Shown one piece after another: positions 1 through 64,000 of a DNA stretch of 64,000 nt (within the stretch, counting starts at the first letter, position 1; every line of letters starts with the position of its first letter). The DNA comes from Modestobacter lapidis (GTDB lineage Bacteria; Actinomycetota; Actinomycetes; Mycobacteriales; Geodermatophilaceae): contig JABAKE010000008.1 of NCBI GenBank assembly GCA_019779905.1, positions 62,001 through 126,000 on the forward strand. The letters are read 5' to 3'. The translations under genes and the position numbers were made by a program. The notes under the pieces are model-generated. The model did not search any database, was not told the origin of the DNA, and saw only the letters and a list, made by a program, of their open reading frames with translations.

Positions 1-645
1 CCGCTTGAACCCGAACGCCTTCGCCGACAGCGTCGACAGGTGGATCGGGTTCACGTCACCGGAGACCTTCGCGTAGCGTCGGCCGGTGTCGGCGGGCACC
101 CGCCACTGGGCCGCGGTCCGGTCCAGGGCGACCACGTCCACCGTGACGTCGGCGTCCGGGGCACCCGCCGGCGCGGTGGCGCCGCGGGCCAGGTACGTCG
201 ACCGGCCGCGCCACACCTCCGTGCCGCCGGTGGACACCGACGCGCACAGGTCCACCGTCGCGCCCCGCACGTGCGCAGCGAACCGCTCGGCCCAGACCTC
301 GACGTCCAGCTCCGCCGACGCCCGGACGGGCCGGATCGACGAGATGGAGTTGCGCACGTGCACCAGCCCGGGCAGCGCGAGCGGAAAGGCCGGGTCGGCC
401 ATCAGGGCGACCTGCAGCGGAAAGGCGAGCAGGTGCGGAAAGGTCACCGGCAGGGTGTCGGTGAGCGGGAAACCGCAGACCCGCGCGTAGTCGGCGGCCT
501 GCGCGGCGTCCACCGGGACGCCCACCCGGGCCAGCCGGGTCGCCGGCAGGTCGCCGCCGCGGCCACGCGCGCTCAGCGCGGCCCGGCCGAACAGCGCGGG
601 CAGGTTCGGTGCCTCCGCCAGCACGGTGCGCTCGGCCACGGTCAC
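1..645 (-). CDS. MaoC-family (R)-specific enoyl thioester dehydratase (3' end off window)
   Basis: Only the first 215 codons are present; the C-terminus runs off the left edge. MaoC-like hotdog dehydratases interconvert 3-hydroxyacyl and trans-2-enoyl thioesters. The hydratase-2 signature YAKVSGDVNPIH is visible at residues 191-202, carrying the catalytic Asp and His. The first 190 residues match the degenerate N-terminal hotdog half of two-domain (double-hotdog) proteins such as mycobacterial HtdX. The GTG start (645) overlaps the TGA of the upstream fabG gene in a GTGA, so the two are translationally coupled. The order maoC-fabG-thiolase resembles M. tuberculosis Rv0241c-Rv0242c-Rv0243. A second in-frame GTG two codons later is an alternative start. 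Confidence 0.88.
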   Translation of the reverse strand, partial: MTVAERTVLAEAPNLPALFGRAALSARGRGGDLPATRLARVGVPVDAAQAADYARVCGFPLTDTLPVTFPHLLAFPLQVALMADPAFPLALPGLVHVRNSISSIRPVRASAELDVEVWAERFAAHVRGATVDLCASVSTGGTEVWRGRSTYLARGATAPAGAPDADVTVDVVALDRTAAQWRVPADTGRRYAKVSGDVNPIHLSTLSAKAFGFKR

Positions 646-2012
646 GCCCCCAGCAGCGACTGGCCGCAGACCCGCACGACCTGGCCGTTGACCCCGCCGC
701 TGGCCGGCTGCGCCAGCCAGGCGATCGTCTCGGCCACGTCGACCGGCAGGCCACCCTGCTGCAGCGAGTTCAGCCGCGCACCGACCTCCCGGGTGCCGAC
801 CGGCATCGACGCCGTCATCTCGGTGACGATGAAGCCCGGTGCGACCGCGTTGATCGTCGCGCCGCGCCCGGCGAACTCCGGCGCCCATGCGCGCACCATG
901 CCGATCACCCCCGCCTTGCTGGCCGCGTAGTTGGTCTGGCCGCGGTTGCCGGCGATCCCCGACTGCGAGCTGACGCAGACCACCCGGGCGGCCGGCCGCA
1001 GCAGGCCGTCGGCGTCCAGCAGCGCCTGCGTGAGGTCGAGCTGGGCCTGCAGGTTGACCGTCATCACCGTGTTCCAGCGGTCGGCGTCCATGTTCACCAG
1101 CAGCTTGTCCCGGGTGATGCCGGCGTTGTGGACGACGATGTCCACGCCAGGGCCTACGCCCGCGTAACGCCGCTCGCGCAGGTGCTCGACCAGCCGGCTC
1201 GCGGCGTCCGCGGCGGTGATGTCCAGCTGCAGCGCTGCTCCGCCGACCTCGTTGGCGATCCCGGCCAGCGCCTGACCGGCGGCCGGCACGTCGACGGCGA
1301 CCACGTGCGCGCCGTCCCGGGCCAGCACCCGGGCGATCGCCGCGCCGATGCCGCGGGCCGCGCCGGTGACGACGGCGACCTTGCCGGTCAGCGGCCGCTC
1401 CTCGTCCTGCACCGCAGGGGCCACCGGGGCCGACACCGTGACCTGCTGGCCGTCCACGTAGGCCGACCGGCCGGAGAGGAAGAACCGCACCGGCGCGGCC
1501 AGCGCCTCCTCGGCGCCGGCCGGGACGAGCACCAGGTTGGCCGTCGACCCGCCGCGCAGCTCCTTGGCGACGGACCGGACCAGCCCATCCAGGGCCTGCC
1601 GGGCCGCGGCCTGGGCCGGCGTGGCCGCCTCGGCCGGTGGGTCGGCCAGCACGAGCACCCGCCCGCTCGGCCGCAGCCGCTTGACCGCCGGGGCCAGAAA
1701 GGCGTGCACGCCGGCGAGGTCGGCCGGGCCGGTCAGCCCCGTCGCGTCGAGCAGGACGGCGGCCGGGCGCTCGCCGTCCTCGGGCCCGTCTGCGGTGCCG
1801 AGCGACTGCACCGGCACCCCGGCGTCCTGCAGCAGCGCGGTCAGCCGGTCGGCCAGCCGCCCCGCGGCCGCCGAGCCGACCACGGCCGGGCCGGGCAGCA
1901 GCGGCTGGCCGGGCTCGTACCGGCGCAGCACGGCCGGCCGGGGCAGGCCGAGCTGCCTGGTGATCGTCGTCCCGACGCCGGAGTTGGCGAAGTTGCGGTA
2001 CCAGTCGTTCAC
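642..2012 (-). CDS. fabG: High-molecular-weight 3-oxoacyl reductase (FabG4-like)
   Basis: 456 aa, about twice the usual FabG length. Residues 1-205 form an extra N-terminal flavodoxin-like region and residues 210-456 an SDR domain. Visible motifs are the TGAARGIG nucleotide loop near residue 216, an NAG motif, and the catalytic set Ser349, Tyr362 and Lys366 (YAASK). Enzymes of this type reduce 3-oxoacyl-CoA or -ACP, usually with NADH. The GTG start at 2012 has GGAGGA six bases upstream. It lies 46 bp downstream of the thiolase and overlaps the dehydratase by 4 bp, so the three genes probably form one operon. Length and gene order match mycobacterial FabG4 (454 aa); this comparison is from family knowledge. 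Confidence 0.92.
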   Translation of the reverse strand: MNDWYRNFANSGVGTTITRQLGLPRPAVLRRYEPGQPLLPGPAVVGSAAAGRLADRLTALLQDAGVPVQSLGTADGPEDGERPAAVLLDATGLTGPADLAGVHAFLAPAVKRLRPSGRVLVLADPPAEAATPAQAAARQALDGLVRSVAKELRGGSTANLVLVPAGAEEALAAPVRFFLSGRSAYVDGQQVTVSAPVAPAVQDEERPLTGKVAVVTGAARGIGAAIARVLARDGAHVVAVDVPAAGQALAGIANEVGGAALQLDITAADAASRLVEHLRERRYAGVGPGVDIVVHNAGITRDKLLVNMDADRWNTVMTVNLQAQLDLTQALLDADGLLRPAARVVCVSSQSGIAGNRGQTNYAASKAGVIGMVRAWAPEFAGRGATINAVAPGFIVTEMTASMPVGTREVGARLNSLQQGGLPVDVAETIAWLAQPASGGVNGQVVRVCGQSLLGA

Positions 2013-2058
2013 GATGGGTCCTCCACGTGCTCGAGCCCGGAAGAGCGTAGGGACACGA

Positions 2059-3342
2059 TCAGGACTCCAGGATGGCGACGACGCCCTGGCCGCCGGCGGC
2101 GCAGATGGAGATCAGGCCGCGCTTGCCCGGGCCGGCCTCGTGCAGCAGCTTCGCCAGGGTGGCGACGATCCGGCCCCCGGTCGCGGCGAACGGGTGGCCG
2201 GCGGCCAGCGACGATCCGTTCACGTTGAGCTTCGACCGGTCGATCGCGCCGAGCGGGGTGTCCAGGCCGAGGGTGTCCTTGCAGTACGCCGGGTCCTCCC
2301 ACGCCTTGAGGGTGGCCAGCACGGTGGAGGCGAAGGCCTCGTGCACCTCGTAGAAGTCGAAGTCCTGCAGGGTGAGCCCGTTGCGGGCCAGCAGCACCGG
2401 GACGGCGTGCACCGGGGCCATCAGCAGGCCCTCGCCGCCGTGCACGTAGTCGACGGCGGCGGTCTGCGCGTCGACCAGGTGGGCGAGCACCGGCAGACCC
2501 TTCGCGGCGGCCCACTCGTCGGAGCCCAGCAGGACGGCGGAGGCGCCGTCGGTCAGCGGGGTGGAGTTGCCCGCCGTCATCGTGGCGCCCTCGCCCTTCC
2601 CGAACACCGGCTGCAGCGTGGCCAGCTTCTCCGGCGAGGAGTCCGGCCGCAGGTTCTGGTCGCGGGCCAGCCCGAGGTAGGGGGTGACCAGGTCGTCGAA
2701 GAAGCCGCGGTCGTAGGCGGCGGCCAGGTTCCGGTGCGAGGCGACGGCGAGCTCGTCCTGCTCCTCGCGGCCGATCTCCCACTCGGCGGCGGTGATCGCC
2801 GCGTGCTCACCCATCGACAGCCCGGTGCGCGGCTCGGCGTTGCGCGGCACCTCGGGCAGCAGCTGGCCGGGCCGGATTCCGGCCAGCGCCTTGAGCCGCT
2901 GCTGGACCGTCTTGGCGCTGTTGACCGCCAGGAGCACCCGGCGCATGTCCTCGTTGATGGCCATCGGGGCATCGGAGGTGGTGTCGACGCCGCCGGCGAT
3001 GCCCGACTCGAGCTGCCCGAGGGCGATCTTGTTGGCGACCAGGATCGCGGCCTCCAGACCGGTCCCGCACGCCTGCTGGACGTCGTAGGCCGGCGTGCTC
3101 GCCGCCAGCCGGGAGCCCAGCACGCTCTCCCGGGTCAGGTTGAAGTCCCGGGCGTGCTTGAGGACGGCGCCGGCCGCCACCTCGCCGAGCCGCTCGTCCT
3201 GCAGCCCGAAGCGGGCGACCAGCCCGTCGAGGGTGGCGGTGAGCATGTCCTGGTTGGACGCCCGGGCGTACCGGGAGTTCGAGCGGGCGAAGGGGATGCG
3301 GTTGCCGCCGACGATCGCGGCCTTCCGGGTCGGAGCTGCCAT
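2059..3342 (-). CDS. Acetyl-CoA acyltransferase / thiolase (FadA2-like)
   Basis: 427 aa thiolase that would cleave 3-ketoacyl-CoA to acetyl-CoA and a shortened acyl-CoA, or run in reverse. The nucleophilic cysteine is Cys92 (QQACGTGLEA), the active-site histidine His383 (AAGHPFAATGGR) and the second cysteine Cys414 (SICAAGGQG). All are present, so the enzyme should be active. It starts at ATG 3342 and leads the minus-strand operon with fabG and maoC. It diverges from a TetR gene; the 91-bp gap holds a strong palindrome 25-50 bp upstream of this start, so regulation by that TetR is likely. The substrate chain length cannot be read from the sequence. Confidence 0.93.
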   Translation of the reverse strand: MAAPTRKAAIVGGNRIPFARSNSRYARASNQDMLTATLDGLVARFGLQDERLGEVAAGAVLKHARDFNLTRESVLGSRLAASTPAYDVQQACGTGLEAAILVANKIALGQLESGIAGGVDTTSDAPMAINEDMRRVLLAVNSAKTVQQRLKALAGIRPGQLLPEVPRNAEPRTGLSMGEHAAITAAEWEIGREEQDELAVASHRNLAAAYDRGFFDDLVTPYLGLARDQNLRPDSSPEKLATLQPVFGKGEGATMTAGNSTPLTDGASAVLLGSDEWAAAKGLPVLAHLVDAQTAAVDYVHGGEGLLMAPVHAVPVLLARNGLTLQDFDFYEVHEAFASTVLATLKAWEDPAYCKDTLGLDTPLGAIDRSKLNVNGSSLAAGHPFAATGGRIVATLAKLLHEAGPGKRGLISICAAGGQGVVAILES

Positions 3343-3366
3343 CGGGGAGACCTCTCAGCGGGGCGG

Positions 3367-3392
3367 TCCGCCAAAATGGCCATTCTGGCGGA
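3367..3392. promoter_or_regulatory. 26-bp palindrome, probable TetR operator
   Basis: Two 13-bp arms, TCCGCCAAAATGG and CCATTCTGGCGGA, are complementary except for one base pair. It sits between the divergent thiolase (start 3342) and TetR (start 3434) genes, where a TetR dimer could block both promoters. A second, weaker inverted repeat (CGTTC, 7 nt, GAACG; 3424-3440) overlaps the TetR start codon. Binding is inferred, not shown. Confidence 0.7.
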
Positions 3393-3433
3393 AGCATGCG
3401 TCGGTACTCAAGGTATCAGGTACCGTTCGTTGC

Positions 3434-4108
3434 GTGAACGCTGACCGAGGAAGTGCGCGGGACCGGCGCGACTCCCGGTGGGACGAGCACCGGCGGGCGC
3501 GCCGCGAGCAGCTGGTCCAGGCCACCATCGCGGCGGTCGGCAAGCACGGCGCCGGCGTCGGCATGGAGGAGATCGCCGCCGAGGCCGGCACCAGCAAGAC
3601 CGTCGTCTACCGGCACTTCGCCGACCGCAGCGAGCTGCACGTCGCCGTCTGCGCCCTGGTCGCGGAGCAGCTGACCCGCAAGCTGCGCGAGACGATGAGC
3701 GGCACCGACCACCCGCGGCAGATGGTGGCCGCCGCCATCGAGGCCTACCTGGCCTTCCTGGAGGCCGACCCCGAGGTCTACCGCTTCGTCGTCCACCAGC
3801 AGCTGCCCGACCGGCCCGTCGACCCGGCCGGACGCCCGCTCGACCCGATCAGCAACCTCTCCGGCCTGGTCGGGCACGAGGCCGCTGCCCTCGTCGCGGT
3901 GGGCCTGCGCCGCGCCGGGCGCGACCCGGCCGCCGCCGAACCCTGGGGCCACGGTCTGGTCGGGCTGATCCGCTCGGCCGCCGACTGGTGGCTGCAGGCC
4001 GACCGCCCGATGCCCCGCGCGGAGCTGGCCGCCCACCTCACCGATCTCGCGTGGTCCGGCCTGGCCGGCATCGCGATCCCCGCACCGATTCCCCTGGAGG
4101 GCCCGTGA
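3434..4108 (+). CDS. TetR-family transcriptional regulator
   Basis: 224 aa from GTG 3434. Residues about 22-70 form the TetR helix-turn-helix (EEIAAEAGTSKTVVYRHF). The rest is a helical ligand-binding domain that I cannot assign to a specific effector. The reading frame is open further upstream, but the extension lacks family similarity and crosses the palindrome. The gene is divergent from the thiolase operon, and its TGA overlaps the GTG of the acyl-CoA oxidase-like gene (GTGA), so both are made from one mRNA. The context suggests a repressor that senses an acyl-CoA or related ligand and controls both arms; this is inference. Confidence 0.9.
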   Translation: MNADRGSARDRRDSRWDEHRRARREQLVQATIAAVGKHGAGVGMEEIAAEAGTSKTVVYRHFADRSELHVAVCALVAEQLTRKLRETMSGTDHPRQMVAAAIEAYLAFLEADPEVYRFVVHQQLPDRPVDPAGRPLDPISNLSGLVGHEAAALVAVGLRRAGRDPAAAEPWGHGLVGLIRSAADWWLQADRPMPRAELAAHLTDLAWSGLAGIAIPAPIPLEGP

Positions 4109-6093
4109 CCATCCCCGCATCCGTCGACCCCGTCCGCATCCAGGAGGTGCTCGACGGCCGGTGGGCGCACGTCCGCCGGGCCGTCCGCGAGCAGCTGGAC
4201 GACGCCGCGTTCACCCCCGTCCCCGGCGAGTCGATGGCCGAGGCCCGGGCGCGGACCACCGCCCTGGCCGGCCGGCTGGCCGGCACCGACGCGGTGACGC
4301 TGGGCTTCCCCGCGCAGTACGGCGGGCGGGACGACGCCGGCGGCTCGGTCACCGCGGTCGAGATGCTGGCCTTCACCGACCTGTCGTTGATGGTCAAGGC
4401 CGGCGTGCAGTGGGGCCTGTTCGGCGGGGCGGTGCAGGCGCTGGGCACCCGGCGCCACCACGACGAGTTCCTGCCGGCGATCATGAGCTTCGAGCTGCCC
4501 GGTTGCTTCGCGATGACCGAGACCGGCCACGGCTCCGACGTCCAGCAGCTGCGGACGACGTGCACCTACGACCCGGCCACGGAGACCTTCGACCTGCACA
4601 CCCCGCACGAGGCCGCCCGCAAGGACTACATCGGCAACGCCGCGCGGGACGGGCGAATGGCGGTCGTCTTCGCCCAGCTGATCACCGGTGGGGAGGGCCG
4701 CGGCGTGCACGCCTGGCTGGTGCCGATCCGCGACGAGGCCGGCAACCCGCTGCCCGGCGTCACCATCGGCGACGACGGCCCGAAGGCCGGGCTGCTCGGC
4801 GTCGACAACGGCCGGCTCACCTTCGACCACGTGCGCGTGCCGCGGGAGATGCTGCTGGACCGCCACGGCTCGGTCGCCCCCGACGGCACGTACACCTCGT
4901 CCATCGAGAACGAGACCCGCCGCTTCTTCACCATGCTGGGCACCCTCGTGCGCGGCCGGGTGAGCGTCGCCGGCTCGGCGGGCTCGGCCACCAAGGTCGC
5001 GCTGGAGATCGCCGTCCGGTACGGCGACACCCGCCGCCAGTTCACCGCGCCCGGCGAGCCGCGCGAGGTCGTGATCAACGACTACCGGGTGCACCAGCGC
5101 AAGCTGCTGCCGGTGCTGGCGCGGACCTACGCCCTGCACTTCGCGCAGGAGGAGCTGGTCTCGGCGATGCACGACGTCCAGGGCGCGGCGGACCTCGACG
5201 AGGCCGCCCAGCGCGAGCTGGAGTCCCGGGCCGCCGGCCTGAAGGCGGCCACCACCTGGCACGCGACGCGCACCATCCAGCTGTGCCGCGAGGCCTGCGG
5301 CGGGGCCGGCTACCTGGCGGAGAACCGGCTGCCCGGCCTCAAGGCCGACACCGACGTGTTCACCACCTTCGAGGGCGACAACACGGTGCTGCTGCAGCTG
5401 GTCGCCAAGGGCCTGCTCACCGGCTACCGGGACGCGTTCGGCTCGCTGGACGGCTGGGGCAAGGTTGCCTTCGTCGCTGAGCAGGTGCGGGAGACGGTGC
5501 TGGAGCGCACCGCGGCCCGCGGGCTGATCCAGCGCCTGGTGGACGCCGTCCCCGGCCGGGAGGACGACGTCGCCCTCACCGACCGCGGCTGGCAGCTGGC
5601 CGCCTTCGAGGACCGCGAGAAGCACATCCTGGACGGCGCGATCAAGCGGCTGCGCCGCAACGCGACCCGCAAGGACATCACCCCCTTCGACGTCTTCAAC
5701 GACGTGCAGGACCACGTGCTGAGGGCGGCGCAGGCGCACATCGACCGGGTGGTGCTCGAGGCGTTCGTCGCCGGCATCGAGCGCGCCGCCGATCCGGCGG
5801 CCCGGGCGCTGCTCGAGCGCGTGTGCGACCTGTTCGCGCTGTCGACCATCGAGGCGGACAAGGGCTGGTTCCTGCAGCACGGCCGGCTCACCCCCGCCCG
5901 CGCCAAGGCGCTGACCGGCGCGGTCAACGAGCTGCTGGGCGAGCTGCGCCCGCACATGCGCACCCTGGTCGACGCCTTCGCCATCCGCGACAGCTGGCTG
6001 GCCTGCGCGATCCTGACCGAGGAGCCGGCCCGTCAGGAGGCGATGGCCGCGCACGATGCCGCGACCGACCGGGAGATGGCGCCCGCTCGGTGA
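4105..6093 (+). CDS. Acyl-CoA oxidase-like / acyl-CoA dehydrogenase family enzyme
   Basis: 662 aa flavoprotein of the acyl-CoA dehydrogenase superfamily. Several features look more like acyl-CoA oxidases (ACOX) than ordinary 380-aa FadE: the length, the flavin-contact segment CFAMTETGHGSDV, the beta-domain segment ARKDYIGNAA, and the block CREACGGAGYLAENR followed by TDVFTTFEGDNTVLLQ. The Glu in that last block (Glu423) is the expected catalytic base. The reaction would be alpha,beta-dehydrogenation of acyl-CoA to trans-2-enoyl-CoA. Whether O2 or an electron-transfer flavoprotein re-oxidises the FAD cannot be decided here. It is translationally coupled to the TetR gene (GTGA overlap) and followed by a long hairpin. 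In the mycobacterial locus the corresponding position is held by FadE5. Confidence 0.88.
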   Translation: MTIPASVDPVRIQEVLDGRWAHVRRAVREQLDDAAFTPVPGESMAEARARTTALAGRLAGTDAVTLGFPAQYGGRDDAGGSVTAVEMLAFTDLSLMVKAGVQWGLFGGAVQALGTRRHHDEFLPAIMSFELPGCFAMTETGHGSDVQQLRTTCTYDPATETFDLHTPHEAARKDYIGNAARDGRMAVVFAQLITGGEGRGVHAWLVPIRDEAGNPLPGVTIGDDGPKAGLLGVDNGRLTFDHVRVPREMLLDRHGSVAPDGTYTSSIENETRRFFTMLGTLVRGRVSVAGSAGSATKVALEIAVRYGDTRRQFTAPGEPREVVINDYRVHQRKLLPVLARTYALHFAQEELVSAMHDVQGAADLDEAAQRELESRAAGLKAATTWHATRTIQLCREACGGAGYLAENRLPGLKADTDVFTTFEGDNTVLLQLVAKGLLTGYRDAFGSLDGWGKVAFVAEQVRETVLERTAARGLIQRLVDAVPGREDDVALTDRGWQLAAFEDREKHILDGAIKRLRRNATRKDITPFDVFNDVQDHVLRAAQAHIDRVVLEAFVAGIERAADPAARALLERVCDLFALSTIEADKGWFLQHGRLTPARAKALTGAVNELLGELRPHMRTLVDAFAIRDSWLACAILTEEPARQEAMAAHDAATDREMAPAR

Positions 6094-6109
6094 CCTCGCG
6101 GCCGGCCCA

Positions 6110-6171
6110 CTGAGCAGTTGCGGTCACCGACACGGCGGGGCACGCCGTGCCGGCCGACCACAACTGCTCAG
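6110..6171. terminator. Bidirectional hairpin terminator between convergent genes
   Basis: A perfect 11-bp outer stem (CTGAGCAGTTG at 6110-6120 with CAACTGCTCAG at 6161-6171) encloses a 7-bp inner stem (CACGGCG at 6131-6137, CGCCGTG at 6143-6149) with loop GGGCA. It contains the stop codon of the minus-strand phosphatase gene and lies 16 bp after the stop of the oxidase-like gene. There is no T-tract, as usual in actinobacteria. Confidence 0.75.
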
Positions 6172-9017
6172 TCGGCGGGGCGACGTGGGGGGTCGCCGGC
6201 GGTGCCGGCGCCGGAGACCACCGCCGGGGAGGGCTCGATCCCCGGGGGCACCCGCTGCGGCCCGGCCTCCGCCGGCCGCGGGGCGTCCTGCCGGTGGACC
6301 CGGACGGCGAGCAGCGCGACGTCGTCCTCGGTGTCGGGCAGGAACATCCGCTGCAGCAGGCGGTCGCACAGCTGCTGCAGCGGCAGCGCGGACAGCTCGG
6401 CGAGCACCTCCCGCAACTCCTCCATGCCGGCGTCGAGGTCGCGGTCGCGGCGTTCCACCAGGCCGTCGGTGTAGAGCAGCAGCGTCCCGCCGACCTCCAC
6501 GGTGGCCACCCGGTCCATCCGTGGCCGGTCGGCGTCCACCCCGAGCAGCAGGTCCGGCGGCTCCTCGTCGAGCAGGGTGGCCGCGCCCTCGGCGGACAGC
6601 AGCAACGGCGGTGGATGGCCGGCGGTCGACCAGCGGACCCGGGTCTCCCCGGCCCGCAGCTCCGGATCGTCCTGCTCGAGCCGCGCCACCAGGGCCGTCG
6701 CCATGATGTCCAGGTCCAGCCCCCGGGCGGCCCGGTCCAGCCCGCCGAGCACCTCCGCCGGGGTGCCACCGGTGTGGTGGCCGATGCCCCGCAGCAGCCC
6801 GCGGAGCTGGCCCATCGCGGCGGCGGCCCGGCTGTCGTGGCCCACCACGTCACCGATGACCAGCACCGTCGCGCCGTCGGACTGGACGAAGGCGTCGTAC
6901 CAGTCACCACCGATCTCCGCTCCGGCCGCGGCGGGGACGTAGCGGACGGCGATCTCGCAGTGGTCGGGCGCCGGCGGCTCGGTGAGCAGGCTGCGCTGCA
7001 GCGTCTCGGCCAGCTGGCGCTGCTGGCCGAACAGCCGGGCCTGCTGGAGGGCCAGGCCCGCCCGCCGGCCCACCTCCGTCGCGGTGTCCAGCTCCACGCG
7101 GGTGTGCGGGCCGCGTTCGGCGCCGGTGTACAGCCCCAGCGCCCCCAGCGTTCCGCCGCGCGCCACCAGCGGGACGACGGCCCCCGAGGCCGGCCCCAGG
7201 GCAGCGAGCGCGGACCGTGCCGCCGGGTCGGGCAGCGCGCGCTCGACGTACTCCGGTGCCAGCACGGGGAGCACCACCGGGCGGCCGGTGCGGATGGCCA
7301 CCCGGGCGCCGGCCTCGTCGGTCATCGTGGCGACCATGGCCCGCACGTACTCCGCCAGCTCGGCGCCCCGGGCCGGGTCGGAGTGCGCCGAGGTGAGCTC
7401 GCGCAGCCGGCCGTGCTCGTCGGTGACCACGACCCAGCACCAGTCCCCGAGGGCGGGGACCACCAGCTCGGCCAGCCGGCTGATCTGCTCGGTGATGTCC
7501 AGCGTGCCCGACAGGACCTCGCCCACGTCGGCGAGCAGGCGGAGCTGGGCGTTCGCCGCGGCCATCTGCTCGACCGCCGCATCCCGCTCGGCGTCGGCCT
7601 GCAGGCGCATCACGCTCAGCGCGATCTGTGCGGTCAGCGCCTCGAGCACCTCGACGTCGTCGTCGCCGAACGGGTGGGGCGTGTTCCACACCGCCACGAA
7701 GGCGCCCAGCAGCCGGCCCTCCACCCGCAGCGGCAGGGCGGCGACCGCCTGGGCGCCGAGCAGCCGGGTCATCTCGGCCATCCGCGGGAAGCGCGCGGCA
7801 GCGGCCGCCGGGTCGGGCAGCAGCACCCGCTCCCCGTGGCGGGCGACCCACTGGGTGGGCAGGGAGTCGTCGAGGGCGATCTCCACGCCGTCGGCAGGGG
7901 CCGGCACGCCGACCTCGGCGGCCGCGACCTCGACGATGTCCTTGAGCCGGGAGCCCAGGTGCGCGCGCAGCACTCCCGCACGGTCGAAGACGGCGAGCGC
8001 CCCGGTCGCGGCGCCCAGCACCTCGGCGCCGCGGAGGGTGATCTGCGCCAGCTGGTCGATCCGACCGGCGCCGGCGAGTGCGGCGGCGACCTCGGCGACG
8101 GCGGTGGTGCGCTGGAGCGAGGACAGCCGCCCCTCGGCGTGCCGGCGCCCCTCCGTCACGTCGACCAGGGCGCCGAGCAACCGGACCGCGCGTCCGGTCG
8201 GGTCGGTCAGCACCCGGCCCCGGGACACGACCCAGCGCGCCGACCCGTCGGTGCGCAGGATCCGCATCTCGGCGGCGTAGTGGCCGCGCTCCGCGACGGC
8301 TGCGTCCATCGCCGCCCCGACCGCGGCCTGGTCGTCAGGGTGGACGTGTTCGAGCACATTGCCCGGCGCGTCCGGGCCGGGCACGTACTCGCGGCCGAAC
8401 AGGGCCGCGCACCGCTCGTCCCAGCTCACCTGGCCGGTGTCGAGGTCCAGCTCCCACACGCCGACCATGCTGGCCTCGAGGGCCACCTCCAGGCGGCCGA
8501 GCGAGCTGCGGAGTTCGGCGGACGCCGCGGCGAGCTCCAGCTCGGTGCGCACCGCCGCCGCCACCTCACCGGCCAGCGCGACGTCCTCGGTGGACCACGC
8601 GCGCGGCACCGCGGACAGCGCGGTCAGCGCACCGACCGCGTGGCCGGAGAGCTCCAGGGGCAGGGAGAGGAGGGCACGCACCTGCCCGGCGGCGACGGCC
8701 GGCACCCGGGCGAACCGGGCGTCGGCCGCGACGTCGGGCACCACGAGGGGCGCCCGCAACCGCGCCGCCATCGCGCCGGGCGCATCGCCCAGCGGGCTCG
8801 CCGGGCCGCGGACGGTCGGCCGGCCGACCCCGCCCACGGCGACCGCGACGTCGGTGTAGAGCACGACCTGCACCGTCTCCGCCCGCAGCAGGCGGGCGGC
8901 CAACCCGGCGAGCCGGTCGAACGGGGCGCTGCCGGGAAGCTCGGCGACGAGCCGGCGGGTGACGGCCAGGCGCGCCGGGTCGTCCAGCGGATCGCGTTCT
9001 GCACACGGGACGGGCAC
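6168..9017 (-). CDS. GAF-PAS-GAF-GAF sensor with SpoIIE/PP2C-type phosphatase domain
   Basis: 949 aa. Domains in order: GAF (about 15-165), PAS/PAC (170-290, with a HPDD motif), GAF (about 310-460), GAF (about 490-660), then a SpoIIE-type PP2C phosphatase (about 680-900). The phosphatase has GAEIGGDWYDAF, VIGDVVGHD and the TEDDVALLAVR tail with metal-binding aspartates. Such proteins are cytoplasmic, lack membrane helices and dephosphorylate STAS-domain anti-anti-sigma factors in partner-switching stress or signalling pathways. The GTG at 9017 was chosen because GAGGAGG lies 9 nt upstream and the first GAF starts soon after; the frame is open further upstream without similarity. The gene is divergent from the EAL protein, with 165 bp between. 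No partner kinase is in the window; a STAS protein lies at 42.4 kb. Confidence 0.88.
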   Translation of the reverse strand: MPVPCAERDPLDDPARLAVTRRLVAELPGSAPFDRLAGLAARLLRAETVQVVLYTDVAVAVGGVGRPTVRGPASPLGDAPGAMAARLRAPLVVPDVAADARFARVPAVAAGQVRALLSLPLELSGHAVGALTALSAVPRAWSTEDVALAGEVAAAVRTELELAAASAELRSSLGRLEVALEASMVGVWELDLDTGQVSWDERCAALFGREYVPGPDAPGNVLEHVHPDDQAAVGAAMDAAVAERGHYAAEMRILRTDGSARWVVSRGRVLTDPTGRAVRLLGALVDVTEGRRHAEGRLSSLQRTTAVAEVAAALAGAGRIDQLAQITLRGAEVLGAATGALAVFDRAGVLRAHLGSRLKDIVEVAAAEVGVPAPADGVEIALDDSLPTQWVARHGERVLLPDPAAAAARFPRMAEMTRLLGAQAVAALPLRVEGRLLGAFVAVWNTPHPFGDDDVEVLEALTAQIALSVMRLQADAERDAAVEQMAAANAQLRLLADVGEVLSGTLDITEQISRLAELVVPALGDWCWVVVTDEHGRLRELTSAHSDPARGAELAEYVRAMVATMTDEAGARVAIRTGRPVVLPVLAPEYVERALPDPAARSALAALGPASGAVVPLVARGGTLGALGLYTGAERGPHTRVELDTATEVGRRAGLALQQARLFGQQRQLAETLQRSLLTEPPAPDHCEIAVRYVPAAAGAEIGGDWYDAFVQSDGATVLVIGDVVGHDSRAAAAMGQLRGLLRGIGHHTGGTPAEVLGGLDRAARGLDLDIMATALVARLEQDDPELRAGETRVRWSTAGHPPPLLLSAEGAATLLDEEPPDLLLGVDADRPRMDRVATVEVGGTLLLYTDGLVERRDRDLDAGMEELREVLAELSALPLQQLCDRLLQRMFLPDTEDDVALLAVRVHRQDAPRPAEAGPQRVPPGIEPSPAVVSGAGTAGDPPRRPAD

Positions 9018-9182
9018 GGCGACGGACCTCCTCGTTGCACATCGACGGCGGTGCCCGGCACGGCGACGGTCGGACCATGCTGCCATGCCCCACCCCCCGG
9101 CCGCGTCGAGCGGAACGCCTCGATGGGGTGAATCCCCGTTCAGCGGCGCCCGCCGGGGGTCGATGCCGGGGAGGTGACGACG

Positions 9183-10271
9183 ATGCTCCCGCGGCCGCCC
9201 TGGGACTGCCGGCCGCTCCTGGCCGACCCCAAGGACCTGACGGTGGTCTTCCAGCCCATCGTGGACCTCGCCTCGGCCGGCATCGCCGGCTACGCGGCGT
9301 CGGCCCGCTTCCCGGGCACCGCGGCCCCCGACGTCTGGTTCGCCGCGGCGACGGAAGCAGGTCTCGGCGCCGAGCTGGAGGCGCTGGCGATCAGCCACGC
9401 GCTCGCCGCGCTGCCGGACCTACCGCCCAGCACCTTCCTCAGCGTCGACGTCAGCCCCCACCTGCTGGGCAGCGCCCCGGTCGCCGCGGCGTTCGCCGCG
9501 CCGGCCACCCTGCGCCGGGTGGTGGTGAGGCTGACCGGGCACACCCCGGTCGGGGACATCGGCGCGCTACGCGAGCAGACTGCCGCGCTGCGCGGCCGCG
9601 GTGCCCGCATCGCCATCGACGACGACGGCTCCGGCTACGCCGGACTCCAGCAACTGGCCGAGCTGCGGCCCCAGCTGGTCACGCTGGACCGCGCCCTGGT
9701 GACCGGCGTCGACGACGACCCGGTGCGATACGCGCTGGCCGAGCTGGTCGGCGCCTTCACCGGGCGGATCGACGCCTGGCTGCTGGCCGACGGCATCGAG
9801 ACCTCCGGCGAGCTGGCCGCCTTCGCCCGGCTCGGGGTCCCGCTCGCGCAGGGCTGGCTGCTCGGCCGCCCGGCGCCGGGGTTCGCGCCGCTGACCCCGC
9901 AGGTGGTCGACATGGTGCGCGGCCAGGTCGCCCGGGCCCGGCGGTCGGAGAGCGTGGCCGGCCTGCTGCGTCCGGTGCGGCAGCGTCCGGCCGGCGGGGA
10001 CGACGGCACCGCGCCGCCGCCCTACGTCCTGGTCGACGACGACGGGACGCCGTCGGGGATGGTGCTGACCGACCCGCACTCGGGCCGGTCGTACCCCGCC
10101 GCGGTGTCCCTGCGGGTGCCGCCGGCGGCCGACGTCACCGAGACCCTGCAACGCGCGCTGACCCGGTCGCCCGCCCAGCGCTTCGACCCGGTCGTGTGCA
10201 CCGCCCGCAACGGCGAGGTGCTCGGCCTGCTGCGGATGGAGGACCTCGCCTCCGCGGCCGCGACCCGCTGA
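9183..10271 (+). CDS. Degenerate EAL-domain protein with C-terminal CBS-like region
   Basis: 362 aa from ATG 9183, with GGGGAGG eight bases upstream; an in-frame GTG at 9174 overlaps that ribosome site and is less likely. Residues about 15-235 follow the EAL phosphodiesterase fold (VVFQPIVDL, DDGSGYAGLQQL, LDRALV, ADGIET). Catalytic positions are lost: the EAL(V/L)R motif reads AASAR, DDFG reads DDDG, and AEGxE(T/S) reads ADGIE. Hydrolysis of cyclic di-GMP is therefore unlikely, and a binding or regulatory role is more plausible. Residues about 265-358 (FDPVVCTARNGEVLGLLRME) look like a CBS or similar ligand module, as in other EAL-CBS proteins. It diverges from the phosphatase gene and ends at a strong hairpin. 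Confidence 0.85.
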   Translation: MLPRPPWDCRPLLADPKDLTVVFQPIVDLASAGIAGYAASARFPGTAAPDVWFAAATEAGLGAELEALAISHALAALPDLPPSTFLSVDVSPHLLGSAPVAAAFAAPATLRRVVVRLTGHTPVGDIGALREQTAALRGRGARIAIDDDGSGYAGLQQLAELRPQLVTLDRALVTGVDDDPVRYALAELVGAFTGRIDAWLLADGIETSGELAAFARLGVPLAQGWLLGRPAPGFAPLTPQVVDMVRGQVARARRSESVAGLLRPVRQRPAGGDDGTAPPPYVLVDDDGTPSGMVLTDPHSGRSYPAAVSLRVPPAADVTETLQRALTRSPAQRFDPVVCTARNGEVLGLLRMEDLASAAATR

Positions 10272-10281
10272 ACCCGCAGGT

Positions 10282-10321
10282 GGAGTGGATCCGTCGACGT
10301 GTCGCCGGACGGATCCACTCC
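10282..10321. terminator. Bidirectional hairpin terminator
   Basis: Perfect 14-bp stem: GGAGTGGATCCGTC (10282-10295) pairs with GACGGATCCACTCC (10308-10321) around a 12-nt loop. It sits between the convergent EAL and aldo/keto reductase genes and starts 2 bp beyond the latter's stop codon. The right arm recurs at 48988-49002. Confidence 0.8.
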
Positions 10322-10323
10322 GC

Positions 10324-11247
10324 TCATGCGCTGGCGTCGCTGAGGCGCCGGCGCTGCTCGTCGGTGAGCACGAGGTCCTGCATCGGCAGCAGGTCGGCCA
10401 GCTGCTCGACCGAGCGGCCGCTGGCGATCGGCGCGACCACGGTGGGCTGGTCGGCCAGCCAGCGCAGCGCCACCGCCGCCCCGGGCACCCCCTGCTCGGC
10501 GGCGACGCCGGCCAGGGCGCCGAGCACCCGGTCCCCCTGCTCGCCCACGTATACCGAGGCGCCCTTGGCGCGCGGCGAATCGATCTGCTCACCGGCCCGG
10601 TACTTGCCGGTCAGGAAGCCCTTGGCCAGCGAGAAGTAGGGCAGCGCGCCCAGACCGTTGGCGGCGACGACGCCGGCCAGCTCGTCCTCGTAGGCCGGTC
10701 GCTCCATCAGGTTGTAGAGCGGCTGGAGGGCCACGTAGCGGGGAACGCCCAGCCGCTCGGAGATCTCCAGCGCCTCGGTCAGCCGCTTCGCCGAGTAGTT
10801 CGACGCCGCGACGTACCGCACCTTGCCAGCCTGCACCAGCGCGTCGAAGGCGGTGAGCGTCTCCTCCAGCGGCGTGGTCTCGTCGTCGTAGTGGGCGTAG
10901 TAGAGGTCGATGGTGTCGACCTGCAGGTTGCGCAGCGACCGCTCGGCGGCGGCCGCGATCTCGCCGGCCGACAGCGGGTGCTCCTTCTTCCCCGGCGAGG
11001 CCTTGGTCGCCACCACCATCCGGTCCCGCGTGCCGCGCTCGGCCATCCACCGGCCGAGCACCTGCTCGGAGACGCCGTTGCCGTACATCTCCGCGGTGTC
11101 GACGAACGGCGACTGCGTGCTCGGCGTGGCGTCCAGGAAGCGATCGAGCAGGGCGAAGGACGTCGGCTCGTCCGCCGTCCAGCCGAAGACGTTGCCGCCC
11201 AGGCAGAGGTCGCTGACGGTCAGATCGGTCCCGGGGAGCTGTGGCAT
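10324..11247 (-). CDS. Aldo/keto reductase
   Basis: 307 aa NAD(P)H-dependent aldo/keto reductase with a TIM-barrel fold. The tetrad is recognisable: Asp and Tyr in VDTAEMYGNGVSE, Lys in VVATKAS, and His in YYAHYDDETT. The C-terminal part (PYFSLAKGFLTGKYR) is typical of the AKR11/YghZ-like groups. The substrate cannot be assigned. ATG 11247 was chosen because the protein begins with a normal AKR N-terminus there and TAGCGT lies 7 nt upstream, as for other leaderless genes in this window. The frame stays open to 11466 but encodes nothing recognisable. It is a single-gene unit ending at a shared hairpin with the convergent EAL gene. Confidence 0.9.
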   Translation of the reverse strand: MPQLPGTDLTVSDLCLGGNVFGWTADEPTSFALLDRFLDATPSTQSPFVDTAEMYGNGVSEQVLGRWMAERGTRDRMVVATKASPGKKEHPLSAGEIAAAAERSLRNLQVDTIDLYYAHYDDETTPLEETLTAFDALVQAGKVRYVAASNYSAKRLTEALEISERLGVPRYVALQPLYNLMERPAYEDELAGVVAANGLGALPYFSLAKGFLTGKYRAGEQIDSPRAKGASVYVGEQGDRVLGALAGVAAEQGVPGAAVALRWLADQPTVVAPIASGRSVEQLADLLPMQDLVLTDEQRRRLSDASA

Positions 11248-11594
11248 GGCCGCCACGCTATGTGCGCCCCCGGGCGGCTGCCCGCCGGGCCCGGTGATCC
11301 TCCGGGCGTGACTGCTGGGGCCCGCGGGTCGAAAAAGCCCGGAAACTCGGGACTTCGGCTGGCCAGGACCGGGGTAGTCATGGCAGCGTGCGCCCAGTTC
11401 CTGGTCGACGACGTGGTCGGCCAGCCCCTCCCACCGGGACCCCTGTGCTGGAGTTGTCAGCAGCACCGGGCACGGTGGAGACCCCGGCGTCCACCAGGAC
11501 GACCAGGGTGCCGCGCCCGTCGACCGGGCGCGCCGACCAACGGCGACCGCCCCGCACCGGGGTCGGTCGCCGATACCCCAGCGAGAGGAACCCG
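11248..11594. other. 347-bp intergenic region, HU leader
   Basis: No plausible coding sequence: open frames here are arginine- and proline-rich and match no family. It carries the upstream region of the minus-strand reductase (TAGCGT at 11255-11260) and of the plus-strand HU gene (ribosome site AGAGGA at 11584-11589). A small inverted repeat (CCCG, 6 nt, CGGG) lies near 11337-11350. I see no convincing riboswitch or small RNA. Confidence 0.5.
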
Positions 11595-11882
11595 ATGAAC
11601 AAGGCTGAACTCGTCTCCGCCATCGCCAAGCGCGCCGACGTTCCCGCGTCGACCGTCGACTCCGTGATCGACGGCCTGCGCGAGGAGCTGGTCGAGGCCA
11701 TCACCCGCGGCGACAAGGTGGCCGTCCCCGGCCTGCTGACCGTCGAGCGCACGCAGCGCTCGGCGCGCACCGGCCGCAACCCGCAGACCGGCGAGTCGAT
11801 CGACATCGCCGCGGCCCACACCGTCAAGGTGACGGCCGGCTCGAACCTGAAGAAGGCCGCCAGCGCCGTTCCGGTCGACTGA
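11595..11882 (+). CDS. hup: HU-family DNA-binding protein
   Basis: 95 aa histone-like protein that binds and bends DNA as a dimer. The start MNKAELVSAIAKRADV and the beta-arm region (TRGDKVAVPGLLTVE, then RTGRNPQTGE) match the HU/IHF family, including the conserved RNPxTG of the arm tip. It has the short form without the Lys/Ala-rich tail seen in mycobacterial HupB. The ATG follows AGAGGA by five bases. Transcribed alone and followed by a GC-rich terminator. Confidence 0.95.
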   Translation: MNKAELVSAIAKRADVPASTVDSVIDGLREELVEAITRGDKVAVPGLLTVERTQRSARTGRNPQTGESIDIAAAHTVKVTAGSNLKKAASAVPVD

Positions 11883-11903
11883 GGACCCGGCACCTGCGCC
11901 CCC

Positions 11904-11941
11904 GCCCCCGCCCGACCCGCGGTCAGGCGGCGGGCGGGGGC
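11904..11941 (+). terminator. GC-rich terminator of HU gene
   Basis: GCCCCCGCCCG (11904-11914) pairs perfectly with CGGGCGGGGGC (11931-11941), giving an 11-bp G/C stem with a 16-nt loop 21 bp after the HU stop. It also lies 27 bp beyond the stop of the convergent DinB-like gene. Confidence 0.75.
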
Positions 11942-11968
11942 GCCGCTCGCCGGTGAGCCAGGACGGCG

Positions 11969-12517
11969 TCAGTCGCCGGTGACGCCGTCGATCGCCTCCC
12001 GGAGCAGGTCGGCGTGGCCGTTGTGCCGGGCGTACTCCTCGATCATGTGCAGGTGGATCCAGCGCAGCGACACCCGCTGCCCGTGGCGGGGGCTGGCGCC
12101 GGTGTCGTCCAGGGAGTCGTGCGCAGCCGCCAGCGCCCGGCTGGTCGCCAGCTCCCCGGTGAACGTGGCGAGCTCCCGCGCGACCGCGGTGTCGGCGTCG
12201 GGGTGGTCGGGGTCGCGGCCCACGCCGTCGAAGTCGCCGTCGTCGTCGTCCGGCCCGTAGTACAGCGGCGCGGCCTGCTGCCCGTCGAGCACCCGGCGGA
12301 ACCAGGACCGCTCCACCTCGGTCATGTGACGGACCAGTCCGCGCAGGCTCATCGTCGACGGCGGGACCGACCGCCGGCCCAGCTGCTCGGCGGTCAGCCC
12401 GGCGCACTTGTGCAGCAGCGTCGCGCGGTGGAACTCCAGCCAGGCCTCCAGCGCCGCCCGCTCACCGTCGCGGAACGGCGGGTCGACGCGCTCGGGCACG
12501 GCGGGGAACTCGGTCAT
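11969..12517 (-). CDS. DinB/DUF664-family protein
   Basis: 182 aa four-helix-bundle protein of the DinB superfamily. Candidate metal-binding histidines appear in SLRGLVRHMTEVER and in WIHLHMIEEYARHNGHADLL, the usual pattern. Actinobacterial members are often thiol-dependent transferases (mycothiol or bacillithiol S-transferases), but the substrate is unknown here. ATG 12517 is preferred over GTG 12523 because CATGCT lies exactly 6 nt upstream, the leaderless spacing seen for many genes here. It diverges from the folP-like gene with only about 32 bp between starts, so the two promoters overlap. Confidence 0.85.
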   Translation of the reverse strand: MTEFPAVPERVDPPFRDGERAALEAWLEFHRATLLHKCAGLTAEQLGRRSVPPSTMSLRGLVRHMTEVERSWFRRVLDGQQAAPLYYGPDDDDGDFDGVGRDPDHPDADTAVARELATFTGELATSRALAAAHDSLDDTGASPRHGQRVSLRWIHLHMIEEYARHNGHADLLREAIDGVTGD

Positions 12518-12549
12518 GGGCACAGCATGGCGTCTGCTTGGCTGTACCG

Positions 12550-13410
12550 GTGCTGCGACTCGGTGCCCTGGACGTGCCCGACGGGCGGCTGGTCGTGATG
12601 GCCATCGTGAACCGCACCCCCGACTCCTTCTACGACCGCGGTGCGACCTACGAGCTCGAGGCGGCGGTCGAGCGGGTCGGCCGGGTCGTCGCCGAGGGCG
12701 CGGACATGGTGGACGTCGGCGGGGTCAAGGCGGCGCCCGGTGAGTTCGTCTCGCCGGCCGAGGAGGTCCGGCGGACCGTCGACCTGGTGGCCGCCATCCG
12801 CGACGCCCACCCCGCGCTGCCCATCTCGATCGACACCTGGCGGGCCGAGGTGGCCCGGGAGGCGCTGGCCGCCGGCGCCGACGTGGTGAACGACGCCTGG
12901 GGCGGGGTCGACCCGGAGCTCGCCGGGATCGCCGCCGCGGCCGGTGCGGGCATCGTCTGCACCCACGCCGGTGGGCTCCCGCCCCGCACCCGGCCGCACC
13001 GGGTCAGCTACCCCGACGTGATGGCCGACGTCCTCACCCGGACGACGGCGCTCGCGGAGGCCGCCGTCGCCGCCGGCGTGCCACGGGAGCGGGTGCTCAT
13101 CGACCCCGGGCACGACTTCGGCAAGAACACCCGGCACTCCCTCGAGGTCACCCGGCGGCTGGACGAGATGGTCGCCACCGGCTGGCCGGTGCTGGTCGCA
13201 CTGTCGAACAAGGACTTCGTGGGCGAGACCCTCGACGTCCCGCTCGACCAGCGGCTGACCGGCACGCTGTCCGCCACCGCGGTCAGCGCCTGGCTGGGCG
13301 TGCGGGTGTTCCGGGCGCACGACGTCGCCGCCACCCGCCAGACACTGGACATGGTGGCCTCGATCCGCGGCGACCGCCCGCCGGTGCACGGCATCCGCGG
13401 GCTGGCCTGA
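12550..13410 (+). CDS. folP2: Dihydropteroate synthase paralogue (FolP2 type)
   Basis: 286 aa TIM-barrel protein of the dihydropteroate synthase family, which condenses a pterin pyrophosphate with p-aminobenzoate in folate synthesis. It is closest in pattern to mycobacterial FolP2: VNRTPDSFYDRGATY replaces the usual NVTPDSFSDGG, and DVGGVKAAPG replaces DIGGESTRPG, so the p-aminobenzoate/sulfonamide loop is altered. Other FolP2-like blocks are SIDTWRAEVA, NDAWGGVDPE, DPGHDFGKNT and ALSNKDFVGET. FolP2 of M. leprae was reported to lack synthase activity, so folate synthesis here should not be assumed. GTG 12550 gives the normal N-terminus. The stop is followed at once by a hairpin repeat. Confidence 0.85.
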   Translation: MLRLGALDVPDGRLVVMAIVNRTPDSFYDRGATYELEAAVERVGRVVAEGADMVDVGGVKAAPGEFVSPAEEVRRTVDLVAAIRDAHPALPISIDTWRAEVAREALAAGADVVNDAWGGVDPELAGIAAAAGAGIVCTHAGGLPPRTRPHRVSYPDVMADVLTRTTALAEAAVAAGVPRERVLIDPGHDFGKNTRHSLEVTRRLDEMVATGWPVLVALSNKDFVGETLDVPLDQRLTGTLSATAVSAWLGVRVFRAHDVAATRQTLDMVASIRGDRPPVHGIRGLA

Positions 13411-13470
13411 AAAAGGACCTCCCTCCTCCCCACCGCTCGCGAGCTCGCGGCGGGCCCCTGGAGGGAGGCC
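13411..13470 (+). repeat. Hairpin repeat copy R1
   Basis: Begins AAAAGGACC directly after the folP2 TGA. The outer stem CCTCCCTCC (13418-13426) pairs perfectly with GGAGGGAGG (13460-13468); the core is CTCGCGAGCTC. Member of an eight-copy family in this window. In this position it could act as a terminator. Confidence 0.85.
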
Positions 13471-13514
13471 ATCGGCGCGGGTCCCTGCGGCGGGGCCGGG
13501 CTAGGTTGCCCGGC

Positions 13515-13943
13515 ATGGCCGCCACCGGGTTCCACACCGCCGACCAGCTCAACGAGATGCTGCCGGGCACGCTCCCGGGCCTGCTGGGCATCGTGATCGA
13601 CAGCCACGAGGCCGGCCGGCTGACCGCCCACCTCGACGTCCGCCCCGACCTGCTGGCCCCCAACGGCTACCTGCACGCGGCCACCGTGGTGGCCCTGGCC
13701 GACACCGGCTGCGGGCTGGCCACCCGGGCGCTGCTGCCCGAGGGTGCCAGCGGCTTCACCACCGTCGAGCTCAAGAGCAACCACCTGGGCACCGCTCGCG
13801 AGGGCCGGATCGCGGCGGTGGCCACCAACGTGCACGCCGGGCGGACGACGCAGGTCTGGGACGCCGTGGTGACCGACGCCGGCAGCGGGCGGACGGTCGC
13901 GCTCTTCCGGTGCACCCAGTCGGTCCTCTGGCCGAGGACCTGA
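13515..13943 (+). CDS. PaaI-family hotdog thioesterase
   Basis: 142 aa single-hotdog acyl-CoA thioesterase of the PaaI/YbgC-like group. The signature region LAPNGYLHAATVVALADTGCGLAT corresponds to the family pattern NxxGxxHGGxxxxLAD, with His, Gly and Asp positioned for thioester hydrolysis. Substrates are probably aryl- or acyl-CoA. It may act with the acyl-CoA ligase encoded 87 bp downstream, removing or recycling CoA esters; that pairing is inference. ATG 13515 lies 7 nt after the hexamer TAGGTT, so the mRNA is probably leaderless. Confidence 0.88.
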   Translation: MAATGFHTADQLNEMLPGTLPGLLGIVIDSHEAGRLTAHLDVRPDLLAPNGYLHAATVVALADTGCGLATRALLPEGASGFTTVELKSNHLGTAREGRIAAVATNVHAGRTTQVWDAVVTDAGSGRTVALFRCTQSVLWPRT

Positions 13944-14030
13944 TCGGTACCTGCCGGTCATCCGTTCGCCCCGCAGCTCGGCAACGGGTGTGAGACTGGC
14001 GTCACGTTGCACCTGAGTCGAGGAGGACCC

Positions 14031-15659
14031 GTGGCGTTCGCCAGTCGCTATCCCGATGTCGAGATCCCCGAGCTGTCGGTGCCGGAGTTCGTGCTGGCCG
14101 GCGCGGCCGCGCGCGGCGACGCCCCGGCGCTGATCGACGGCATCACGGGCGACACGATCAGCTTCGCCCAGTTGGCGCACCACGTGGGTCGGGTGGCCGC
14201 CGCCCTGCACGCCCGGGGCCTGCGCAAGGGCGACGTCGTGGCGGTGCTGTGCCCCAACACGATCTGGTACCCGGTGGTCTTCCACGGCATCGCGGCGGCC
14301 GGCTGCGTGAGCAGCCCGATCAACTCGCTCTACACGCCGGAGGAGATCGCCTTCCAGCTGAAGGACTCCGGCGCCAAGGTGCTGGTCACCATCTCGCTGT
14401 TCATGGAACGCGCGCTGGCCGCGGTCGACAAGCAGCCGGTCGACGAGGTCATCGTGCTCGACGGCGCCGAGGGGCATGCCTCGCTGATGGACCTGCTGAC
14501 CAGCGACGCCCCGGCCCCCGAGGTCTCCATCGACCCGGCCACCGACCTGGTGACCCTCCCCTACTCCAGCGGCACCACCGGGCTGCCCAAGGGCGTCATG
14601 CTCACCCACCGCAACCTGGTGGCCAACGTCGAGCAGTGCCGCCCGCTGTTCGAGCTGCACGAGAGCGACGAGCGGGTCATCGCCGTCCTGCCGTTCTTCC
14701 ACATCTACGGCCTGACGGTGCTGATGAACCAGGGGCTGGCCTGGGGCTGCGCCGTGGTGACGCTGCCGCGGTTCGACCTCGAGCAGTTCCTGCGGACCCT
14801 GCAGGACCAGCAGGTCACCCGGGCCTACGTGGCTCCGCCGATCCTGGTGGCGCTGGCCAAGCACCCGCTGGTCGACCAGTTCGATCTCTCCTCGCTGCGC
14901 ACCATCACCTCCGGTGCCGCGCCGCTGGACGAGTCGCTGGCCCAGGCCGTGGAGACCCGGCTGCGCCGCGGCGCCCCGGACGGCGTCGTCGTCGGGCAGG
15001 GCTACGGGATGACCGAGCTGTCCCCCGTCTCGCACAGCAGCCCCGAGGCCGGCCACGAGCCGCCCGGCGCCGGCGGCCCCGTCCCGAAGGGCACGGTCGG
15101 CTACGCGATCCCCAACACCGAGTGCCGGCTGATCGACCCGGCCACCGGCGAGGACGCCGCCCCCGGCGAGCGCGGCGAGCTGTGGGTGCGCGGCCCGCAG
15201 GTGATGGCGGGGTACCTGAACAACCCGCAGGCCACCGCCGAGACGCTGGACTCCGACGGTTGGCTGCACACCGGCGACGTCGCGATGGTCGACGACGAGG
15301 GCCGCTACACCGTGGTCGACCGGGTCAAGGAACTGATCAAGTACAAGGGCTACCAGGTGGCCCCGGCCGAGCTGGAAGCGGTGCTGCTGGGCCATCCGGA
15401 GATCGCCGATGCCGCAGTGATCGGCGTGCGGGACGCCGACGGCGAGGAGCTGCCCAAGGCGTTCGTCGTCCGGGCGCCGGGCTCCTCGCTCACCGAGGAC
15501 GGCGTCAAGGCCTTCGTCACCGAGCGGGTGGCCCCGCACAAGAAGGTCCGGCTGGTGGAGTTCATCGAGGCGGTGCCCAAGTCCGCCGCCGGCAAGATCC
15601 TGCGCAAGGACCTGAAAGGAAGGACCCCGTCCTCCTCACCCCTCGCAAGCTCGGGATGA
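14031..15659 (+). CDS. Acyl-CoA ligase (4-coumarate-CoA ligase-like)
   Basis: 542 aa ANL-superfamily enzyme that activates a carboxylate with ATP and CoA. The AMP-binding motif YSSGTTGLPKG, A5 motif QGYGMTELSP, A7 region WLHTGDVAMVDDEG and hinge DRVKELIKYKGYQVAPAELE are present. The catalytic Lys of motif A10 is in KSAAGKILRKDL. The overall pattern is that of 4-coumarate/medium-chain CoA ligases. GTG 14031 follows GAGGAGG closely; an in-frame ATG at 14007 lacks a ribosome site. The last 14 residues (KGRTPSSSPLASSG) and the stop codon are encoded by hairpin repeat R2, so the natural C-terminus ended near RKDL and the repeat has replaced the original stop. Confidence 0.92.
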   Translation: MAFASRYPDVEIPELSVPEFVLAGAAARGDAPALIDGITGDTISFAQLAHHVGRVAAALHARGLRKGDVVAVLCPNTIWYPVVFHGIAAAGCVSSPINSLYTPEEIAFQLKDSGAKVLVTISLFMERALAAVDKQPVDEVIVLDGAEGHASLMDLLTSDAPAPEVSIDPATDLVTLPYSSGTTGLPKGVMLTHRNLVANVEQCRPLFELHESDERVIAVLPFFHIYGLTVLMNQGLAWGCAVVTLPRFDLEQFLRTLQDQQVTRAYVAPPILVALAKHPLVDQFDLSSLRTITSGAAPLDESLAQAVETRLRRGAPDGVVVGQGYGMTELSPVSHSSPEAGHEPPGAGGPVPKGTVGYAIPNTECRLIDPATGEDAAPGERGELWVRGPQVMAGYLNNPQATAETLDSDGWLHTGDVAMVDDEGRYTVVDRVKELIKYKGYQVAPAELEAVLLGHPEIADAAVIGVRDADGEELPKAFVVRAPGSSLTEDGVKAFVTERVAPHKKVRLVEFIEAVPKSAAGKILRKDLKGRTPSSSPLASSG

Positions 15660-15675
15660 ACCTCTGGACGGGGCC
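15614..15675 (+). repeat. Hairpin repeat copy R2, overlapping a gene end
   Basis: GAAAGGAAGGACC start, outer stem CCCCGTCC (15625-15632) with GGACGGGG (15666-15673), core CTCGCAAGCTC. It overlaps the 3' end of the acyl-CoA ligase gene and supplies its last codons and TGA. The inner region diverges from the other copies. Confidence 0.75.
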
Positions 15676-15716
15676 ACACGGTGCGCGGCAGCGGCCCCCG
15701 GCTTAGCGTCGGGGTC

Positions 15717-16709
15717 ATGCGTGCGGTCACGATCAGCGAACCCGGCGGCCCCGAGGTCCTGGGCTGGGGTGAGGTGCCCGATCCGGTGTGCGGGCCGGGT
15801 GAGGTGCTCGTCGACGTCGTCGCGGCCGCGGTCAACCGGGCCGACCTGCTGCAGCGGCGCGGCAACTACCCGCCGCCCCCGGGCGCCAGCGCCGTCCTGG
15901 GCCTGGAGTGCAGCGGCGTCATCAGCGAGGTCGGCCCCGGGGTCTCCGGCTGGTCGGTGGGCGACGAGGTGTGCGCGCTGCTGTCCGGCGGCGGCTACGC
16001 CGAGCGGGTGGCCGTTCCGGCGGCCCAGCTGCTGCCCCGGCCCTCCGGGGTCGAGCTGGCCACCGCGGCCGCGCTCCCGGAGGTCGTCTGCACCGTCTGG
16101 TCCAACGTCTTCCTGCTCGCCGGCCTGCGCGCCGGCGAGGTCTTCCTGGTGCACGGCGGCTCCAGCGGCATCGGCACCATGGCGGTCCAGCTGGCCGTGC
16201 GGGCCGGCGCCCGGGTCGCGGTGACCGCCGGCAGCCCGGCGAAGCTCGACTTCTGCCGCGAGCTCGGTGCCGACATCCTGGTCAACTACCGGGACGAGGA
16301 CTTCGTGGAGCGGGTGCGGACGGCGACCGACGGGCACGGCGCCGACGTCGTCCTGGACATCATGGGCGCGAAGTACCTCGCCCGGAACGTCGACGTGCTG
16401 GCCACCGGTGGCCGGCTGGTGAGCATCGGCATGCAGGGCGGCACGAAGGCCGAGCTGGACCTGGGCAAGCTGATGCGCAAGCGGGGCTCGGTGCACGCCA
16501 CCGCGCTGCGCTCCCGCCCGGTCGAGGGCCGTGGCGGCAAGGCGGAGATCGTCGCTGCGGTGCGGCACGACGTGTGGCCCGACGTCGAGCGCGGCGCCGT
16601 CCGGCCGATCGTGGACCGCCGGCTGCCGATGTCGCGGGCCGGCGAGGCGCACGCCCTGATCGAGGCCAGCGACCACATCGGCAAGGTCCTGCTGCTCCCG
16701 GACGCCTGA
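15717..16709 (+). CDS. NAD(P)H:quinone oxidoreductase, zinc-free MDR family
   Basis: 330 aa medium-chain dehydrogenase/reductase of the quinone oxidoreductase (QOR/PIG3) type. N-terminal GroES-like domain (residues 25-120, NRADLLQRRGNYPPPPGAS, LGLECSG) and a Rossmann domain with VHGGSSGIGTMAVQLA at about 142-157. The catalytic zinc cysteine and histidine of alcohol dehydrogenases are absent, as expected for this subgroup. It would reduce quinones or small enones with NADPH. ATG 15717 lies 7 nt after TAGCGT, so it is probably leaderless; the upstream in-frame ATG at 15681 falls just after the R2 repeat. Followed directly by repeat R3. Confidence 0.92.
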   Translation: MRAVTISEPGGPEVLGWGEVPDPVCGPGEVLVDVVAAAVNRADLLQRRGNYPPPPGASAVLGLECSGVISEVGPGVSGWSVGDEVCALLSGGGYAERVAVPAAQLLPRPSGVELATAAALPEVVCTVWSNVFLLAGLRAGEVFLVHGGSSGIGTMAVQLAVRAGARVAVTAGSPAKLDFCRELGADILVNYRDEDFVERVRTATDGHGADVVLDIMGAKYLARNVDVLATGGRLVSIGMQGGTKAELDLGKLMRKRGSVHATALRSRPVEGRGGKAEIVAAVRHDVWPDVERGAVRPIVDRRLPMSRAGEAHALIEASDHIGKVLLLPDA

Positions 16710-16769
16710 GAAAGGACCCCACTGCCCCCCACCGCTCGCAGGCTCCCGGCGGGCCCCTGCAGCGGGGCC
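16710..16769 (+). repeat. Hairpin repeat copy R3
   Basis: Starts GAAAGGACC immediately after the TGA of the quinone reductase gene. Outer stem CCCCACTGC (16717-16725) with GCAGCGGGG (16759-16767), eight of nine pairs; core CTCGCAGGCTC. Confidence 0.85.
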
Positions 16770-16799
16770 ACTGGTTTCCACCACCCCGAGGAGAACCCC

Positions 16800-17642
16800 A
16801 TGCCGCAGCGCGCCCGCCCCTTCGCCCAGGTCGACGTCTTCGGCGCCGGGCCCTACCTGGGCAACCCGGTCGCCGTCGTCCTGGACGGCACCGACGTCGA
16901 CGACGCGGCCATGGCCGGTTTCGCCCGGTGGACCAACCTCTCCGAGACCACGTTCGTGCTGCCCCCGACCACCGCCGACGCCGACTACCGGCTGCGGATC
17001 TTCACCCCCGGCGGGGAGATCCCCTTCGCCGGGCACCCGACGCTGGGCTCGGCGCACGCCTGGCTGACCACCGGCGGCTCCCCGCGCCGCCCCGGGGTCC
17101 TGGTCCAGGAGTGCGCGCTGGGGCTGGTCGAGCTCCGGCCGGCCACCGACGAGATCAGCTTCAGGGCGCCGGAGCCGCTCCGCACCGGCCCGCTGGACGA
17201 CGACCTCCTGGCCCGGATCGCCCGGGGACTGCGGACCGACCCGGCCGCCGTCGTGGCACACCAGTGGGTGGACAACGGCCCGGGGTGGGCCGCTGTCCAG
17301 CTGGCCACCGCCGCCGAGGTGCTCGCCCTGGAGCCCGACGACGCCCTGATGGGCGAGCTGGTGCTCGGAGTGGTCGGCGCGCACCCCGCCGGCGCGCCCG
17401 AGCAGTTCGAGCTGCGCGCGTTCTGCGCGCCCCTCGGCGTCCGCGAGGACCCGGTCACCGGCAGCCTCAACGCCGGCGTCGCGCAGTGGCTGATCCAGAC
17501 CGGCGCCGCACCCGCGACCTACCGCGCCGCCCAGGGCAGCCGGGTGGGCCGCCGCGGGGTGATCGCGGTGCGGCACGAGGACGGCGGCACCTGGATCGGG
17601 GGTGCGTCGACGACGTGTATCACCGGCGAGGTCGAGCTGTAG
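16800..17642 (+). CDS. PhzF-family isomerase-like protein
   Basis: 280 aa protein of the PhzF/DapF-like fold. Typical blocks are FAQVDVFGAGPYLGNPVAVVLD at the N-terminus (kept intact here, with the GNP motif), NLSETTFV (containing the family's catalytic Glu), FTPGGEIPFAGHPTLGSA and REDPVTGSLNAGVAQWL. PhzF proper isomerises a phenazine precursor, but no phenazine genes are present, so this is a general family member of unknown substrate. ATG 16800 has GAGGAG upstream. It converges on the desulfurase-like gene with only 3 bp between stop codons. Confidence 0.88.
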   Translation: MPQRARPFAQVDVFGAGPYLGNPVAVVLDGTDVDDAAMAGFARWTNLSETTFVLPPTTADADYRLRIFTPGGEIPFAGHPTLGSAHAWLTTGGSPRRPGVLVQECALGLVELRPATDEISFRAPEPLRTGPLDDDLLARIARGLRTDPAAVVAHQWVDNGPGWAAVQLATAAEVLALEPDDALMGELVLGVVGAHPAGAPEQFELRAFCAPLGVREDPVTGSLNAGVAQWLIQTGAAPATYRAAQGSRVGRRGVIAVRHEDGGTWIGGASTTCITGEVEL

Positions 17643-17645
17643 TGC

Positions 17646-18863
17646 TCAGCGGAGGGCGGCGACGCTCTCGATCAGGTGCTCGACGTCGCCGGCGGTGTTG
17701 TAGTGCAGCAGCCCGAACCGCACCGCTCCGCCGGTCTCGTTGACCCCGATCGCGTCGAACAGCTCCCGGGCGTAGAAGTCGCCGTCCCAGGCGCACACGT
17801 TGTGGCGGGCCAGCTCCCGGGCCACCTGCCGGGGCCGCATCCGCGAGACGGTGAACGACAGGGTCGGGGTCGGGCGCACCGGCGCGCCGAGCACCTGGAC
17901 GTGCGGCATCGCGCGCAGCGCCCGGTCCAGCCGGCCGAACAGCTCTCCCTCGTACCGCTCGACCGCGCCCATCGAGGTGGCCAGCCGCTGGCGGCGGGTC
18001 CCGGTGGCGGCCGGGCAGAGATCGGCGAGGTGCTCGACAGCCGCGGTCAGCCCGGCGTAGAGCTCGAACGGCGGGGTGCCGGCCTCGTACCGGTCGGGCA
18101 CCCGGTCCGGCGCGGGCATGAGCTTGTCGGGCCAGAACTCCCCGAGCAGCCCGGGGTCGGCGACGACGGCCGCCACGTGCGGACCGCACCACTTGTAGGC
18201 CGAGACGGCGAGGAAGTCCGCGCCCATGGCGCGCAGGTCGAGCAGCCCGTGCGGTGCCGCGTGCACGCCGTCGACGTAGACCAGCGCCCCGACCCGGTGC
18301 GCCCGCTCGGCGATGCCGGCGACGTCGGGCCGGGTGCCGATGGCGTTGCTGGCGGCGCTGACCGCGACCAGCCGGGTGCGCGGGGTGAGCAGCTCGTCGT
18401 ACTGCCAGACGGGCAGCTCGCCGGTCTCGATGTCGACCTCGGCCCACCGGACCTGCACGCCGGTCTCGTCGGCGACCTGCATCCACGGGCGCACGTTCGC
18501 GTCGTGGTCCAGCCGGCTGACCACGACCTCGTCGCCGGGCCGCCACTGCTTGGCCAGCGCCCGGGCGAGCGAGTAGGTCAGGCTGGTCATGTTGGCCCCG
18601 AGGACGACGCCCGCCGGCGTCGCGCCGACCAGGTCGGCCACCGCCGAGCGCGCACCGGAGACGAGCTGCTCGGCCCGGGCGGAGGCGGGGAAGACGCCGC
18701 CGCGGTTGGCGATCGGCACCCGCATCGCCTGGGAGACCGCGCGGATGACGCTCTCGGGGACCAGTGAACCGGCCGGGGCGTCGGCGTGCACGAACCCGTC
18801 GGACAGGCCGGGGAACAGCCCGCGGACACGGGCGACGTCCAGCCGCCCGCCCCCCGATGACAT
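17646..18863 (-). CDS. Cysteine desulfurase-like aminotransferase class V protein
   Basis: 405 aa PLP enzyme of the class V aminotransferase fold, of the cysteine desulfurase-like (TIGR01976-type) subgroup. The PLP lysine is Lys224 in SAYKWCGPH; VDGVHAAPHG carries the cofactor Asp and His. The loop cysteine that IscS/SufS use to carry persulfide is not evident, so transfer of sulfur to a scaffold is doubtful. No isc, suf or tRNA-thiolation genes are adjacent. ATG 18863 lies 6 nt after TAGGCT, the leaderless pattern. Its stop is 3 bp from that of PhzF, so the two mRNAs probably overlap at their 3' ends. Confidence 0.88.
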   Translation of the reverse strand: MSSGGGRLDVARVRGLFPGLSDGFVHADAPAGSLVPESVIRAVSQAMRVPIANRGGVFPASARAEQLVSGARSAVADLVGATPAGVVLGANMTSLTYSLARALAKQWRPGDEVVVSRLDHDANVRPWMQVADETGVQVRWAEVDIETGELPVWQYDELLTPRTRLVAVSAASNAIGTRPDVAGIAERAHRVGALVYVDGVHAAPHGLLDLRAMGADFLAVSAYKWCGPHVAAVVADPGLLGEFWPDKLMPAPDRVPDRYEAGTPPFELYAGLTAAVEHLADLCPAATGTRRQRLATSMGAVERYEGELFGRLDRALRAMPHVQVLGAPVRPTPTLSFTVSRMRPRQVARELARHNVCAWDGDFYARELFDAIGVNETGGAVRFGLLHYNTAGDVEHLIESVAALR

Positions 18864-18990
18864 GCCGCGAGCCTAGTCAGTGGCCACCTCCCGGCCGGTC
18901 CGCCGCCGACCGGCCGGAACGGCCCGCCGCGAGCTCCCGGACCCGACCGCGCCCGCACCTGCTCGGCGGCCAGCAGGCAGGATGGGGGGC

Positions 18991-19527
18991 ATGACGGCAG
19001 CAGGAAACGGCGGGCAGCGCCCCCAGCAGGTCCTCGTAGTGGGGCCCGACGGTCAGCCGGTGGGCTCGATGCCCATGCCGGCCGACGGCGAGGATGACGG
19101 CGCGGCGGCCATCGGCGACCTGGTCGAGCAGCCCGCCAAGGTCATGCGGATCGGCACGATGATCAAGCAGTTGCTGGAGGAGGTCCGGGCGGCTCCGCTG
19201 GACGACGCCAGCCGCAACCGGCTGCGCGACATCCACGCCTCCTCGATCCGCGAGCTGGAGCAGGGGCTGGCCCCGGAGCTGCGCGAGGAGCTCGAGCGGA
19301 TCACCCTCCCCTTCGCCGAGGACGAGACGCCGTCGGACGCCGAGCTGCGGATCGCCCAGGCCCAGCTGGTCGGCTGGCTGGAGGGCGTCTTCCACGGCAT
19401 CCAGACCGCACTGTTCGCCCAGCAGATGGCCGCCCGGGCGCAGCTGGAGGAGATGCGGCGCAAGGCGCTGCCCGGCGGCCAGCAGGCCGGCCCGGAGGTC
19501 CGCCCCGGCGGGGGGCAGTACCTCTAG
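18991..19527 (+). CDS. bpa: Bacterial proteasome activator Bpa/PafE
   Basis: 178 aa DUF2587 protein. Bpa forms a dodecameric ring that docks on the 20S proteasome through a C-terminal HbYX-type motif and feeds it unfolded proteins without ATP. The C-terminus here ends GGGQYL, the conserved docking tail. The central helical region (residues 45-155) contains LVEQPAKVMRIGTMIKQLLEE and GWLEGVFHGIQTALFAQQM, typical of the four-helix Bpa core. An in-frame ATG at 18982 is an alternative, but ATG 18991 is 7 nt after CAGGAT, the leaderless spacing. Presence of Bpa implies proteasome genes elsewhere in the genome. Confidence 0.94.
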   Translation: MTAAGNGGQRPQQVLVVGPDGQPVGSMPMPADGEDDGAAAIGDLVEQPAKVMRIGTMIKQLLEEVRAAPLDDASRNRLRDIHASSIRELEQGLAPELREELERITLPFAEDETPSDAELRIAQAQLVGWLEGVFHGIQTALFAQQMAARAQLEEMRRKALPGGQQAGPEVRPGGGQYL

Positions 19528-19535
19528 GACGACGG

Positions 19536-19553
19536 GGGCAGGGTTCCCTGCCC
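19536..19553. terminator. Short bidirectional hairpin
   Basis: GGGCAGG and CCTGCCC flank a 4-nt loop between the convergent bpa and chemoreceptor genes, 9 bp after the bpa stop. Short but perfectly paired. Confidence 0.55.
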
Positions 19554-19577
19554 TCGGACGGTGCTGGTGGTCCGCCG

Positions 19578-21212
19578 TCAGACGGTGAACCTGCGGACGG
19601 CGTCCTGCAGCTCGCTGCTCATCCGCGACAGCTCGGCCGCGGCCAGCTGGGCGTCGGCGACCCGGTCGTTGGTCTGCTGGGTGCCGGCCGCCAGGCCGGT
19701 GATCGCGCTGGCGATGGACCGGGAGCCGTCCGCGGCCTCCCCGACGTTCCGGTTCATCTCGTTCGTGGTGGCGGTCTGCTCCTCCACCGCGGCGGCGATC
19801 GTGGCCTGGAAGTCGTTGATCTCCCCGATCACCGAACTGATCTGACCGATCGCGTCCACCGCCCCGGCGGTGTCGGCCTGGATCGCCGCCACCCGCTGGG
19901 AGATGTCCTCCGTGGCCCGCGCCGTCTCCTGCGCCAGCTCCTTCACCTCACTGGCCACCACCGCGAAGCCCTTGCCGGCCTCCCCGGCCCGCGCGGCCTC
20001 GATCGTGGCGTTCAGCGCCAGCAGGTTGGTCTGCTCCGCGATCCCGTTGATCAGCTTCACCACCGCGGCGATCTCGGTCGAGGAGTCACCCAGCTTCCCC
20101 ACCGTCCGCGTCGTCGCCTCGGCCACACCCACGGCCTGACCGGCCACCCGCGAGGCCTCCGTCGCGTTCTGGCTGATCTCCCGGATCGCCGCCTCCATCT
20201 GCTGCGACCCCGTCGCCACCGTGTCCACGCTCGAGGCCACGTCACCGGCCGACGCCACCACCACGTCCGCCTGACCCGCCGCGGTCTGCGCGTTGTCGGC
20301 GATCGCGTCGGAGGCAGTGCTCAGCTTCCGCGACGCGGTCTCCAGCCGGTTCGCCGAGGCGCCCACCAGCGTCAGCACGCCCGACAACGCATCGAGGGTG
20401 TGGTCCAGCGACCGGGCGACCTCGCCGATCTCGGCGCCGCCGGTCTCCCCGACCCGCACGCTCAGGTCGCCGTCGGCCACCTGGTCGAGCACCTGCCGCA
20501 CCCGCTGCACCGGCCGGGTCACCGACCGCACGACCAGCAGGGCGAGCACCACGGCGACCGCCAGGCCCAGCGCCACCACCACGACCGTCCAGTTCCGCGC
20601 CGCGGCGTAGGTGTCGCGCGCCATCGCGGCGGTGTCCGCGGCGACGCGGCTCTGCGCCTCGGTGGACTCTCCCAGCGCCTCCACCGCGACGGCCTCGAAC
20701 TCCTTCATCTGCCCGATCGTCGCGGCTGCGGTCACCATGTCGTTGCCGGCCAGCGACGCCTGCAGGTCCCGCTGCAGCTGGAAGTAGCTGGCCGCCGCCG
20801 CCTGGTACTCGGCGAAACGGTCGGCCACCCCGGGTGCGAGCGGGGCAGCCGCGACCACGGCGCCCTGGGCCTCCAGGGCCTCCTGCGCTTCGGCTGCGGA
20901 CGCGGCGTCCTGCGCGTTCACCGCGGGGCCGGCGCTGACGATGTTGGACCGCGCCGAGTACGCCTCGTGGATCCACCAGGCGGCCTGCAGCGTCTGCAGT
21001 TCCTTGAGCGGCACCGCTCCCTCGGTGTAGACCCGCTCGGCGTCGGCGCTGAGAACCGACATCCGCTGCACCCCGAAGGCGCCGACGGCCAGCGTGGTCA
21101 GCGCGACCAGCAGGATCGCGGCGAGCAGCCGGCCACGCAGGCCCACGCGGGCCAGCACGGCTCGGCCGGCCGAGCCGTCGGAGGTGCGGACATCGAGGTC
21201 GGGGACTGCCAT
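19578..21212 (-). CDS. Methyl-accepting chemotaxis protein
   Basis: 544 aa transmembrane chemoreceptor. First membrane helix at about residues 27-50, an extracytoplasmic helical sensor of about 155 residues (four-helix-bundle type, rich in Ala/Gln), second helix at about 208-232, HAMP at 233-285 and a long coiled-coil signalling domain to the end. The hairpin tip has the conserved [23 protein letters not shown] block. Pentapeptide tethers for CheR/CheB are absent. No che or flagellar genes are in the window. ATG 21212 was chosen because CAGGAG lies upstream and the membrane helix then sits near the N-terminus; the frame remains open to 21317. The ligand is unknown. Confidence 0.93.
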
Positions 21213-21340
21213 CTGCGCTCTCCTGACGAGGGGGCGTCCAGCACGCCCGGTCCTGCCGTCATCGGCAGCCGGGGGCGGCACCTGAACCCGGCAGGCCGGC
21301 GGGTCCGGAATCCGCAACCGCTCCGGCGGTGGTGTCCGGC

Positions 21341-22153
21341 TCAGCTGCGGGGCAGGCTCGCCAGGAAGGCCGCCACCCCGTCGGCGTCGTTGGTGCCGGT
21401 GACGTCGGTGGCCGCGGCGAGCACCTCCGGATGGGCGTGTGCCATCGCCACTGCGCGGCCCCCGCCCTCGCGCACCCAGTCGAACGCGGCGACGTCGTTG
21501 GGCATGTCACCGAAGTAGACGACGTCGCCCGGCCCCAGCCCCAGGTCGCCGGCGACCCGGGCGAGCCCGGTGGCCTTGGTGACCCCGCGCGCCGAAATCT
21601 CGGCCAGCGCGTCGGTGGAGCTGTTGGTGACCGTCGCCCGGTCGCCCACCACCTCCTCGACCAGCGCGACGAAGGCGTCCCGCGGCATCGACTCGTGCCG
21701 GGCGAGCAGCTTGGCGACCGGCCGGGCCACCATCTCCTCCAGCGTGGCGACGGCGACGCCGGGAGCGTTGACGTCCCAGCGCGGCTGGTACACCGGCTCG
21801 TGCCGGAACTGGTCGCCGTACTCGACGGCGAACCAGGTGGTCGGCTCGCCGGCCCGCAGCCCGGCGGTGATCTCCCGCAGCACCTCCGGCTGCACCGGGA
21901 ACTCTTCGAGCACGGTGAGCCCGCCGAGGTCGAGCAGCACGGCGCCGTTGCAGCAGATCGCCGTCCCGGAGCCGATCACGTCGCGGATGCCGGCCATCCA
22001 CCGCGGCGGCCGGCCGGTGGCCAGCACCACCGGGACGCCGTCGTCGCGCCAGCGGTCCAGCTCCGCCCGGGTCTGCGCGCTCACCGTCTCGTCGCTGCGC
22101 AGCAGCGTGCCGTCCATGTCGCTGGCGATCAGCCGCGGCCGCCAGTCAGACAC
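21341..22153 (-). CDS. HAD-superfamily Cof-type phosphatase
   Basis: 270 aa Cof-like HAD hydrolase. Motif [13 protein letters not shown] (Asp12 nucleophile), motif II ATGRP, motif III Lys in the KATGL region and motif [12 protein letters not shown] are all present, with a C2-type cap between. These enzymes hydrolyse small phosphorylated metabolites, often sugar phosphates or flavin nucleotides. GTG 22153 overlaps the stop of the upstream HAD gene by 8 bp, so it is the last gene of the serS-HAD-HAD operon. The two HAD proteins are paralogues (shared PRLxAxDxDGTLL, [15 protein letters not shown]) and arose by tandem duplication. Confidence 0.92.
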
Positions 22154-23131
22154 CGGCGGCCTCGCGACCGCTGTCGATCCCGGCCAGCACGGTCTCGAGG
22201 TAGCGGGCGACGCCGTCGGCGTCGTGCCCGCTGGTGCGCCCGGCCGCCGCGGCGCGTACCGCCGGGTGCGCGTTGGCCATGGCCACCGCCCGGCCGCCGG
22301 CCTCGGTGACCGCGTCGATCATCGGCAGGTCGTTGGGCATGTCGCCGAACACGAGCACGTCGGGGAAGGCCAGGCCGTAGGTGTCGAGCACCACGGCCAG
22401 ACCGGTGGCCTTGGTGACGCCGGGGGGCAGCACCTCGATGAAGCCCAGCCCCGCGTGGGTGAGCTCGGCGACCGCCGGGTCGACCACCCGCTGGGCGATG
22501 CCGAGCAGCTCGTCCTCCCCCAGCGACGACGAGCGCAGGAAGACCTTCAGCACCGCCCCCACCGGCAGCACGTCGTGGCGCGGCAGCAGGTGCGCGGGCT
22601 CGGGGTAGGGCCAGTCGAAGCCGTGCTGCACGCGCAGCGGGGCCAGCTCACCGTCCTGCAGCGCCTCGGCCTGCTCGGCGGCGTCCTCGACGGCGACGAT
22701 CAGCTCGCCGGCGACATCCTCGATCGCGGCGATGACCGCCGTCGCGTCGTCCCGCGCCATGCCCACGGTGCGCAGCACCTCGTCCCGGCCGCCGTCGGTG
22801 CCGAAGCGGACGACGTACCCGCCCTGGGCGAGGACGGCGATGCCCCGGCCGCCGACCGCCCCGCGGACGCTGTCCAGCAGCCGCGGGCCCCGGCCGGTCA
22901 CCCCGACGACCGGGATGCCGGCGTCCCAGCACGCGGCCAGCGCGGCCCGGGTGCGGGGGCTGACCCCGCCCGCGGAGTCGAGCAGCGTCCCGTCCAGGTC
23001 GGTGGCCACCAGCCGCGGACGCCAGCCGTCGAGCTCGGCGGCGAGGTCGCCGAGATCGACCACCTCGCGTGCCCCGGCCGCGGCGTGCGGCGAGGTGAGG
23101 CCGTTGGCGGCACGCGCGGGGAGTCGGGTGC

Positions 23132-23135
<4 letters not shown>
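22146..23135 (-). CDS. HAD-superfamily Cof-type phosphatase (paralogue)
   Basis: 329 aa, longer than its neighbour because of a 38-residue N-terminal extension and a larger cap. Catalytic motifs are [12 protein letters not shown] (nucleophile Asp46), [14 protein letters not shown] and [13 protein letters not shown]. The GTG start at 23135 overlaps the serS stop codon (GTGA), and the 3' end overlaps the next HAD gene by 8 bp, so all three are translationally coupled. Coupling to seryl-tRNA synthetase does not by itself reveal a substrate. An internal start near codon 38 would remove the non-conserved extension and is an alternative. Confidence 0.9.
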
Positions 23136-26078
<2,943 letters not shown>

Positions 26079-26082
26079 GCTG

Positions 26083-26430
26083 ATGGACGCCCTGCCCCAG
26101 GACCGGTTCGAGGAGCTGGTCGCCGACGCCCTCGACGAGGTCCCGGCCGAGCTGATGGCCCTGCTGGACAACGTCGTGGTGCTGGTCGAGGACCGCAACG
26201 ACGAGGAGCCGGACCTGCTCGGCCTCTACGACGGGTACGCGCTCACCGACCGCGGCTGGGACTACGGCGGGGCCCTGCCGGACCGGATCATGATCTACCG
26301 GTCGGCCATCTGCGACATCTGCGACGACGAGGACCAGGTGGTCGAGGAGGTCACGATCACCGTCGTCCACGAGATCGCGCACCACTTCGGCATCGACGAC
26401 GACCGGCTGCACGCCCTCGGCTGGGCGTAG
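26083..26430 (+). CDS. Mini-zincin metallopeptidase-family protein (DUF1025)
   Basis: 115 aa minimal zincin. The zinc motif HExxH is in TVVHEIAHHFGIDDDRLHALGW near the C-terminus. The preceding acidic region (ALDEVPAELMALLDNVVVLVED) is typical of the family. Biochemical activity is generally unproven for these proteins. It starts 4 bp after guaB1 and is probably co-transcribed; hairpin repeat R4 follows its TAG by two bases. Full length for the family. Confidence 0.9.
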   Translation: MDALPQDRFEELVADALDEVPAELMALLDNVVVLVEDRNDEEPDLLGLYDGYALTDRGWDYGGALPDRIMIYRSAICDICDDEDQVVEEVTITVVHEIAHHFGIDDDRLHALGWA

Positions 26431-26432
26431 CA

Positions 26433-26487
26433 GAAGGACCCCCTCCCACGAGCCCTTCGCAAGCTCGGGCCACGACCGGAGGGGGCC
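26433..26487 (+). repeat. Hairpin repeat copy R4
   Basis: GAAGGACC start two bases after the TAG of the mini-zincin gene. Outer stem CCCCCTCC (26439-26446) with GGAGGGGG (26478-26485), perfect; core TTCGCAAGCTC. The inner loop differs from other copies. Confidence 0.8.
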
Positions 26488-26506
26488 GCGGGTAGCGTCG
26501 GCCGAC

Positions 26507-26854
26507 GTGCCCCAGGACGACGTTCGCCCCACCACCGGCGCCAGCGGGCTGCCGATCAAGATGCTGCACGACCGGCTGCTGGTGTCGCTGCGCCGCGAGG
26601 ACGGCGACCGCCGGTCCAGCGGCGGCATCCTGATCCCCGCCACCGCGCAGGTGGCCAAGCGCCTGGTGTGGGGCGAGGCCCGGGCGGTGGGGCCGACCGT
26701 GCGGCAGATCAAGGTCGGCGACCAGGTGCTGTTCTCCCCGGAGGACCAGCACGAGGTCGAGGTGCACGGCGAGGACCTGATCATCCTGCGCGAGCGCGAC
26801 GTGCACGCCGTCGCCGCGGAGCGGATCGAGGAGTCGACGGGTCTCTACCTCTGA
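26507..26854 (+). CDS. GroES-like co-chaperonin family protein
   Basis: 115 aa with a Cpn10/GroES beta-barrel: IKMLHDRLLVSL, the mobile loop region with SSGGILIPATAQ, VGPTVRQIKVGDQVLF, and GEDLIILRERDVHAV. The sequence has extra residues at both ends and lacks the usual YGGTE(V/I) block before the last strand, so it is a diverged paralogue rather than the main GroES. No groEL is adjacent. GTG 26507 lies 8 nt after TAGCGT, just beyond repeat R4, so it probably has its own leaderless promoter. Confidence 0.85.
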   Translation: MPQDDVRPTTGASGLPIKMLHDRLLVSLRREDGDRRSSGGILIPATAQVAKRLVWGEARAVGPTVRQIKVGDQVLFSPEDQHEVEVHGEDLIILRERDVHAVAAERIEESTGLYL

Positions 26855-26996
26855 GGCCACCAGGTCGGGGATTGTGACAAGTGCGTGTCGGTCCGGGGCC
26901 GCAGCGCGATCCCGTCGCCGCAGCGGGCACACCGGGGACATGGGCGTCCGCAGTGGGTCCACGAGGACGAGCGCAGCGGGGTGGGGAGGGATCGTG

Positions 26997-27635
26997 GTGC
27001 AGCACGACGGTCGCCGCGCGCGGCGGCGCCGCGGGCTGACCGCCCTCGCGGCCGCCGTCCTGGCGCTGACCGGGGTGGCCGGCTGCACCGACCCCGCCGA
27101 GCCGGCGCCGAGCGCGGGGACCACCGAGGGCCTGGCGGACCTGCGGGACCGGGTCGACACGCTCGAGGGGCGGGTGGACACCCTCGAGGACCGGGTGGCG
27201 ACCCTGGAGGACAGCGGCAGCTCCACCCCCGCCGCGCCCGCCGACCCCTCCGGTGAGGCCCCGGCCGACGGCGGGCCGCCCGGGGAGGGCTTCCCCGGCA
27301 TCGGCGAGGACCTCGTCGGCCGGACGACCAGCGTGCGCGCCGTGGTCGCGGAGGTGATCCCGTCGACGGGGGTCGGCACCGCGTTCCGCGCCGACGGTGG
27401 CACCGGCGACCCCATCGCCGTGCTGTCGGCCGTCCCGTTCCCGGAACTCGACCGCGGCGACGTCGTCGAGGTCTCCGGCACGGTCGTCCGGGTCCGGCCC
27501 GACACCTTCGAGGCGGACTTCGGCGTGGCCGCCGACGCCCTGCTGGAGGAACCGGATGCCTTCCTGGCGGCGGCCGGCGGCGATCTCGCCCTCTCCGCCG
27601 ACCGGATCGACGTCTTCGGGGAGGGCGGCGACTAG
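26997..27635 (+). CDS. Putative lipoprotein with coiled coil and C-terminal OB-like domain
   Basis: 212 aa, not assigned to a named family. A basic N-terminus (RRARRRRG) and hydrophobic stretch end in the lipobox VAGC, so it is probably a lipoprotein anchored outside the membrane. Then follow two to three coiled-coil repeats (RVDTLEGRVDTLEDRVATLED), a Pro/Ala/Gly-rich linker (residues about 80-105) and a beta-rich domain of about 100 residues (VRAVVAEVIPSTG, VVEVSGTVVRVRPDTFEAD) resembling an OB-fold. GTG 26997 is six bases from GGAGGG; the adjacent GTG 26994 is an alternative. The next gene encodes an AI-2E-type exporter 72 bp downstream. Confidence 0.75.
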   Translation: MQHDGRRARRRRGLTALAAAVLALTGVAGCTDPAEPAPSAGTTEGLADLRDRVDTLEGRVDTLEDRVATLEDSGSSTPAAPADPSGEAPADGGPPGEGFPGIGEDLVGRTTSVRAVVAEVIPSTGVGTAFRADGGTGDPIAVLSAVPFPELDRGDVVEVSGTVVRVRPDTFEADFGVAADALLEEPDAFLAAAGGDLALSADRIDVFGEGGD

Positions 27636-27640
27636 ACCCG

Positions 27641-27666
27641 CCTCCTTCCTCCTCCTTCCTCCTTTC
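27641..27666 (+). repeat. Polypyrimidine tandem repeat
   Basis: Two exact copies of CCTCCTTCCT followed by CCTTTC, in the gap between the lipoprotein and exporter genes. On the plus strand it reads like repeated anti-Shine-Dalgarno sequence (the 16S rRNA tail contains CCTCCTTTC). Function unknown. Confidence 0.6.
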
Positions 27667-27707
27667 ACCGCCGGGCCCGTCGTGCCCGGCCGAGCAGACG
27701 GGCCACG

Positions 27708-28895
27708 ATGAGACGCCGATCCACGGGTGCCCCCAGCACCCCGGGCGCCGGTCGACCGGTTCCCGACGGTTCCGCTCCGGACGTCGACGGCGGGCCCGGC
27801 GTCGACCGGACCCCGACCGGGGTGGTGCCTGCCTGGACGCTGCGGGTCCTGGCGGTGTCCGGGGCCGTGCTCGCCGGGGCGGGGGTCGCCTGGCTCGCCT
27901 TCTGGCTGCTCTTCCGGCTGCCGCTGCTGACCCTCTCGCTGCTGGTGGGCCTGCTGCTGGCCGCGCTGGCCGGGCCGATCGCCCGGCGCCTGACCCGCAG
28001 CGGCGTGCCGCGGGGGGTGTCGGCGCTGGTGGGCGTCCTGGCGCCGTTCGCCGTCGTCGCCGGCATCGGGGTCCTGATCGGGTTCCGGGCCGTCGCCCAG
28101 CTGCAGGACCTCACCCGCCCGCTGGCCGCCGGCGTCGACCGGATCCGGGTCTGGCTGATCGAGGGGCCGCTGGGCCTGGACCCGACCCGGGTGTCCGAGC
28201 TCCGCAACGAGATCGTCACCCAGATCTACGCGGCCACCCCGGCCCCGGCGGACGGCGCACGCCTGGGGCTCTCCCTGCTCGCCGCGCTCGTCCTCACCGC
28301 CTTCCTCACGTTCTTCCTGATCAAGGACGGCGGGCAGATGTGGTCGTGGCTGCTCGACCGGGTGCCCGACCGGGCGCGCACGCGGGTCGACGGAGCGGGG
28401 CGGGCAGCATGGGACACCCTGTCCCACTACGTGCGCGGGGTGATCGTCGTCGCCCTGATCGACGCCGTCGGGATCGGCGCCGCGCTGTTCCTGCTGGACG
28501 TCCCGCTGTGGATCTCGTTGACGCTGCTGACGTTCATCGGGGCGTTCGTGCCCATCTTCGGGGCCACGCTGAGCGGGGCGGTGGCCGTCCTGGTCACGCT
28601 GGTCACCAACGGCTTCACCGACGCGGTGATCGTGCTGGTCGTCGTCCTGGTCGTCCAGCAGCTCGAGGGCAACGTGCTGCAGCCGGTCATCATGGGCCGG
28701 GCGCTGCACCTGCACCCGGCGGCCATCCTGCTGGCCGTGACGGCCGGAACACTGCTGGCCGGCATCGCCGGTGCGCTGTTCGCCGTTCCGCTGCTCGCCG
28801 CCTCCTACCGCGCGGTGGAGTACCTGCGCACCGCGCCGGACGGTGCCGGCGCGGCCCCGCCGGGGAACACCGCCCCGTCGACCGCCGCGTCCTGA
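27708..28895 (+). CDS. AI-2E/PerM-family membrane transporter
   Basis: 395 aa integral membrane protein with about seven helices: a hydrophobic pair at residues 45-100, one at about 110-130, a large mostly soluble segment at 130-180, then helices from 185 to the end. Conserved family features include FFLIKDGGQMW, FIGAFVPIFGATLSG and QQLEGNVLQPVIMGRALHLHP. Members export small molecules or ions, some Na+/H+, and one was linked to AI-2; the substrate here is unknown. The first 40 residues are a disordered Pro/Gly-rich tail. ATG 27708 matches the end of a long intergenic pyrimidine tract. Confidence 0.9.
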   Translation: MRRRSTGAPSTPGAGRPVPDGSAPDVDGGPGVDRTPTGVVPAWTLRVLAVSGAVLAGAGVAWLAFWLLFRLPLLTLSLLVGLLLAALAGPIARRLTRSGVPRGVSALVGVLAPFAVVAGIGVLIGFRAVAQLQDLTRPLAAGVDRIRVWLIEGPLGLDPTRVSELRNEIVTQIYAATPAPADGARLGLSLLAALVLTAFLTFFLIKDGGQMWSWLLDRVPDRARTRVDGAGRAAWDTLSHYVRGVIVVALIDAVGIGAALFLLDVPLWISLTLLTFIGAFVPIFGATLSGAVAVLVTLVTNGFTDAVIVLVVVLVVQQLEGNVLQPVIMGRALHLHPAAILLAVTAGTLLAGIAGALFAVPLLAASYRAVEYLRTAPDGAGAAPPGNTAPSTAAS

Positions 28896-29077
28896 GCCCT
28901 TCCGGCCCGGCGAGCGTTACCAGCCGGTTCACCGGAAGGCCCGCAGCGACACGCAGCTGTGACCGGAGTTGTCGCGTGTGACGAACTGGTCCCGCCGGGG
29001 GGTTGCCATCGGTTGCCGATGGAGCACACTGGGTCACCAGCGTGACGAGCGAAGGCGGTGCGGTGTACTCCACGCGC

Positions 29078-30016
29078 TCAGTCGGCCTCCCCCTCCCGGA
29101 TCCGGGCCAGCCACTCCTCGGCGTCGGCGAACGCCGGGTCGGCCACGTGCTCGTCGACCGGCTTGCCCGGCAGGGCGTCCGCCCGCGGGTAGGAGCCCAG
29201 GAACCGCACATCGGCGCAGAGCCGGTGCAACGCGGCCAGCGCGTCCCCCACCCGGCGGTCGGCGACGTGCCCCTCGCAGTCGATGGAGAAGGAGTAGACG
29301 CCCAGGCGCTCCCTCGTCGGCCGCGACTCGATCCGGGTGAGGCTGATCCCCCGGACGGCGAACTCCGCGAGCAGGTCCAGCAGCGCGCCGGTCCGGTCGT
29401 CGACCACCACGGTGACGGTCGTCTTGTCCGCGCCGGTGGGTGCCGGCAGCGGCCCGGGCCGGGTGACCAGCACGAAGCGGGTCACCGCCCCCGGGTGGTC
29501 GGCGAGATCCTCGGCGAGCGCGGTCAGCCGGTACCGCTGCGCGGCGATCGGCGCGCACACCGCGGCGTCCCACTCGCCGGCGGCGACCCGGCGGGCGGCG
29601 TCGGCGGTGGAGGCGGCGACGACCACCTCGGCGCCGGGCAGCAACCCGGCGAGCCGGCTCCGGCACTGGGCCAGCGCGTGTGGATGGCTGGCGACCGTGC
29701 GGACGTCGGCGACCGTCGTCCCCGGGCGGACGGCGAGCACGAACGCCACCGCCAGGAAGACCTCCCGGGTGATCACCAGGGGCGCGCCGGTGACCAGCCC
29801 GTCCATCGTCGCGGGCACCGATCCCTCGACGGAGTTCTCCAACGGGACCAGGGCGGCGTCGCAGTTCCCGGCGCGCACGGCGGCCAGCGCGGCCCCCACG
29901 CTGGGCTCGGGGCGGGCCTCCTCCTCGCGAGGGGCACCGAGGATGCGGAGCGCGGCCTCGGCGAAGGTACCCTCGGGGCCGAGATAGGCGAACCTCGTCG
30001 GAGCTGTACCAGGCAT
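29078..30016 (-). CDS. pheA: Prephenate dehydratase
   Basis: 312 aa monofunctional enzyme converting prephenate to phenylpyruvate for phenylalanine synthesis. Catalytic domain residues 1-190: FAYLGPEGTFAEAALR at the N-terminus, PLENSVEGSVPATMDGL, and the TRFVLV motif with the catalytic Thr. The ACT regulatory domain at about 205-285 includes GISLTRIESRPTRE, the ESRP phenylalanine-binding motif, so feedback inhibition is expected. There is no fused chorismate mutase. ATG 30016 is 6 nt after TACCCT. It diverges from the first diguanylate cyclase gene, 113 bp apart. Confidence 0.95.
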   Translation of the reverse strand: MPGTAPTRFAYLGPEGTFAEAALRILGAPREEEARPEPSVGAALAAVRAGNCDAALVPLENSVEGSVPATMDGLVTGAPLVITREVFLAVAFVLAVRPGTTVADVRTVASHPHALAQCRSRLAGLLPGAEVVVAASTADAARRVAAGEWDAAVCAPIAAQRYRLTALAEDLADHPGAVTRFVLVTRPGPLPAPTGADKTTVTVVVDDRTGALLDLLAEFAVRGISLTRIESRPTRERLGVYSFSIDCEGHVADRRVGDALAALHRLCADVRFLGSYPRADALPGKPVDEHVADPAFADAEEWLARIREGEAD

Positions 30017-30129
30017 CCGGCGAGGGTAGTGCGGCCGTGTCGGGGCAGGCGCCCGGCACGGGGGGAGCTGCCTCGTCACCGGCCGGTTGCGCAGCTGCTG
30101 CGTCAACCGTCAGTTGACTGGAGGAATCC

Positions 30130-31953
30130 GTGACCCCCGGGCCCGAGGCCGTCGACGAGCAGCAGCTCGAGGCGGCCCGCTGGCGCCTGCTCGCCGTCAG
30201 CGACGCAGGGGACGCCGGGGCCTTCGGCACCGAGTTCGCCGCGGTCGAGGGTGCGTTCCGCACCGCCGGCTCGCCGTGCTGGGACGCCTGGGCCGGTGCC
30301 TTCGCCGCCCGCACGCAGCTGGACGGCGGCGACCTGGACGCTGCTGCCGCCGACGTCGCCGCCGCCCGCGCCGACCTGGAACGCTGCCCGCCGACGGCCG
30401 AGCGCGCGCTCACCCTGGCCTACCTGGCGCACGTCGAGGTGGCCGCCGACCGCCTCGACGCGGCCCTGCACCTGGCCGTCGACGCCAGCCTGCTCGCCGA
30501 CCAGGCCGGCACCGGCGAGCCCAGCCGCGCGCTGCACCAGGCCCACTACTGGCTCTCCCGGGCGCTCACCCTGCTCGACCTCGAGGAGCTCGCCGCCGCC
30601 CAGGCGTTGCGCGGCTCCCGGGTCGCCGACGCGCTGCCCGACGTCGCCGACCGCTGGCGCCTGCTGCGGCTGAGCGCCCAGCAGCACGCGGAGCTGGCCC
30701 AGACCGTGCACCGGCGTGGCGACCTCCCCCGCTCCCGCGAGCTGGCCGCGGTGGCGCTGGGCTGCGCCACCTCCGCCCGGGAACTCCCCTGGAGCGCACC
30801 GGAGCCCGAGGAGGACCTGCTCGCGGTGGTGACCGCCTGGGCGATGACGCTCGCCGGGCAGCTGGACGAGGCGCTGACCCCGCTGCGCCGGGTGCGCGGA
30901 CGGATCGAGGGCGACGGCGGCGGCCTGCACCTGCTCGGCCACGCCGACCTGGTGCTCGCCCGGTTGCTGTTCTCCCTCGGCGAGCGCGACGCGGCCGCGG
31001 CGGTCACCGGCACGTCCGCCGCCCAGCCGGTTCCCGCGCCGGCACCGACCGGGCCCGGCGAGGAGGCCATCGACCTGCTGGTGGACGCGGCCGGCGCGTT
31101 CGCCGCCGCCGGCGACCGGCGGCGGTACCGCCAGTGCCTGCTGGAGCTCGGCCAGGCATCGGCCACGCTGGGCCACAGCGCCGAGGCCCTGCACTGGCTG
31201 GAGGCCTACCGCGCCGAGACCACCCGCGCCCACCTCCGCGGGCGCGAGCTCTGGGCCGAGATGTTCGTGCGCCGCAGCCGGCTGCGAGAGGCGCAGCGAC
31301 AGACCGCCGTCCTCCGCCGGCACGCGATGGAGGACGCCCTGACCGGGCTGGGCAACCGGCGCAACGCCGAGCGGCGGATGGCCGAGCTCGACTTCGAGGC
31401 CGGCCCGGTCTCGCTGGCCGTGGTCGACGTCGACGGGTTCAAGGCCGTCAACGACGCCAGCTCCCACGTGCACGGGGACGCGGTGCTGCGCCGGATCGCC
31501 GAGCTGTTGCGGGTGCACAGCCGCACCGGTGACGAGGTGTACCGCTGGGCCGGTGACGAGTTCGTCGTGCTGCTGCCCGCGACCGCCGAGCCACAGGCCG
31601 TGGTCGCCATGGAGCGGCTGCGCACCGCCGTCGCCGACGCCGACTGGGCCGCGCTGCCGGTGCACCGGCCGATCACGGTCAGCATCGGGGTCGCGACCGC
31701 CGCCCCCGACCGGGTCGGCGGCCCGCACTCGTGGCGGGCCCTGTTCGACTCCGCCGACCTGCACCTGTTCGGCGCCAAGCGCAGCGGGCGCAACCGGGTG
31801 CGCGCGACGACCGCCGGCCAGGCCGGCACCCAGCCCGCCGGCCGCCCGCTGCCGATGACCGCCTCCGTGGACGACCTGGTCGCCGAGGTCCTCGGCAGCC
31901 AGGCCGCCCGGCCGCCGGGCTGGGCGTTCGACGACGGCGAGGTGGCCTCGTGA
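30130..31953 (+). CDS. Diguanylate cyclase with N-terminal TPR-like domain
   Basis: 607 aa cytoplasmic protein. Residues 1-385 are Ala/Leu/Glu-rich helical repeats of TPR or SARP-bacterial-transcriptional-activator-like type, probably for protein contacts. Residues about 400-560 are a GGDEF domain (ALTGLGNRRNAERR, VDVDGFKAVND). The active-site motif is AGDEF (474-478), a functional variant, and the product-inhibition I-site RxxD is present (Arg465-Asp468). It should make cyclic di-GMP from two GTP. A 40-residue tail follows. GTG 30130 has GGAGGA upstream. It is paralogous to the next gene in both halves; both are on the plus strand and may be co-transcribed. Confidence 0.9.
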   Translation: MTPGPEAVDEQQLEAARWRLLAVSDAGDAGAFGTEFAAVEGAFRTAGSPCWDAWAGAFAARTQLDGGDLDAAAADVAAARADLERCPPTAERALTLAYLAHVEVAADRLDAALHLAVDASLLADQAGTGEPSRALHQAHYWLSRALTLLDLEELAAAQALRGSRVADALPDVADRWRLLRLSAQQHAELAQTVHRRGDLPRSRELAAVALGCATSARELPWSAPEPEEDLLAVVTAWAMTLAGQLDEALTPLRRVRGRIEGDGGGLHLLGHADLVLARLLFSLGERDAAAAVTGTSAAQPVPAPAPTGPGEEAIDLLVDAAGAFAAAGDRRRYRQCLLELGQASATLGHSAEALHWLEAYRAETTRAHLRGRELWAEMFVRRSRLREAQRQTAVLRRHAMEDALTGLGNRRNAERRMAELDFEAGPVSLAVVDVDGFKAVNDASSHVHGDAVLRRIAELLRVHSRTGDEVYRWAGDEFVVLLPATAEPQAVVAMERLRTAVADADWAALPVHRPITVSIGVATAAPDRVGGPHSWRALFDSADLHLFGAKRSGRNRVRATTAGQAGTQPAGRPLPMTASVDDLVAEVLGSQAARPPGWAFDDGEVAS

Positions 31954-32026
31954 GCGAGCTCGCGAGCTCACGCAGGAGCACAGCAACCGGGCGAAGCTGC
32001 CCGACGAGCGCCAGCGAGGAGGGGCA
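31951..32026 (+). other. Structured intergenic element between two cyclase genes
   Basis: Begins at the TGA of the first cyclase gene with the perfect 14-bp palindrome GAGCTCGCGAGCTC (31956-31969) and ends with GAGGAGGGGCA, the ribosome site of the next gene. The palindrome contains CTCGCGAGCTC, identical to the core of repeats R1 and R7, but the flanking AAAGGACC and outer stem are absent. It may be a second, related dispersed element. Confidence 0.4.
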
Positions 32027-34960
32027 ATGAACCTGCGCGCCTCGCGGGGCCCCCGCGGCCCGGCCGGCAGCCCGGGCCGCGCGCGACGTGCCAGCAGGGC
32101 GCAGGTGCGTGACTCCCGGGCCGGCACCAGGCACAGTGCGCTCGTGCCACCCGGAGTCCTGCACCAGCAGGTGACCTCGGCGCTGGCCAACGGGCAGCTG
32201 GACACCGCCGAGGCGCTGCTCGCCGAGATCGACGGCGCGCTCGCGGTGCCGGCCACCGAGCCCGGCACCCCGCCGCTGCCGCCACTGGCCCGGGCCTGGG
32301 CCGACACGCTGCACGCCGAGCTGCTGGTCCGCCGGCTGCGGCGGGCCGGCTGGTCGCTGGTCGGCGACCCGCTCGTCGAGGGCGGCCCCGAGCAGGATGC
32401 CGCCCTGGATCTGCACACCGGCGTCGCCGGGCTGCACGACCCAGCGACGGCCACACCCACCCCGGCGCCGGCCACCGACGGCCGCGCCGAGTCCGCGACG
32501 CACGCCGCGCTGGCGATCGCCCTGGTGCGGTCGGCGCGGGCGGCCTTCGACGCCCAGGACGACGATCTCCAGCGTGCCGCCGGCCTGGCCCGGCACGCCC
32601 GCATCGAGCTGCTCTCCCGCCGGGTCGACGCCGCGATGGACGAAGCGGTCGAGGCGGCCAGCCTGCTCGACCCGGGCCTCCCCCCGACCCCGCTGCTGGT
32701 GCACACGCTGTGCTCACTGGCCGGCGTGCTGGCCGACCTCGAGCTCATGCCGCTCGCCCTGGACTACCAGCGTCGCGCGGCCGACACCGCCGAGCTGGCC
32801 GCCCAGCAAACTCCCGGCGAGCCGCGTCCGGACGGGCGGACGGCATCCGCGGTCGCCGCCGAGGCCGCCACCCGGCTCGCCGCGCTGTGCGCCGAGGTCG
32901 GTGAGGGCCTGCTCGACGAGGACGCCCCGGAGGCGGCGGCGCCCCGGTTCGCCGAGGCCCGCGAGCTCACCGTCCGGGCGCTGGGCCGGCTGCCCACCGA
33001 CGACCCGGGGGTGCTGGAGGCGCAGGTCGTGCACGGCTGGGCGCTGGCCGGCCTGGGCGAGCACGAGGCCGCCGTCACGCTGCTGCGGTCGGCCGTACCC
33101 GCCACGGAGGCCGCCGACGAGGCCGAGCTGACCGCCTCGGCCCAGCTCGGGCTGGGCCGTGCGCTGCGCCGGTCCGACGACCGTCGCGCGGCCGACGACC
33201 ACCTCGCGGCGGCGCTGGCGCTGGCCACCGAGCAGGGCCTGCCCCGGCTGCGGCGGGCCGCGCTGCGGGAGCTGTGCACGCTGCACGCCGAGCTGGACGA
33301 CGCCGCCCGGGCGCTGCCGTACCTGCAGGCCTACCTCGCCGACGAGCTCGACCGGGTCGATGAGCGACGCACCCGCTGGGTGGAGCTCTTCGGCCGCCGC
33401 AAGAGCCTGCTGGAGACCGAGCGGGCCGCCGGGCAGCTGCGCCGGCAGGCCTACGAGGACCCGCTCACGCACCTCCCCAACCGGCGGTACGCCGAGGCCC
33501 GGCTGGACGGGCTGCTCACCGCGGGCAGCGTGCCGGCGCTGGCCGTCGTCGACATCGACCGGTTCAAGTCGATCAACGACGCCGCCGGCCACCCGGGCGG
33601 TGACGCGGTGCTGCGGGCCGTCGGCCAGCTGCTGGTCGACGGGTGCCGCGACACCGACGAGGTGTGCCGCTGGGCCGGCGACGAGTTCGTCATCCTGCTC
33701 CCCGACACCACCGCCGAGCAGGGCGAGCGGGCGATGGAGCGCATCCGCCGCTCGATCGCGGTGCACGACTGGTCCTCCCTCGGCGTCGACGTGCCGGTCA
33801 CGATCAGCGTGGGCGTCGCCTCCGCGGCCCGCGGCGACGACCGCCGCACCCTGTTCGCCGCCGCTGACGGCGTGCTCTACGAGGCCAAGCGCGGCGGCCG
33901 CGACCGCGTGGTCCGGCTGTCCGGGGTGACCCAGACGCTCGCCGACGACGGCGCCCTCGGCACCGGGGACACGCCCGACGACACGCCCGGTGACACGCCC
34001 GCCGCGAGCGGGCCGGCGCCTGCCGACACGGCCTCCGCCGACGTCCCCGGCACGGCCGGGCCGGCGGTTAGGGTCGGCGACGTGAGCGCCCGACCGCTGG
34101 AGGACGACCCCGGATACCGGGCCGACGACGACGCCGACGACCTCGCCGACGCCGCGGGCGGGTTCGCCCCGCTGCTCGTCGAGCCCCCGGCCGACGAGGC
34201 GCCGGCCCGCCCGCGCAGCCCGCTGGACGAGCTGTTCGGCGGCGGCCCGCGCGCCACCGGAACCCGCACCATCTCCCCGGCCGCGCCGCCGGCGCCGGTC
34301 GCCGGCACCGCGGCCGCGCCGTCCCGCGAGCCGGCCGTGCCGGTCGGCCCGGACATCATCTGGGGCACCGGCCGCAGCACCGAGCAGGTGCTGGCCCTGG
34401 TGCGTGCGGCCCGCCGCGAGTTCCCCGACCGCGCCGCCCTGGTGGTCCGGGCCGACGCCGACACCTTGGTCGCCCTGGCCAGCGAGCACGACGCGTACAC
34501 GACGATGGACCACGCCGCGATGTCCTGCGCCGTCGGCCCGCTGCCCGAGCCGGTGGGCCGGGTCGGCGTGCTGTGCGCCAGCAGCGGCGACACCCCGATC
34601 GCGGCCGAGGCCGCCTTCGTCGCCCGGGTCACCGGTACCGCGGTCGTCCGGGTCGACGACGTCGGGGGCAGCCGCCTGCGCCCGCTGCTCACCGACTCGT
34701 CGCTGCTCACCGAGGTCGACTGCCTGGTCGTCGTCGCCGGGCTGGATGCCGCGCTCGCCGGCGTGGTCAGCGGCCTCACCGAGGTCCCGATCGTCGCCGT
34801 TCCCACCTCGGCCGGGCAGCCGAACTCCTTCGGCGGCTTCGGCGCGCTGCTGACCATGCTGAACTCCGCCGCCCCCGGCGTCGTGGTCAGCAACATCGAC
34901 AACGGCTGGTCGGCCGGGGTCTTCGCGGCAAGGATCGCGCGGCGGAGTAGCCGGGGTTGA
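32027..34960 (+). CDS. larB: Diguanylate cyclase fused in frame to LarB (nickel-pincer cofactor carboxylase)
   Basis: One open frame of 977 codons. Residues about 40-440 are TPR-like helices paralogous to the preceding protein. Residues about 465-620 are a GGDEF domain (AGDEF 550-554, I-site Arg541-Asp544, VDIDRFKSINDA), probably active. After a disordered Pro/Ala/Asp-rich linker, residues about 775-972 are LarB, a PurE-like enzyme that in lactobacilli carboxylates and hydrolyses NaAD for the Ni-pincer nucleotide: IIWGTGRSTEQVLAL, CASSGDTPIAAEAAF, VPTSAGQPNSFGGFGALLTML, NIDNGWSAGV. The family cysteine in MLNSC is Ala948 here. No stop separates the two parts; an internal GTG at 34082 (codon 686), 7 nt after TAGGGT, could also make free LarB. 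larC follows. The first 40 residues are poorly conserved, so the true start may be the GTG near codon 40. Confidence 0.85.
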   Translation: MNLRASRGPRGPAGSPGRARRASRAQVRDSRAGTRHSALVPPGVLHQQVTSALANGQLDTAEALLAEIDGALAVPATEPGTPPLPPLARAWADTLHAELLVRRLRRAGWSLVGDPLVEGGPEQDAALDLHTGVAGLHDPATATPTPAPATDGRAESATHAALAIALVRSARAAFDAQDDDLQRAAGLARHARIELLSRRVDAAMDEAVEAASLLDPGLPPTPLLVHTLCSLAGVLADLELMPLALDYQRRAADTAELAAQQTPGEPRPDGRTASAVAAEAATRLAALCAEVGEGLLDEDAPEAAAPRFAEARELTVRALGRLPTDDPGVLEAQVVHGWALAGLGEHEAAVTLLRSAVPATEAADEAELTASAQLGLGRALRRSDDRRAADDHLAAALALATEQGLPRLRRAALRELCTLHAELDDAARALPYLQAYLADELDRVDERRTRWVELFGRRKSLLETERAAGQLRRQAYEDPLTHLPNRRYAEARLDGLLTAGSVPALAVVDIDRFKSINDAAGHPGGDAVLRAVGQLLVDGCRDTDEVCRWAGDEFVILLPDTTAEQGERAMERIRRSIAVHDWSSLGVDVPVTISVGVASAARGDDRRTLFAAADGVLYEAKRGGRDRVVRLSGVTQTLADDGALGTGDTPDDTPGDTPAASGPAPADTASADVPGTAGPAVRVGDVSARPLEDDPGYRADDDADDLADAAGGFAPLLVEPPADEAPARPRSPLDELFGGGPRATGTRTISPAAPPAPVAGTAAAPSREPAVPVGPDIIWGTGRSTEQVLALVRAARREFPDRAALVVRADADTLVALASEHDAYTTMDHAAMSCAVGPLPEPVGRVGVLCASSGDTPIAAEAAFVARVTGTAVVRVDDVGGSRLRPLLTDSSLLTEVDCLVVVAGLDAALAGVVSGLTEVPIVAVPTSAGQPNSFGGFGALLTMLNSAAPGVVVSNIDNGWSAGVFAARIARRSSRG
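34069..34084 (+). promoter_or_regulatory. Putative internal leaderless promoter and start for LarB
   Basis: Hexamer TAGGGT (34069-34074), seven bases, then GTG (34082-34084) in frame with LarB. The layout matches the other leaderless starts of this window. It would give a 292-aa LarB without the cyclase. Coding constraint alone could also produce the hexamer. Confidence 0.5.
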
Positions 34961-35165
34961 TGATGCGGACCGCGCAGCGGGCCGGGTGCTCGGTCGTCGC
35001 GACGGACCCGACTTCCGGACCGAGCCACACGGGGATGCGGTGACGGTCCAGCCGGACCGGGGGACGGCTCCTGGCCGGAGTGGCCTCGTCGCGGGGGCCG
35101 GAGGCTCCCCGACGGGGACACGGTCAACGGCTCCACGCCAGCCGGGAACGGCACGTGGCCGCGGT

Positions 35166-35196
35166 GTCGTCCGGAGGACGACAGTGTCATCGATGA
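35166..35196. promoter_or_regulatory. Palindromes upstream of larC
   Basis: GTCGTCC, GGA, GGACGAC (35166-35182) and the perfect 10-bp palindrome TCATCGATGA (35187-35196), which contains the GATGAT hexamer ending 6 nt before the larC ATG. The rest of the 243-bp gap from 34961 shows no gene or riboswitch that I recognise. Confidence 0.4.
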
Positions 35197-35203
35197 TCAC
35201 GGC

Positions 35204-36400
35204 ATGACCATCGGGTGGTTGGACTGCTCCGCCGGCGCGAGCGGCGACATGCTGCTCGGGGCGCTCGTGGACGCCGGGGTACCGCTCAGGGTGCTGTCCG
35301 CGGCCGTCGCCGCGCTGCCGGTGGAGCCGGTGACGCTCACCGCGGAGCCGGTCACCCGGCACGGGCTGGGTGCCACCCGGGTGCACGTGCACGCACCGGC
35401 CAGCGACGTGCACCGCACCTGGGCCGACGTCCGCGGCCTGCTCGCCACCGCCGCGCTGCCCCCGGCCGTCCGGGACGGCGCGCTGGCCGTCTTCGGGCGG
35501 CTGGCCGCGGCCGAGGGGCGGGTGCACCGGGTTCCACCCGCCGAGGTGCACTTCCACGAGGTCGGCGCCCTCGACGCGCTGGCCGACGTCGTCGGCGTGG
35601 TCGCCGGGTTCGAGCACCTCGCGCTCGCCCGGCTGTCGGCCTCACCGGTGGCGCTGGGCAGCGGCTCGGCCCGCGGCGCGCACGGCGTCGTCCCGGTCCC
35701 CGGGCCCGCCGTCCTCGAGCTCCTCGCCGGCGTGCCCGTCGTCGCCGGGCCGGTGCCGGCGGAGACCTGCACGCCCACGGGCGCGGCGCTGCTGGCCGCC
35801 CGGGTCCAGCAGTGGACGACGCTGCCGCCGATGCGGGTGCAGCGGGTCGGCAGCGGCGCCGGCGGCCGCGACCCCGTCGAGCACCCCAACCTGGTCCGGC
35901 TCGTCCTCGGTGAGCCCGCCGACGCCGCCGCCGGCGAACCCGGCGGCGGCGACCTGGTGCTGGAGGCGAACGTCGACGACCTGGACCCGCGGCTGTGGCC
36001 CGGGGTGCTCACCGACCTGCTCGCCGCCGGTGCCGCCGACGCCTGGCTGACCCCGATCCTGATGAAGAAGGGCCGGCCTGCGCACACCCTGTCGGTGCTC
36101 TGCGCCCCGGCGCGGCTGGCCGCCGTGCAGCAGGTGGTGCTGTCGGCGAGCTCCACCATCGGGCTCCGCCGTTCCGCGGTGTCCAAGCTGGCCCTGGACC
36201 GCACCCAGGGCCACGTTCCGGTGCTGGGCGGGGAGGTCGGGGTGAAGGTGGCCCGGTCGGCCGGCCGGGTGGTGAACGTGAGCGTCGAGTTCGACGACGT
36301 CGCCGCGCTCGCCGGGGCACTGGCCCTGCCGGTCAAGGAGGTGCTGCGCGCCGCGACCGCCGCCGCCGAGCGCGCGCACCCCGTCGAGCCCGGGGCCTGA
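35204..36400 (+). CDS. larC: Nickel insertion protein LarC
   Basis: 398 aa LarC-family protein, the CTP-dependent cyclometallase that inserts Ni into the pincer nucleotide cofactor used by lactate racemase and related enzymes. The N-terminal domain begins WLDCSAGASGDMLLGALVDAG and has the metal-rich segment EVHFHEVGALDALADVVG; CTPTGAALLA is also conserved. The C-terminal domain has EANVDDLDPRLWPGVL, LTPILMKKGRPAHTLSVLC and the STIGLR block. Unlike lactobacilli, where larC is split by a programmed frameshift (larC1/C2), this is one uninterrupted gene. It follows the cyclase-LarB fusion by 243 bp. LarE and a racemase LarA are not in the window. Confidence 0.94.
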   Translation: MTIGWLDCSAGASGDMLLGALVDAGVPLRVLSAAVAALPVEPVTLTAEPVTRHGLGATRVHVHAPASDVHRTWADVRGLLATAALPPAVRDGALAVFGRLAAAEGRVHRVPPAEVHFHEVGALDALADVVGVVAGFEHLALARLSASPVALGSGSARGAHGVVPVPGPAVLELLAGVPVVAGPVPAETCTPTGAALLAARVQQWTTLPPMRVQRVGSGAGGRDPVEHPNLVRLVLGEPADAAAGEPGGGDLVLEANVDDLDPRLWPGVLTDLLAAGAADAWLTPILMKKGRPAHTLSVLCAPARLAAVQQVVLSASSTIGLRRSAVSKLALDRTQGHVPVLGGEVGVKVARSAGRVVNVSVEFDDVAALAGALALPVKEVLRAATAAAERAHPVEPGA

Positions 36401-36482
36401 TCCCGCCGGCGCCGTCGCCTACCCTCGTCCGGCGAGAGGGGCAGCAGCCCTGGCCCGGTCGTGTGAGCAGAGAAGAGCAGGC

Positions 36483-37079
36483 GTGGTCCCCTCGGTCATC
36501 CTGGCCGCGTTCGTGCTGGTCCTGCCGGTCGAACTCCCCGACAAGACGCTGTTCGCGACGCTGGTGCTGGCCACCCGCTTCCCGGCCCTGCCGGTGTTCG
36601 TCGGCGTCGGCACCGCATTCGGCCTGCAGGTCGCCATCGCCGTCACGGCCGGCAGCCTGCTCTCGCTGCTGCCCGAGGCCCTCGTCACCGGAGTGGTCGC
36701 GGTGCTGTTCCTGGTCGGCGCCGTCCTGCTGTGGCGCAGCGCGACCAGCGCCCCCGACGAGGATGCCACCGCGCAGACCCGGGAGAACACCTCGTTCCTC
36801 CGCGCCGCCGCCATCTCCTTCGGGGTGCTCTTTGCGGCCGAGTGGGGCGATCTGTCCCAGCTGGCCACCGCCGGCCTGGCCGCCCGCTACGACGAGCCGG
36901 TGTCGGTCTTCCTCGGCGCCTGGGCCGCGCTGCTGGTCGTCTCCGGCCTGGCCGCCTTCCTGGGCAGGAGGCTGGCCGACCGGCTGCCGGTGGCGATGAT
37001 CCGCCGGGTGGCAGCCGTGCTGTTCCTGGTCTTCGCCGTCATCGCGATCGTCGAGACCGTCCGCACGCTCACGGCCTGA
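36483..37079 (+). CDS. TMEM165/GDT1-family cation transporter
   Basis: 198 aa membrane protein with six helices in two repeats. Each repeat carries the family motif: ELPDKTLFATLVLATR in helix 1 (residues 17-32, E-x-x-D-K-T) and EWGDLSQLATAG in helix 4 (about 119-130, E-x-G-D-x-S/T). Bacterial members (for example MneA and related proteins) export Mn2+; plant and yeast members move Mn2+ or Ca2+. The acidic loop between halves (APDEDATAQTREN) is typical. GTG 36483 has only a weak ribosome site; TACCCT at 36420-36425 may be the -10. Manganese riboswitches often precede such genes, but I see none. It lies 82 bp after larC. Confidence 0.9.
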   Translation: MVPSVILAAFVLVLPVELPDKTLFATLVLATRFPALPVFVGVGTAFGLQVAIAVTAGSLLSLLPEALVTGVVAVLFLVGAVLLWRSATSAPDEDATAQTRENTSFLRAAAISFGVLFAAEWGDLSQLATAGLAARYDEPVSVFLGAWAALLVVSGLAAFLGRRLADRLPVAMIRRVAAVLFLVFAVIAIVETVRTLTA

Positions 37080-37146
37080 CCCGGAGGGGGCAGATCCCGC
37101 CCCGCCGTCCTCAAGACGGCCCGGCGGACGGTCGACGTCCTGAGCG

Positions 37147-37165
37147 GGGGCCGACAGCCGGCCCC
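37147..37165 (+). terminator. GC-rich hairpin upstream of GGDEF gene
   Basis: GGGGCCG, ACAGC, CGGCCCC: 7-bp perfect stem 17-35 bp before the next start codon. It could terminate the larC-GDT1 transcript or shape the leader of the next gene. Confidence 0.35.
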
Positions 37166-37181
37166 GGGACGGGAGTGGGTC

Positions 37182-37769
37182 ATGGACGCGGTCCGGCTGG
37201 AGCAGTCGCAGGACCTCCTGGTGCAGACGGCGGCGGTCGTCGCCGCGCAGCGGGAGTTCGCCTCCCGGCTGCGCAGCCGCACGATCCGCGACCCGCTCAC
37301 CGGCCTGCCCGTGCGCAGCCTGCTGGTCGACCGGCTCGAGCTGTCGCTGGCCGCGGCCGGCCCCGGCTCCGGGCGCCTGGCCGTGCTCTCCTGCGACCTG
37401 GACGGCCTGGCCAGCCTCGAGCACCGGCACGGCCCGACGGTGGCCGACACCGCCCGCGGTGAGGTCGCCGGCCGGCTGGTGGCCGCCGTCCGCCAGGGCG
37501 ACCTGGTCGCCCGGGTCGGCACCCAGACCTTCGTCCTGCTGTGCCCGGGGATCGTCGTCCCCGAGGACGCCGAGGGCATCGCGGAGCGGGTGGCCGCCTC
37601 GTTCGACGAGCCGCTGCGCCCCGATCCCGACGTCGCCGCACCCGTGCGGATCAGCGTGGGGGCGGCCCTGTCCGGCCGGGATTCCACGCCGGCGTCCCTG
37701 CTCGCTGCCGCCGATCAGGCGATGGCCCGGGTCCGTGCCGACCGGCTGGCCGCCGGCCGCACCGACTGA
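37182..37769 (+). CDS. Degenerate GGDEF-domain protein
   Basis: 195 aa consisting of a short helical lead and one GGDEF domain (RDPLTGLPVRSLLVDRLEL, CDLDGLASLEHRHG). The active-site motif reads GTQTF at residues 113-117 in place of GGDEF, and the substrate-contact D/N pair (KxxND) is lost, so it cannot make cyclic di-GMP. The I-site-like RQGD (RxxD) precedes it, so product binding may be retained. Its sequence is close to the GGDEF domain of the next gene (DPLTGLP, RSLLVDRL, FVLLCPGI), which points to tandem duplication followed by decay. It ends 17 bp before that gene and may regulate it. Confidence 0.87.
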   Translation: MDAVRLEQSQDLLVQTAAVVAAQREFASRLRSRTIRDPLTGLPVRSLLVDRLELSLAAAGPGSGRLAVLSCDLDGLASLEHRHGPTVADTARGEVAGRLVAAVRQGDLVARVGTQTFVLLCPGIVVPEDAEGIAERVAASFDEPLRPDPDVAAPVRISVGAALSGRDSTPASLLAAADQAMARVRADRLAAGRTD

Positions 37770-37786
37770 CGCCCGCCCGTCCCGCC

Positions 37787-39232
37787 GTGCCCGTGTCCAC
37801 GCCCGAGGTGTCCGCCGTCGACCTGCTCGACGTGCCCGAGGACGCCGAGCTCGACGCCATCGTCCGGATCGCCGCGGCCGTCACGGGCATGGCGATGGCC
37901 ACCGTGAACGTGCTGGACACCCACCGTCAGGCGCAGCTGGCCAGCGTCGGCTTCCCGCGCCGGGTCACCCCGCGGAACGAGTCGCTGTGCACCCGCGCCC
38001 TGGAGGCCGGCAGCGTGTTCGCCTCCGCCGACCTGAGCACCGACGACCGGTTCAGCGACAGCCCGTGGGTGGATGGCCGCCGCGACGAGGTGCGCGGGTA
38101 CGCGATGGTGCCGCTGCAGCTCGACGGCGGCGTCGTCGGCACGCTGTGCGTGCAGGACCGCGAGGTCCGGGCGCTGTCGGCCGACCAGCTGGACCGGCTG
38201 CGCGACCTCGGCACGGTGGTCGTCGCGCTGCTCGAGCGCCGCCGGCAGAGCCGGCGCACCACCGAGCTGGCCCGGGCCAGCTCGGCCGCGCACGCCGAGG
38301 CGACCGCCGCGCACGACGAGCTCGCCGCCGCCCATGCCGCGCTGACCAGTGCCCGCGCCTTCGACGAGGCGCTCCTCGACGCCCTGCCGGTGGCCGTCGT
38401 GGCGGCCGACCCCTCCGGTCGGGTGACCGTCTTCAACCGGGTCAGCCGGCTGTGGCACGGCACCGACAGCGACCCGACCCTGCTTCCGGAGGAGTTCGCC
38501 CAGCACTTCACCCTGCGGACGGCGGACGCCACCCGGCTGCTGGCCCCCGGGGAGGTGCCGCTCACCCGGCTGTTCCGCGAGGGGCGGCTGGAGGACGTAG
38601 AGATCAGCATCGTCCCGGACGGCTCGGCTGCCCGGGTGGTCTCCTGCAACGGTGCGGCGGTCCGCGGCCCGGACGGCAGCCGGCTGGGGGCCGTGATCGT
38701 GATGTCCGACGTCACCGCCCAGCGCGAGCTGGAGGACCGGCTGCGCACCGCGGCCCTGCACGACCCGCTCACCGGACTGCCCAACCGCAGCCTGCTGGTC
38801 GACCGGCTGGACCTGGCGCTGTCCGCGGCCGGCCGGGACGGCGCCCCGCTCGCCGTCCTGTACTGCGACCTCGACGGCTTCAAGGCCGTCAACGACGGGT
38901 GGGGGCACGCCGCCGGGGACGCCGTCCTGACCGGGGCCGCCGGCCGGCTGTCCGCCGCGGTCCGTCCGGGGGACACGGTCGCCCGGATCGGCGGCGACGA
39001 GTTCGTGCTGCTGTGCCCCGGCATCGAGGACCGCGCGGCCGCCCAGGCCGTCGCCGACCGGGTGGTCGCGGCGATGGAGACCCCACTGCCCTCCGGCGCC
39101 GGCCGGGTGCACCGGGTGGGGATCAGCGTCGGGGTCGCCCTCTCGACGCCCGACTCGGCCCCCGAGGCGCTGCTCACCGCCGCCGACCAGGCGATGTACC
39201 GGGTGAAGTGGGCCCGCCGCCGGCTGGTCTGA
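37787..39232 (+). CDS. GAF-PAS-GGDEF diguanylate cyclase
   Basis: 481 aa cytoplasmic sensor cyclase. GAF domain at residues about 18-150 (VTGMAMATVNVLD, NESLCTRALEAGSVFASADL), a short coiled linker rich in Ala/Arg, PAS at about 190-315 (ALPVAVVAADPSGRVTVFN, VIVMSDVTAQRELEDRLR), GGDEF at about 320-480. The catalytic motif is canonical GGDEF (402-406), with I-site Arg393-Asp396 and CDLDGFKAVND, so it should synthesise cyclic di-GMP under feedback control. GTG 37787 is used; GTG 37793 is equally possible. The missing ribosome site and short gap suggest co-transcription with the degenerate GGDEF gene upstream. Confidence 0.9.
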   Translation: MPVSTPEVSAVDLLDVPEDAELDAIVRIAAAVTGMAMATVNVLDTHRQAQLASVGFPRRVTPRNESLCTRALEAGSVFASADLSTDDRFSDSPWVDGRRDEVRGYAMVPLQLDGGVVGTLCVQDREVRALSADQLDRLRDLGTVVVALLERRRQSRRTTELARASSAAHAEATAAHDELAAAHAALTSARAFDEALLDALPVAVVAADPSGRVTVFNRVSRLWHGTDSDPTLLPEEFAQHFTLRTADATRLLAPGEVPLTRLFREGRLEDVEISIVPDGSAARVVSCNGAAVRGPDGSRLGAVIVMSDVTAQRELEDRLRTAALHDPLTGLPNRSLLVDRLDLALSAAGRDGAPLAVLYCDLDGFKAVNDGWGHAAGDAVLTGAAGRLSAAVRPGDTVARIGGDEFVLLCPGIEDRAAAQAVADRVVAAMETPLPSGAGRVHRVGISVGVALSTPDSAPEALLTAADQAMYRVKWARRRLV

Positions 39233-39251
39233 GGCGGATCCTGGAACGGGC

Positions 39252-39282
39252 TTGACCCTGACGCGACGTCAGGCTGTCTGCT
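39252..39282 (+). promoter_or_regulatory. MerR-type promoter with 19-bp spacer
   Basis: -35 TTGACC (39252-39257), 19-bp spacer, -10-like TCTGCT (39277-39282). The spacer holds the inverted repeat CCTGACG, CGA, CGTCAGG (39257-39273). A long spacer with a centred dyad is the hallmark of MerR/TipA-activated promoters, here in front of the merR gene itself. Confidence 0.7.
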
Positions 39283-39384
39283 CTGCCCTGTCCGGAACAC
39301 ACGGAGAGGAGGGGTCATGAGCTGGACGGTGGGCGAGCTGGCCCGGCTGGCCGGCGTCACGGTGCGCACGCTGCACCACTACTC

Positions 39385-39443
39385 GAAGGACCCCGCTGCC
39401 CCCCACCGCTCGCACGCTCGCGGCGGGCCCCTGCAGCGGGGCC
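39385..39443 (+). repeat. Hairpin repeat copy R5 (inside MerR gene)
   Basis: GAAGGACC start, perfect 9-bp outer stem CCCCGCTGC (39391-39399) with GCAGCGGGG (39433-39441), core CTCGCACGCTC. Plus orientation; interrupts the MerR coding sequence after codon 22. Confidence 0.85.
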
Positions 39444-39483
39444 AAAAGAACGTGCTGCTGCTCACGGATGCTGTTGTACTTGC

Positions 39484-39543
39484 GGCCCGCCTGCAGGGGC
39501 CCGCGCCGAGCTTGCGAGGTGCGGGGGGCAGGCCGGTCCTTTC
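39484..39543 (-). repeat. Hairpin repeat copy R6 (inside MerR gene)
   Basis: Read on the minus strand it starts GAAAGGACC; core CTCGCAAGCTC; outer stem near CCGGCCTGC/GCAGGCGGG. Opposite orientation to R5, whose 3' end it faces, with a 40-bp lower-GC spacer between. Confidence 0.85.
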
Positions 39544-39571
39544 GTTGCACCGGCGGACAGCATGTCTGTGT

Positions 39572-39631
39572 GGCCTGCCTGCAGGGGCCCGCGCCGAGCT
39601 CGCGAGGCGTGGGGGGGCAGGCGGGTCCTCC
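39572..39631 (-). repeat. Hairpin repeat copy R7 (inside MerR gene)
   Basis: Minus orientation, starts GGAGGACC; core CTCGCGAGCTC; outer stem near CCCGCCTGC/GCAGGCAGG. It abuts the point where MerR/TipAS coding sequence resumes. Confidence 0.85.
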
Positions 39632-40147
39632 CGCGGCTGCTGCGGGACCGGCTCGAGCGCACCCAGGCGATGGTCGCGGCCGTCGAGAAGGAGATGGAGG
39701 CACGGCAGATGGGGATCTCCCTGACCCCGGAGGAACGGTTCGAGGTGTTCGGCGACTGGCTGCCCGAGGAGTACGCGGCCGAGGCCGAGGAGAAGTGGGG
39801 CGACACCGAGGCCTGGAGCCAGTCCCAGCGGCGGACGGCAGCGATGTCCAAGGAGGACTGGCTGCGGGTCAAGGCCGAGGGGGACGACGTCGAGCGCCGG
39901 TTCGCCGCCGCCCTGGCCGGTGGGGTGCCGGCCGACTCGGCGACCGCGATGGGCCTGGCCGAGGAGCACCGGCAGCAGATCAGCCGGAACTTCTACGACT
40001 GCTCCCCGGAGATGCACGCGGGGCTGGGCCGGATGTACGTGGCGGACGAGCGGTTCACCGCGTACTACGAGCAGATCGCGCCCGGCCTGGCGCAGTACGT
40101 GAGCACCGCCGTGAAGGCCAACGCCGCCCGCCAGGGCTGAGCCGCCC

Positions 40148-40191
40148 GGCCGACCGGTAAGCCGGGGCGTGACCCGGCTTACCGGTCGGCC
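40148..40191. terminator. Strong hairpin, perfect 19-bp stem
   Basis: GGCCGACCGGTAAGCCGGG (40148-40166) pairs perfectly with its complement at 40173-40191 around loop GCGTGA. Located 8 bp after the stop of the broken MerR gene and ending 76 bp before the FUSC gene. No T-tract. Confidence 0.8.
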
Positions 40192-40267
40192 ACCCGGGTC
40201 GACCCGGCGAGGAACGTCACGGTGCCCCCGGTGCCGCCGGCGGGGCCGCGGGCCGCATGCTGGACGG

Positions 40268-41377
40268 GTGGGGTGGGTGATCGCGCGACTACAGCAGCCC
40301 TGGGTGCAACGCGGGATTCGGGCGGCGCTGGCCGCCGGGCTGGCCTGGCAGATCGCGGTGCTGCTGCCGCCGATGCTGTCGGAGTACGCGTTCTACGCCC
40401 CGCTGGGCGCGGTGATCGCGGTGCACCCCACCGTCGCCGACTCGGCCAGCGCGGCCTGGCGGTCGGTGCTGGCGATGCTGATGGGCTTCGCGCTGGCCTA
40501 CGGGGTGTACCAGCTGACCCTGGCGGTGCCCGCCGCCCTCACGATCGCCCTGATCGTGGCCCTGTCGATCGCGGTGGAGCAGTGGCGGCGGCTGTTGCGG
40601 GAGCAGGCCAGCTGGGTGAGCTTCGCGGCGGTGCTGATGATCACCGTCGGTGCCGGTGAGCCGGGCCCCTATGTCCTGCGGTACGCCGGCCTGACCCTGC
40701 TCGGGGCGGCCGTGGGAGTGCTGGTCACCGCCGTGCTGTTCCCGCCGCTGCAGCTCACCACGGCGGTGACGAGGATCGCCGACACCCGCTTGCTGCTGTC
40801 CACCCACCTCGCGGAGATCGCCGCCGGACTGCGCGCGGGCGGCGTGCCCGAACCCCGGGAGTGGGAGCGCCGGGGAACCGCGCTCGACGCTGCGCTGGAG
40901 GCGATGCGCCGGGCCGAGACCCAGGTCGAACGGGCCCGGCGGGCGAACCCGCGGGCACACCGCTGGCAGGGCATCGCCGGCAGCATCCGCGAGCAGTCGC
41001 GCGCGCTGGACCGGGTCGCCGTCCTGGTCGACGACCTCACCACCCTGGTGGTCGAGTTCCAGCCGCACCGGCGGGGCCTGGACCGGGTGGACGGCGCCAC
41101 CGGCTGGGTGCTCGCCGACACCCTCGACGGGCTGGCCCGCGTCGTCCGCATCCCGTACCACGCCGCCATGGAGGCGCCCGACGACCGGGACGCCGCCATC
41201 GCCGACGCGATGGCCGCGCTCGCCCGGCTCACCACGCTGCTGCGCACCTCGGATATCGCCGACGACGAGGGGTTCTTCGCCCTCGGCGCGGTGACGGTCG
41301 GCACCCGCCGCTCGCTCTTGGCGCTCGACGCCCACGAGCGGTTCCCGCGGCCGGTCTGGCCCACTCCCCCGGCCTGA
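40268..41377 (+). CDS. FUSC-family membrane protein (aromatic acid exporter-like)
   Basis: 369 aa. The N-terminal half (residues about 10-160) contains about six membrane helices of the FUSC/ArAE type (IRAALAAGLAWQIAVLL, YAPLGAVIAVHPTVADS, AAVLMITVGAGEPG). The C-terminal half is a long cytoplasmic helical domain of about 200 residues (AETQVERARRANPRAHRWQ). Related proteins export aromatic carboxylic acids or take part in membrane stress tolerance; the substrate here is unknown. GTG 40268 was chosen because CATGCT lies exactly 6 nt upstream. A 12-bp direct repeat (CCCGGCCTGATC twice) duplicates the stop codon at the 3' end. Converges on the methyltransferase gene. Confidence 0.87.
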   Translation: MGWVIARLQQPWVQRGIRAALAAGLAWQIAVLLPPMLSEYAFYAPLGAVIAVHPTVADSASAAWRSVLAMLMGFALAYGVYQLTLAVPAALTIALIVALSIAVEQWRRLLREQASWVSFAAVLMITVGAGEPGPYVLRYAGLTLLGAAVGVLVTAVLFPPLQLTTAVTRIADTRLLLSTHLAEIAAGLRAGGVPEPREWERRGTALDAALEAMRRAETQVERARRANPRAHRWQGIAGSIREQSRALDRVAVLVDDLTTLVVEFQPHRRGLDRVDGATGWVLADTLDGLARVVRIPYHAAMEAPDDRDAAIADAMAALARLTTLLRTSDIADDEGFFALGAVTVGTRRSLLALDAHERFPRPVWPTPPA

Positions 41378-41398
41378 TCCCCGGCCTGATCCCCTGCT

Positions 41399-41432
41399 CC
41401 GGGCGGCAGAGATGGCCATTGCTGCCGCCCGG
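41399..41432. terminator. Bidirectional hairpin terminator
   Basis: CCGGGCGGCAG (41399-41409) pairs perfectly with CTGCCGCCCGG (41422-41432), 12-nt loop, between the convergent FUSC and methyltransferase genes, 2 bp beyond the latter's stop. Confidence 0.78.
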
Positions 41433-41434
41433 GG

Positions 41435-42229
41435 TCAGACGTGGATGAGCAGTTCTCCGTGCAGCATGCCGAGCCAGCCGTCGTCGGCGGCCGCCCAGCG
41501 CAGCCACGCGGCGGCCACGTCCGCCAGCTCGGCCGGCGTCGCCAGGCCGTAGGCCACCGCCTGCTCGGCGAACGCCGACGCGGTGGCGCGGCCGGCCCAC
41601 GAGTTCCCCCACCACTGGCGCTCGGCCGGGGTGGCGAAGCACCAGGCCGTCGTGGTGGCCACGGTGTCGCGCAGCCCGGCGGCGTGCGCCCAGGAGAGCA
41701 ACCGGCGGCCGGCGTCGGGCTCGGCGTCGTTGTGCCGGGCCACCCGGGAGTACAGGTTCAGCCAGCGGTCGAGCCCGGAGTCGGCGGGGAACCAGGTGGT
41801 CGCGGCGTAGTCGACGTCGCGGACGGCGAGCACCCCGCCGGGGCGGCAGACCCGGGCCATCTCGCGCAGCGCCGCGACCGGATCGGTGAGGTGCTGCAGC
41901 ACCTGGTGGGCGTGCACGACGTCGACGGAGTCGTCGGCGGCCTCGAGCGCGTAGACGTCGCCCACCGCGAACTCGACGGTCACCCCGCCCCGGGCCGCCA
42001 GTGCGCGGGCCTCGTCCAGCGGCGCCGGCGACACGTCCAGCCCGAGGACCCGGCCGGGCGCTACCCGCCGGGCCAGGTCGACGGTGATGGTGCCCGGGCC
42101 GCAGCCCACGTCGAGGACGTCGAGCCCCGGGCGCAGCGACGGCAGGAGGTACCCCGCCGAGTTCTCCGCCGTCCGCCAGCGGTGCGACTGCAGCACCGGC
42201 TCCGCGTGCCCGTGCGTGTAGGTGTCCAC
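41435..42229 (-). CDS. SAM-dependent methyltransferase
   Basis: 264 aa class I methyltransferase of the UbiE/Methyltransf_11 type. The SAM-binding motif I is LDVLDVGCGPGTITVDLA (residues about 35-52), followed by LGLDVSPAPLDEARA and VHAHQVLQHLTDPVAALREMARVCRPGG. The C-terminal part (DAGRRLLSWAHAAGL, QWWGNSWAGRATASAFAEQAV) is shared with actinobacterial members of unknown substrate. GTG 42229 places motif I at the normal distance; the open frame upstream has no similarity. It is divergent from the STAS gene, 126 bp apart. No biosynthetic genes nearby suggest a role. Confidence 0.9.
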   Translation of the reverse strand: MDTYTHGHAEPVLQSHRWRTAENSAGYLLPSLRPGLDVLDVGCGPGTITVDLARRVAPGRVLGLDVSPAPLDEARALAARGGVTVEFAVGDVYALEAADDSVDVVHAHQVLQHLTDPVAALREMARVCRPGGVLAVRDVDYAATTWFPADSGLDRWLNLYSRVARHNDAEPDAGRRLLSWAHAAGLRDTVATTTAWCFATPAERQWWGNSWAGRATASAFAEQAVAYGLATPAELADVAAAWLRWAAADDGWLGMLHGELLIHV

Positions 42230-42355
42230 CCGGCCAGCCTCCCGCACGACGCGCGACCGCGGCCGGGCGGCAGCCCCGGCGTGCTGCCGCCCGGCTGAGC
42301 GGCAGGACACGGCCGAGGGCGTTTCCCGGCGGCCGGCCGAGGGCACCTCGGCACC

Positions 42356-42721
42356 ATGGTCAGCAGCCCCGATGCCGCGCGGGACGACGTGCCCGCCAGC
42401 ATCGAGGCGGTGGAGGGGCCGGTGCGTCAGCTGCGGTTCACCGGCGCCGTCACCAAGGACGTCGTCCGCGAGTTCCGGCTGCGCGTCCGCCCGACCGACT
42501 GGCCGGCCCGGGTCGACCTCAGCGGGGTCACCGCGATGGACACCGCGGGGCTGGAGCTGCTGCTGCACCTGGCCCGCAAGCAGAAGCGCTTCGGCGGCGA
42601 GCTGGAGGTGGTCGAGCCGCCCGCGGCACTGCGCCGCACCATGGAGCAGGGTGGCCTGACCCGGCTCAGCCACTGGGCGCTGGCCCCCGACGGGACCCCG
42701 ACGGTGGGCGCTGACGCGTAG
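42356..42721 (+). CDS. STAS-domain protein (anti-sigma antagonist or MlaB-like)
   Basis: 121 aa single STAS domain: [66 protein letters not shown] proteins bind anti-sigma kinases in partner switching, or act as the MlaB subunit of lipid transporters. The usual phosphorylation loop DSSG reads DTAG here: the second Ser, phosphorylated in SpoIIAA, is Ala, while Thr remains. This looks more like MlaB (VDTAGL) than a classical anti-sigma antagonist. No mla or kinase genes are adjacent. ATG 42356; it ends 83 bp before arcA. Confidence 0.85.
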
Positions 42722-42804
42722 TTCCGGGCCGGGGAACCAGCCGGCCGCGCACTCCGTCGTGGCGCCGGCGGGGAACCGCCGCGCCGATCGGGCAGGCTCG
42801 GCGC

Positions 42805-44019
42805 ATGACGGGGAACCAGGTGACCAGCGAGGTCGGCCGGCTGCGCACCGTGCTGCTGCACCGGCCCGGCGCCGAGCTGCGCCGGCTCACCCCCCGCAAC
42901 AACGACGAACTACTCTTCGACGGCGTCCCGTGGGTGGCCCGGGCCCAGGAGGAGCACGACGCGTTCGCCGCCGAACTGACCGCGCGCGGGGTCGAGGTGC
43001 TGCACCTCGACCGGCTGCTCACCGACGTGCTGGCCGCGCCGGCCGCGCGGGCCGCCGCCATCGCCGCCGCCGTCGACGACCCGCGCCTCGGCGCGACGCT
43101 GCAGCACGCCACGACCGCCCACCTGGACGGGCTGGCCCCGGATGACCTGGCCCGGGCGCTGGTCACCGGGGTGGCGCACGACGAGCTGCGCGGCGGGCGG
43201 GGGCTGGCCTACCAGCTGATGGGCCGCGGGGAGTTCGTCGTCCCGCCGCTGCCCAACCTGATGTTCACCCGCGACTCCTCGGTGTGGATCGGGAACCGGG
43301 TCGCGGTCACCTCGCTGGCGATGCCCGCCCGGCACCGGGAGAGTGCGCTCACCGCGGCCGTCTACGCCCACCACCCGCGCTTCGCCGGGGTCGAGCCGCT
43401 CTACGGGGCCGACCTGGAGCACCTGGAGGGCGGCGACGTGCTGCTGCTCGCGCCGGGCGTGCTGGCCGTCGGGGTCGGGGAGCGGACGACGGCCGGCGGG
43501 GCCGAGCGGCTGGCCCGGCGGGTGTTCGCCCGCGGGCTGGTGCACACGGTGCTCGTCGTCCCCATCGCGCAGGAGCGGGCGACCATGCACCTGGACACCA
43601 TCTGCACGATGGTCGACGTCGACGCGATGGTCATGTACCCGGCGGTGGCCGACACCCTGCTGGCCTGGACGGTCACCGCCGGCGACCAGGCGCCGGACGA
43701 CGCCGACACCACCGAGCTGGCGGTGTCCGGGCCGCAGCCCTTCCTCGTCGCCGCCGCGGCGGCGATGGGCATCGACCGGCTGCGGCTGATCGACACCGGG
43801 CTGGACCCGGTCACCGCCGAGCGCGAGCAGTGGGACGACGGCAACAACACCCTCGCCCTCGCCCCGCGGCTGGCCGTCGCCTACGAGCGGAACACCGTCA
43901 CCAACGCCGCGCTCGAGGCCGCCGGCATCGAGGTGGTGCGGATCGCGGGGTCGGAGCTGGGCAGCGGCCGGGGCGGGCCGCGGTGCATGTCCTGCCCGGT
44001 GTTCCGCGACCCGCTGTAG
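42805..44019 (+). CDS. arcA: Arginine deiminase
   Basis: 404 aa guanidino-group modifying enzyme, hydrolysing arginine to citrulline and ammonia. Conserved motifs: [11 protein letters not shown] (substrate Asp), [29 protein letters not shown] (catalytic His), and the catalytic cysteine Cys394 in [15 protein letters not shown] at the C-terminus. All catalytic residues are present. There is no arcB, arcC or arcD in the window, so it stands alone and may serve nitrogen supply or acid tolerance rather than a complete ATP-yielding pathway. ATG 42805 is 6 nt after CAGGCT, the leaderless pattern. It converges on the M28 peptidase with 10 bp between stops. Confidence 0.96.
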
Positions 44020-44029
44020 CGGAGCTCCC

Positions 44030-45478
44030 TCAGCCGTTGTCGGTCAGGTCGAGCGGGCTGGGGTCGGTGGCCAGGCTCAGCGTGGCGAACGCGATCGCCC
44101 GGCTGTTGATCTTCAGCGCCTTCAGGTCCACGTTGGCCAGGTCGTCCGCGGCCGCGTGGTAGTTCGGGTCGTGCGGAATTCCCGCGGTGCCGCCGAAGAG
44201 TGCGACCTCCTCCTCGGTCTTCACATCGTCGGCCCCGGTGAACAGCCCGCTCGCCGGGATGCCCGCCTCGATGAAGCCCTGGTAGTCCGACCGGCCGGAG
44301 AACTCCGTGTCCACCCAGGGCTGGCCCGTGCCGTCGAAGTAGTCGGTGAACACCTGCTCCAGCGACTCCGAGCCCGGCGGCACCGCGACGGGCGCCTGGT
44401 AGGTGGACTGGTCGGCGTCGTAGACGCCGATGACGTAGTTCGGTGAGCCGATCATGTCGAAGTTGAGGTAGCCGGTGATCTGCGCGAGCTGGGCCTCGTC
44501 CAGCGAGGCGACGTACTCCAGCGAGCCCAGCAACCCCGACTCCTCGGCCCCCCACCAGGCGAACCGCACCGCGTTCTGCGTCGGCTGCCCCAGCCAGGCG
44601 AGCTCCAGTGCGGTCTGCAGCACGCCGGCCGACCCGGTGCCGTTGTCGTTGATACCCGGGCCCTCGACGACGGAGTCCAGGTGGGCACCCAGCATGACCA
44701 CGTTGTCCGGGTCGCCGTGCGGGGTCTGCGCGATCAGGTTGAACGTCGTCCGGTTCTCGCGGAGCTGGCGGAGGTCGAGGGTGCCGGGAAGCGCCGGGTC
44801 CGCGGCGAGCTGCGCGCGCAGCGCCACGCCGTCCTCCTGGCTGATGCCACCGGCCGGCGCGCCCTCGACCGGACCGCCCAGGGTGCCGACCAGCGGGCCG
44901 GGCTCGTTGTTGGAGACCAGGACGCCGACGGCGCCCGCCGCGGTGGCGTGGGCCTGCTTGTCGCCGAAGGCGCACACCCCGCGGGAGACCACCACGATCG
45001 TCCCGGCGACCGAGCCGTCGAAGTCGGTGGGCTCGCAGCCGGGGGTCGGATCGTCGGCGGGGAGCGCCCGCAGCGGGGCGGTCACGCCGCCCTCGGCCGT
45101 CGACGGCGAGTACTCCATGACGATGACCTCGACCGGGGCCGCCCCGACCAGGAACGTCGCGGCGATCGTCTCGGTGTGGACGAAGTCGAAGGGCTGCCGC
45201 TCGACGTCGTAGCCGGCGTCCTCGAGCAGGCCCTGGACGTAGTCGCCGGATGCGTCGTAACCGGGGGTGCCGGAGGCGCGGGTGCCGCCGTGCTCGTCGG
45301 CGATGTCCTGGAGGGCCTCGAGGTGCCGCAGCACCTCCTTGGTCGTCACGCCGGAGGCGAACGAGGACGGATCGGGGTCGGTCGTGGCACCGGCGGGGGT
45401 GGCCACCAGGCCGGCGGCGACGAGGGCGGCCGACGTGGTCGCGACGACCAGCGTCGATCGGCGGGTGCGGAACGTCAT
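44030..45478 (-). CDS. Secreted M28-family metallopeptidase with PA domain
   Basis: 482 aa. Signal peptide at residues 1-31 (TFRTRRSTLVVATTSAALV then TPAGA). A PA (protease-associated) insert lies at about 130-235 (GTIVVVSRGVCAFGDKQAHA, GVLVSNNEPGPL). The M28 catalytic domain (245-470) has the two-zinc ligands in GAHLDSVVEGPGINDNGTGS, AWWGAEESGLLGS (catalytic Glu pair), YLNFDMIGSPN and HAAADD. It resembles Streptomyces aminopeptidase S, releasing N-terminal residues outside the cell. It follows another exported peptidase gene on the same strand 153 bp upstream; together they would digest extracellular peptides. ATG 45478 starts the signal peptide. Confidence 0.93.
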   Translation of the reverse strand: MTFRTRRSTLVVATTSAALVAAGLVATPAGATTDPDPSSFASGVTTKEVLRHLEALQDIADEHGGTRASGTPGYDASGDYVQGLLEDAGYDVERQPFDFVHTETIAATFLVGAAPVEVIVMEYSPSTAEGGVTAPLRALPADDPTPGCEPTDFDGSVAGTIVVVSRGVCAFGDKQAHATAAGAVGVLVSNNEPGPLVGTLGGPVEGAPAGGISQEDGVALRAQLAADPALPGTLDLRQLRENRTTFNLIAQTPHGDPDNVVMLGAHLDSVVEGPGINDNGTGSAGVLQTALELAWLGQPTQNAVRFAWWGAEESGLLGSLEYVASLDEAQLAQITGYLNFDMIGSPNYVIGVYDADQSTYQAPVAVPPGSESLEQVFTDYFDGTGQPWVDTEFSGRSDYQGFIEAGIPASGLFTGADDVKTEEEVALFGGTAGIPHDPNYHAAADDLANVDLKALKINSRAIAFATLSLATDPSPLDLTDNG

Positions 45479-45631
45479 CGAGCGGTCCCTTCCATGGAAC
45501 CGGCACAGCCCGGTGTCCGTGCCCGGTGCGGCGACCCTAGCGCCGCGGGTGTGACCGACACCACAGGAGCACGGGCAAGCCAGGCACCTTGACGGGCTCC
45601 GGCGGGAACCCGTTCCGGTGCCGGCCCGACG

Positions 45632-47569
45632 TCAGGCTGCCGGAGCGAAGGCCTGCACGGCCGGCAGGAAGACCTGCTCGCGGTAGACGTCGCTGCGCTC
45701 CGGGCTGGCGGTGAGCTGCACCAGCGCCAGCCCGCCGGGGTGCTGCGCCAGGGCCAGGTCGACCCGCTGCCCGAGGTCGTCGACCCGGTAGAGGTCCCAG
45801 GTGAGGAACGGCGACTGCAGCTGCCCCACCGGCTCCGGGGGCGAGCCGGTGCCGAGCTGCGCGCCCAGCTGCTGGAGCAGCTGGTCGGCGGTGACCCCGG
45901 GGACGACCTGCTGGATCAGGGAGACCAGCGGCGACGCCTGGAACACCCCGGGCACGACCTCGGTCCACCCGTCCGGCCGCACCCCGGCCGCTCCGCCGTC
46001 CTCGGCCTGCCACGACGCCATCTCGACGGCGACGGAGTCGGCGGTGAACGCCGGTGCGTCGATCTGCTCGATGCAGGCGGCATCCGGTGCAGCACCGGGG
46101 TCGTCGAGGAACGCCGAGGTCAGCTGCACCGCGCACTCGTGGACGGCGACGGATCCGTGCCCGGTGACGGGGAAGGAGAAGAAGAAGCTGTTGGGCAGGT
46201 CGTCGCTGATCGACTCCCCCCACCGCGGGGGCGTGATCGGGTCGAGGTCGCCGGCGAGCACCAGCGTCGGGATCTCGCTGACCAGCGGCTCGTTCTCCGC
46301 CTCCCCCGGCTCACCGGCGTCCCAGGTGGCGCAGACGTCGAAGATCCCGGCGCCCAGGGTCGGTGCGCTCTCGAAGAAGCCCTCGACCAGGGGGTGGTCG
46401 TCGGCGGCCGCGGCGACCGTCTGCTCGCTGCTGAACGGCACCTCCTCCTGGCACTGCACGGCCAGCTGCTGGCCGACGGCGACGAGGTCGAGCTGCTGGG
46501 CGAAGGCGCTGAGGAGCAGGCCGATCGTGCCGACGTCCCCGCCCGCCGCCGCGTCGATGATCTCGGGGAGGAAGGGCACCAGCTCGGTGGAGTAGAGGCT
46601 CTGGAACAGGAACCCGGTGAGCCCGGCGCCGTCCAGCTCGCTCTCCACCCGCTGGCCGGTGGTCGGGTCGAGCAGGGTGACCGGTACCGGCTGGGCGTCG
46701 AACTGCTCGGCGAGGCCGGTGAACGTCTGCTCCAGGTCGGGGAAGCGCTCGGCGCACCCGGCGTCGTCCGCGCAGACGTCGAAGAGGGCCTCCATCGCCC
46801 GGGCAGCATTCCGCGGCGCCTCGCCGTACAGGTCGGCGTCGATCGGGTACGCCGCGTCGAGCACCACCGAGCGGATGCCCCCGGGGGTGTCGCGCATGGC
46901 GGTCTGCGCCAGCCGCGTGCCGTAGGAGATCCCGTAGAGGTTCCACTCCTCGTACTCCAGGGCCCGGCGCAGGTCGTCGAGGTCGGCGGCGGACGCGGCG
47001 CTGTTGTAGTCGGCGAGGTCGATGCCCTCGTCGAGCAGCCGCTGCCGGCAGGTGTCGAGGGACTCGACGGCCTGCTCCGCCAGCTCCTCCTCGGGAAGAT
47101 CGGACCCCAGCGTCTCCCGGACCCACGAGCTGTACTCGTCGCACGCCAGCGACGGCTCGGTCAGCCCGGTTCCCCGCTGGTCGAGGATCACCAGGTCGCG
47201 GGTGGCGGTCAGCGGCTCGTACAGCTGGCCGAACGCCAGCGGCACGAACTCCAGCGCGCCCTGGCCCGGCCCGCCGGAGAGGTAGACGACCGGGTCGTCG
47301 GCCGGGGCATCAGCCGTGGAGCGGGCGATCCCGAAGGCGAGGTCGATCGTGCCGGCGTCGGGTTCGGCCCGGTCGGCGGGCACCTCGAGCGTCCCGCACT
47401 CGATGTCGACCCCGGCCGGCACGTCGAACCCGCAGGCGCCCCACTCGACGTCCCGGACGGGGGTGCTCGCGGCGGCCGCCGGCTCCGCCCCGTTCTCGGC
47501 CTCGGCGCCGGTGCACCCGGCCGCGAGGAGCAGGAGGGCGAGCAGCACAGCCGGGGGACGACGCTCCAT
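45632..47569 (-). CDS. Exported alpha/beta-hydrolase, tripeptidyl aminopeptidase (SlpD-like) family
   Basis: 645 aa lipoprotein: the signal region VLLALLLLAAGC ends in a lipobox. The alpha/beta-hydrolase domain has the oxyanion motif YLSGGPGQGALEF, DQRGTGLTEPSLAC and the nucleophile elbow YGISYGTRLAQ (Ser). The C-terminal TAP-like domain has the Asp in LVLAGDLDPITPP and His in PVTGHGSVAVHECA. Family members (S33, Streptomyces Tap/SlpD) remove N-terminal tripeptides or other peptides at the cell surface. About 110 residues follow the TAP domain (to FAPAA), more than usual, and resemble no domain I know. AAGGAG lies five bases before ATG 47569. Confidence 0.9.
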   Translation of the reverse strand: MERRPPAVLLALLLLAAGCTGAEAENGAEPAAAASTPVRDVEWGACGFDVPAGVDIECGTLEVPADRAEPDAGTIDLAFGIARSTADAPADDPVVYLSGGPGQGALEFVPLAFGQLYEPLTATRDLVILDQRGTGLTEPSLACDEYSSWVRETLGSDLPEEELAEQAVESLDTCRQRLLDEGIDLADYNSAASAADLDDLRRALEYEEWNLYGISYGTRLAQTAMRDTPGGIRSVVLDAAYPIDADLYGEAPRNAARAMEALFDVCADDAGCAERFPDLEQTFTGLAEQFDAQPVPVTLLDPTTGQRVESELDGAGLTGFLFQSLYSTELVPFLPEIIDAAAGGDVGTIGLLLSAFAQQLDLVAVGQQLAVQCQEEVPFSSEQTVAAAADDHPLVEGFFESAPTLGAGIFDVCATWDAGEPGEAENEPLVSEIPTLVLAGDLDPITPPRWGESISDDLPNSFFFSFPVTGHGSVAVHECAVQLTSAFLDDPGAAPDAACIEQIDAPAFTADSVAVEMASWQAEDGGAAGVRPDGWTEVVPGVFQASPLVSLIQQVVPGVTADQLLQQLGAQLGTGSPPEPVGQLQSPFLTWDLYRVDDLGQRVDLALAQHPGGLALVQLTASPERSDVYREQVFLPAVQAFAPAA

Positions 47570-47632
47570 GGGTCTCCTTCTCGGTCCTCGTCGGGCCGGT
47601 GACGGTAGCAGCGCGGCTGCCCGGCCGCCGGG

Positions 47633-48385
47633 TCACGCAGCCGGGCGCTCCGCGGCCGGAGCACCCGACCGGTACGTCGGGCCGGCGACCCGGACCAGCG
47701 GGACGAGGCCGTCCGCGGCGCTCCGGCGCGGCCACGCCGCCCGCCGGGACGACGGCCACCGCGGAACGCCGGCCCCGACCGGACCGCCACTCCCGGTCCG
47801 GCCGCGCAGCGCGAGCAACCCCACCAGGACCGCCCCGCCGACCAGCAGCAGGTGCACCCCGGCGCGCTCGACGTGCACGTGCCCCGCACCCAGGTCGCCG
47901 ACGGTCACCCAGGCGAGGACGGCGGTGAACGGCAGTAGGAACGGCAGCGAGCCGGCCGCGAGCCGCGGGCGGGCGGCGACGACGAGAAAGCACGCGGCCA
48001 GACCCAGGTTCCACGCCGCCGTCTCGTTGACCAGGTGCGGGGGCGCCGACATCGCGGCCTCCGCGCCGCCGGTCAGCGCCGGCAGGGCCACGGCCAGCTG
48101 ACCGGCACCGACGGCCAGGAGTGCCAGCCGGAGCCCGGCGTCCACCCACCGGCGCCGGATCCCCCGGGAACCGGCCGGCAGGGCCGCCAGCACGGCCGCG
48201 CTCACGTCCGGCACCCGGGGAGCCGGGACGAGCCGCACCCGGCGGGTCACCTCGGCCGCGGCCTGCTGCCAGTTCCGGCAGGCGGCGCAGCCGGTCAGGT
48301 GCTCGTCGACCCGGGCCGCGGGCATCCCCGGCGACTCGCCGTCCAGCTGGGCGGACATCGCCTCGCGGAAGGGTTCACAGGTCAC
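47633..48385 (-). CDS. Zinc-finger anti-sigma factor with membrane helices
   Basis: 250 aa. The N-terminus carries a zf-HC2 ZAS motif (CEPFREAMSAQLDGES, then DEHLTGCAACRNW: His-x3-Cys-x2-Cys), which binds and inhibits an ECF sigma factor, often released by redox or metal change. Residues about 90-205 contain four membrane helices (LRLALLAVGAGQLAVALPAL, LGLAACFLVVAA, LLPFTAVLAWVTV, LLLVGGAVLVGLLAL). The last 45 residues are Arg/Pro-rich. GTG 48385 follows GACTAT by six bases. It diverges from the sigma gene with 46 bp between, an unusual layout since most sigma/anti-sigma pairs are co-directional operons. Confidence 0.88.
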   Translation of the reverse strand: MTCEPFREAMSAQLDGESPGMPAARVDEHLTGCAACRNWQQAAAEVTRRVRLVPAPRVPDVSAAVLAALPAGSRGIRRRWVDAGLRLALLAVGAGQLAVALPALTGGAEAAMSAPPHLVNETAAWNLGLAACFLVVAARPRLAAGSLPFLLPFTAVLAWVTVGDLGAGHVHVERAGVHLLLVGGAVLVGLLALRGRTGSGGPVGAGVPRWPSSRRAAWPRRSAADGLVPLVRVAGPTYRSGAPAAERPAA

Positions 48386-48431
48386 GCTGGCATAGTCGGC
48401 GGCGACAGCCGAGGAGTTCCCGGAGGGCGAC

Positions 48432-48983
48432 GTGGGACAGCTGGAACGTCTCGCGGCGCTGGCCGGCGCGGGCGACCGGGACGCGCAGGCGGCCCTGGTG
48501 CGCGCGACCCAGGCCGACGTGTGGCGGTTGTGCGCGCACCTGGCCGACCGGCAGGTCGCCGAGGACCTCACCCAGGAGACCTTCCTGCGGGCGCTGCCCG
48601 CGCTGGGCCGGTTCGAGGGCCGCGCCAGCCTGCGGACGTGGCTGCTGTCCATCGCCCGCCGGGTGTGCGCCGACCACGTGCGGGCCAAGCAGCGGCGCCC
48701 GCTGGTCCTGGTCGGCGAGGACACCGACCTGGCCGGCCTGGCGCGCGACGTCCCGGCCGGCGAGGTGGCCGGGACGGTCGCCGCCCAGGACCTGCTCGAC
48801 CGGCTCGACCCCGGACGCCGCGAGGCCTTCGTGCTCACCCAGCTGATGGGGCTCCCCTACGCCGAGGCCGCCGAGGTGGCCGGCTGCCCGATCGGCACCA
48901 TCCGCTCCCGGGTCGCCCGGGCCCGCACCGACCTGGTCGAGGCGCTGGGCACTCGTCGTGGAGCGGCGGATTCGTCGGCGTGA
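48432..48983 (+). CDS. ECF RNA polymerase sigma factor (SigC-like)
   Basis: 183 aa. Region 2 at residues about 22-90 (ADRQVAEDLTQETFLRALPALGRFEGRASLRTWLLSIARR) and region 4 at about 118-172 (LDPGRREAFVLTQLMGLPYAEAAEVAGCPIGTIRSRVARAR). No extra C-terminal domain. The combination with a CtaG gene next door and the overall length recall mycobacterial SigC, linked to copper acquisition; this assignment is tentative. GTG 48432 has GGAGGG four bases upstream. The adjacent divergent gene encodes its likely anti-sigma factor. Its stop codon lies in the loop of a hairpin shared with convergent ctaG. Confidence 0.9.
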   Translation: MGQLERLAALAGAGDRDAQAALVRATQADVWRLCAHLADRQVAEDLTQETFLRALPALGRFEGRASLRTWLLSIARRVCADHVRAKQRRPLVLVGEDTDLAGLARDVPAGEVAGTVAAQDLLDRLDPGRREAFVLTQLMGLPYAEAAEVAGCPIGTIRSRVARARTDLVEALGTRRGAADSSA

Positions 48984-49001
48984 CGCCGACGGATCCACTC
49001 C
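48960..49001. terminator. Bidirectional hairpin with stop codon in loop
   Basis: Imperfect 18-21 bp stem (48960-48980 with 48984-49001; the GTCGGCG/CGCCGAC part is perfect) and a 3-nt loop formed by the TGA of the sigma gene. The right arm GACGGATCCACTCCG (48988-49002) is identical to that of the terminator at 10308-10322. Confidence 0.7.
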
Positions 49002-49003
49002 GT

Positions 49004-49987
49004 TCAGGGCTGCTGGGCGGCCAGCCGGCGCAGCCTCTCGTTGTAGGCGGTGAGCGCCGGGTCCTCACCGCTCTCCCCGCGGGCGATGGCCCGCTCGCGG
49101 GCCCGCTCGGCCGCCCGGTTGGCGCGGTCCTCCGAGCGGCTCCACTGCACGAAGACGATGGCCAGCACGATCACCGTCGGGAACTCGCCGAACGACCAGG
49201 CGATGCCACCCGCCCAGCCCTGGTCGAACAGCGGGTCGATGTCCCAGGCCTCCGGGATCGAGGAGTAGCTGGTCAGCAGCAGGCTGCTGCTCATCATCAC
49301 GATGACGCCGAAGAACGCGTGGAACGGCGCCGGCAGCAGCAGCTCGAGCATCCGGCCGCCGTGCCCGGAACGCCGGGGCCACGGGTCGACGGCCAGGATC
49401 GGCCCGAAGAACAGCAGCCCGGTGACCAGGAAGTGCAGCAGCATGAGCGTGTGGCCGGGGGTGGTGGCCATCAGGTCGTCGAAGACCGGGGTGAAGTAGA
49501 CGCCGTAGAGGCTGGCGATGAACAGCGGCACGGTGAACAGCGGGTGCGACACGAACCGGCCCAGCCGGCTGTGCAGCCCGGCCAGCAGCAGCCGGCGCGG
49601 CACCCCGGAGGTCCCCTGGCTGCTGGGCAGCACCCGCAGCGCGAGGGTCACCGGCGCGCCCAGCAGCAGGCCCAGCGGCGAGAGCATCGTCAGCACCATG
49701 TGCTGGACCATGTGCACGCTGAACAGGCCCATGCCGTAGGACTGCAGGCCGCTGGCGCAGACGTGGAACACGCTCGCGGCGCCGGCGAGGAAGGCGACGG
49801 TGCGCAGCACCGGCCAGGCGATCCCACGCCGGTGCAGCTGCCAGACCCCGGCCAGGTAGACGGCGGCGAGGACCAGCGCCAGCCAGGCGACCGGGGAGGC
49901 GTAGCCGAGGTCGAGGGCCAGCAGCCGCCCCAGGGTGGGCGGCGGCTCCGGCAGGACGTGCCCCATGCTGCCGTGCTCGTGCTCCAC
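49004..49987 (-). CDS. ctaG: CtaG/caa3-type cytochrome c oxidase assembly factor
   Basis: 327 aa membrane protein of the caa3_CtaG family with about seven helices between residues 30 and 275. His/Met-rich loops fit copper handling: VHMVQHMVLTMLSPLG, FHVCASGLQSYGMGLFS, MLLHFLVTGLLFFGPI and FHAFFGVIVMM. The N-terminus EHEHGSMGHV is also His/Met-rich. These proteins help deliver copper to the oxidase Cu centre. The cytoplasmic tail is Arg/Glu-rich. GTG 49987 has GAGGAG upstream. It is convergent with the ECF sigma gene. Confidence 0.92.
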   Translation of the reverse strand: MEHEHGSMGHVLPEPPPTLGRLLALDLGYASPVAWLALVLAAVYLAGVWQLHRRGIAWPVLRTVAFLAGAASVFHVCASGLQSYGMGLFSVHMVQHMVLTMLSPLGLLLGAPVTLALRVLPSSQGTSGVPRRLLLAGLHSRLGRFVSHPLFTVPLFIASLYGVYFTPVFDDLMATTPGHTLMLLHFLVTGLLFFGPILAVDPWPRRSGHGGRMLELLLPAPFHAFFGVIVMMSSSLLLTSYSSIPEAWDIDPLFDQGWAGGIAWSFGEFPTVIVLAIVFVQWSRSEDRANRAAERARERAIARGESGEDPALTAYNERLRRLAAQQP

Positions 49988-50031
49988 GCCTGCTCCTCCT
50001 CAGCCCCTCGGTACCGCCCTCACGGTAGGCC

Positions 50032-50958
50032 TCACCGGAGGGTGACCTGGCGGGACAGCAGCCCGGCGCGGGACCGCCGCTCGTCGGCGGTCAGCGGGGA
50101 GTCCAGGCGCAACGCGGCCTCCAGCGCCGCCTGTAGCTCGGTGGCGGGGCCGGCCCAGTCGGCGCCCGGCGTCCCGGCCGGCACGTCCCAGACCGGGACG
50201 ACGAGGCCGTGGGCGCGGAAGGCGCCGGCGTAGCGGGTGTCCTCGCCCAGGGTCAGCTGCTCGGCGGCGCGCAGCCGGGCCAGCGCGTCGAGCAACCGCT
50301 CCTCCGGCTCCGGCCGCACCCACCGCACGTGGGCGCGGTCGGCGGCCGGCTGGCACCAGTAGGCGGCGTCCAGCCCGGCCAGCCGCACGGTGGGCATGAC
50401 CGCCTCGTTGGCCTGCTCCAGACCGCGGCGCGCGGCGGGGCCGGGGTCGGTGCCCTCCAGCCAGAACTCGAAGTCGTCGTGCACGGTGACGTCCAGCGGG
50501 GCGCTCGGGTCGAGCAGCTCCTGCAGCCGCGGACCGGCCGACCCGGCGCCGCCGATCGGGCCCGGGTCCACGGGCGCGCCGGCCGGCGCCTCGAGGGCGG
50601 CGGCCAGCGCCGTCCCGATGTCGCGGCTGACGTCGTCGGAGGAGGTGGGCAGCTGGAGGCCCAGCAGGATCTCGCCGCTGGCGCGGACCAGCGCGGGGGC
50701 GCCGCCGGGCAGCACGCTGGCCAGGGTGATGCGCCGGCCGGCCGTCGTCGTGAGGGGCGCGGTGGCGGCCGGCACCAGCTCGCGCAGGGCGATCCAGTCG
50801 GCCTCGCCGGGCAGCCCCTCGAAGGGACGGCGCACCGGCGGGGCGTACCCCGAGCCGTGGCAGTGCTTGTAGCGGCGGCCCGAACCACAGGGGCACGGCG
50901 CCTTGGGGTTGACCTCCCCGGGGGCGGCGGGGGCGGCGGAGCGCTTGCGGGAGACCAT
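50032..50958 (-). CDS. DUF5926 protein with N-terminal SEC-C zinc motif
   Basis: 308 aa. Residues 17-36 contain the SEC-C metal-binding motif (NPKAPCPCGSGRRYKHCHG). The remainder is the actinobacterial DUF5926 domain (ITLASVLPGGAPALV, HDDFEFWLEG, YWCQPAADRAHVRWV). Function unknown; SEC-C motifs mediate zinc-dependent protein or nucleic-acid contacts, as at the SecA C-terminus. ATG 50958 lies 7 nt after TACGCT, so probably leaderless. Repeat R8 fills the 92-bp gap to the divergent P450 gene. Confidence 0.9.
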   Translation of the reverse strand: MVSRKRSAAPAAPGEVNPKAPCPCGSGRRYKHCHGSGYAPPVRRPFEGLPGEADWIALRELVPAATAPLTTTAGRRITLASVLPGGAPALVRASGEILLGLQLPTSSDDVSRDIGTALAAALEAPAGAPVDPGPIGGAGSAGPRLQELLDPSAPLDVTVHDDFEFWLEGTDPGPAARRGLEQANEAVMPTVRLAGLDAAYWCQPAADRAHVRWVRPEPEERLLDALARLRAAEQLTLGEDTRYAGAFRAHGLVVPVWDVPAGTPGADWAGPATELQAALEAALRLDSPLTADERRSRAGLLSRQVTLR

Positions 50959-50974
50959 GGCTGTCAGCGTAGGT

Positions 50975-51034
50975 GGCCGCCTCGCGGGGTCCCGTCACGA
51001 GCCTGCGAGTGGCGGGGGACGAGGCGGTCCTTTC
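50975..51034 (-). repeat. Hairpin repeat copy R8
   Basis: Minus orientation, starting TGAAAGGACC; perfect 8-bp outer stem CCGCCTCG (50977-50984 plus strand) with CGAGGCGG (51020-51027); core CTCGCAGGCTC. It lies between two divergent genes, upstream of both, so it cannot be serving as a simple terminator here. Confidence 0.85.
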
Positions 51035-51050
51035 ATTAGGCTGCCCTCCC

Positions 51051-52247
51051 GTGACTCCCCTGGACCTGACCGACCCGGCCGTCGTCGCCGACCCGTATCC
51101 GGCGTTCGCCCGGGCCCGGTCCGAAGCTGCCGTCCAGTGGCACGAGGGCATGGGCCTCTGGCTGGCGTTCACCCACGCGGAGTCCAACGCGGTGCTGCGC
51201 GACCGCCGGCTGGGCCGGATCTGGCGCGACAAGGAGCCGGCCGAGCGGTTCGGCAGCTTCAACCTGATCCACCGCAACGCGATCCTGGAGATGGAGCCGC
51301 CGGACCACACCCGGCTGCGCCGGCTGATCAGCACCGCCTTCGCGCGCGGGCACGTCGAGCGACTGCGGCCCTGGGTGCAGGAGCTGGCCGACTCGCTGGT
51401 CGACGGCCTGGTGGCGCGCTCCGGCGGCTCGACGCCGGTCGACGTGCTCAGCGGGATGGCCGAGGAGCTGCCGGTTGCGGTGATCGCCGAGCTGCTCGGC
51501 GTGCCCGACGCCGACCGGCCGCTGTTGCGGCCGTGGTCCAACGCGATCGTGAAGATGTACGAGTACGGCCGGACGACGCAGGTCGAGGACGACGCCGAGC
51601 GGGCGGCCGCCGAGTTCGTCGGCTACCTGCGCGAGCTCGCCGCACAGCGGCGCACCGCGCCCGGTGAGGACCTGCTGTCGCACCTGGTCACCGTGCGCGA
51701 CTCCGACGGCGACCGGCTCACCGAGGACGAGCTGGTCACCACCTGCATCCTGCTGCTCAACGCCGGCCACGAGGCGACCGTGAACGTCAGCGGCAACGGG
51801 CTGCTGGCGCTGCTCGAGCACCCGGACCAGCTGCAGCGGCTGCGGAACGACCCCGCCCTGCTGCCGACGGCGATCGAGGAGCTGATGCGCTACGACTCCC
51901 CGCTGCAGCTGTTCGAGCGCACCGCCACCGAGGACATCGGGATCGGCGGGGTGACCGTGCAGGCTGGGGAGAAGATCGCTGCGCTGCTGGGCGCGGCAAA
52001 CCGCGATCCCGCCGTGTTCGCCGACGCCGACACCCTCGACGTCGGCCGCACCGACAACCCGCACATCACCTTCGGCGCCGGCGTGCACTTCTGCATCGGC
52101 GCCCCGCTGGCCCGGGTGGAGCTGCAGGCCTCCTTCGGCGCGCTGCTGCGGCGCACGTCGGCGCTGGAGCTCGGCGCCCCGGCGCGGCGTCGTCCCGAGT
52201 TCGTCATCCGCGGGCTCCGGGAACTGCCGGTGATCCTCACGGTGTGA
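51051..52247 (+). CDS. Cytochrome P450
   Basis: 398 aa soluble bacterial P450 monooxygenase. The haem ligand is Cys348 in FGAGVHFCIGAPLAR; the I-helix oxygen-binding segment is LLLNAGHEATVN (Glu-Ala-Thr in place of the more usual acid-Thr-Thr); the K-helix ExxR is EELMRYDSP. All core features are intact. The substrate is unknown and no ferredoxin or reductase gene is adjacent. GTG 51051 lies 8 nt after TAGGCT and just after repeat R8; the upstream open frame runs through the repeat and is not coding. It converges on the toxin-antitoxin pair. Confidence 0.94.
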   Translation: MTPLDLTDPAVVADPYPAFARARSEAAVQWHEGMGLWLAFTHAESNAVLRDRRLGRIWRDKEPAERFGSFNLIHRNAILEMEPPDHTRLRRLISTAFARGHVERLRPWVQELADSLVDGLVARSGGSTPVDVLSGMAEELPVAVIAELLGVPDADRPLLRPWSNAIVKMYEYGRTTQVEDDAERAAAEFVGYLRELAAQRRTAPGEDLLSHLVTVRDSDGDRLTEDELVTTCILLLNAGHEATVNVSGNGLLALLEHPDQLQRLRNDPALLPTAIEELMRYDSPLQLFERTATEDIGIGGVTVQAGEKIAALLGAANRDPAVFADADTLDVGRTDNPHITFGAGVHFCIGAPLARVELQASFGALLRRTSALELGAPARRRPEFVIRGLRELPVILTV

Positions 52248-52294
52248 TCCCGGGCCGCTCCGCACGCTCCCGTCAGCTGTCCGGGGAGCCGCGA

Positions 52295-52711
52295 TCAGAT
52301 GTGTGTGATCACGATGTGCGGATGCGCCGCCGTCAATGCGGTCATGTCGACGGGGTCCGAGGTCAGCAGCATGAGCGGGCGGGGCTGAACCATTGCTGCG
52401 ACCGCGATGTTCGCGTCGACCGTCGCGTCGTTCCTGGTGGCGACGGTGCCCAACAGCCGGCCGGCTTCCTTCGCGCTCTCCTCGGTCACCGGGACGACGT
52501 CCACGGCCTTGATGACGCGGCGCACCTTTGCGTCCCGCGGACCACCTCCGAGCGTCTCGGTCAGGCTCAGCGCCGACACGACGACCCGGGCACCCCGCCG
52601 CTCGGCGGCCTGCAGGAAGGCCCGCACCCCGACGTCACCGACAGCTGCCTTGCTGATGCCCTCCGAGTCGAGGAACAGCGTCCCGGGGGCGGTCACGTGC
52701 TTCTGGGCCAT
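52295..52711 (-). CDS. vapC: PIN-domain toxin (VapC family)
   Basis: 138 aa PIN-domain ribonuclease-type toxin. Conserved acidic residues for Mg2+ binding appear in GTLFLDSEGISKA (Asp), SALSLTETLGG (Glu), ATVDANIAVAAM (Asp) and LLTSDPVDM (Asp). VapC toxins cut tRNA or rRNA to stop growth. Its start lies within the 3' end of the antitoxin gene (19-bp overlap), so it is translationally coupled and made after the antitoxin, the usual order. Confidence 0.88.
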   Translation of the reverse strand: MAQKHVTAPGTLFLDSEGISKAAVGDVGVRAFLQAAERRGARVVVSALSLTETLGGGPRDAKVRRVIKAVDVVPVTEESAKEAGRLLGTVATRNDATVDANIAVAAMVQPRPLMLLTSDPVDMTALTAAHPHIVITHI

Positions 52712-52992
52712 GCGGCTTCCGCCTCCGCGACCAGGGCCTCCGGCACGGGGCCGTGCTCCGCGTCCAGCTCGTCGAGCAGATCCCGCAACCGATCAGCTGC
52801 CAACGACGCCTCCACGGCGGCGGTCAGATACGCGGAGAGGCCACCCTTGTCCGCCCGCGCACGGGCTTCGGCCAGGACGTGCTCGGGCATCGTCACACTG
52901 ACCTTCGTGAAGGCACCCCCCGTTGTTCCGGCCGGCCGCCGGGGCGGCTTCTCGGGAGCAACGGCCAGCGCCCGGGACGCCTCTGGACTCAT
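52693..52992 (-). CDS. Ribbon-helix-helix antitoxin
   Basis: 99 aa. A short N-terminal tail is followed by a ribbon-helix-helix segment (FTKVSVTMPEHVLAEARARAD, residues about 28-48) and a second helix (GGLSAYLTAAVEASL). The C-terminal acidic part (RDLLDELDAEHGPV) would wrap the PIN toxin. It binds DNA as a dimer and neutralises VapC. ATG 52992 is 6 nt after TAGGAT, and the first base of the start codon is also the first base of a perfect palindrome, so autoregulation is very likely. Confidence 0.87.
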   Translation of the reverse strand: MSPEASRALAVAPEKPPRRPAGTTGGAFTKVSVTMPEHVLAEARARADKGGLSAYLTAAVEASLAADRLRDLLDELDAEHGPVPEALVAEAEAAWPRST

Positions 52993-53024
52993 GGCCTGAT
53001 CCTACCGTCGGTAGGATCAGGCCA
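52992..53024. promoter_or_regulatory. Perfect 15-bp inverted repeat, toxin-antitoxin operator
   Basis: Arms TGGCCTGATCCTACC (52992-53006) and GGTAGGATCAGGCCA (53010-53024) separated by GTC. On the minus strand it covers the putative -10 TAGGAT and reaches the antitoxin start codon. This is the expected place for the antitoxin complex to repress its own promoter. It could also fold as a hairpin behind the araA gene. Confidence 0.8.
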
Positions 53025-53051
53025 ACGCCACCGCGCCCGGGCGACGGTCGC

Positions 53052-54572
53052 TTAGAGGCGCTGGGCCAGCCGCTGGTAGGCCGCGCTCCAGCGCAGCTCC
53101 TGGGCCAGGCTGCGCCGCGTGGTGTCGGCGTCGATCAGCACCAGCTCGGTCCCGAACACCTCGGCCAGGTCGGTGAGCTCGTCGGCCCCGAGCTGGGTCG
53201 ACAGCACCGTGTGGTGCGGCCCGCCGGCGGTCAGCCAGCCCTCGGTCGCCGTCTCGAAGTCCGGCCGGGGCTCCCAGACCGCGCGCGCGACCGGCAGGTT
53301 GGGCAGCGGCTCGGACGGCGCGACGACGTCGATCTCGTTGGCCACCCAGCGGAACCGGTCGCCCAGGTCCGACCAGCCCACCGTGATGCCGGCGGCCGGT
53401 GCGGCACTGAACACCAGCCGCGCGGGGTCCTCCCGGCCGCCGATCCCCAGCGGGTGCACTTCCAGCCGGGGCCGCTCGCCGGCGATCGTGGGGCAGACCT
53501 CCAGCATGTGCGCGCCGAGGATCCTGGGGGTGTCCGCGGCCAGGTCGTAGGTGTAGTCCTCCATGAAGGAGGTGCCGCCGGGCAGCCCGGCGGCGGCGAC
53601 CTTCAGCACCCGCAGCAGCGCCGAGGTCTTCCAGTCACCCTCACCGCCGAAGCCGTACCCGTCGGCCATCAGCCGCTGGACGGCGAGCCCGGGGAGCTGC
53701 CGCAGCCCGCCGAGGTCCTCGAAGTTGGTGGTGAACGCGCCGAAGCCCCCGTCGGTCAGGAACGACCGGAGCGCGACCTCGACCCGGGCCTGGTAGCGCA
53801 CGCTGTCGTGCCGTGCGCCGCCGGGGCGCAGGTCGTCGTCCATGTCGTACAGGTCGCCGTACTCGGCCACCACCGCGTCGACCGCGGCGTCGCCGACGGT
53901 GTCGACCACCTCGACCAGGTCGTTCACGCCCCAGGTGTTCACCGACATGCCGAAGCGGATCTCCGCCTCGACCTTGTCGCCCTCGGTGACCGCGACGTTC
54001 CGCATGTTGTCGCCGAACCGGGCCAGCCGGAGACCGCGGGCGGCGGCGGCGCCGGCCGCGGCCCGGGCCCAGGACCCGACCCGGGCCTGCACCCGCGGCT
54101 TGCCGACGTGCCCGGCCACCGTGGTGCGCGGCGTGCGCAACCGGGTGAGCATGAACCCGTACTCGCGGTCGCCGTGGGCGGCCTGGTTGAGGTTCATGAA
54201 GTCCATGTCGATCGTCGCCCACGGCAGCGCGGCGTCGGCCTGGGTGTGCAGGTGCAGCAGCGGCTTGCGCAGCGCGTCGAGCCCGGAGATCCACATCTTC
54301 GCCGGGGAAAAGGTGTGCATCCAGGTGATGACGCCGATGCAGGCCGGGTCCTCGTTGGCCTCGCCCATGATCCGGCGGATGCCGCCGGCGTCGGTGAGCA
54401 CCGGCTTCCAGACCACCCGCACCGGGACGGCGTCGGCGTCGTCCAGCACGGCGGCCACCCGCTGGGACTGCCCGGCGACCTGCTGCAAGGTCTCCTCGCC
54501 GTACAGCCCCTGGCTGCCGGTGAGGAACCAGACCTCGAGTCCGTCGAACGCCACCTCTTGCTCCTTCGTCAT
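53052..54572 (-). CDS. araA: L-arabinose isomerase
   Basis: 506 aa, the normal size. Converts L-arabinose to L-ribulose. Recognisable segments: [18 protein letters not shown] at the N-terminus, [13 protein letters not shown], and the Mn-binding Glu/His set in [34 protein letters not shown] and [12 protein letters not shown] 54572 overlaps the araD stop (ATGA). It is the last gene of lacI-araB-araD-araA and uses a TAA stop, rare in this window. The toxin-antitoxin operator follows 27 bp downstream. Confidence 0.97.
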
Positions 54573-55243
54573 CGCTGTCCGTAGACGTTCTGGTACCGCG
54601 CGTACAGGCTGTCGATGTCGGCCTGCGCGATGGGGACGGGCTCCCCCAGCTGGCGGGAGAGGTGCACGGTGCGGGCGACGTCCTCGGTCATGACGGCGGC
54701 CTTGACCGCGGCCTTGGCCGAGGGCCCGATGGTGAAGACGCCGTGGTTCTGCATCAGCACCGCCGGCGAGCGGTGCCCGGCGAGGGTGGCCACGATCCCC
54801 TGGCCGATCGAGTCGTCGCCGATGAGGGCGAACGGGCCGACCGGGATCGGGCCGCCGAACTCGTCGGCCATCGCGGTGAGCACGCACGGGATCGGCTCGG
54901 CGCGGGCCGCCCAGGCCGCCGCGTAGGGGCTGTGGGTGTGCACCTGGCCGTTGACCTGCGGCATCGCCCGGTAGACGTAGGCGTGCGCCGCGGTGTCGGA
55001 CGACGGCGCCCTGGCCCCGTCGACGACGGCCCCGTCGAGGTCGCAGACGGTGATGCCCGCCCAGGTCAGCTCGTCGTAGGAGACGCCGCTGCCCTTGATG
55101 ACGAACAGGTCCTCGCCGGGCACCCGCTCGGAGACGTTGCCGGCGGTCCAGGTGACCAGCTGGTAGCGGGTCAGCTCGGCGTGCAGCGCGGCGACGTGCT
55201 CACGCTGGACGCGGTGGGTGCCGTGCTCGGCAGGGCTGGTCAT
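54569..55243 (-). CDS. araD: L-ribulose-5-phosphate 4-epimerase
   Basis: 224 aa class II aldolase-fold enzyme converting L-ribulose 5-phosphate to D-xylulose 5-phosphate. Substrate and zinc motifs: [35 protein letters not shown] (two zinc His), [12 protein letters not shown] (third His). Coupled by ATGA overlaps to araB upstream and araA downstream. Fuculose-phosphate aldolase is a structural relative, but the gene context makes AraD clear. Confidence 0.95.
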
Positions 55244-56877
55244 GCGTGCTCCTCGATCGGTGCGGCGGCGGTCGTCCCGATGCCCACGTGCTCCACGGCG
55301 GCCCGCTCGACCGGGAGCGCGGCGACGTACCGCCGCATGAACGCGTCGAAGCCCGCGACGTCGTCCGGCCGGGGCTCGGCGGTCTCCAGCGCGGTGCCGG
55401 CGAAGACGGCGGTGTCCAGGTAGTCGGCCAGGCCCTGCTCCGGCGCGCGCCGGGTGGCGAAGGCGGCGAGGACGGCGATCCCCCAGGCGCCGCCCTCGGC
55501 CGCGGCGTCCCCGACGGCGACCGGCGTGTCGATCGCCGCAGCCAGGAAGCGTTGCGCCACGCCCTCGGTCCTGAACAGGCCGCCGTGCGCGAACATCCGG
55601 TCCAGCCGCACCCCCTCGGTCTTCTGCAGCACGTCCATGCCGATCCGCAGGGTGGCCAGGGACGCGAACAGCTGCGCCCGCATGAAGGTGCCGAGGTCGA
55701 ACCTGCTGTCCGGGGACCGCAGGAAGAGCGGCCGGCCCTCCTCGAAGTCCGTGATCGGCTCTCCGGAGAGGTAGTTGTACGCCAGCAGCCCGCCACCGTC
55801 GCTCGCACCGCCCAGCGCGGCGGTGAAGAGCGTCTCGAAGACCTCCGACGGGCCGGCCCGGACACCCATCGCCCGGGCGAACTCGGCGAACAGCCCGGCC
55901 CAGGCGTCCAGCTCGCTGGCCCCGTTGTTGCAGTGCACCATGGCCACCGGGTCGCCGGCCGGCGTGGTGACCAGGTCCAGTTCGCGGTGGGCCCCGGAGA
56001 GCTCCCGCTCCAGCACGACCATGGCGAAGATGCTGGTGCCGGCGGAGACGTTGCCGGTGCGCGGGGCGACCGAGTTGGTCGCGACCATCCCCGTGCCCGC
56101 ATCCCCTTCGGGAGGGCAGAGCGGGATTCCGGGACGCAGCCGCCCGATCGGGTCGAGCAGCCGCGCCCCCGCCTCGGTCAGCGTGCCGGCCGGCCGGCCG
56201 GCGACGGCGACGGCGGGCAGCAGCGCGGCGAGGTCCAGGTCGACCCCGGCCTCGGCGGCCAGTTGGTCGAACCGGGCCAGCATCGTGGCGTCGTACCCGC
56301 CGGTGGAGGCGTCGATCGGCAGCATGCCGCTGGCGTCCCCGATGCCCAGCACCTTCTCGCCGGTGAGCTGCCAGTGCACGTACCCGGCCAGCGTCGTCAG
56401 GTGGTCCAGCCGGCCGACGTGCTCCTCGCCGTCCAGGACCGCCTGGTACAGGTGCGCGACGCTCCACCGGTGCGGGATGTTGCAGCCGAACTCCGCGCTG
56501 AGCCGCTCGGCGGCCCGGCCGGTGTTCGTGTTGCGCCAGGTGCGGAACGGGGCGAGCAGCTCGCCGTCGGCATCGAAGGCGAGGTAGCCGTGCATCATCG
56601 CGGACACGCCGAGGGCGCCCACTCCGGCCAGCTCGACCCCGTGGCGTCGCCGCACGTCCTCGGCCAGGGCCGCAACGCTGCCCTGCACCCCCGACCACAC
56701 GGCCGCCAGCGAGTACGTCCACCGCCGGTCGACGAGCTGGTTCTCCCAGTCGTAACTGCCGACCGCGAGCGGAGCGTGGTCCGGGCCGATCAGCACCGCC
56801 TTGATCCGGGTCGATCCGAGCTCGATCCCCAGGGCCGTGCGACCCGAGGTGATAGCTGCACCGGCATCCGTCGTCAT
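55240..56877 (-). CDS. araB: Ribulokinase (FGGY family)
   Basis: 545 aa FGGY carbohydrate kinase phosphorylating L-ribulose. ATP/phosphate motifs include LGIELGSTRIKAVLIG at the N-terminus, TGNVSAGTSIFAMVV and RMFAHGGLFRTEGVAQRFLAAA near the C-terminus. The N-terminal half has ALGVSAMMHGYLAFD. By sequence alone xylulokinase is possible; between araD, araA and a LacI regulator ribulokinase is the better call. ATG 56877 overlaps the lacI stop (ATGA), so kinase synthesis is coupled to regulator translation. Confidence 0.92.
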   Translation of the reverse strand: MTTDAGAAITSGRTALGIELGSTRIKAVLIGPDHAPLAVGSYDWENQLVDRRWTYSLAAVWSGVQGSVAALAEDVRRRHGVELAGVGALGVSAMMHGYLAFDADGELLAPFRTWRNTNTGRAAERLSAEFGCNIPHRWSVAHLYQAVLDGEEHVGRLDHLTTLAGYVHWQLTGEKVLGIGDASGMLPIDASTGGYDATMLARFDQLAAEAGVDLDLAALLPAVAVAGRPAGTLTEAGARLLDPIGRLRPGIPLCPPEGDAGTGMVATNSVAPRTGNVSAGTSIFAMVVLERELSGAHRELDLVTTPAGDPVAMVHCNNGASELDAWAGLFAEFARAMGVRAGPSEVFETLFTAALGGASDGGGLLAYNYLSGEPITDFEEGRPLFLRSPDSRFDLGTFMRAQLFASLATLRIGMDVLQKTEGVRLDRMFAHGGLFRTEGVAQRFLAAAIDTPVAVGDAAAEGGAWGIAVLAAFATRRAPEQGLADYLDTAVFAGTALETAEPRPDDVAGFDAFMRRYVAALPVERAAVEHVGIGTTAAAPIEEHA

Positions 56878-58052
56878 GTCAGGAGCCCCTTCCGCCCACC
56901 GGTGACAGGTGTGGTGCCCGCGGTCCGGTCGGCCGCACGGCGCGGCAGCCGACCCGGTGCTGCGAGCGCGCGCGTGCCGGCCGGAGCCGCCACCGGAGCC
57001 TCGCGCCGCCCCTTCGGGGAGGGCGGTGGGCCGGTGGTCGACCGCACCACGAGCTGCGGCTCGACCGGTTCGGCCTGGTGGTCCCCGCCGCCCAGCCGGG
57101 CCAGCACCAGCTCGACCCCCCGCCGTCCCAGCTCGGCGAAGTCCTGTCGCACGGTGGTCAGCGGCGGGGTGTAGTAGGCCGCCTCGGGCACGTCGTCGAA
57201 CCCCACGATGCTCAGGTCGCCGGGCACCGTCAGGCCCTCGCCGTGCAGCGCGTTGAGCAGGCCGAGGGCCATCTGGTCGTTGGCGAGGAAAACGGCGGTG
57301 ACCGCGGGCTCCCCGGCCCGGCGGCCGCGGATGCGGGCGGCGAGCTCGCGGCCGGCGGCGTGGCCGGACGCCGGCCACCAGTCGCCGGTCAGCACCTCGG
57401 GCACCTCCGCGCCGGCGGCGAGCAGTTCCCGGCGCCACCCGACGATCCGGCCGCGGGCCTCCATCGAGTCGCCGGGACCGGCCACGTGGTGCACCGTGCG
57501 GTGGCCGAGTTCGAGCAGGTGGCGGGTGGCCAGCGCGGCGCCGGCCTCCTGGTCGACCCACACCGTGGGCCGCCGTTCGTCCCGGCCGACCTGGACGGCG
57601 ATCAGCGGCACCGGCACCTCGAACCGCCGCAGCGACTCGACGGCCTGCCCGTAGGTGGACAGCGCGAGCACGGCGTCCACCGACTGGGCGACGAACCGGT
57701 CGACGGCCTCGCGCATGGCCCCCTCGCTGTCGTCGTCGAGGATGGCGACGCTCAGCGAGTAGCCCGCGGCGCGGGCGGCCTGCTCCAGGCCGAGCAGGGT
57801 CTGCGCCGGCCCGTACTGGTTGATGTGCGAGGTGACCAGGCCGAACGTGCGGGTCGACCCGGTGACGAGCGCCCGGGCGGCGGTGTTCGGCCGGTACCCC
57901 AGGTCCTCGATCGCCTGCTGCACGCGCTGCCGGGTCGCCGGGGCGACGTGCGGGTGCCCGTTGACGACGCGCGAGACGGTCTGGTGCGAGACGCCTGCCC
58001 GGGCGGCCACGTCGGACATGACCAGCGCTCGGGTCGCCCCCTCGGGCTCCAC
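56874..58052 (-). CDS. LacI-family regulator of arabinose genes
   Basis: 392 aa. N-terminal helix-turn-helix and hinge (MSDVAARAGVSHQTVSRVVNGHPHVAPATRQRV, residues 12-45), then a periplasmic-binding-protein-like sugar domain (65-345: FGLVTSHINQYGPAQTL, VFLANDQMALGLLNAL, SIVGFDDVPEAAYYTPPLTTV). The last 45 residues are a Pro/Arg-rich tail not typical of the family. GTG 58052 follows GGGGGAG; ATG 58019 is an alternative start just before the HTH. It is the first gene of lacI-araB-araD-araA, every junction being an ATGA overlap. Its likely operator is upstream of chvE. Confidence 0.93.
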   Translation of the reverse strand: MEPEGATRALVMSDVAARAGVSHQTVSRVVNGHPHVAPATRQRVQQAIEDLGYRPNTAARALVTGSTRTFGLVTSHINQYGPAQTLLGLEQAARAAGYSLSVAILDDDSEGAMREAVDRFVAQSVDAVLALSTYGQAVESLRRFEVPVPLIAVQVGRDERRPTVWVDQEAGAALATRHLLELGHRTVHHVAGPGDSMEARGRIVGWRRELLAAGAEVPEVLTGDWWPASGHAAGRELAARIRGRRAGEPAVTAVFLANDQMALGLLNALHGEGLTVPGDLSIVGFDDVPEAAYYTPPLTTVRQDFAELGRRGVELVLARLGGGDHQAEPVEPQLVVRSTTGPPPSPKGRREAPVAAPAGTRALAAPGRLPRRAADRTAGTTPVTGGRKGLLT

Positions 58053-58127
58053 CGTTCTCCCCCTCGTCGATGCTGTCGGGGCCGGGACGGCCCATCGGAT
58101 GGCACGGTCAGCCCGGCCGGGTGCCCA

Positions 58128-58146
58128 CGGTCGCGCCGGGCGACCG
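58128..58146 (-). terminator. Hairpin after mmsB
   Basis: CGGTCGC, GCCGG, GCGACCG: 7-bp perfect stem 4 bp beyond the mmsB stop, between the importer operon and the lacI-ara operon on the same strand. Confidence 0.6.
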
Positions 58147-58150
58147 GGAC

Positions 58151-59404
58151 TCAGCGGGCGGCGCCGGCGCGGCGCTTGTTGTAGACGTCGAAGGCGACGG
58201 CGAGCAGCAGGACCAGGCCCTTGACCACGGACTGGACCGACTGGTCGACGCCCAAGAGGGACATGCCGTTGCTCATGACCGCCATGATCAGGCCACCGAC
58301 CATGGCGCCGACCACCGTGCCGACCCCACCGGTGACCGCGGCCCCCCCGATGAAGGCGGCGGCGATGGCATCGAGCTCGAACATCTCACCCGCGCCGGGC
58401 TGGGCGCCGTTGGACCGGGAGGAGAAGATGACCCCGGCGATCCCGGTCAGGAAGCCCATGTTGACGAAGATCCAGAAGTTGACGGCCTTGACCTTCACCC
58501 CGGACAGCGTGGCCGCCGACAGGTTGCCGCCGATCGCATAGACCTGGCGCCCGAACACGGTCCGCTTGGTGACCAGCCCGTACACGATGGCCAGCACACC
58601 CAGGATGATCAGCACGATCGGCAGGCCACGCGCGTGCGCCAACTGCCAGGCGAAGGCCATGACGACGACGCCGACCAGCACGATCCGAGCGATGAACAGG
58701 CCCATGGAGCCGACCGGCTGCTCGTAGCGGATCCGGGCGGTGCGGGTGCGCCAGGCGCCGAACGCATACCCGGCCACTGCGATCGCGCCGATGAGCAGGG
58801 TGAAGGCGTCGTAGCCGTTGCCGCCGATCAGCCCGTTGAGGAACCCGCTGGCCACCTCGCGGTACTGCGACGGGAACGGGGACAGCGAGACGTTGTCCAG
58901 CACCTGCAGGGTCAGGCCACGGAACAGCAGCATGCCGGCGAGGGTCACGATGAACGCCGGGATGCCGACGTAGGCCACCCAGAAGCCGTGCCAGGCCCCG
59001 ACGGCCAGGCCGACGGCGATGGCGGCCAGCGCACCGGCCCACCACGGCCAACCCTGCTGGATCACCAGCACGGCGGAGACCGCCCCGGTGAGCGCCACCA
59101 CCGACCCCACCGAGAGGTCGATGTGCCCGGCGATGATCACGATGACCATGCCGATGGCCAGCACCAGGATGTAGGAGTACTGCAGGACGAGGTTGGTGAT
59201 GTTCCCGGCGCTGAGCAAGGTGCCGTCGGTCAGGACCGCGAAGAGGGCGACGATCGCCACGAAGGCGACGTAGATCCCGCTCTGCCGCAGGTTCCGGATG
59301 ATCAGCGACCGGAGGTCGTTCGAGCCGTCGTCCAGCAGCCCACCGCGCGCGCCGGCACCCGGCGCCGGCTTGAGCTCCTCTTCCTGAGGCACGGTCCTGG
59401 TCAT
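58151..59404 (-). CDS. mmsB: Multiple-monosaccharide ABC transporter permease
   Basis: 417 aa inner-membrane permease of the AraH/XylH/GguB type with about ten helices (residues 40-405). The conserved block [17 protein letters not shown] and the loop [21 protein letters not shown] are diagnostic of branched sugar permeases. It forms the membrane channel for L-arabinose or related pentoses with MmsA and ChvE. ATG 59404 overlaps the mmsA stop (ATGA), and the gene ends at a hairpin. Confidence 0.95.
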
Positions 59405-60939
59405 GCTGCGGTCTCCCTCTCCTTGGTCATGAGCGCCATCAGGCTCTCCTGGGTGGCCTCACGCACCGGCACCTCGCCGGTGATCCGGCCGGCCGACAGC
59501 GTGTAGATGCGGTCGCAGATGCCGAGCAGCTCGGGCAGTTCGGACGAGATGACGACGACGGCCTTCCCGGCCGCGACGAGCTGGTTGATGATCGTGTAGA
59601 TCTCGTACTTGGCGCCGACGTCGATGCCGCGGGTGGGCTCGTCGAGGATCAGCACGTCCGGGTCGGTGAACAGCCACTTGGCCAGCACGACCTTCTGCTG
59701 GTTGCCGCCGGACAGCTTGCCCACGATCGAGGAGACGCTGGGCGCCTTGATGTTCATGTTCCGCCGGCTGGACTCGGCGACCTTGGTCTCCTCGTTGGCG
59801 TTCACCCAGCCGCGGCGGGACAGCTTGCCGAGCCCGGCGGCCGAGACGTTGCGGCGGATGTCCTCGATCAGGTTGAGGCCGTACTTCTTGCGGTCCTCGG
59901 TCGCGTAGGCGATGCCGTTGTCGATCGCCTCGGCCACGTTGCGGGCCTTGACCTCCCGGCCGTGCATGAAGAGCCGGCCGGAGACGTCCCGCCCGTAGGA
60001 GCGGCCGAAGATGCTCATGGCGAGCTCGGTGCGGCCGGCGCCCATCAGCCCGGCGATGCCGACGACCTCGCCGGCGCGGACGTCGAAGGCGGCGCGGTCG
60101 ACGACCAGCCGGTCCTGGGTCGGGTGCTTGACGCTCCAGTCCTCGACGCGGAGGACCTCCTCCCCCGGGTGCGACTCCCGCTCGGGGTAGTAGGACTCCA
60201 GGTCGCGACCGACCATGCCGCGGATGATCCGGTCCTGGGTGACCTCGCCGGCGTGCAGGCTGAGCGTCTCGACGGTCCGGCCGTCCCGGATGATCGTCAC
60301 GTTGTCCGCGATCGCGGTGATCTCGTTCAGCTTGTGCGAGATCATGATCGAGGTGATCCCGCGCTCCTGCAGCCGGCGGAGCAGGCCCAGCAGGTGAGCG
60401 GAGTCGGTGTCGTTGAGCGCCGCGGTGGGCTCGTCGAGGATCAGCAGCTTGACGTCCTTGGAGAGCGCCTTGGCGATCTCGACCAGTTGCTGCTTGCCCA
60501 CACCCAGCTGGCCGACCGGGGTCTCCGGGTTCTCGTTCAGGCCCACCGACGCCAGCAGCTCCGCCGCCTTGGCGTGGGCCTTGTTCCAGTCGATCAGGCC
60601 ACCGCGACCGCGGCTCTCGTTGCCCAGGAAGATGTTCTCCGCGATGGAGAGGTAGGGGACCAGGGCGAGCTCCTGGTGGATGATCACGATCCCGACGTGC
60701 TCGCTGTCCCGGATGCCGGAGAAGCGGCAGACCTCGCCGTCGAAGGAGATCTCGCCGTCGTAGCTGCCGCTGGGGTACACCCCGGACAGCACCTTCATCA
60801 GCGTCGACTTGCCGGCGCCGTTCTCACCGCAGATGGCGTGCACCTCACCGCGGCGGACCGCCAGGGAGACGTCCTCCAGCGCCTTGACGCCGGGGAAGGT
60901 CTTGGTGATGGAACGCATCTCCAGGATGTGGTCGTCCAT
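59401..60939 (-). CDS. mmsA: Multiple-monosaccharide ABC transporter ATPase
   Basis: 512 aa with two tandem ABC domains, typical of sugar importers (AraG/XylG/GguA). Domain 1: Walker [10 protein letters not shown], a weak signature ([15 protein letters not shown]) and [11 protein letters not shown]. Domain 2: a degenerate Walker A ([10 protein letters not shown]), signature [15 protein letters not shown] and [18 protein letters not shown]. One domain powers transport and the other is regulatory, as in homologues. It follows chvE after a 120-bp gap with two hairpins and is coupled to mmsB by ATGA. Confidence 0.97.
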
Positions 60940-61006
60940 GGACTCCGTCGTCCTCGTCCTCGTCGCGCGCGTGCGGCGCTGTGTGGGGTTGTCGGGAGGT
61001 GGTTCC

Positions 61007-61070
61007 GGCCGGGCTGGACAGCCGTGCTGCCCAGCCCGGCCAGGACTGGGAGACGGACGTCAGTCCGTCT
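61007..61070 (-). terminator. Two hairpins between chvE and mmsA
   Basis: The first (61051-61070 on the plus strand) has 8-bp arms AGACGGAC/GTCCGTCT with the chvE TGA in the loop. The second (61007-61041) has a perfect 11-bp stem GGCCGGGCTGG/CCAGCCCGGCC. Likely a partial terminator and 3' stabiliser that keeps binding-protein mRNA more abundant than mmsA/mmsB. Confidence 0.7.
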
Positions 61071-62205
61071 GGCCCGCGGCGACCTCTTCGGCCGTGTAGT
61101 AGCCGGAGTCGATCAGGACGGACTGGATGTTGTCCTGGTAGACGGTCTCGACCGGGAGCAGGTAGGACGGGACGACCTTCACACCGTTGTCGTAGGTCTC
61201 GGTGTCGTTGGCCTCCGGCTCCTCACCCTCCAGGTAGGCCTCCGCGGCGGCGACGGCCTGCTCGGCCAGCAGCCGGGTGTCCTTGAAGATCGTGGAGTCC
61301 TGGACACCGTCGGCGATGAGCTTGACCGAGGCGATCTCGGCGTCCTGCCCGGTGATCACCGGCATCGGCTTCTCCGGGGTGCCGTAGCCGGCGTTCTGCA
61401 GGGCGGTGATGATGCCACGCGAGATGCCGTCGAAGGGCGAGAGCACGCCGTTGAGGACCGAGCCGTCGCTGTAGCTGGAGGTGAGCAGGTCCTCCATGCG
61501 CTTCTGCGCGGTCTCCTGCGACCAGCGCAGGGTCGCGGCCTGCTCGATGCCGGTCTGGCCGGACTTGACGACCAGGGTGCCGTTGTCGATGTAGGGCTGC
61601 AGGGTGTCCATCGCGCCGTCCCAGAAGAAGTGCGCGTTGTTGTCGTCCAGCGAGCCGGCGAACAGCTCGACGTTGAACGGCCCGGTGGCGGTGCCCTCGG
61701 AGCCGTCCTCGTTGAGGATCCCCAGCCCGGTGAGCAGCGCCGTGCCCTGGGCGACGCCCACCTTGTAGTTGTCGAAGCTGACGTAGAAGTCGACGTTCTC
61801 GGTGTCGCGGATCAGCCGGTCGTAGCTGATGACCGGGATGCCCTGGTCGGCGGCCGCGTCCAGCTGGCTGCTCAGCGCCGTCCCGTCGATCGCGGCGACG
61901 ATCAGGGCGTCGGCACCCTCGGTGATCATCTGGTCGATCTGCTGCATCTGGGTCGGGATGTCGTCACCGGCGTACAGGAGGTTGACGTCGTACCCGGCCT
62001 CCTCGAGCTGCGCCTCGACGTTGGCGCCGTCGGCGATCCACCGCTCGGAGGTCTCGGTCGGCATCGAGACACCGATCGTGAGGTCCTCGGGAGCCGCGTT
62101 CTCGGTGTCCGTGTTGCTGCCGGCGCCCTCGCCACCGCAGGCCGTGAGGCCGATCGCCAGCGTGGCGCCCAGGGCGGTCAGGCCCAGCTTCTTGTTCACT
62201 GCCAC
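61060..62205 (-). CDS. chvE: Multiple-monosaccharide ABC transporter substrate-binding lipoprotein
   Basis: 381 aa. Signal region LGLTALGATLAIGLTACGGE with lipobox LTAC, so it is a lipoprotein on the outer face of the membrane. The mature part is a type I periplasmic-binding fold (LTIGVSMPTETSERWIADG, DALIVAAIDGTALSSQLD, VISYDRLIRDTENVDFYVSFD, ITGQDAEIASVKLI), the ChvE/sugar-binding pattern. It captures L-arabinose, galactose or glucose. GTG 62205 lies 4 nt from AAGGAG; the in-frame GTG 62199 is 10 nt away and also possible. First gene of chvE-mmsA-mmsB, with a LacI-type operator 64 bp upstream. Confidence 0.95.
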   Translation of the reverse strand: MAVNKKLGLTALGATLAIGLTACGGEGAGSNTDTENAAPEDLTIGVSMPTETSERWIADGANVEAQLEEAGYDVNLLYAGDDIPTQMQQIDQMITEGADALIVAAIDGTALSSQLDAAADQGIPVISYDRLIRDTENVDFYVSFDNYKVGVAQGTALLTGLGILNEDGSEGTATGPFNVELFAGSLDDNNAHFFWDGAMDTLQPYIDNGTLVVKSGQTGIEQAATLRWSQETAQKRMEDLLTSSYSDGSVLNGVLSPFDGISRGIITALQNAGYGTPEKPMPVITGQDAEIASVKLIADGVQDSTIFKDTRLLAEQAVAAAEAYLEGEEPEANDTETYDNGVKVVPSYLLPVETVYQDNIQSVLIDSGYYTAEEVAAGQTD

Positions 62206-62268
62206 ATCTCTCCTTCGAGACATCTGCCGCCCGATGGCGCAGGCCCACCTCGGTGCGGGCGGACCCAG

Positions 62269-62282
62269 TGTGAGCGCTAACA
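62269..62282. promoter_or_regulatory. LacI-family operator upstream of chvE
   Basis: TGTGAGCGCTAACA, a 14-bp palindrome with one mismatched pair centred on CG, matching the general LacI-family consensus TGTTAGCGCTAACA. It lies 64 bp before chvE and 190 bp before the divergent acyl-CoA synthetase gene. The nearby LacI protein is the obvious candidate to bind it. Confidence 0.75.
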
Positions 62283-62471
62283 ACCGTGGTCCGTCAACCC
62301 CGTCACCCCAAGTTGATCGTCACGGTCGCGTAACGGCCCGTTCATCCGGGCGCCGGCCGGCGGCGGCGCTCCCGCCCGTTCCCCCGGACGGGTGACGGCC
62401 GGGACCGGTGCCGCCGGCCCGGGGACGCGTCCGTGGTGGAACGTGAGCCTGCTCACTGGCACGATGCGGCC

Positions 62472-64000
62472 ATGCGCGGGTTGATGCAGGACGTCCCCCT
62501 CACCGTCGACACGATCTTCCGGCACGTCGAACAGCACCACGGCGACGTCCCGATCGTCACGAACAACCCCGGCGGGAAGGTGCGCACCACCTATGCCGAA
62601 TGGGCGCAGCGCACCCGGCGGCTCGGTGGCGTGCTGGACACCCTGGGCATCAGCGCCGACGGCCGGGTCGCGACCTTCGCCTGGAACTCCGCGCGCCACC
62701 TGGAGCTCTACTTCGCCGCGCCGTGCACCGGCCGGGTGCTGCACACCCTCAACGTGCGGCTGTTCCCCGAGCAGCTCACCTACATCGCCAACCACGCCGA
62801 GGACGAGGTGGTCTTCGTCGACCGCACGGTCCTGCCGCTGCTGTGGCCGCTGATCGACACCATGACGACGGTCCGGCACGTCGTCGTCATGGACGACGGC
62901 GGCGACGCCGAGATCCCCGACGACCCGCGGGTGCTCGACTACGAGACGCTGCTCGCCGCGGCCGAGCCGGTCGAGTTCTCCGTTCCCGACGAGAACTCGG
63001 CGGCCTCGATGTGCTACACGAGCGGCACCACCGGCAACCCGAAGGGGGTGGTCTACAGCCACCGCTCGACGTTCCTGCACACCCTGGGGGTCATCGCCCC
63101 CAACGCCTTCGGGCTCAGCGTCCGCGACGTCGCCATGCCGGTCGTGCCGATGTTCCACGCCAACGCCTGGGGCATCGCCCAGGCCGCACCCGCCGCCGGC
63201 TCGGCGCTGGTCTTCCCCGGCGCGATGATGCAGCCGCAGGCGATCGCCGACCTGATCGTCGACGAGAAGGTCACCTTCACCGCCGGCGTCCCGACCATCT
63301 GGCAGGGCGTGCTGCCGCACCTGGCCGGCCGGGAGCACTCCCTGCGGGAGATCGGCTGCGGCGGGTCCGCCGTGCCCAAGGCGCTGTCGGAGGCCTACCG
63401 CGAGCAGGTCGGGCTACCGATCCTGCACGCCTGGGGCATGACCGAGACGCACCCGGTCGCCTCCTCCGGGGTGCTGTCCCGCGCGTTCGACGACGCCGAC
63501 GAGGACACCCGGGCCACCCAGCGGGCCCGCCAGGGCATCCCGTTCATCGGCGTCGAGGCCCGGATCGTCGAGGCCGGCACGATCGACGAGCTGCCCTGGG
63601 ACGACGTCGCCACCGGGGAACTGCAGGTCCGCGGCCCGTGGTGCGCGCAGGAGTACTACAACCCGGACGCCGGCGCGGAGCTGTCCACCTCCGACGGCTG
63701 GATGAAGACCGGCGACGTCGCCGCCCTCGACCCGTTCGGCAACATCCGGATCGCCGACCGCACCAAGGATCTGATCAAGTCCGGTGGGGAGTGGATCTCC
63801 TCGGTCGACCTGGAGAACGCGATCATGAGCCACCCAGCGGTCGCCGAGGCCGCCGTGGTCGGCGTCCCGCATCCGAAGTGGGACGAGCGGCCGCTGGCCT
63901 GCGTCGTCCTCAAGTCGGGGGAGACCGCCGGCGAGCAGGAGATCCTCGACCACATCGCGCCGCTGGTGGCCAAGTGGTGGCTGCCGGACGCCGTGGAGTT
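62472..64000 (+). CDS. Acyl-CoA synthetase (3' end off window)
   Basis: 509 codons are visible; the gene runs off the right edge with perhaps 30-40 codons missing. ANL-superfamily enzyme of the long/medium-chain fatty-acyl-CoA synthetase group: AMP-binding motif CYTSGTTGNPKGVVYSHR, A5 HAWGMTETHPVAS, A7 WMKTGDVAALDPFG, hinge DRTKDLIKSGGEWISSVDLENA, and MFHANAWGIAQAA between. The catalytic Lys of motif A10 lies beyond the edge. ATG 62472 is 6 nt after CACGAT, so probably leaderless. It is divergent from the arabinose importer and likely unrelated to it. Confidence 0.93.
   Translation, partial: MRGLMQDVPLTVDTIFRHVEQHHGDVPIVTNNPGGKVRTTYAEWAQRTRRLGGVLDTLGISADGRVATFAWNSARHLELYFAAPCTGRVLHTLNVRLFPEQLTYIANHAEDEVVFVDRTVLPLLWPLIDTMTTVRHVVVMDDGGDAEIPDDPRVLDYETLLAAAEPVEFSVPDENSAASMCYTSGTTGNPKGVVYSHRSTFLHTLGVIAPNAFGLSVRDVAMPVVPMFHANAWGIAQAAPAAGSALVFPGAMMQPQAIADLIVDEKVTFTAGVPTIWQGVLPHLAGREHSLREIGCGGSAVPKALSEAYREQVGLPILHAWGMTETHPVASSGVLSRAFDDADEDTRATQRARQGIPFIGVEARIVEAGTIDELPWDDVATGELQVRGPWCAQEYYNPDAGAELSTSDGWMKTGDVAALDPFGNIRIADRTKDLIKSGGEWISSVDLENAIMSHPAVAEAAVVGVPHPKWDERPLACVVLKSGETAGEQEILDHIAPLVAKWWLPDAVE

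Follow-up and report, generated by a model that had tools for sequence, protein, structure and literature searches.

LarB forms a covalent intermediate through its catalytic cysteine, which is reportedly the subject of a 2021 PNAS paper on the enzyme. LarB and PurE are oligomers, and GGDEF domains act in pairs; in GGDEF enzymes the AGDEF sequence is the active-site motif and RxxD is the I-site. The 2021 PNAS paper appears in the reference list of PMC9283937, and LarB is described as adding CO2 to C5 of NaAD, and as hydrolysing NaAD as well, in PMC11796402. S127A variants of LarB have been deposited in the PDB. In the Geodermatophilaceae, c-di-GMP signalling is to be expected because RsiG, an anti-sigma factor that binds c-di-GMP, is given in its twin-motif form for 16 of 16 species of the family (PMC8325347). 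Within one limited paper collection no description was found of a LarB-GGDEF fusion, of an AIR carboxylase-GGDEF or a nickel-pincer/c-di-GMP pairing, or of a diguanylate cyclase with a pseudoenzyme sensory domain, nor did a look there at LarB and lactate racemase in actinobacteria bring up the fusion. Here, we report a LarB-like domain that is devoid of the catalytic residues and joined to the C-terminal side of a GGDEF protein. It was encountered in the window, the whole stretch of 64,000 nucleotides of Modestobacter lapidis DNA that was analysed, and the features of the locus are as follows.

30130..31953, + strand: upstream GGDEF protein (PF00990 95.7 bits; no other Pfam family)
Before the ATG of the gene at 32027..34960: putative ribosome-binding site GAGGAGGGGCA, by the look of the sequence
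32027..34960, + strand: fused gene, 977 aa plus stop, with a TPR-like N-terminus, GGDEF, linker and LarB-like domain
33044..33229, + strand: weak TPR-like stretch, residues 340-401 (PF13424, E 1.6e-4, 22.2 bits, below the Pfam cut-off of 30.1)
33449..33907, + strand: GGDEF (diguanylate cyclase) domain, residues 475-627 (above cut-off with PF00990, 128.7 bits, and with TIGR00254, 122.9 bits)
33647..33688, + strand: RDTD (I-site RxxD) and AGDEF active-site motif, residues 541-554
34349..34942, + strand: LarB-like domain, residues 775-972, lacking the catalytic Cys and Ser (NF033503 158.8 bits, below the cut-off of 175)
34586..34588, + strand: Gly854, at the LarB Ser127 position (alignment to PDB 7mj0)
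34868..34870, + strand: Ala948, at the LarB Cys221 position (codon reading and alignment to PDB 7mj0)
35204..36400, + strand: larC, nickel insertion protein (TIGR00299 189.2 bits, PF01969 421.9 bits)

The upstream GGDEF protein is 38% identical to the N-terminus of the fused protein (query 129-595), and no LarB domain was found in it. The larC gene is the single LarC match in the genome.

Loss of the LarB catalytic residues

The initial annotation had read the codons at 34862-34870 as AAC TCC GCC and stated that the catalytic cysteine of LarB, numbered Cys221, is missing there. Re-reading of the open frame 32027-34960 on the + strand bore this out: the codons give Asn946, Ser947 and Ala948 of the 977-aa ORF, and phmmer placed MLNSAA of the window without a gap on MLNSCA of PDB 7mj0 (L. 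plantarum LarB), in whose chain the Cys is indeed residue 221. The NIDNG (residues 956-960) and FGGFGALLTM motifs said to be kept are both present, and the loss of the Cys stands, there being no neighbouring Cys in the motif. The loss is wider than had been claimed, as Ser127, Lys57, Arg159, Tyr204 and Gly181 are gone as well. Sequencing error, which would have hidden a TGC codon, is excluded since relatives from other assemblies also lack Cys at position 221 (0 of 109 fused-type rows). The same-genus fused-type rows covering this position come from many assemblies and carry Ala without exception, in 22 rows and in the fragment L073; together with the ungapped motif of 7mj0 this rules out, for all practical purposes, an error of sequencing or assembly at the Cys codon or a misalignment.

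Relatives were drawn from 59 genomes (the window's own included), from stretches of these and from named contigs. For the last, 155 places were confirmed and the best 80 of them make up the named loci. The titles of these best 80 give Geodermatophilaceae or one of its genera, namely Modestobacter, Blastococcus, Geodermatophilus, Klenkia, Goekera or Trujillonella, with two exceptions, 'Bacillus sp. AZ43' (marked unverified) and one that reads 'Frankiales bacterium' only. Repeat copies of the window locus (L003, L004, L006) were left out of the counts, and rows dropped beforehand were the partial fused-type L073 and L168 (Ala at 221) and L135 (221 outside its coverage), the PurE-like L074, and L075, the stand-alone copy of G017, whose frame is lost before 221. 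Cys221 was found in none of the 109 fused-type LarB domains and in all 38 stand-alone rows, LpLarB among them; for Ser127 the counts are 0 of 109 and 37 of 38. In the fused type, position 221 holds Ala (86 rows), Ser (10), Gly (5), Thr (5) or Pro (3), and position 127 holds Gly (65), Ala (38), Val (3) or Pro (3). Both residues were also absent from all 23 census loci that were read later (0/23 each), whose genomes partly repeat those of the 109 rows.

Some genomes occur more than once among the 109 rows, having been drawn from two collections, and 87 rows are distinct. Among these 87, LarB K57, T79, Y204, R159, G181, G235 and S127 are kept in none and H158 in 10; the positions of K57, H158-R159 and Y204 are invariant or nearly so in stand-alone LarB, a conservation that does not extend to the fused type. 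D128, E134, D151, an acid at position 180, P199-T200-S201 and D231-N232-G233 are mostly kept. The acid, which in LarB we take to be Glu180 with a role of its own, is Asp907 in the window and either D (81) or E (6) in the 87 distinct rows, compared to D (34) or E (4) in the 38 stand-alone rows. Stand-alone LarB has 54 invariant positions; at least 85% of the distinct fused-type sequences retain 28 of these, and 9 have been swapped for one other residue in at least 70% of the sequences. Several residues are nearly fixed within the fused type: L63, L65, T97 and A181 (87 of 87 each), R57 (86), R156 (80) and W53 (77).

The GGDEF and LarB parts share one open frame in 74 of the named loci (best 80 of 155), and the other six run off a contig end. 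Among the 23 later-read loci the GGDEF part lies in the same open frame in 20, G244 and G265 run off a contig end, and the frames of the two parts are split in G195 (L200), a genome without the nickel-cofactor pathway. G017 (L027) shows such a frame split too, and the rows L166 and L183 are very divergent members of the fused type.

A canonical, Cys-bearing second LarB, which the initial annotation had suggested looking for, exists elsewhere in the window's genome. PF00731 marks three places there: the fused domain, a strong match of the PurE type and the stand-alone LarB, which reads MLTACAPG and adjoins larE (TIGR00268 257.4 bits); the genome also has one LarA match. The NCBIfam model of LarB (NF033503, cut-off 175) accepts the stand-alone protein at 235 bits and fails the fused one, with 158.8 bits for the whole protein and 163.8 for the domain. 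All six fused-type domains that were tried fell below 175 (118-171 bits), and all four stand-alone proteins lay above it.

Fold, selection and independence from the lar pathway

An AlphaFold2 model of the window domain, built on an alignment of 70 rows that included stand-alone LarB rows, reached a pLDDT of 89.9 and a pTM of 0.88; an earlier model from 30 near rows (pLDDT 67.4) was set aside. The best matches of the model are LarB chains, with TM about 0.85 and Z reaching 27.6 across about 200 residues (200 residues at an rmsd of 2.1 for 7mj0_B), followed by PurE with Z about 17 over about 130 residues. The window domain is thus modelled with the LarB fold.

Selection on the fused domain was estimated by the Nei-Gojobori method within the genus, using 21 of 22 rows (L027 was left out), and the median dN/dS was 0.21 in 210 pairs. 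The value was 0.22 (54 pairs) between genomes without the pathway and the others, and about 0.10-0.18 among three genomes of the genus that are without it. The fused domain is accordingly under purifying selection whether the pathway is present or not. Its constraint is weaker than that on stand-alone LarB (0.13, 153 pairs) and on the GGDEF domain of the same protein (0.12, 190 pairs), as shown by its higher dN/dS.

The occurrence of the fused-type domain was compared with that of the nickel-cofactor pathway in 53 genomes of the family that are at least 90% complete, in which five traits were tallied by hand. The threshold for calling stand-alone LarB was 1e-3 for the first 35 genomes; for the remaining 24, of which 23 were read afterwards, it was 1e-20. 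The fused-type domain was present in 50 of the 53 genomes, stand-alone LarB in 33, LarE in 32, LarC in 38 and LarA in 19. Stand-alone LarB and LarE are present together or missing together in 52 of 53 genomes (32 with both, 20 with neither), and the single mismatch, with LarB only, is G001, which has a partial LarE match of 70.9 bits. The fused-type domain, on the other hand, is found in 30 of 32 genomes with LarE and in 20 of 21 without it. Fifteen genomes have no LarA, LarC, LarE or stand-alone LarB, and 14 of these keep the fused-type domain. The fifteenth is G255, whose contig breaks off about 445 bases past the GGDEF part, with a stop in the GGDEF frame close to this end; given the contig end, a loss of the domain is possible there. 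The domain is absent from G029 and G031, though at a contig end of the latter 58 residues match (45%, E 6.5e-7) and may represent a fused-type fragment. The fifteen genomes are spread over five genera, each of which also contains genomes with LarC and LarE, so several losses of the pathway are likely. The occurrence of the fused-type domain is therefore independent of the nickel-cofactor pathway, and the pathway is best read as being served by the separate, stand-alone LarB.

Origin of the fusion

A tree built from 44 rows places its 17 fused-type domains in one clade (100/100) on a stem of 0.76 changes per column. This clade groups with eight stand-alone LarB proteins of order and family level, all of which have larC in the flank (8/8, one match being cut by a contig end), and the larE-side LarB of the family forms a separate group (100/99). 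The placement of the fused group is moderately supported, at 82/85 with L036 and 92/86 in a wider set. In G029 and G031, two genomes without the fused-type domain, a stand-alone Cys-bearing larB adjoins larC. The tree grouping and these larB-larC pairs suggest that a larC-side larB was captured and that the larE-side larB took over its role, and a single capture of larB by a GGDEF gene is the best reading. No close relative of the fused N-terminus was found at 1e-40 in G029, G031 or G027, and none of the GGDEF part in the flanks searched beside the stand-alone larB-larC of G029 and G031. A fusion by read-through from a neighbouring GGDEF gene thus found no support in these genomes.

Across 249 genomes of the order, a scan at 1e-20 gave LarB matches outside the family in 47 genomes, with a top score of 246.8 bits; 10 of the 47 were read, and all 10 have Cys221. 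G183 (244.6 bits) and G265 (230.6 bits) are Cys-less and were recognised by reading the sequence, so the score alone does not separate all fused-type domains from the LarB of other families. Further fused-type LarB elsewhere in the order or beyond is possible.

Function of the fused domain and comparison with known systems

The GGDEF domain of the window carries AGDEF (550-554), VDIDRFK (508-514) and RDTD (541-544). Among the 74 named ORFs that hold the GGDEF part (best 80 of 155 loci), 69 have AGDEF and 5 have AGDEY, RxxD precedes the motif in 69 of 69 that were tested, and VDxDxFK is found in 73 of 74. These are the motifs of an active cyclase, and synthesis of c-di-GMP is predicted from them. 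In our judgement the LarB-like domain is probably a pseudoenzyme, joined once to a GGDEF gene and now acting as a regulatory or assembly module of the diguanylate cyclase. A larB, probably one beside larC, would have been joined in frame behind a TPR-like/GGDEF gene in an ancestor of most Geodermatophilaceae. From the joined copy Cys221 and Ser127 would then have disappeared, together with roughly half of the residues that are invariant in LarB. In genomes that still make the nickel-pincer nucleotide cofactor, carboxylation would be left to the stand-alone, Cys-bearing LarB, usually encoded beside larE. The kept LarB/PurE fold most likely serves the cyclase, be it as an oligomeric platform gathering GGDEF domains or as a sensor in which the altered LarB pocket binds a small ligand. 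As GGDEF domains work in pairs and LarB and PurE are oligomeric, the LarB-like domain may organise or gate the pairing, whether or not a ligand sits in the altered pocket. A more specific and rather speculative proposal, to which we give a minor share of belief, is that this pocket binds a pyridine dinucleotide such as NaAD, or another metabolite of the NAD pathway, without turnover and so couples the NAD economy to the diguanylate cyclase across the Geodermatophilaceae.

Of the fates that the initial annotation had offered for the domain, inactivity as LarB is well supported by the lost active-site residues, the canonical LarB elsewhere in the genome and the persistence of the domain in genomes devoid of the pathway. 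That the LarB reaction now runs through another residue appears unlikely, as position 221 holds A, S, G, T or P in the relatives and much of the LarB-invariant surrounding has changed. Recruitment by the cyclase, offered last and with a putative ligand-binding role, is the best-supported candidate function, and a role in regulating or holding a signalling enzyme is probable because the domain is kept where the nickel-cofactor pathway is gone. Other chemistry is conceivable, since the fold is kept and most fused-type rows retain D128, E134, the acid at 180, P199-T200-S201 and D231-N232-G233, and carboxylation or hydrolysis of the LarB or PurE kind might run through other residues, possibly on a new substrate. 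This we hold to be quite improbable in view of the residues at 221 and the disappearance of S127, K57, Y204, R159 and G235 from all 87 distinct rows and of H158 from all except 10. TIGR01162 moreover gave 23-36 bits against a cut-off of 149.6 for six of six fused-type domains tried (stand-alone LarB scores as low), and a far better PF00731 match, at 210.5 bits and taken as PurE, lies at another place in the window's genome.

The adjoining larC, present in the window and in the flank of 42 of the 80 named loci (best 80 of 155), makes some link to the pathway possible in the genomes that have this neighbour. The domain might then take part in the nickel-cofactor pathway without catalysing a step, perhaps as a scaffold for LarC or within a hetero-oligomer with active LarB, PurE and LarB being oligomeric (one PDB title names octameric PurE). 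Its retention in 14 of 15 near-complete genomes of five genera that lack LarA, LarC, LarE and stand-alone LarB, and a dN/dS that stays low among three such genomes of one genus, leave this idea with just as little probability as other chemistry. Decay of a functionless remnant, for which the weaker constraint, the very divergent rows such as L166 and L183 and the frame breaks in G017 and G195 could be taken as signs, is also unlikely, if marginally less so. It is opposed by the median dN/dS of 0.21 in 210 pairs, by the single frame of GGDEF and LarB in all 74 named loci uncut by a contig end (best 80 of 155), by the near-fixation of residues specific to the fused type (R57 in 86 and A181 in 87 of 87) and by the confident fold model.

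A pseudoenzyme module of a diguanylate cyclase would be an apparent natural case of an enzyme whose active site has been dismantled and whose fold has been retained within a signalling enzyme. The active paralogue in the same genome provides a control and the several pathway losses provide natural tests. LarB would thereby join the folds that are used in c-di-GMP proteins. The fused type also calls for caution in annotation, as larB calls made by fold or by PF00731 would falsely assign nickel-pincer cofactor synthesis to genomes with the fused protein only.

Compared with LarB (NF033503; PDB 7mj0, 7mj1, 7mj2, 8soq, 8stc and 8std), the window domain is alike in fold and in having both the N-terminal and the PurE-like parts, with about 36% of roughly 200 aligned residues identical to those of LpLarB and 28 of 54 LarB-invariant positions kept. 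Unlike LarB, it is fused to GGDEF, lacks Cys221 and Ser127, has other invariant residues replaced, scores below the curated cut-off and occurs independently of LarE. PurE or AIR carboxylase (PF00731, TIGR01162) resembles it in the fold of the C-terminal part (PF00731 39.8 bits, cut-off 30), whereas the N-terminal part is of the LarB type and TIGR01162 gives the whole protein 25.9 bits against a cut-off of 149.6; scores so far below this cut-off rule out that the fused domain is a PurE. Diguanylate cyclases with a sensory or assembly domain (PF00990/TIGR00254) share the GGDEF domain above cut-off with AGDEF and RxxD, and the fused protein differs from them in that its accessory domain is C-terminal and, by all appearances, a LarB-derived pseudoenzyme.

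The GGDEF gene cluster and its surroundings

Four closely spaced open reading frames with GGDEF domains are found between positions 30130 and 39232 of the window:

30130-31953 (+), GGDEF open reading frame
32027-34960 (+), GGDEF open reading frame, the fused gene with the C-terminal LarB-like domain
37182-37769, GGDEF open reading frame with GTQTF at the expected position of the active-site motif
37541-39232, GGDEF open reading frame also containing GAF and PAS domains

The gene next after larC, at 36483-37079, encodes a GDT1-type divalent cation/proton antiporter. Positions 39380-39640 harbour two direct copies of 48 nt together with 66-nt inverted arms that are 79% complementary, and GGGCCCGCGCCGAGCT[CT]GCGAGG is common to both the copies and the arms. 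An additional match to this motif, with three mismatches, is located at position 13435 on the opposite strand.

LarC without its partners

Five of the genomes compared (G132, G201, G218, G229 and G244) contained LarC without a stand-alone LarB or LarE. The LarC score was reduced in four of these, at 312-345 bits versus 423 bits in G201. Since LarC is kept without these partners and mostly with reduced scores, it may be decaying in such genomes or serve a different use.

Broken frames and the larE-side LarB

In the fused genes of two genomes (L027 in G017 and L200 in G195), the GGDEF and LarB parts were found in differing reading frames. G017 also harboured an extra stand-alone larB adjoining a larE (L075), in which the frame was lost upstream of the Cys region, in addition to two other stand-alone larB genes, both encoding the Cys. 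The larE-side LarB of the Geodermatophilaceae, represented by the copy in the window's own genome (L002) and by other stand-alone loci of the family, formed a separate clade in the tree, and carried MLTAC in place of the MLNSC motif that includes the catalytic Cys221 of L. plantarum LarB.
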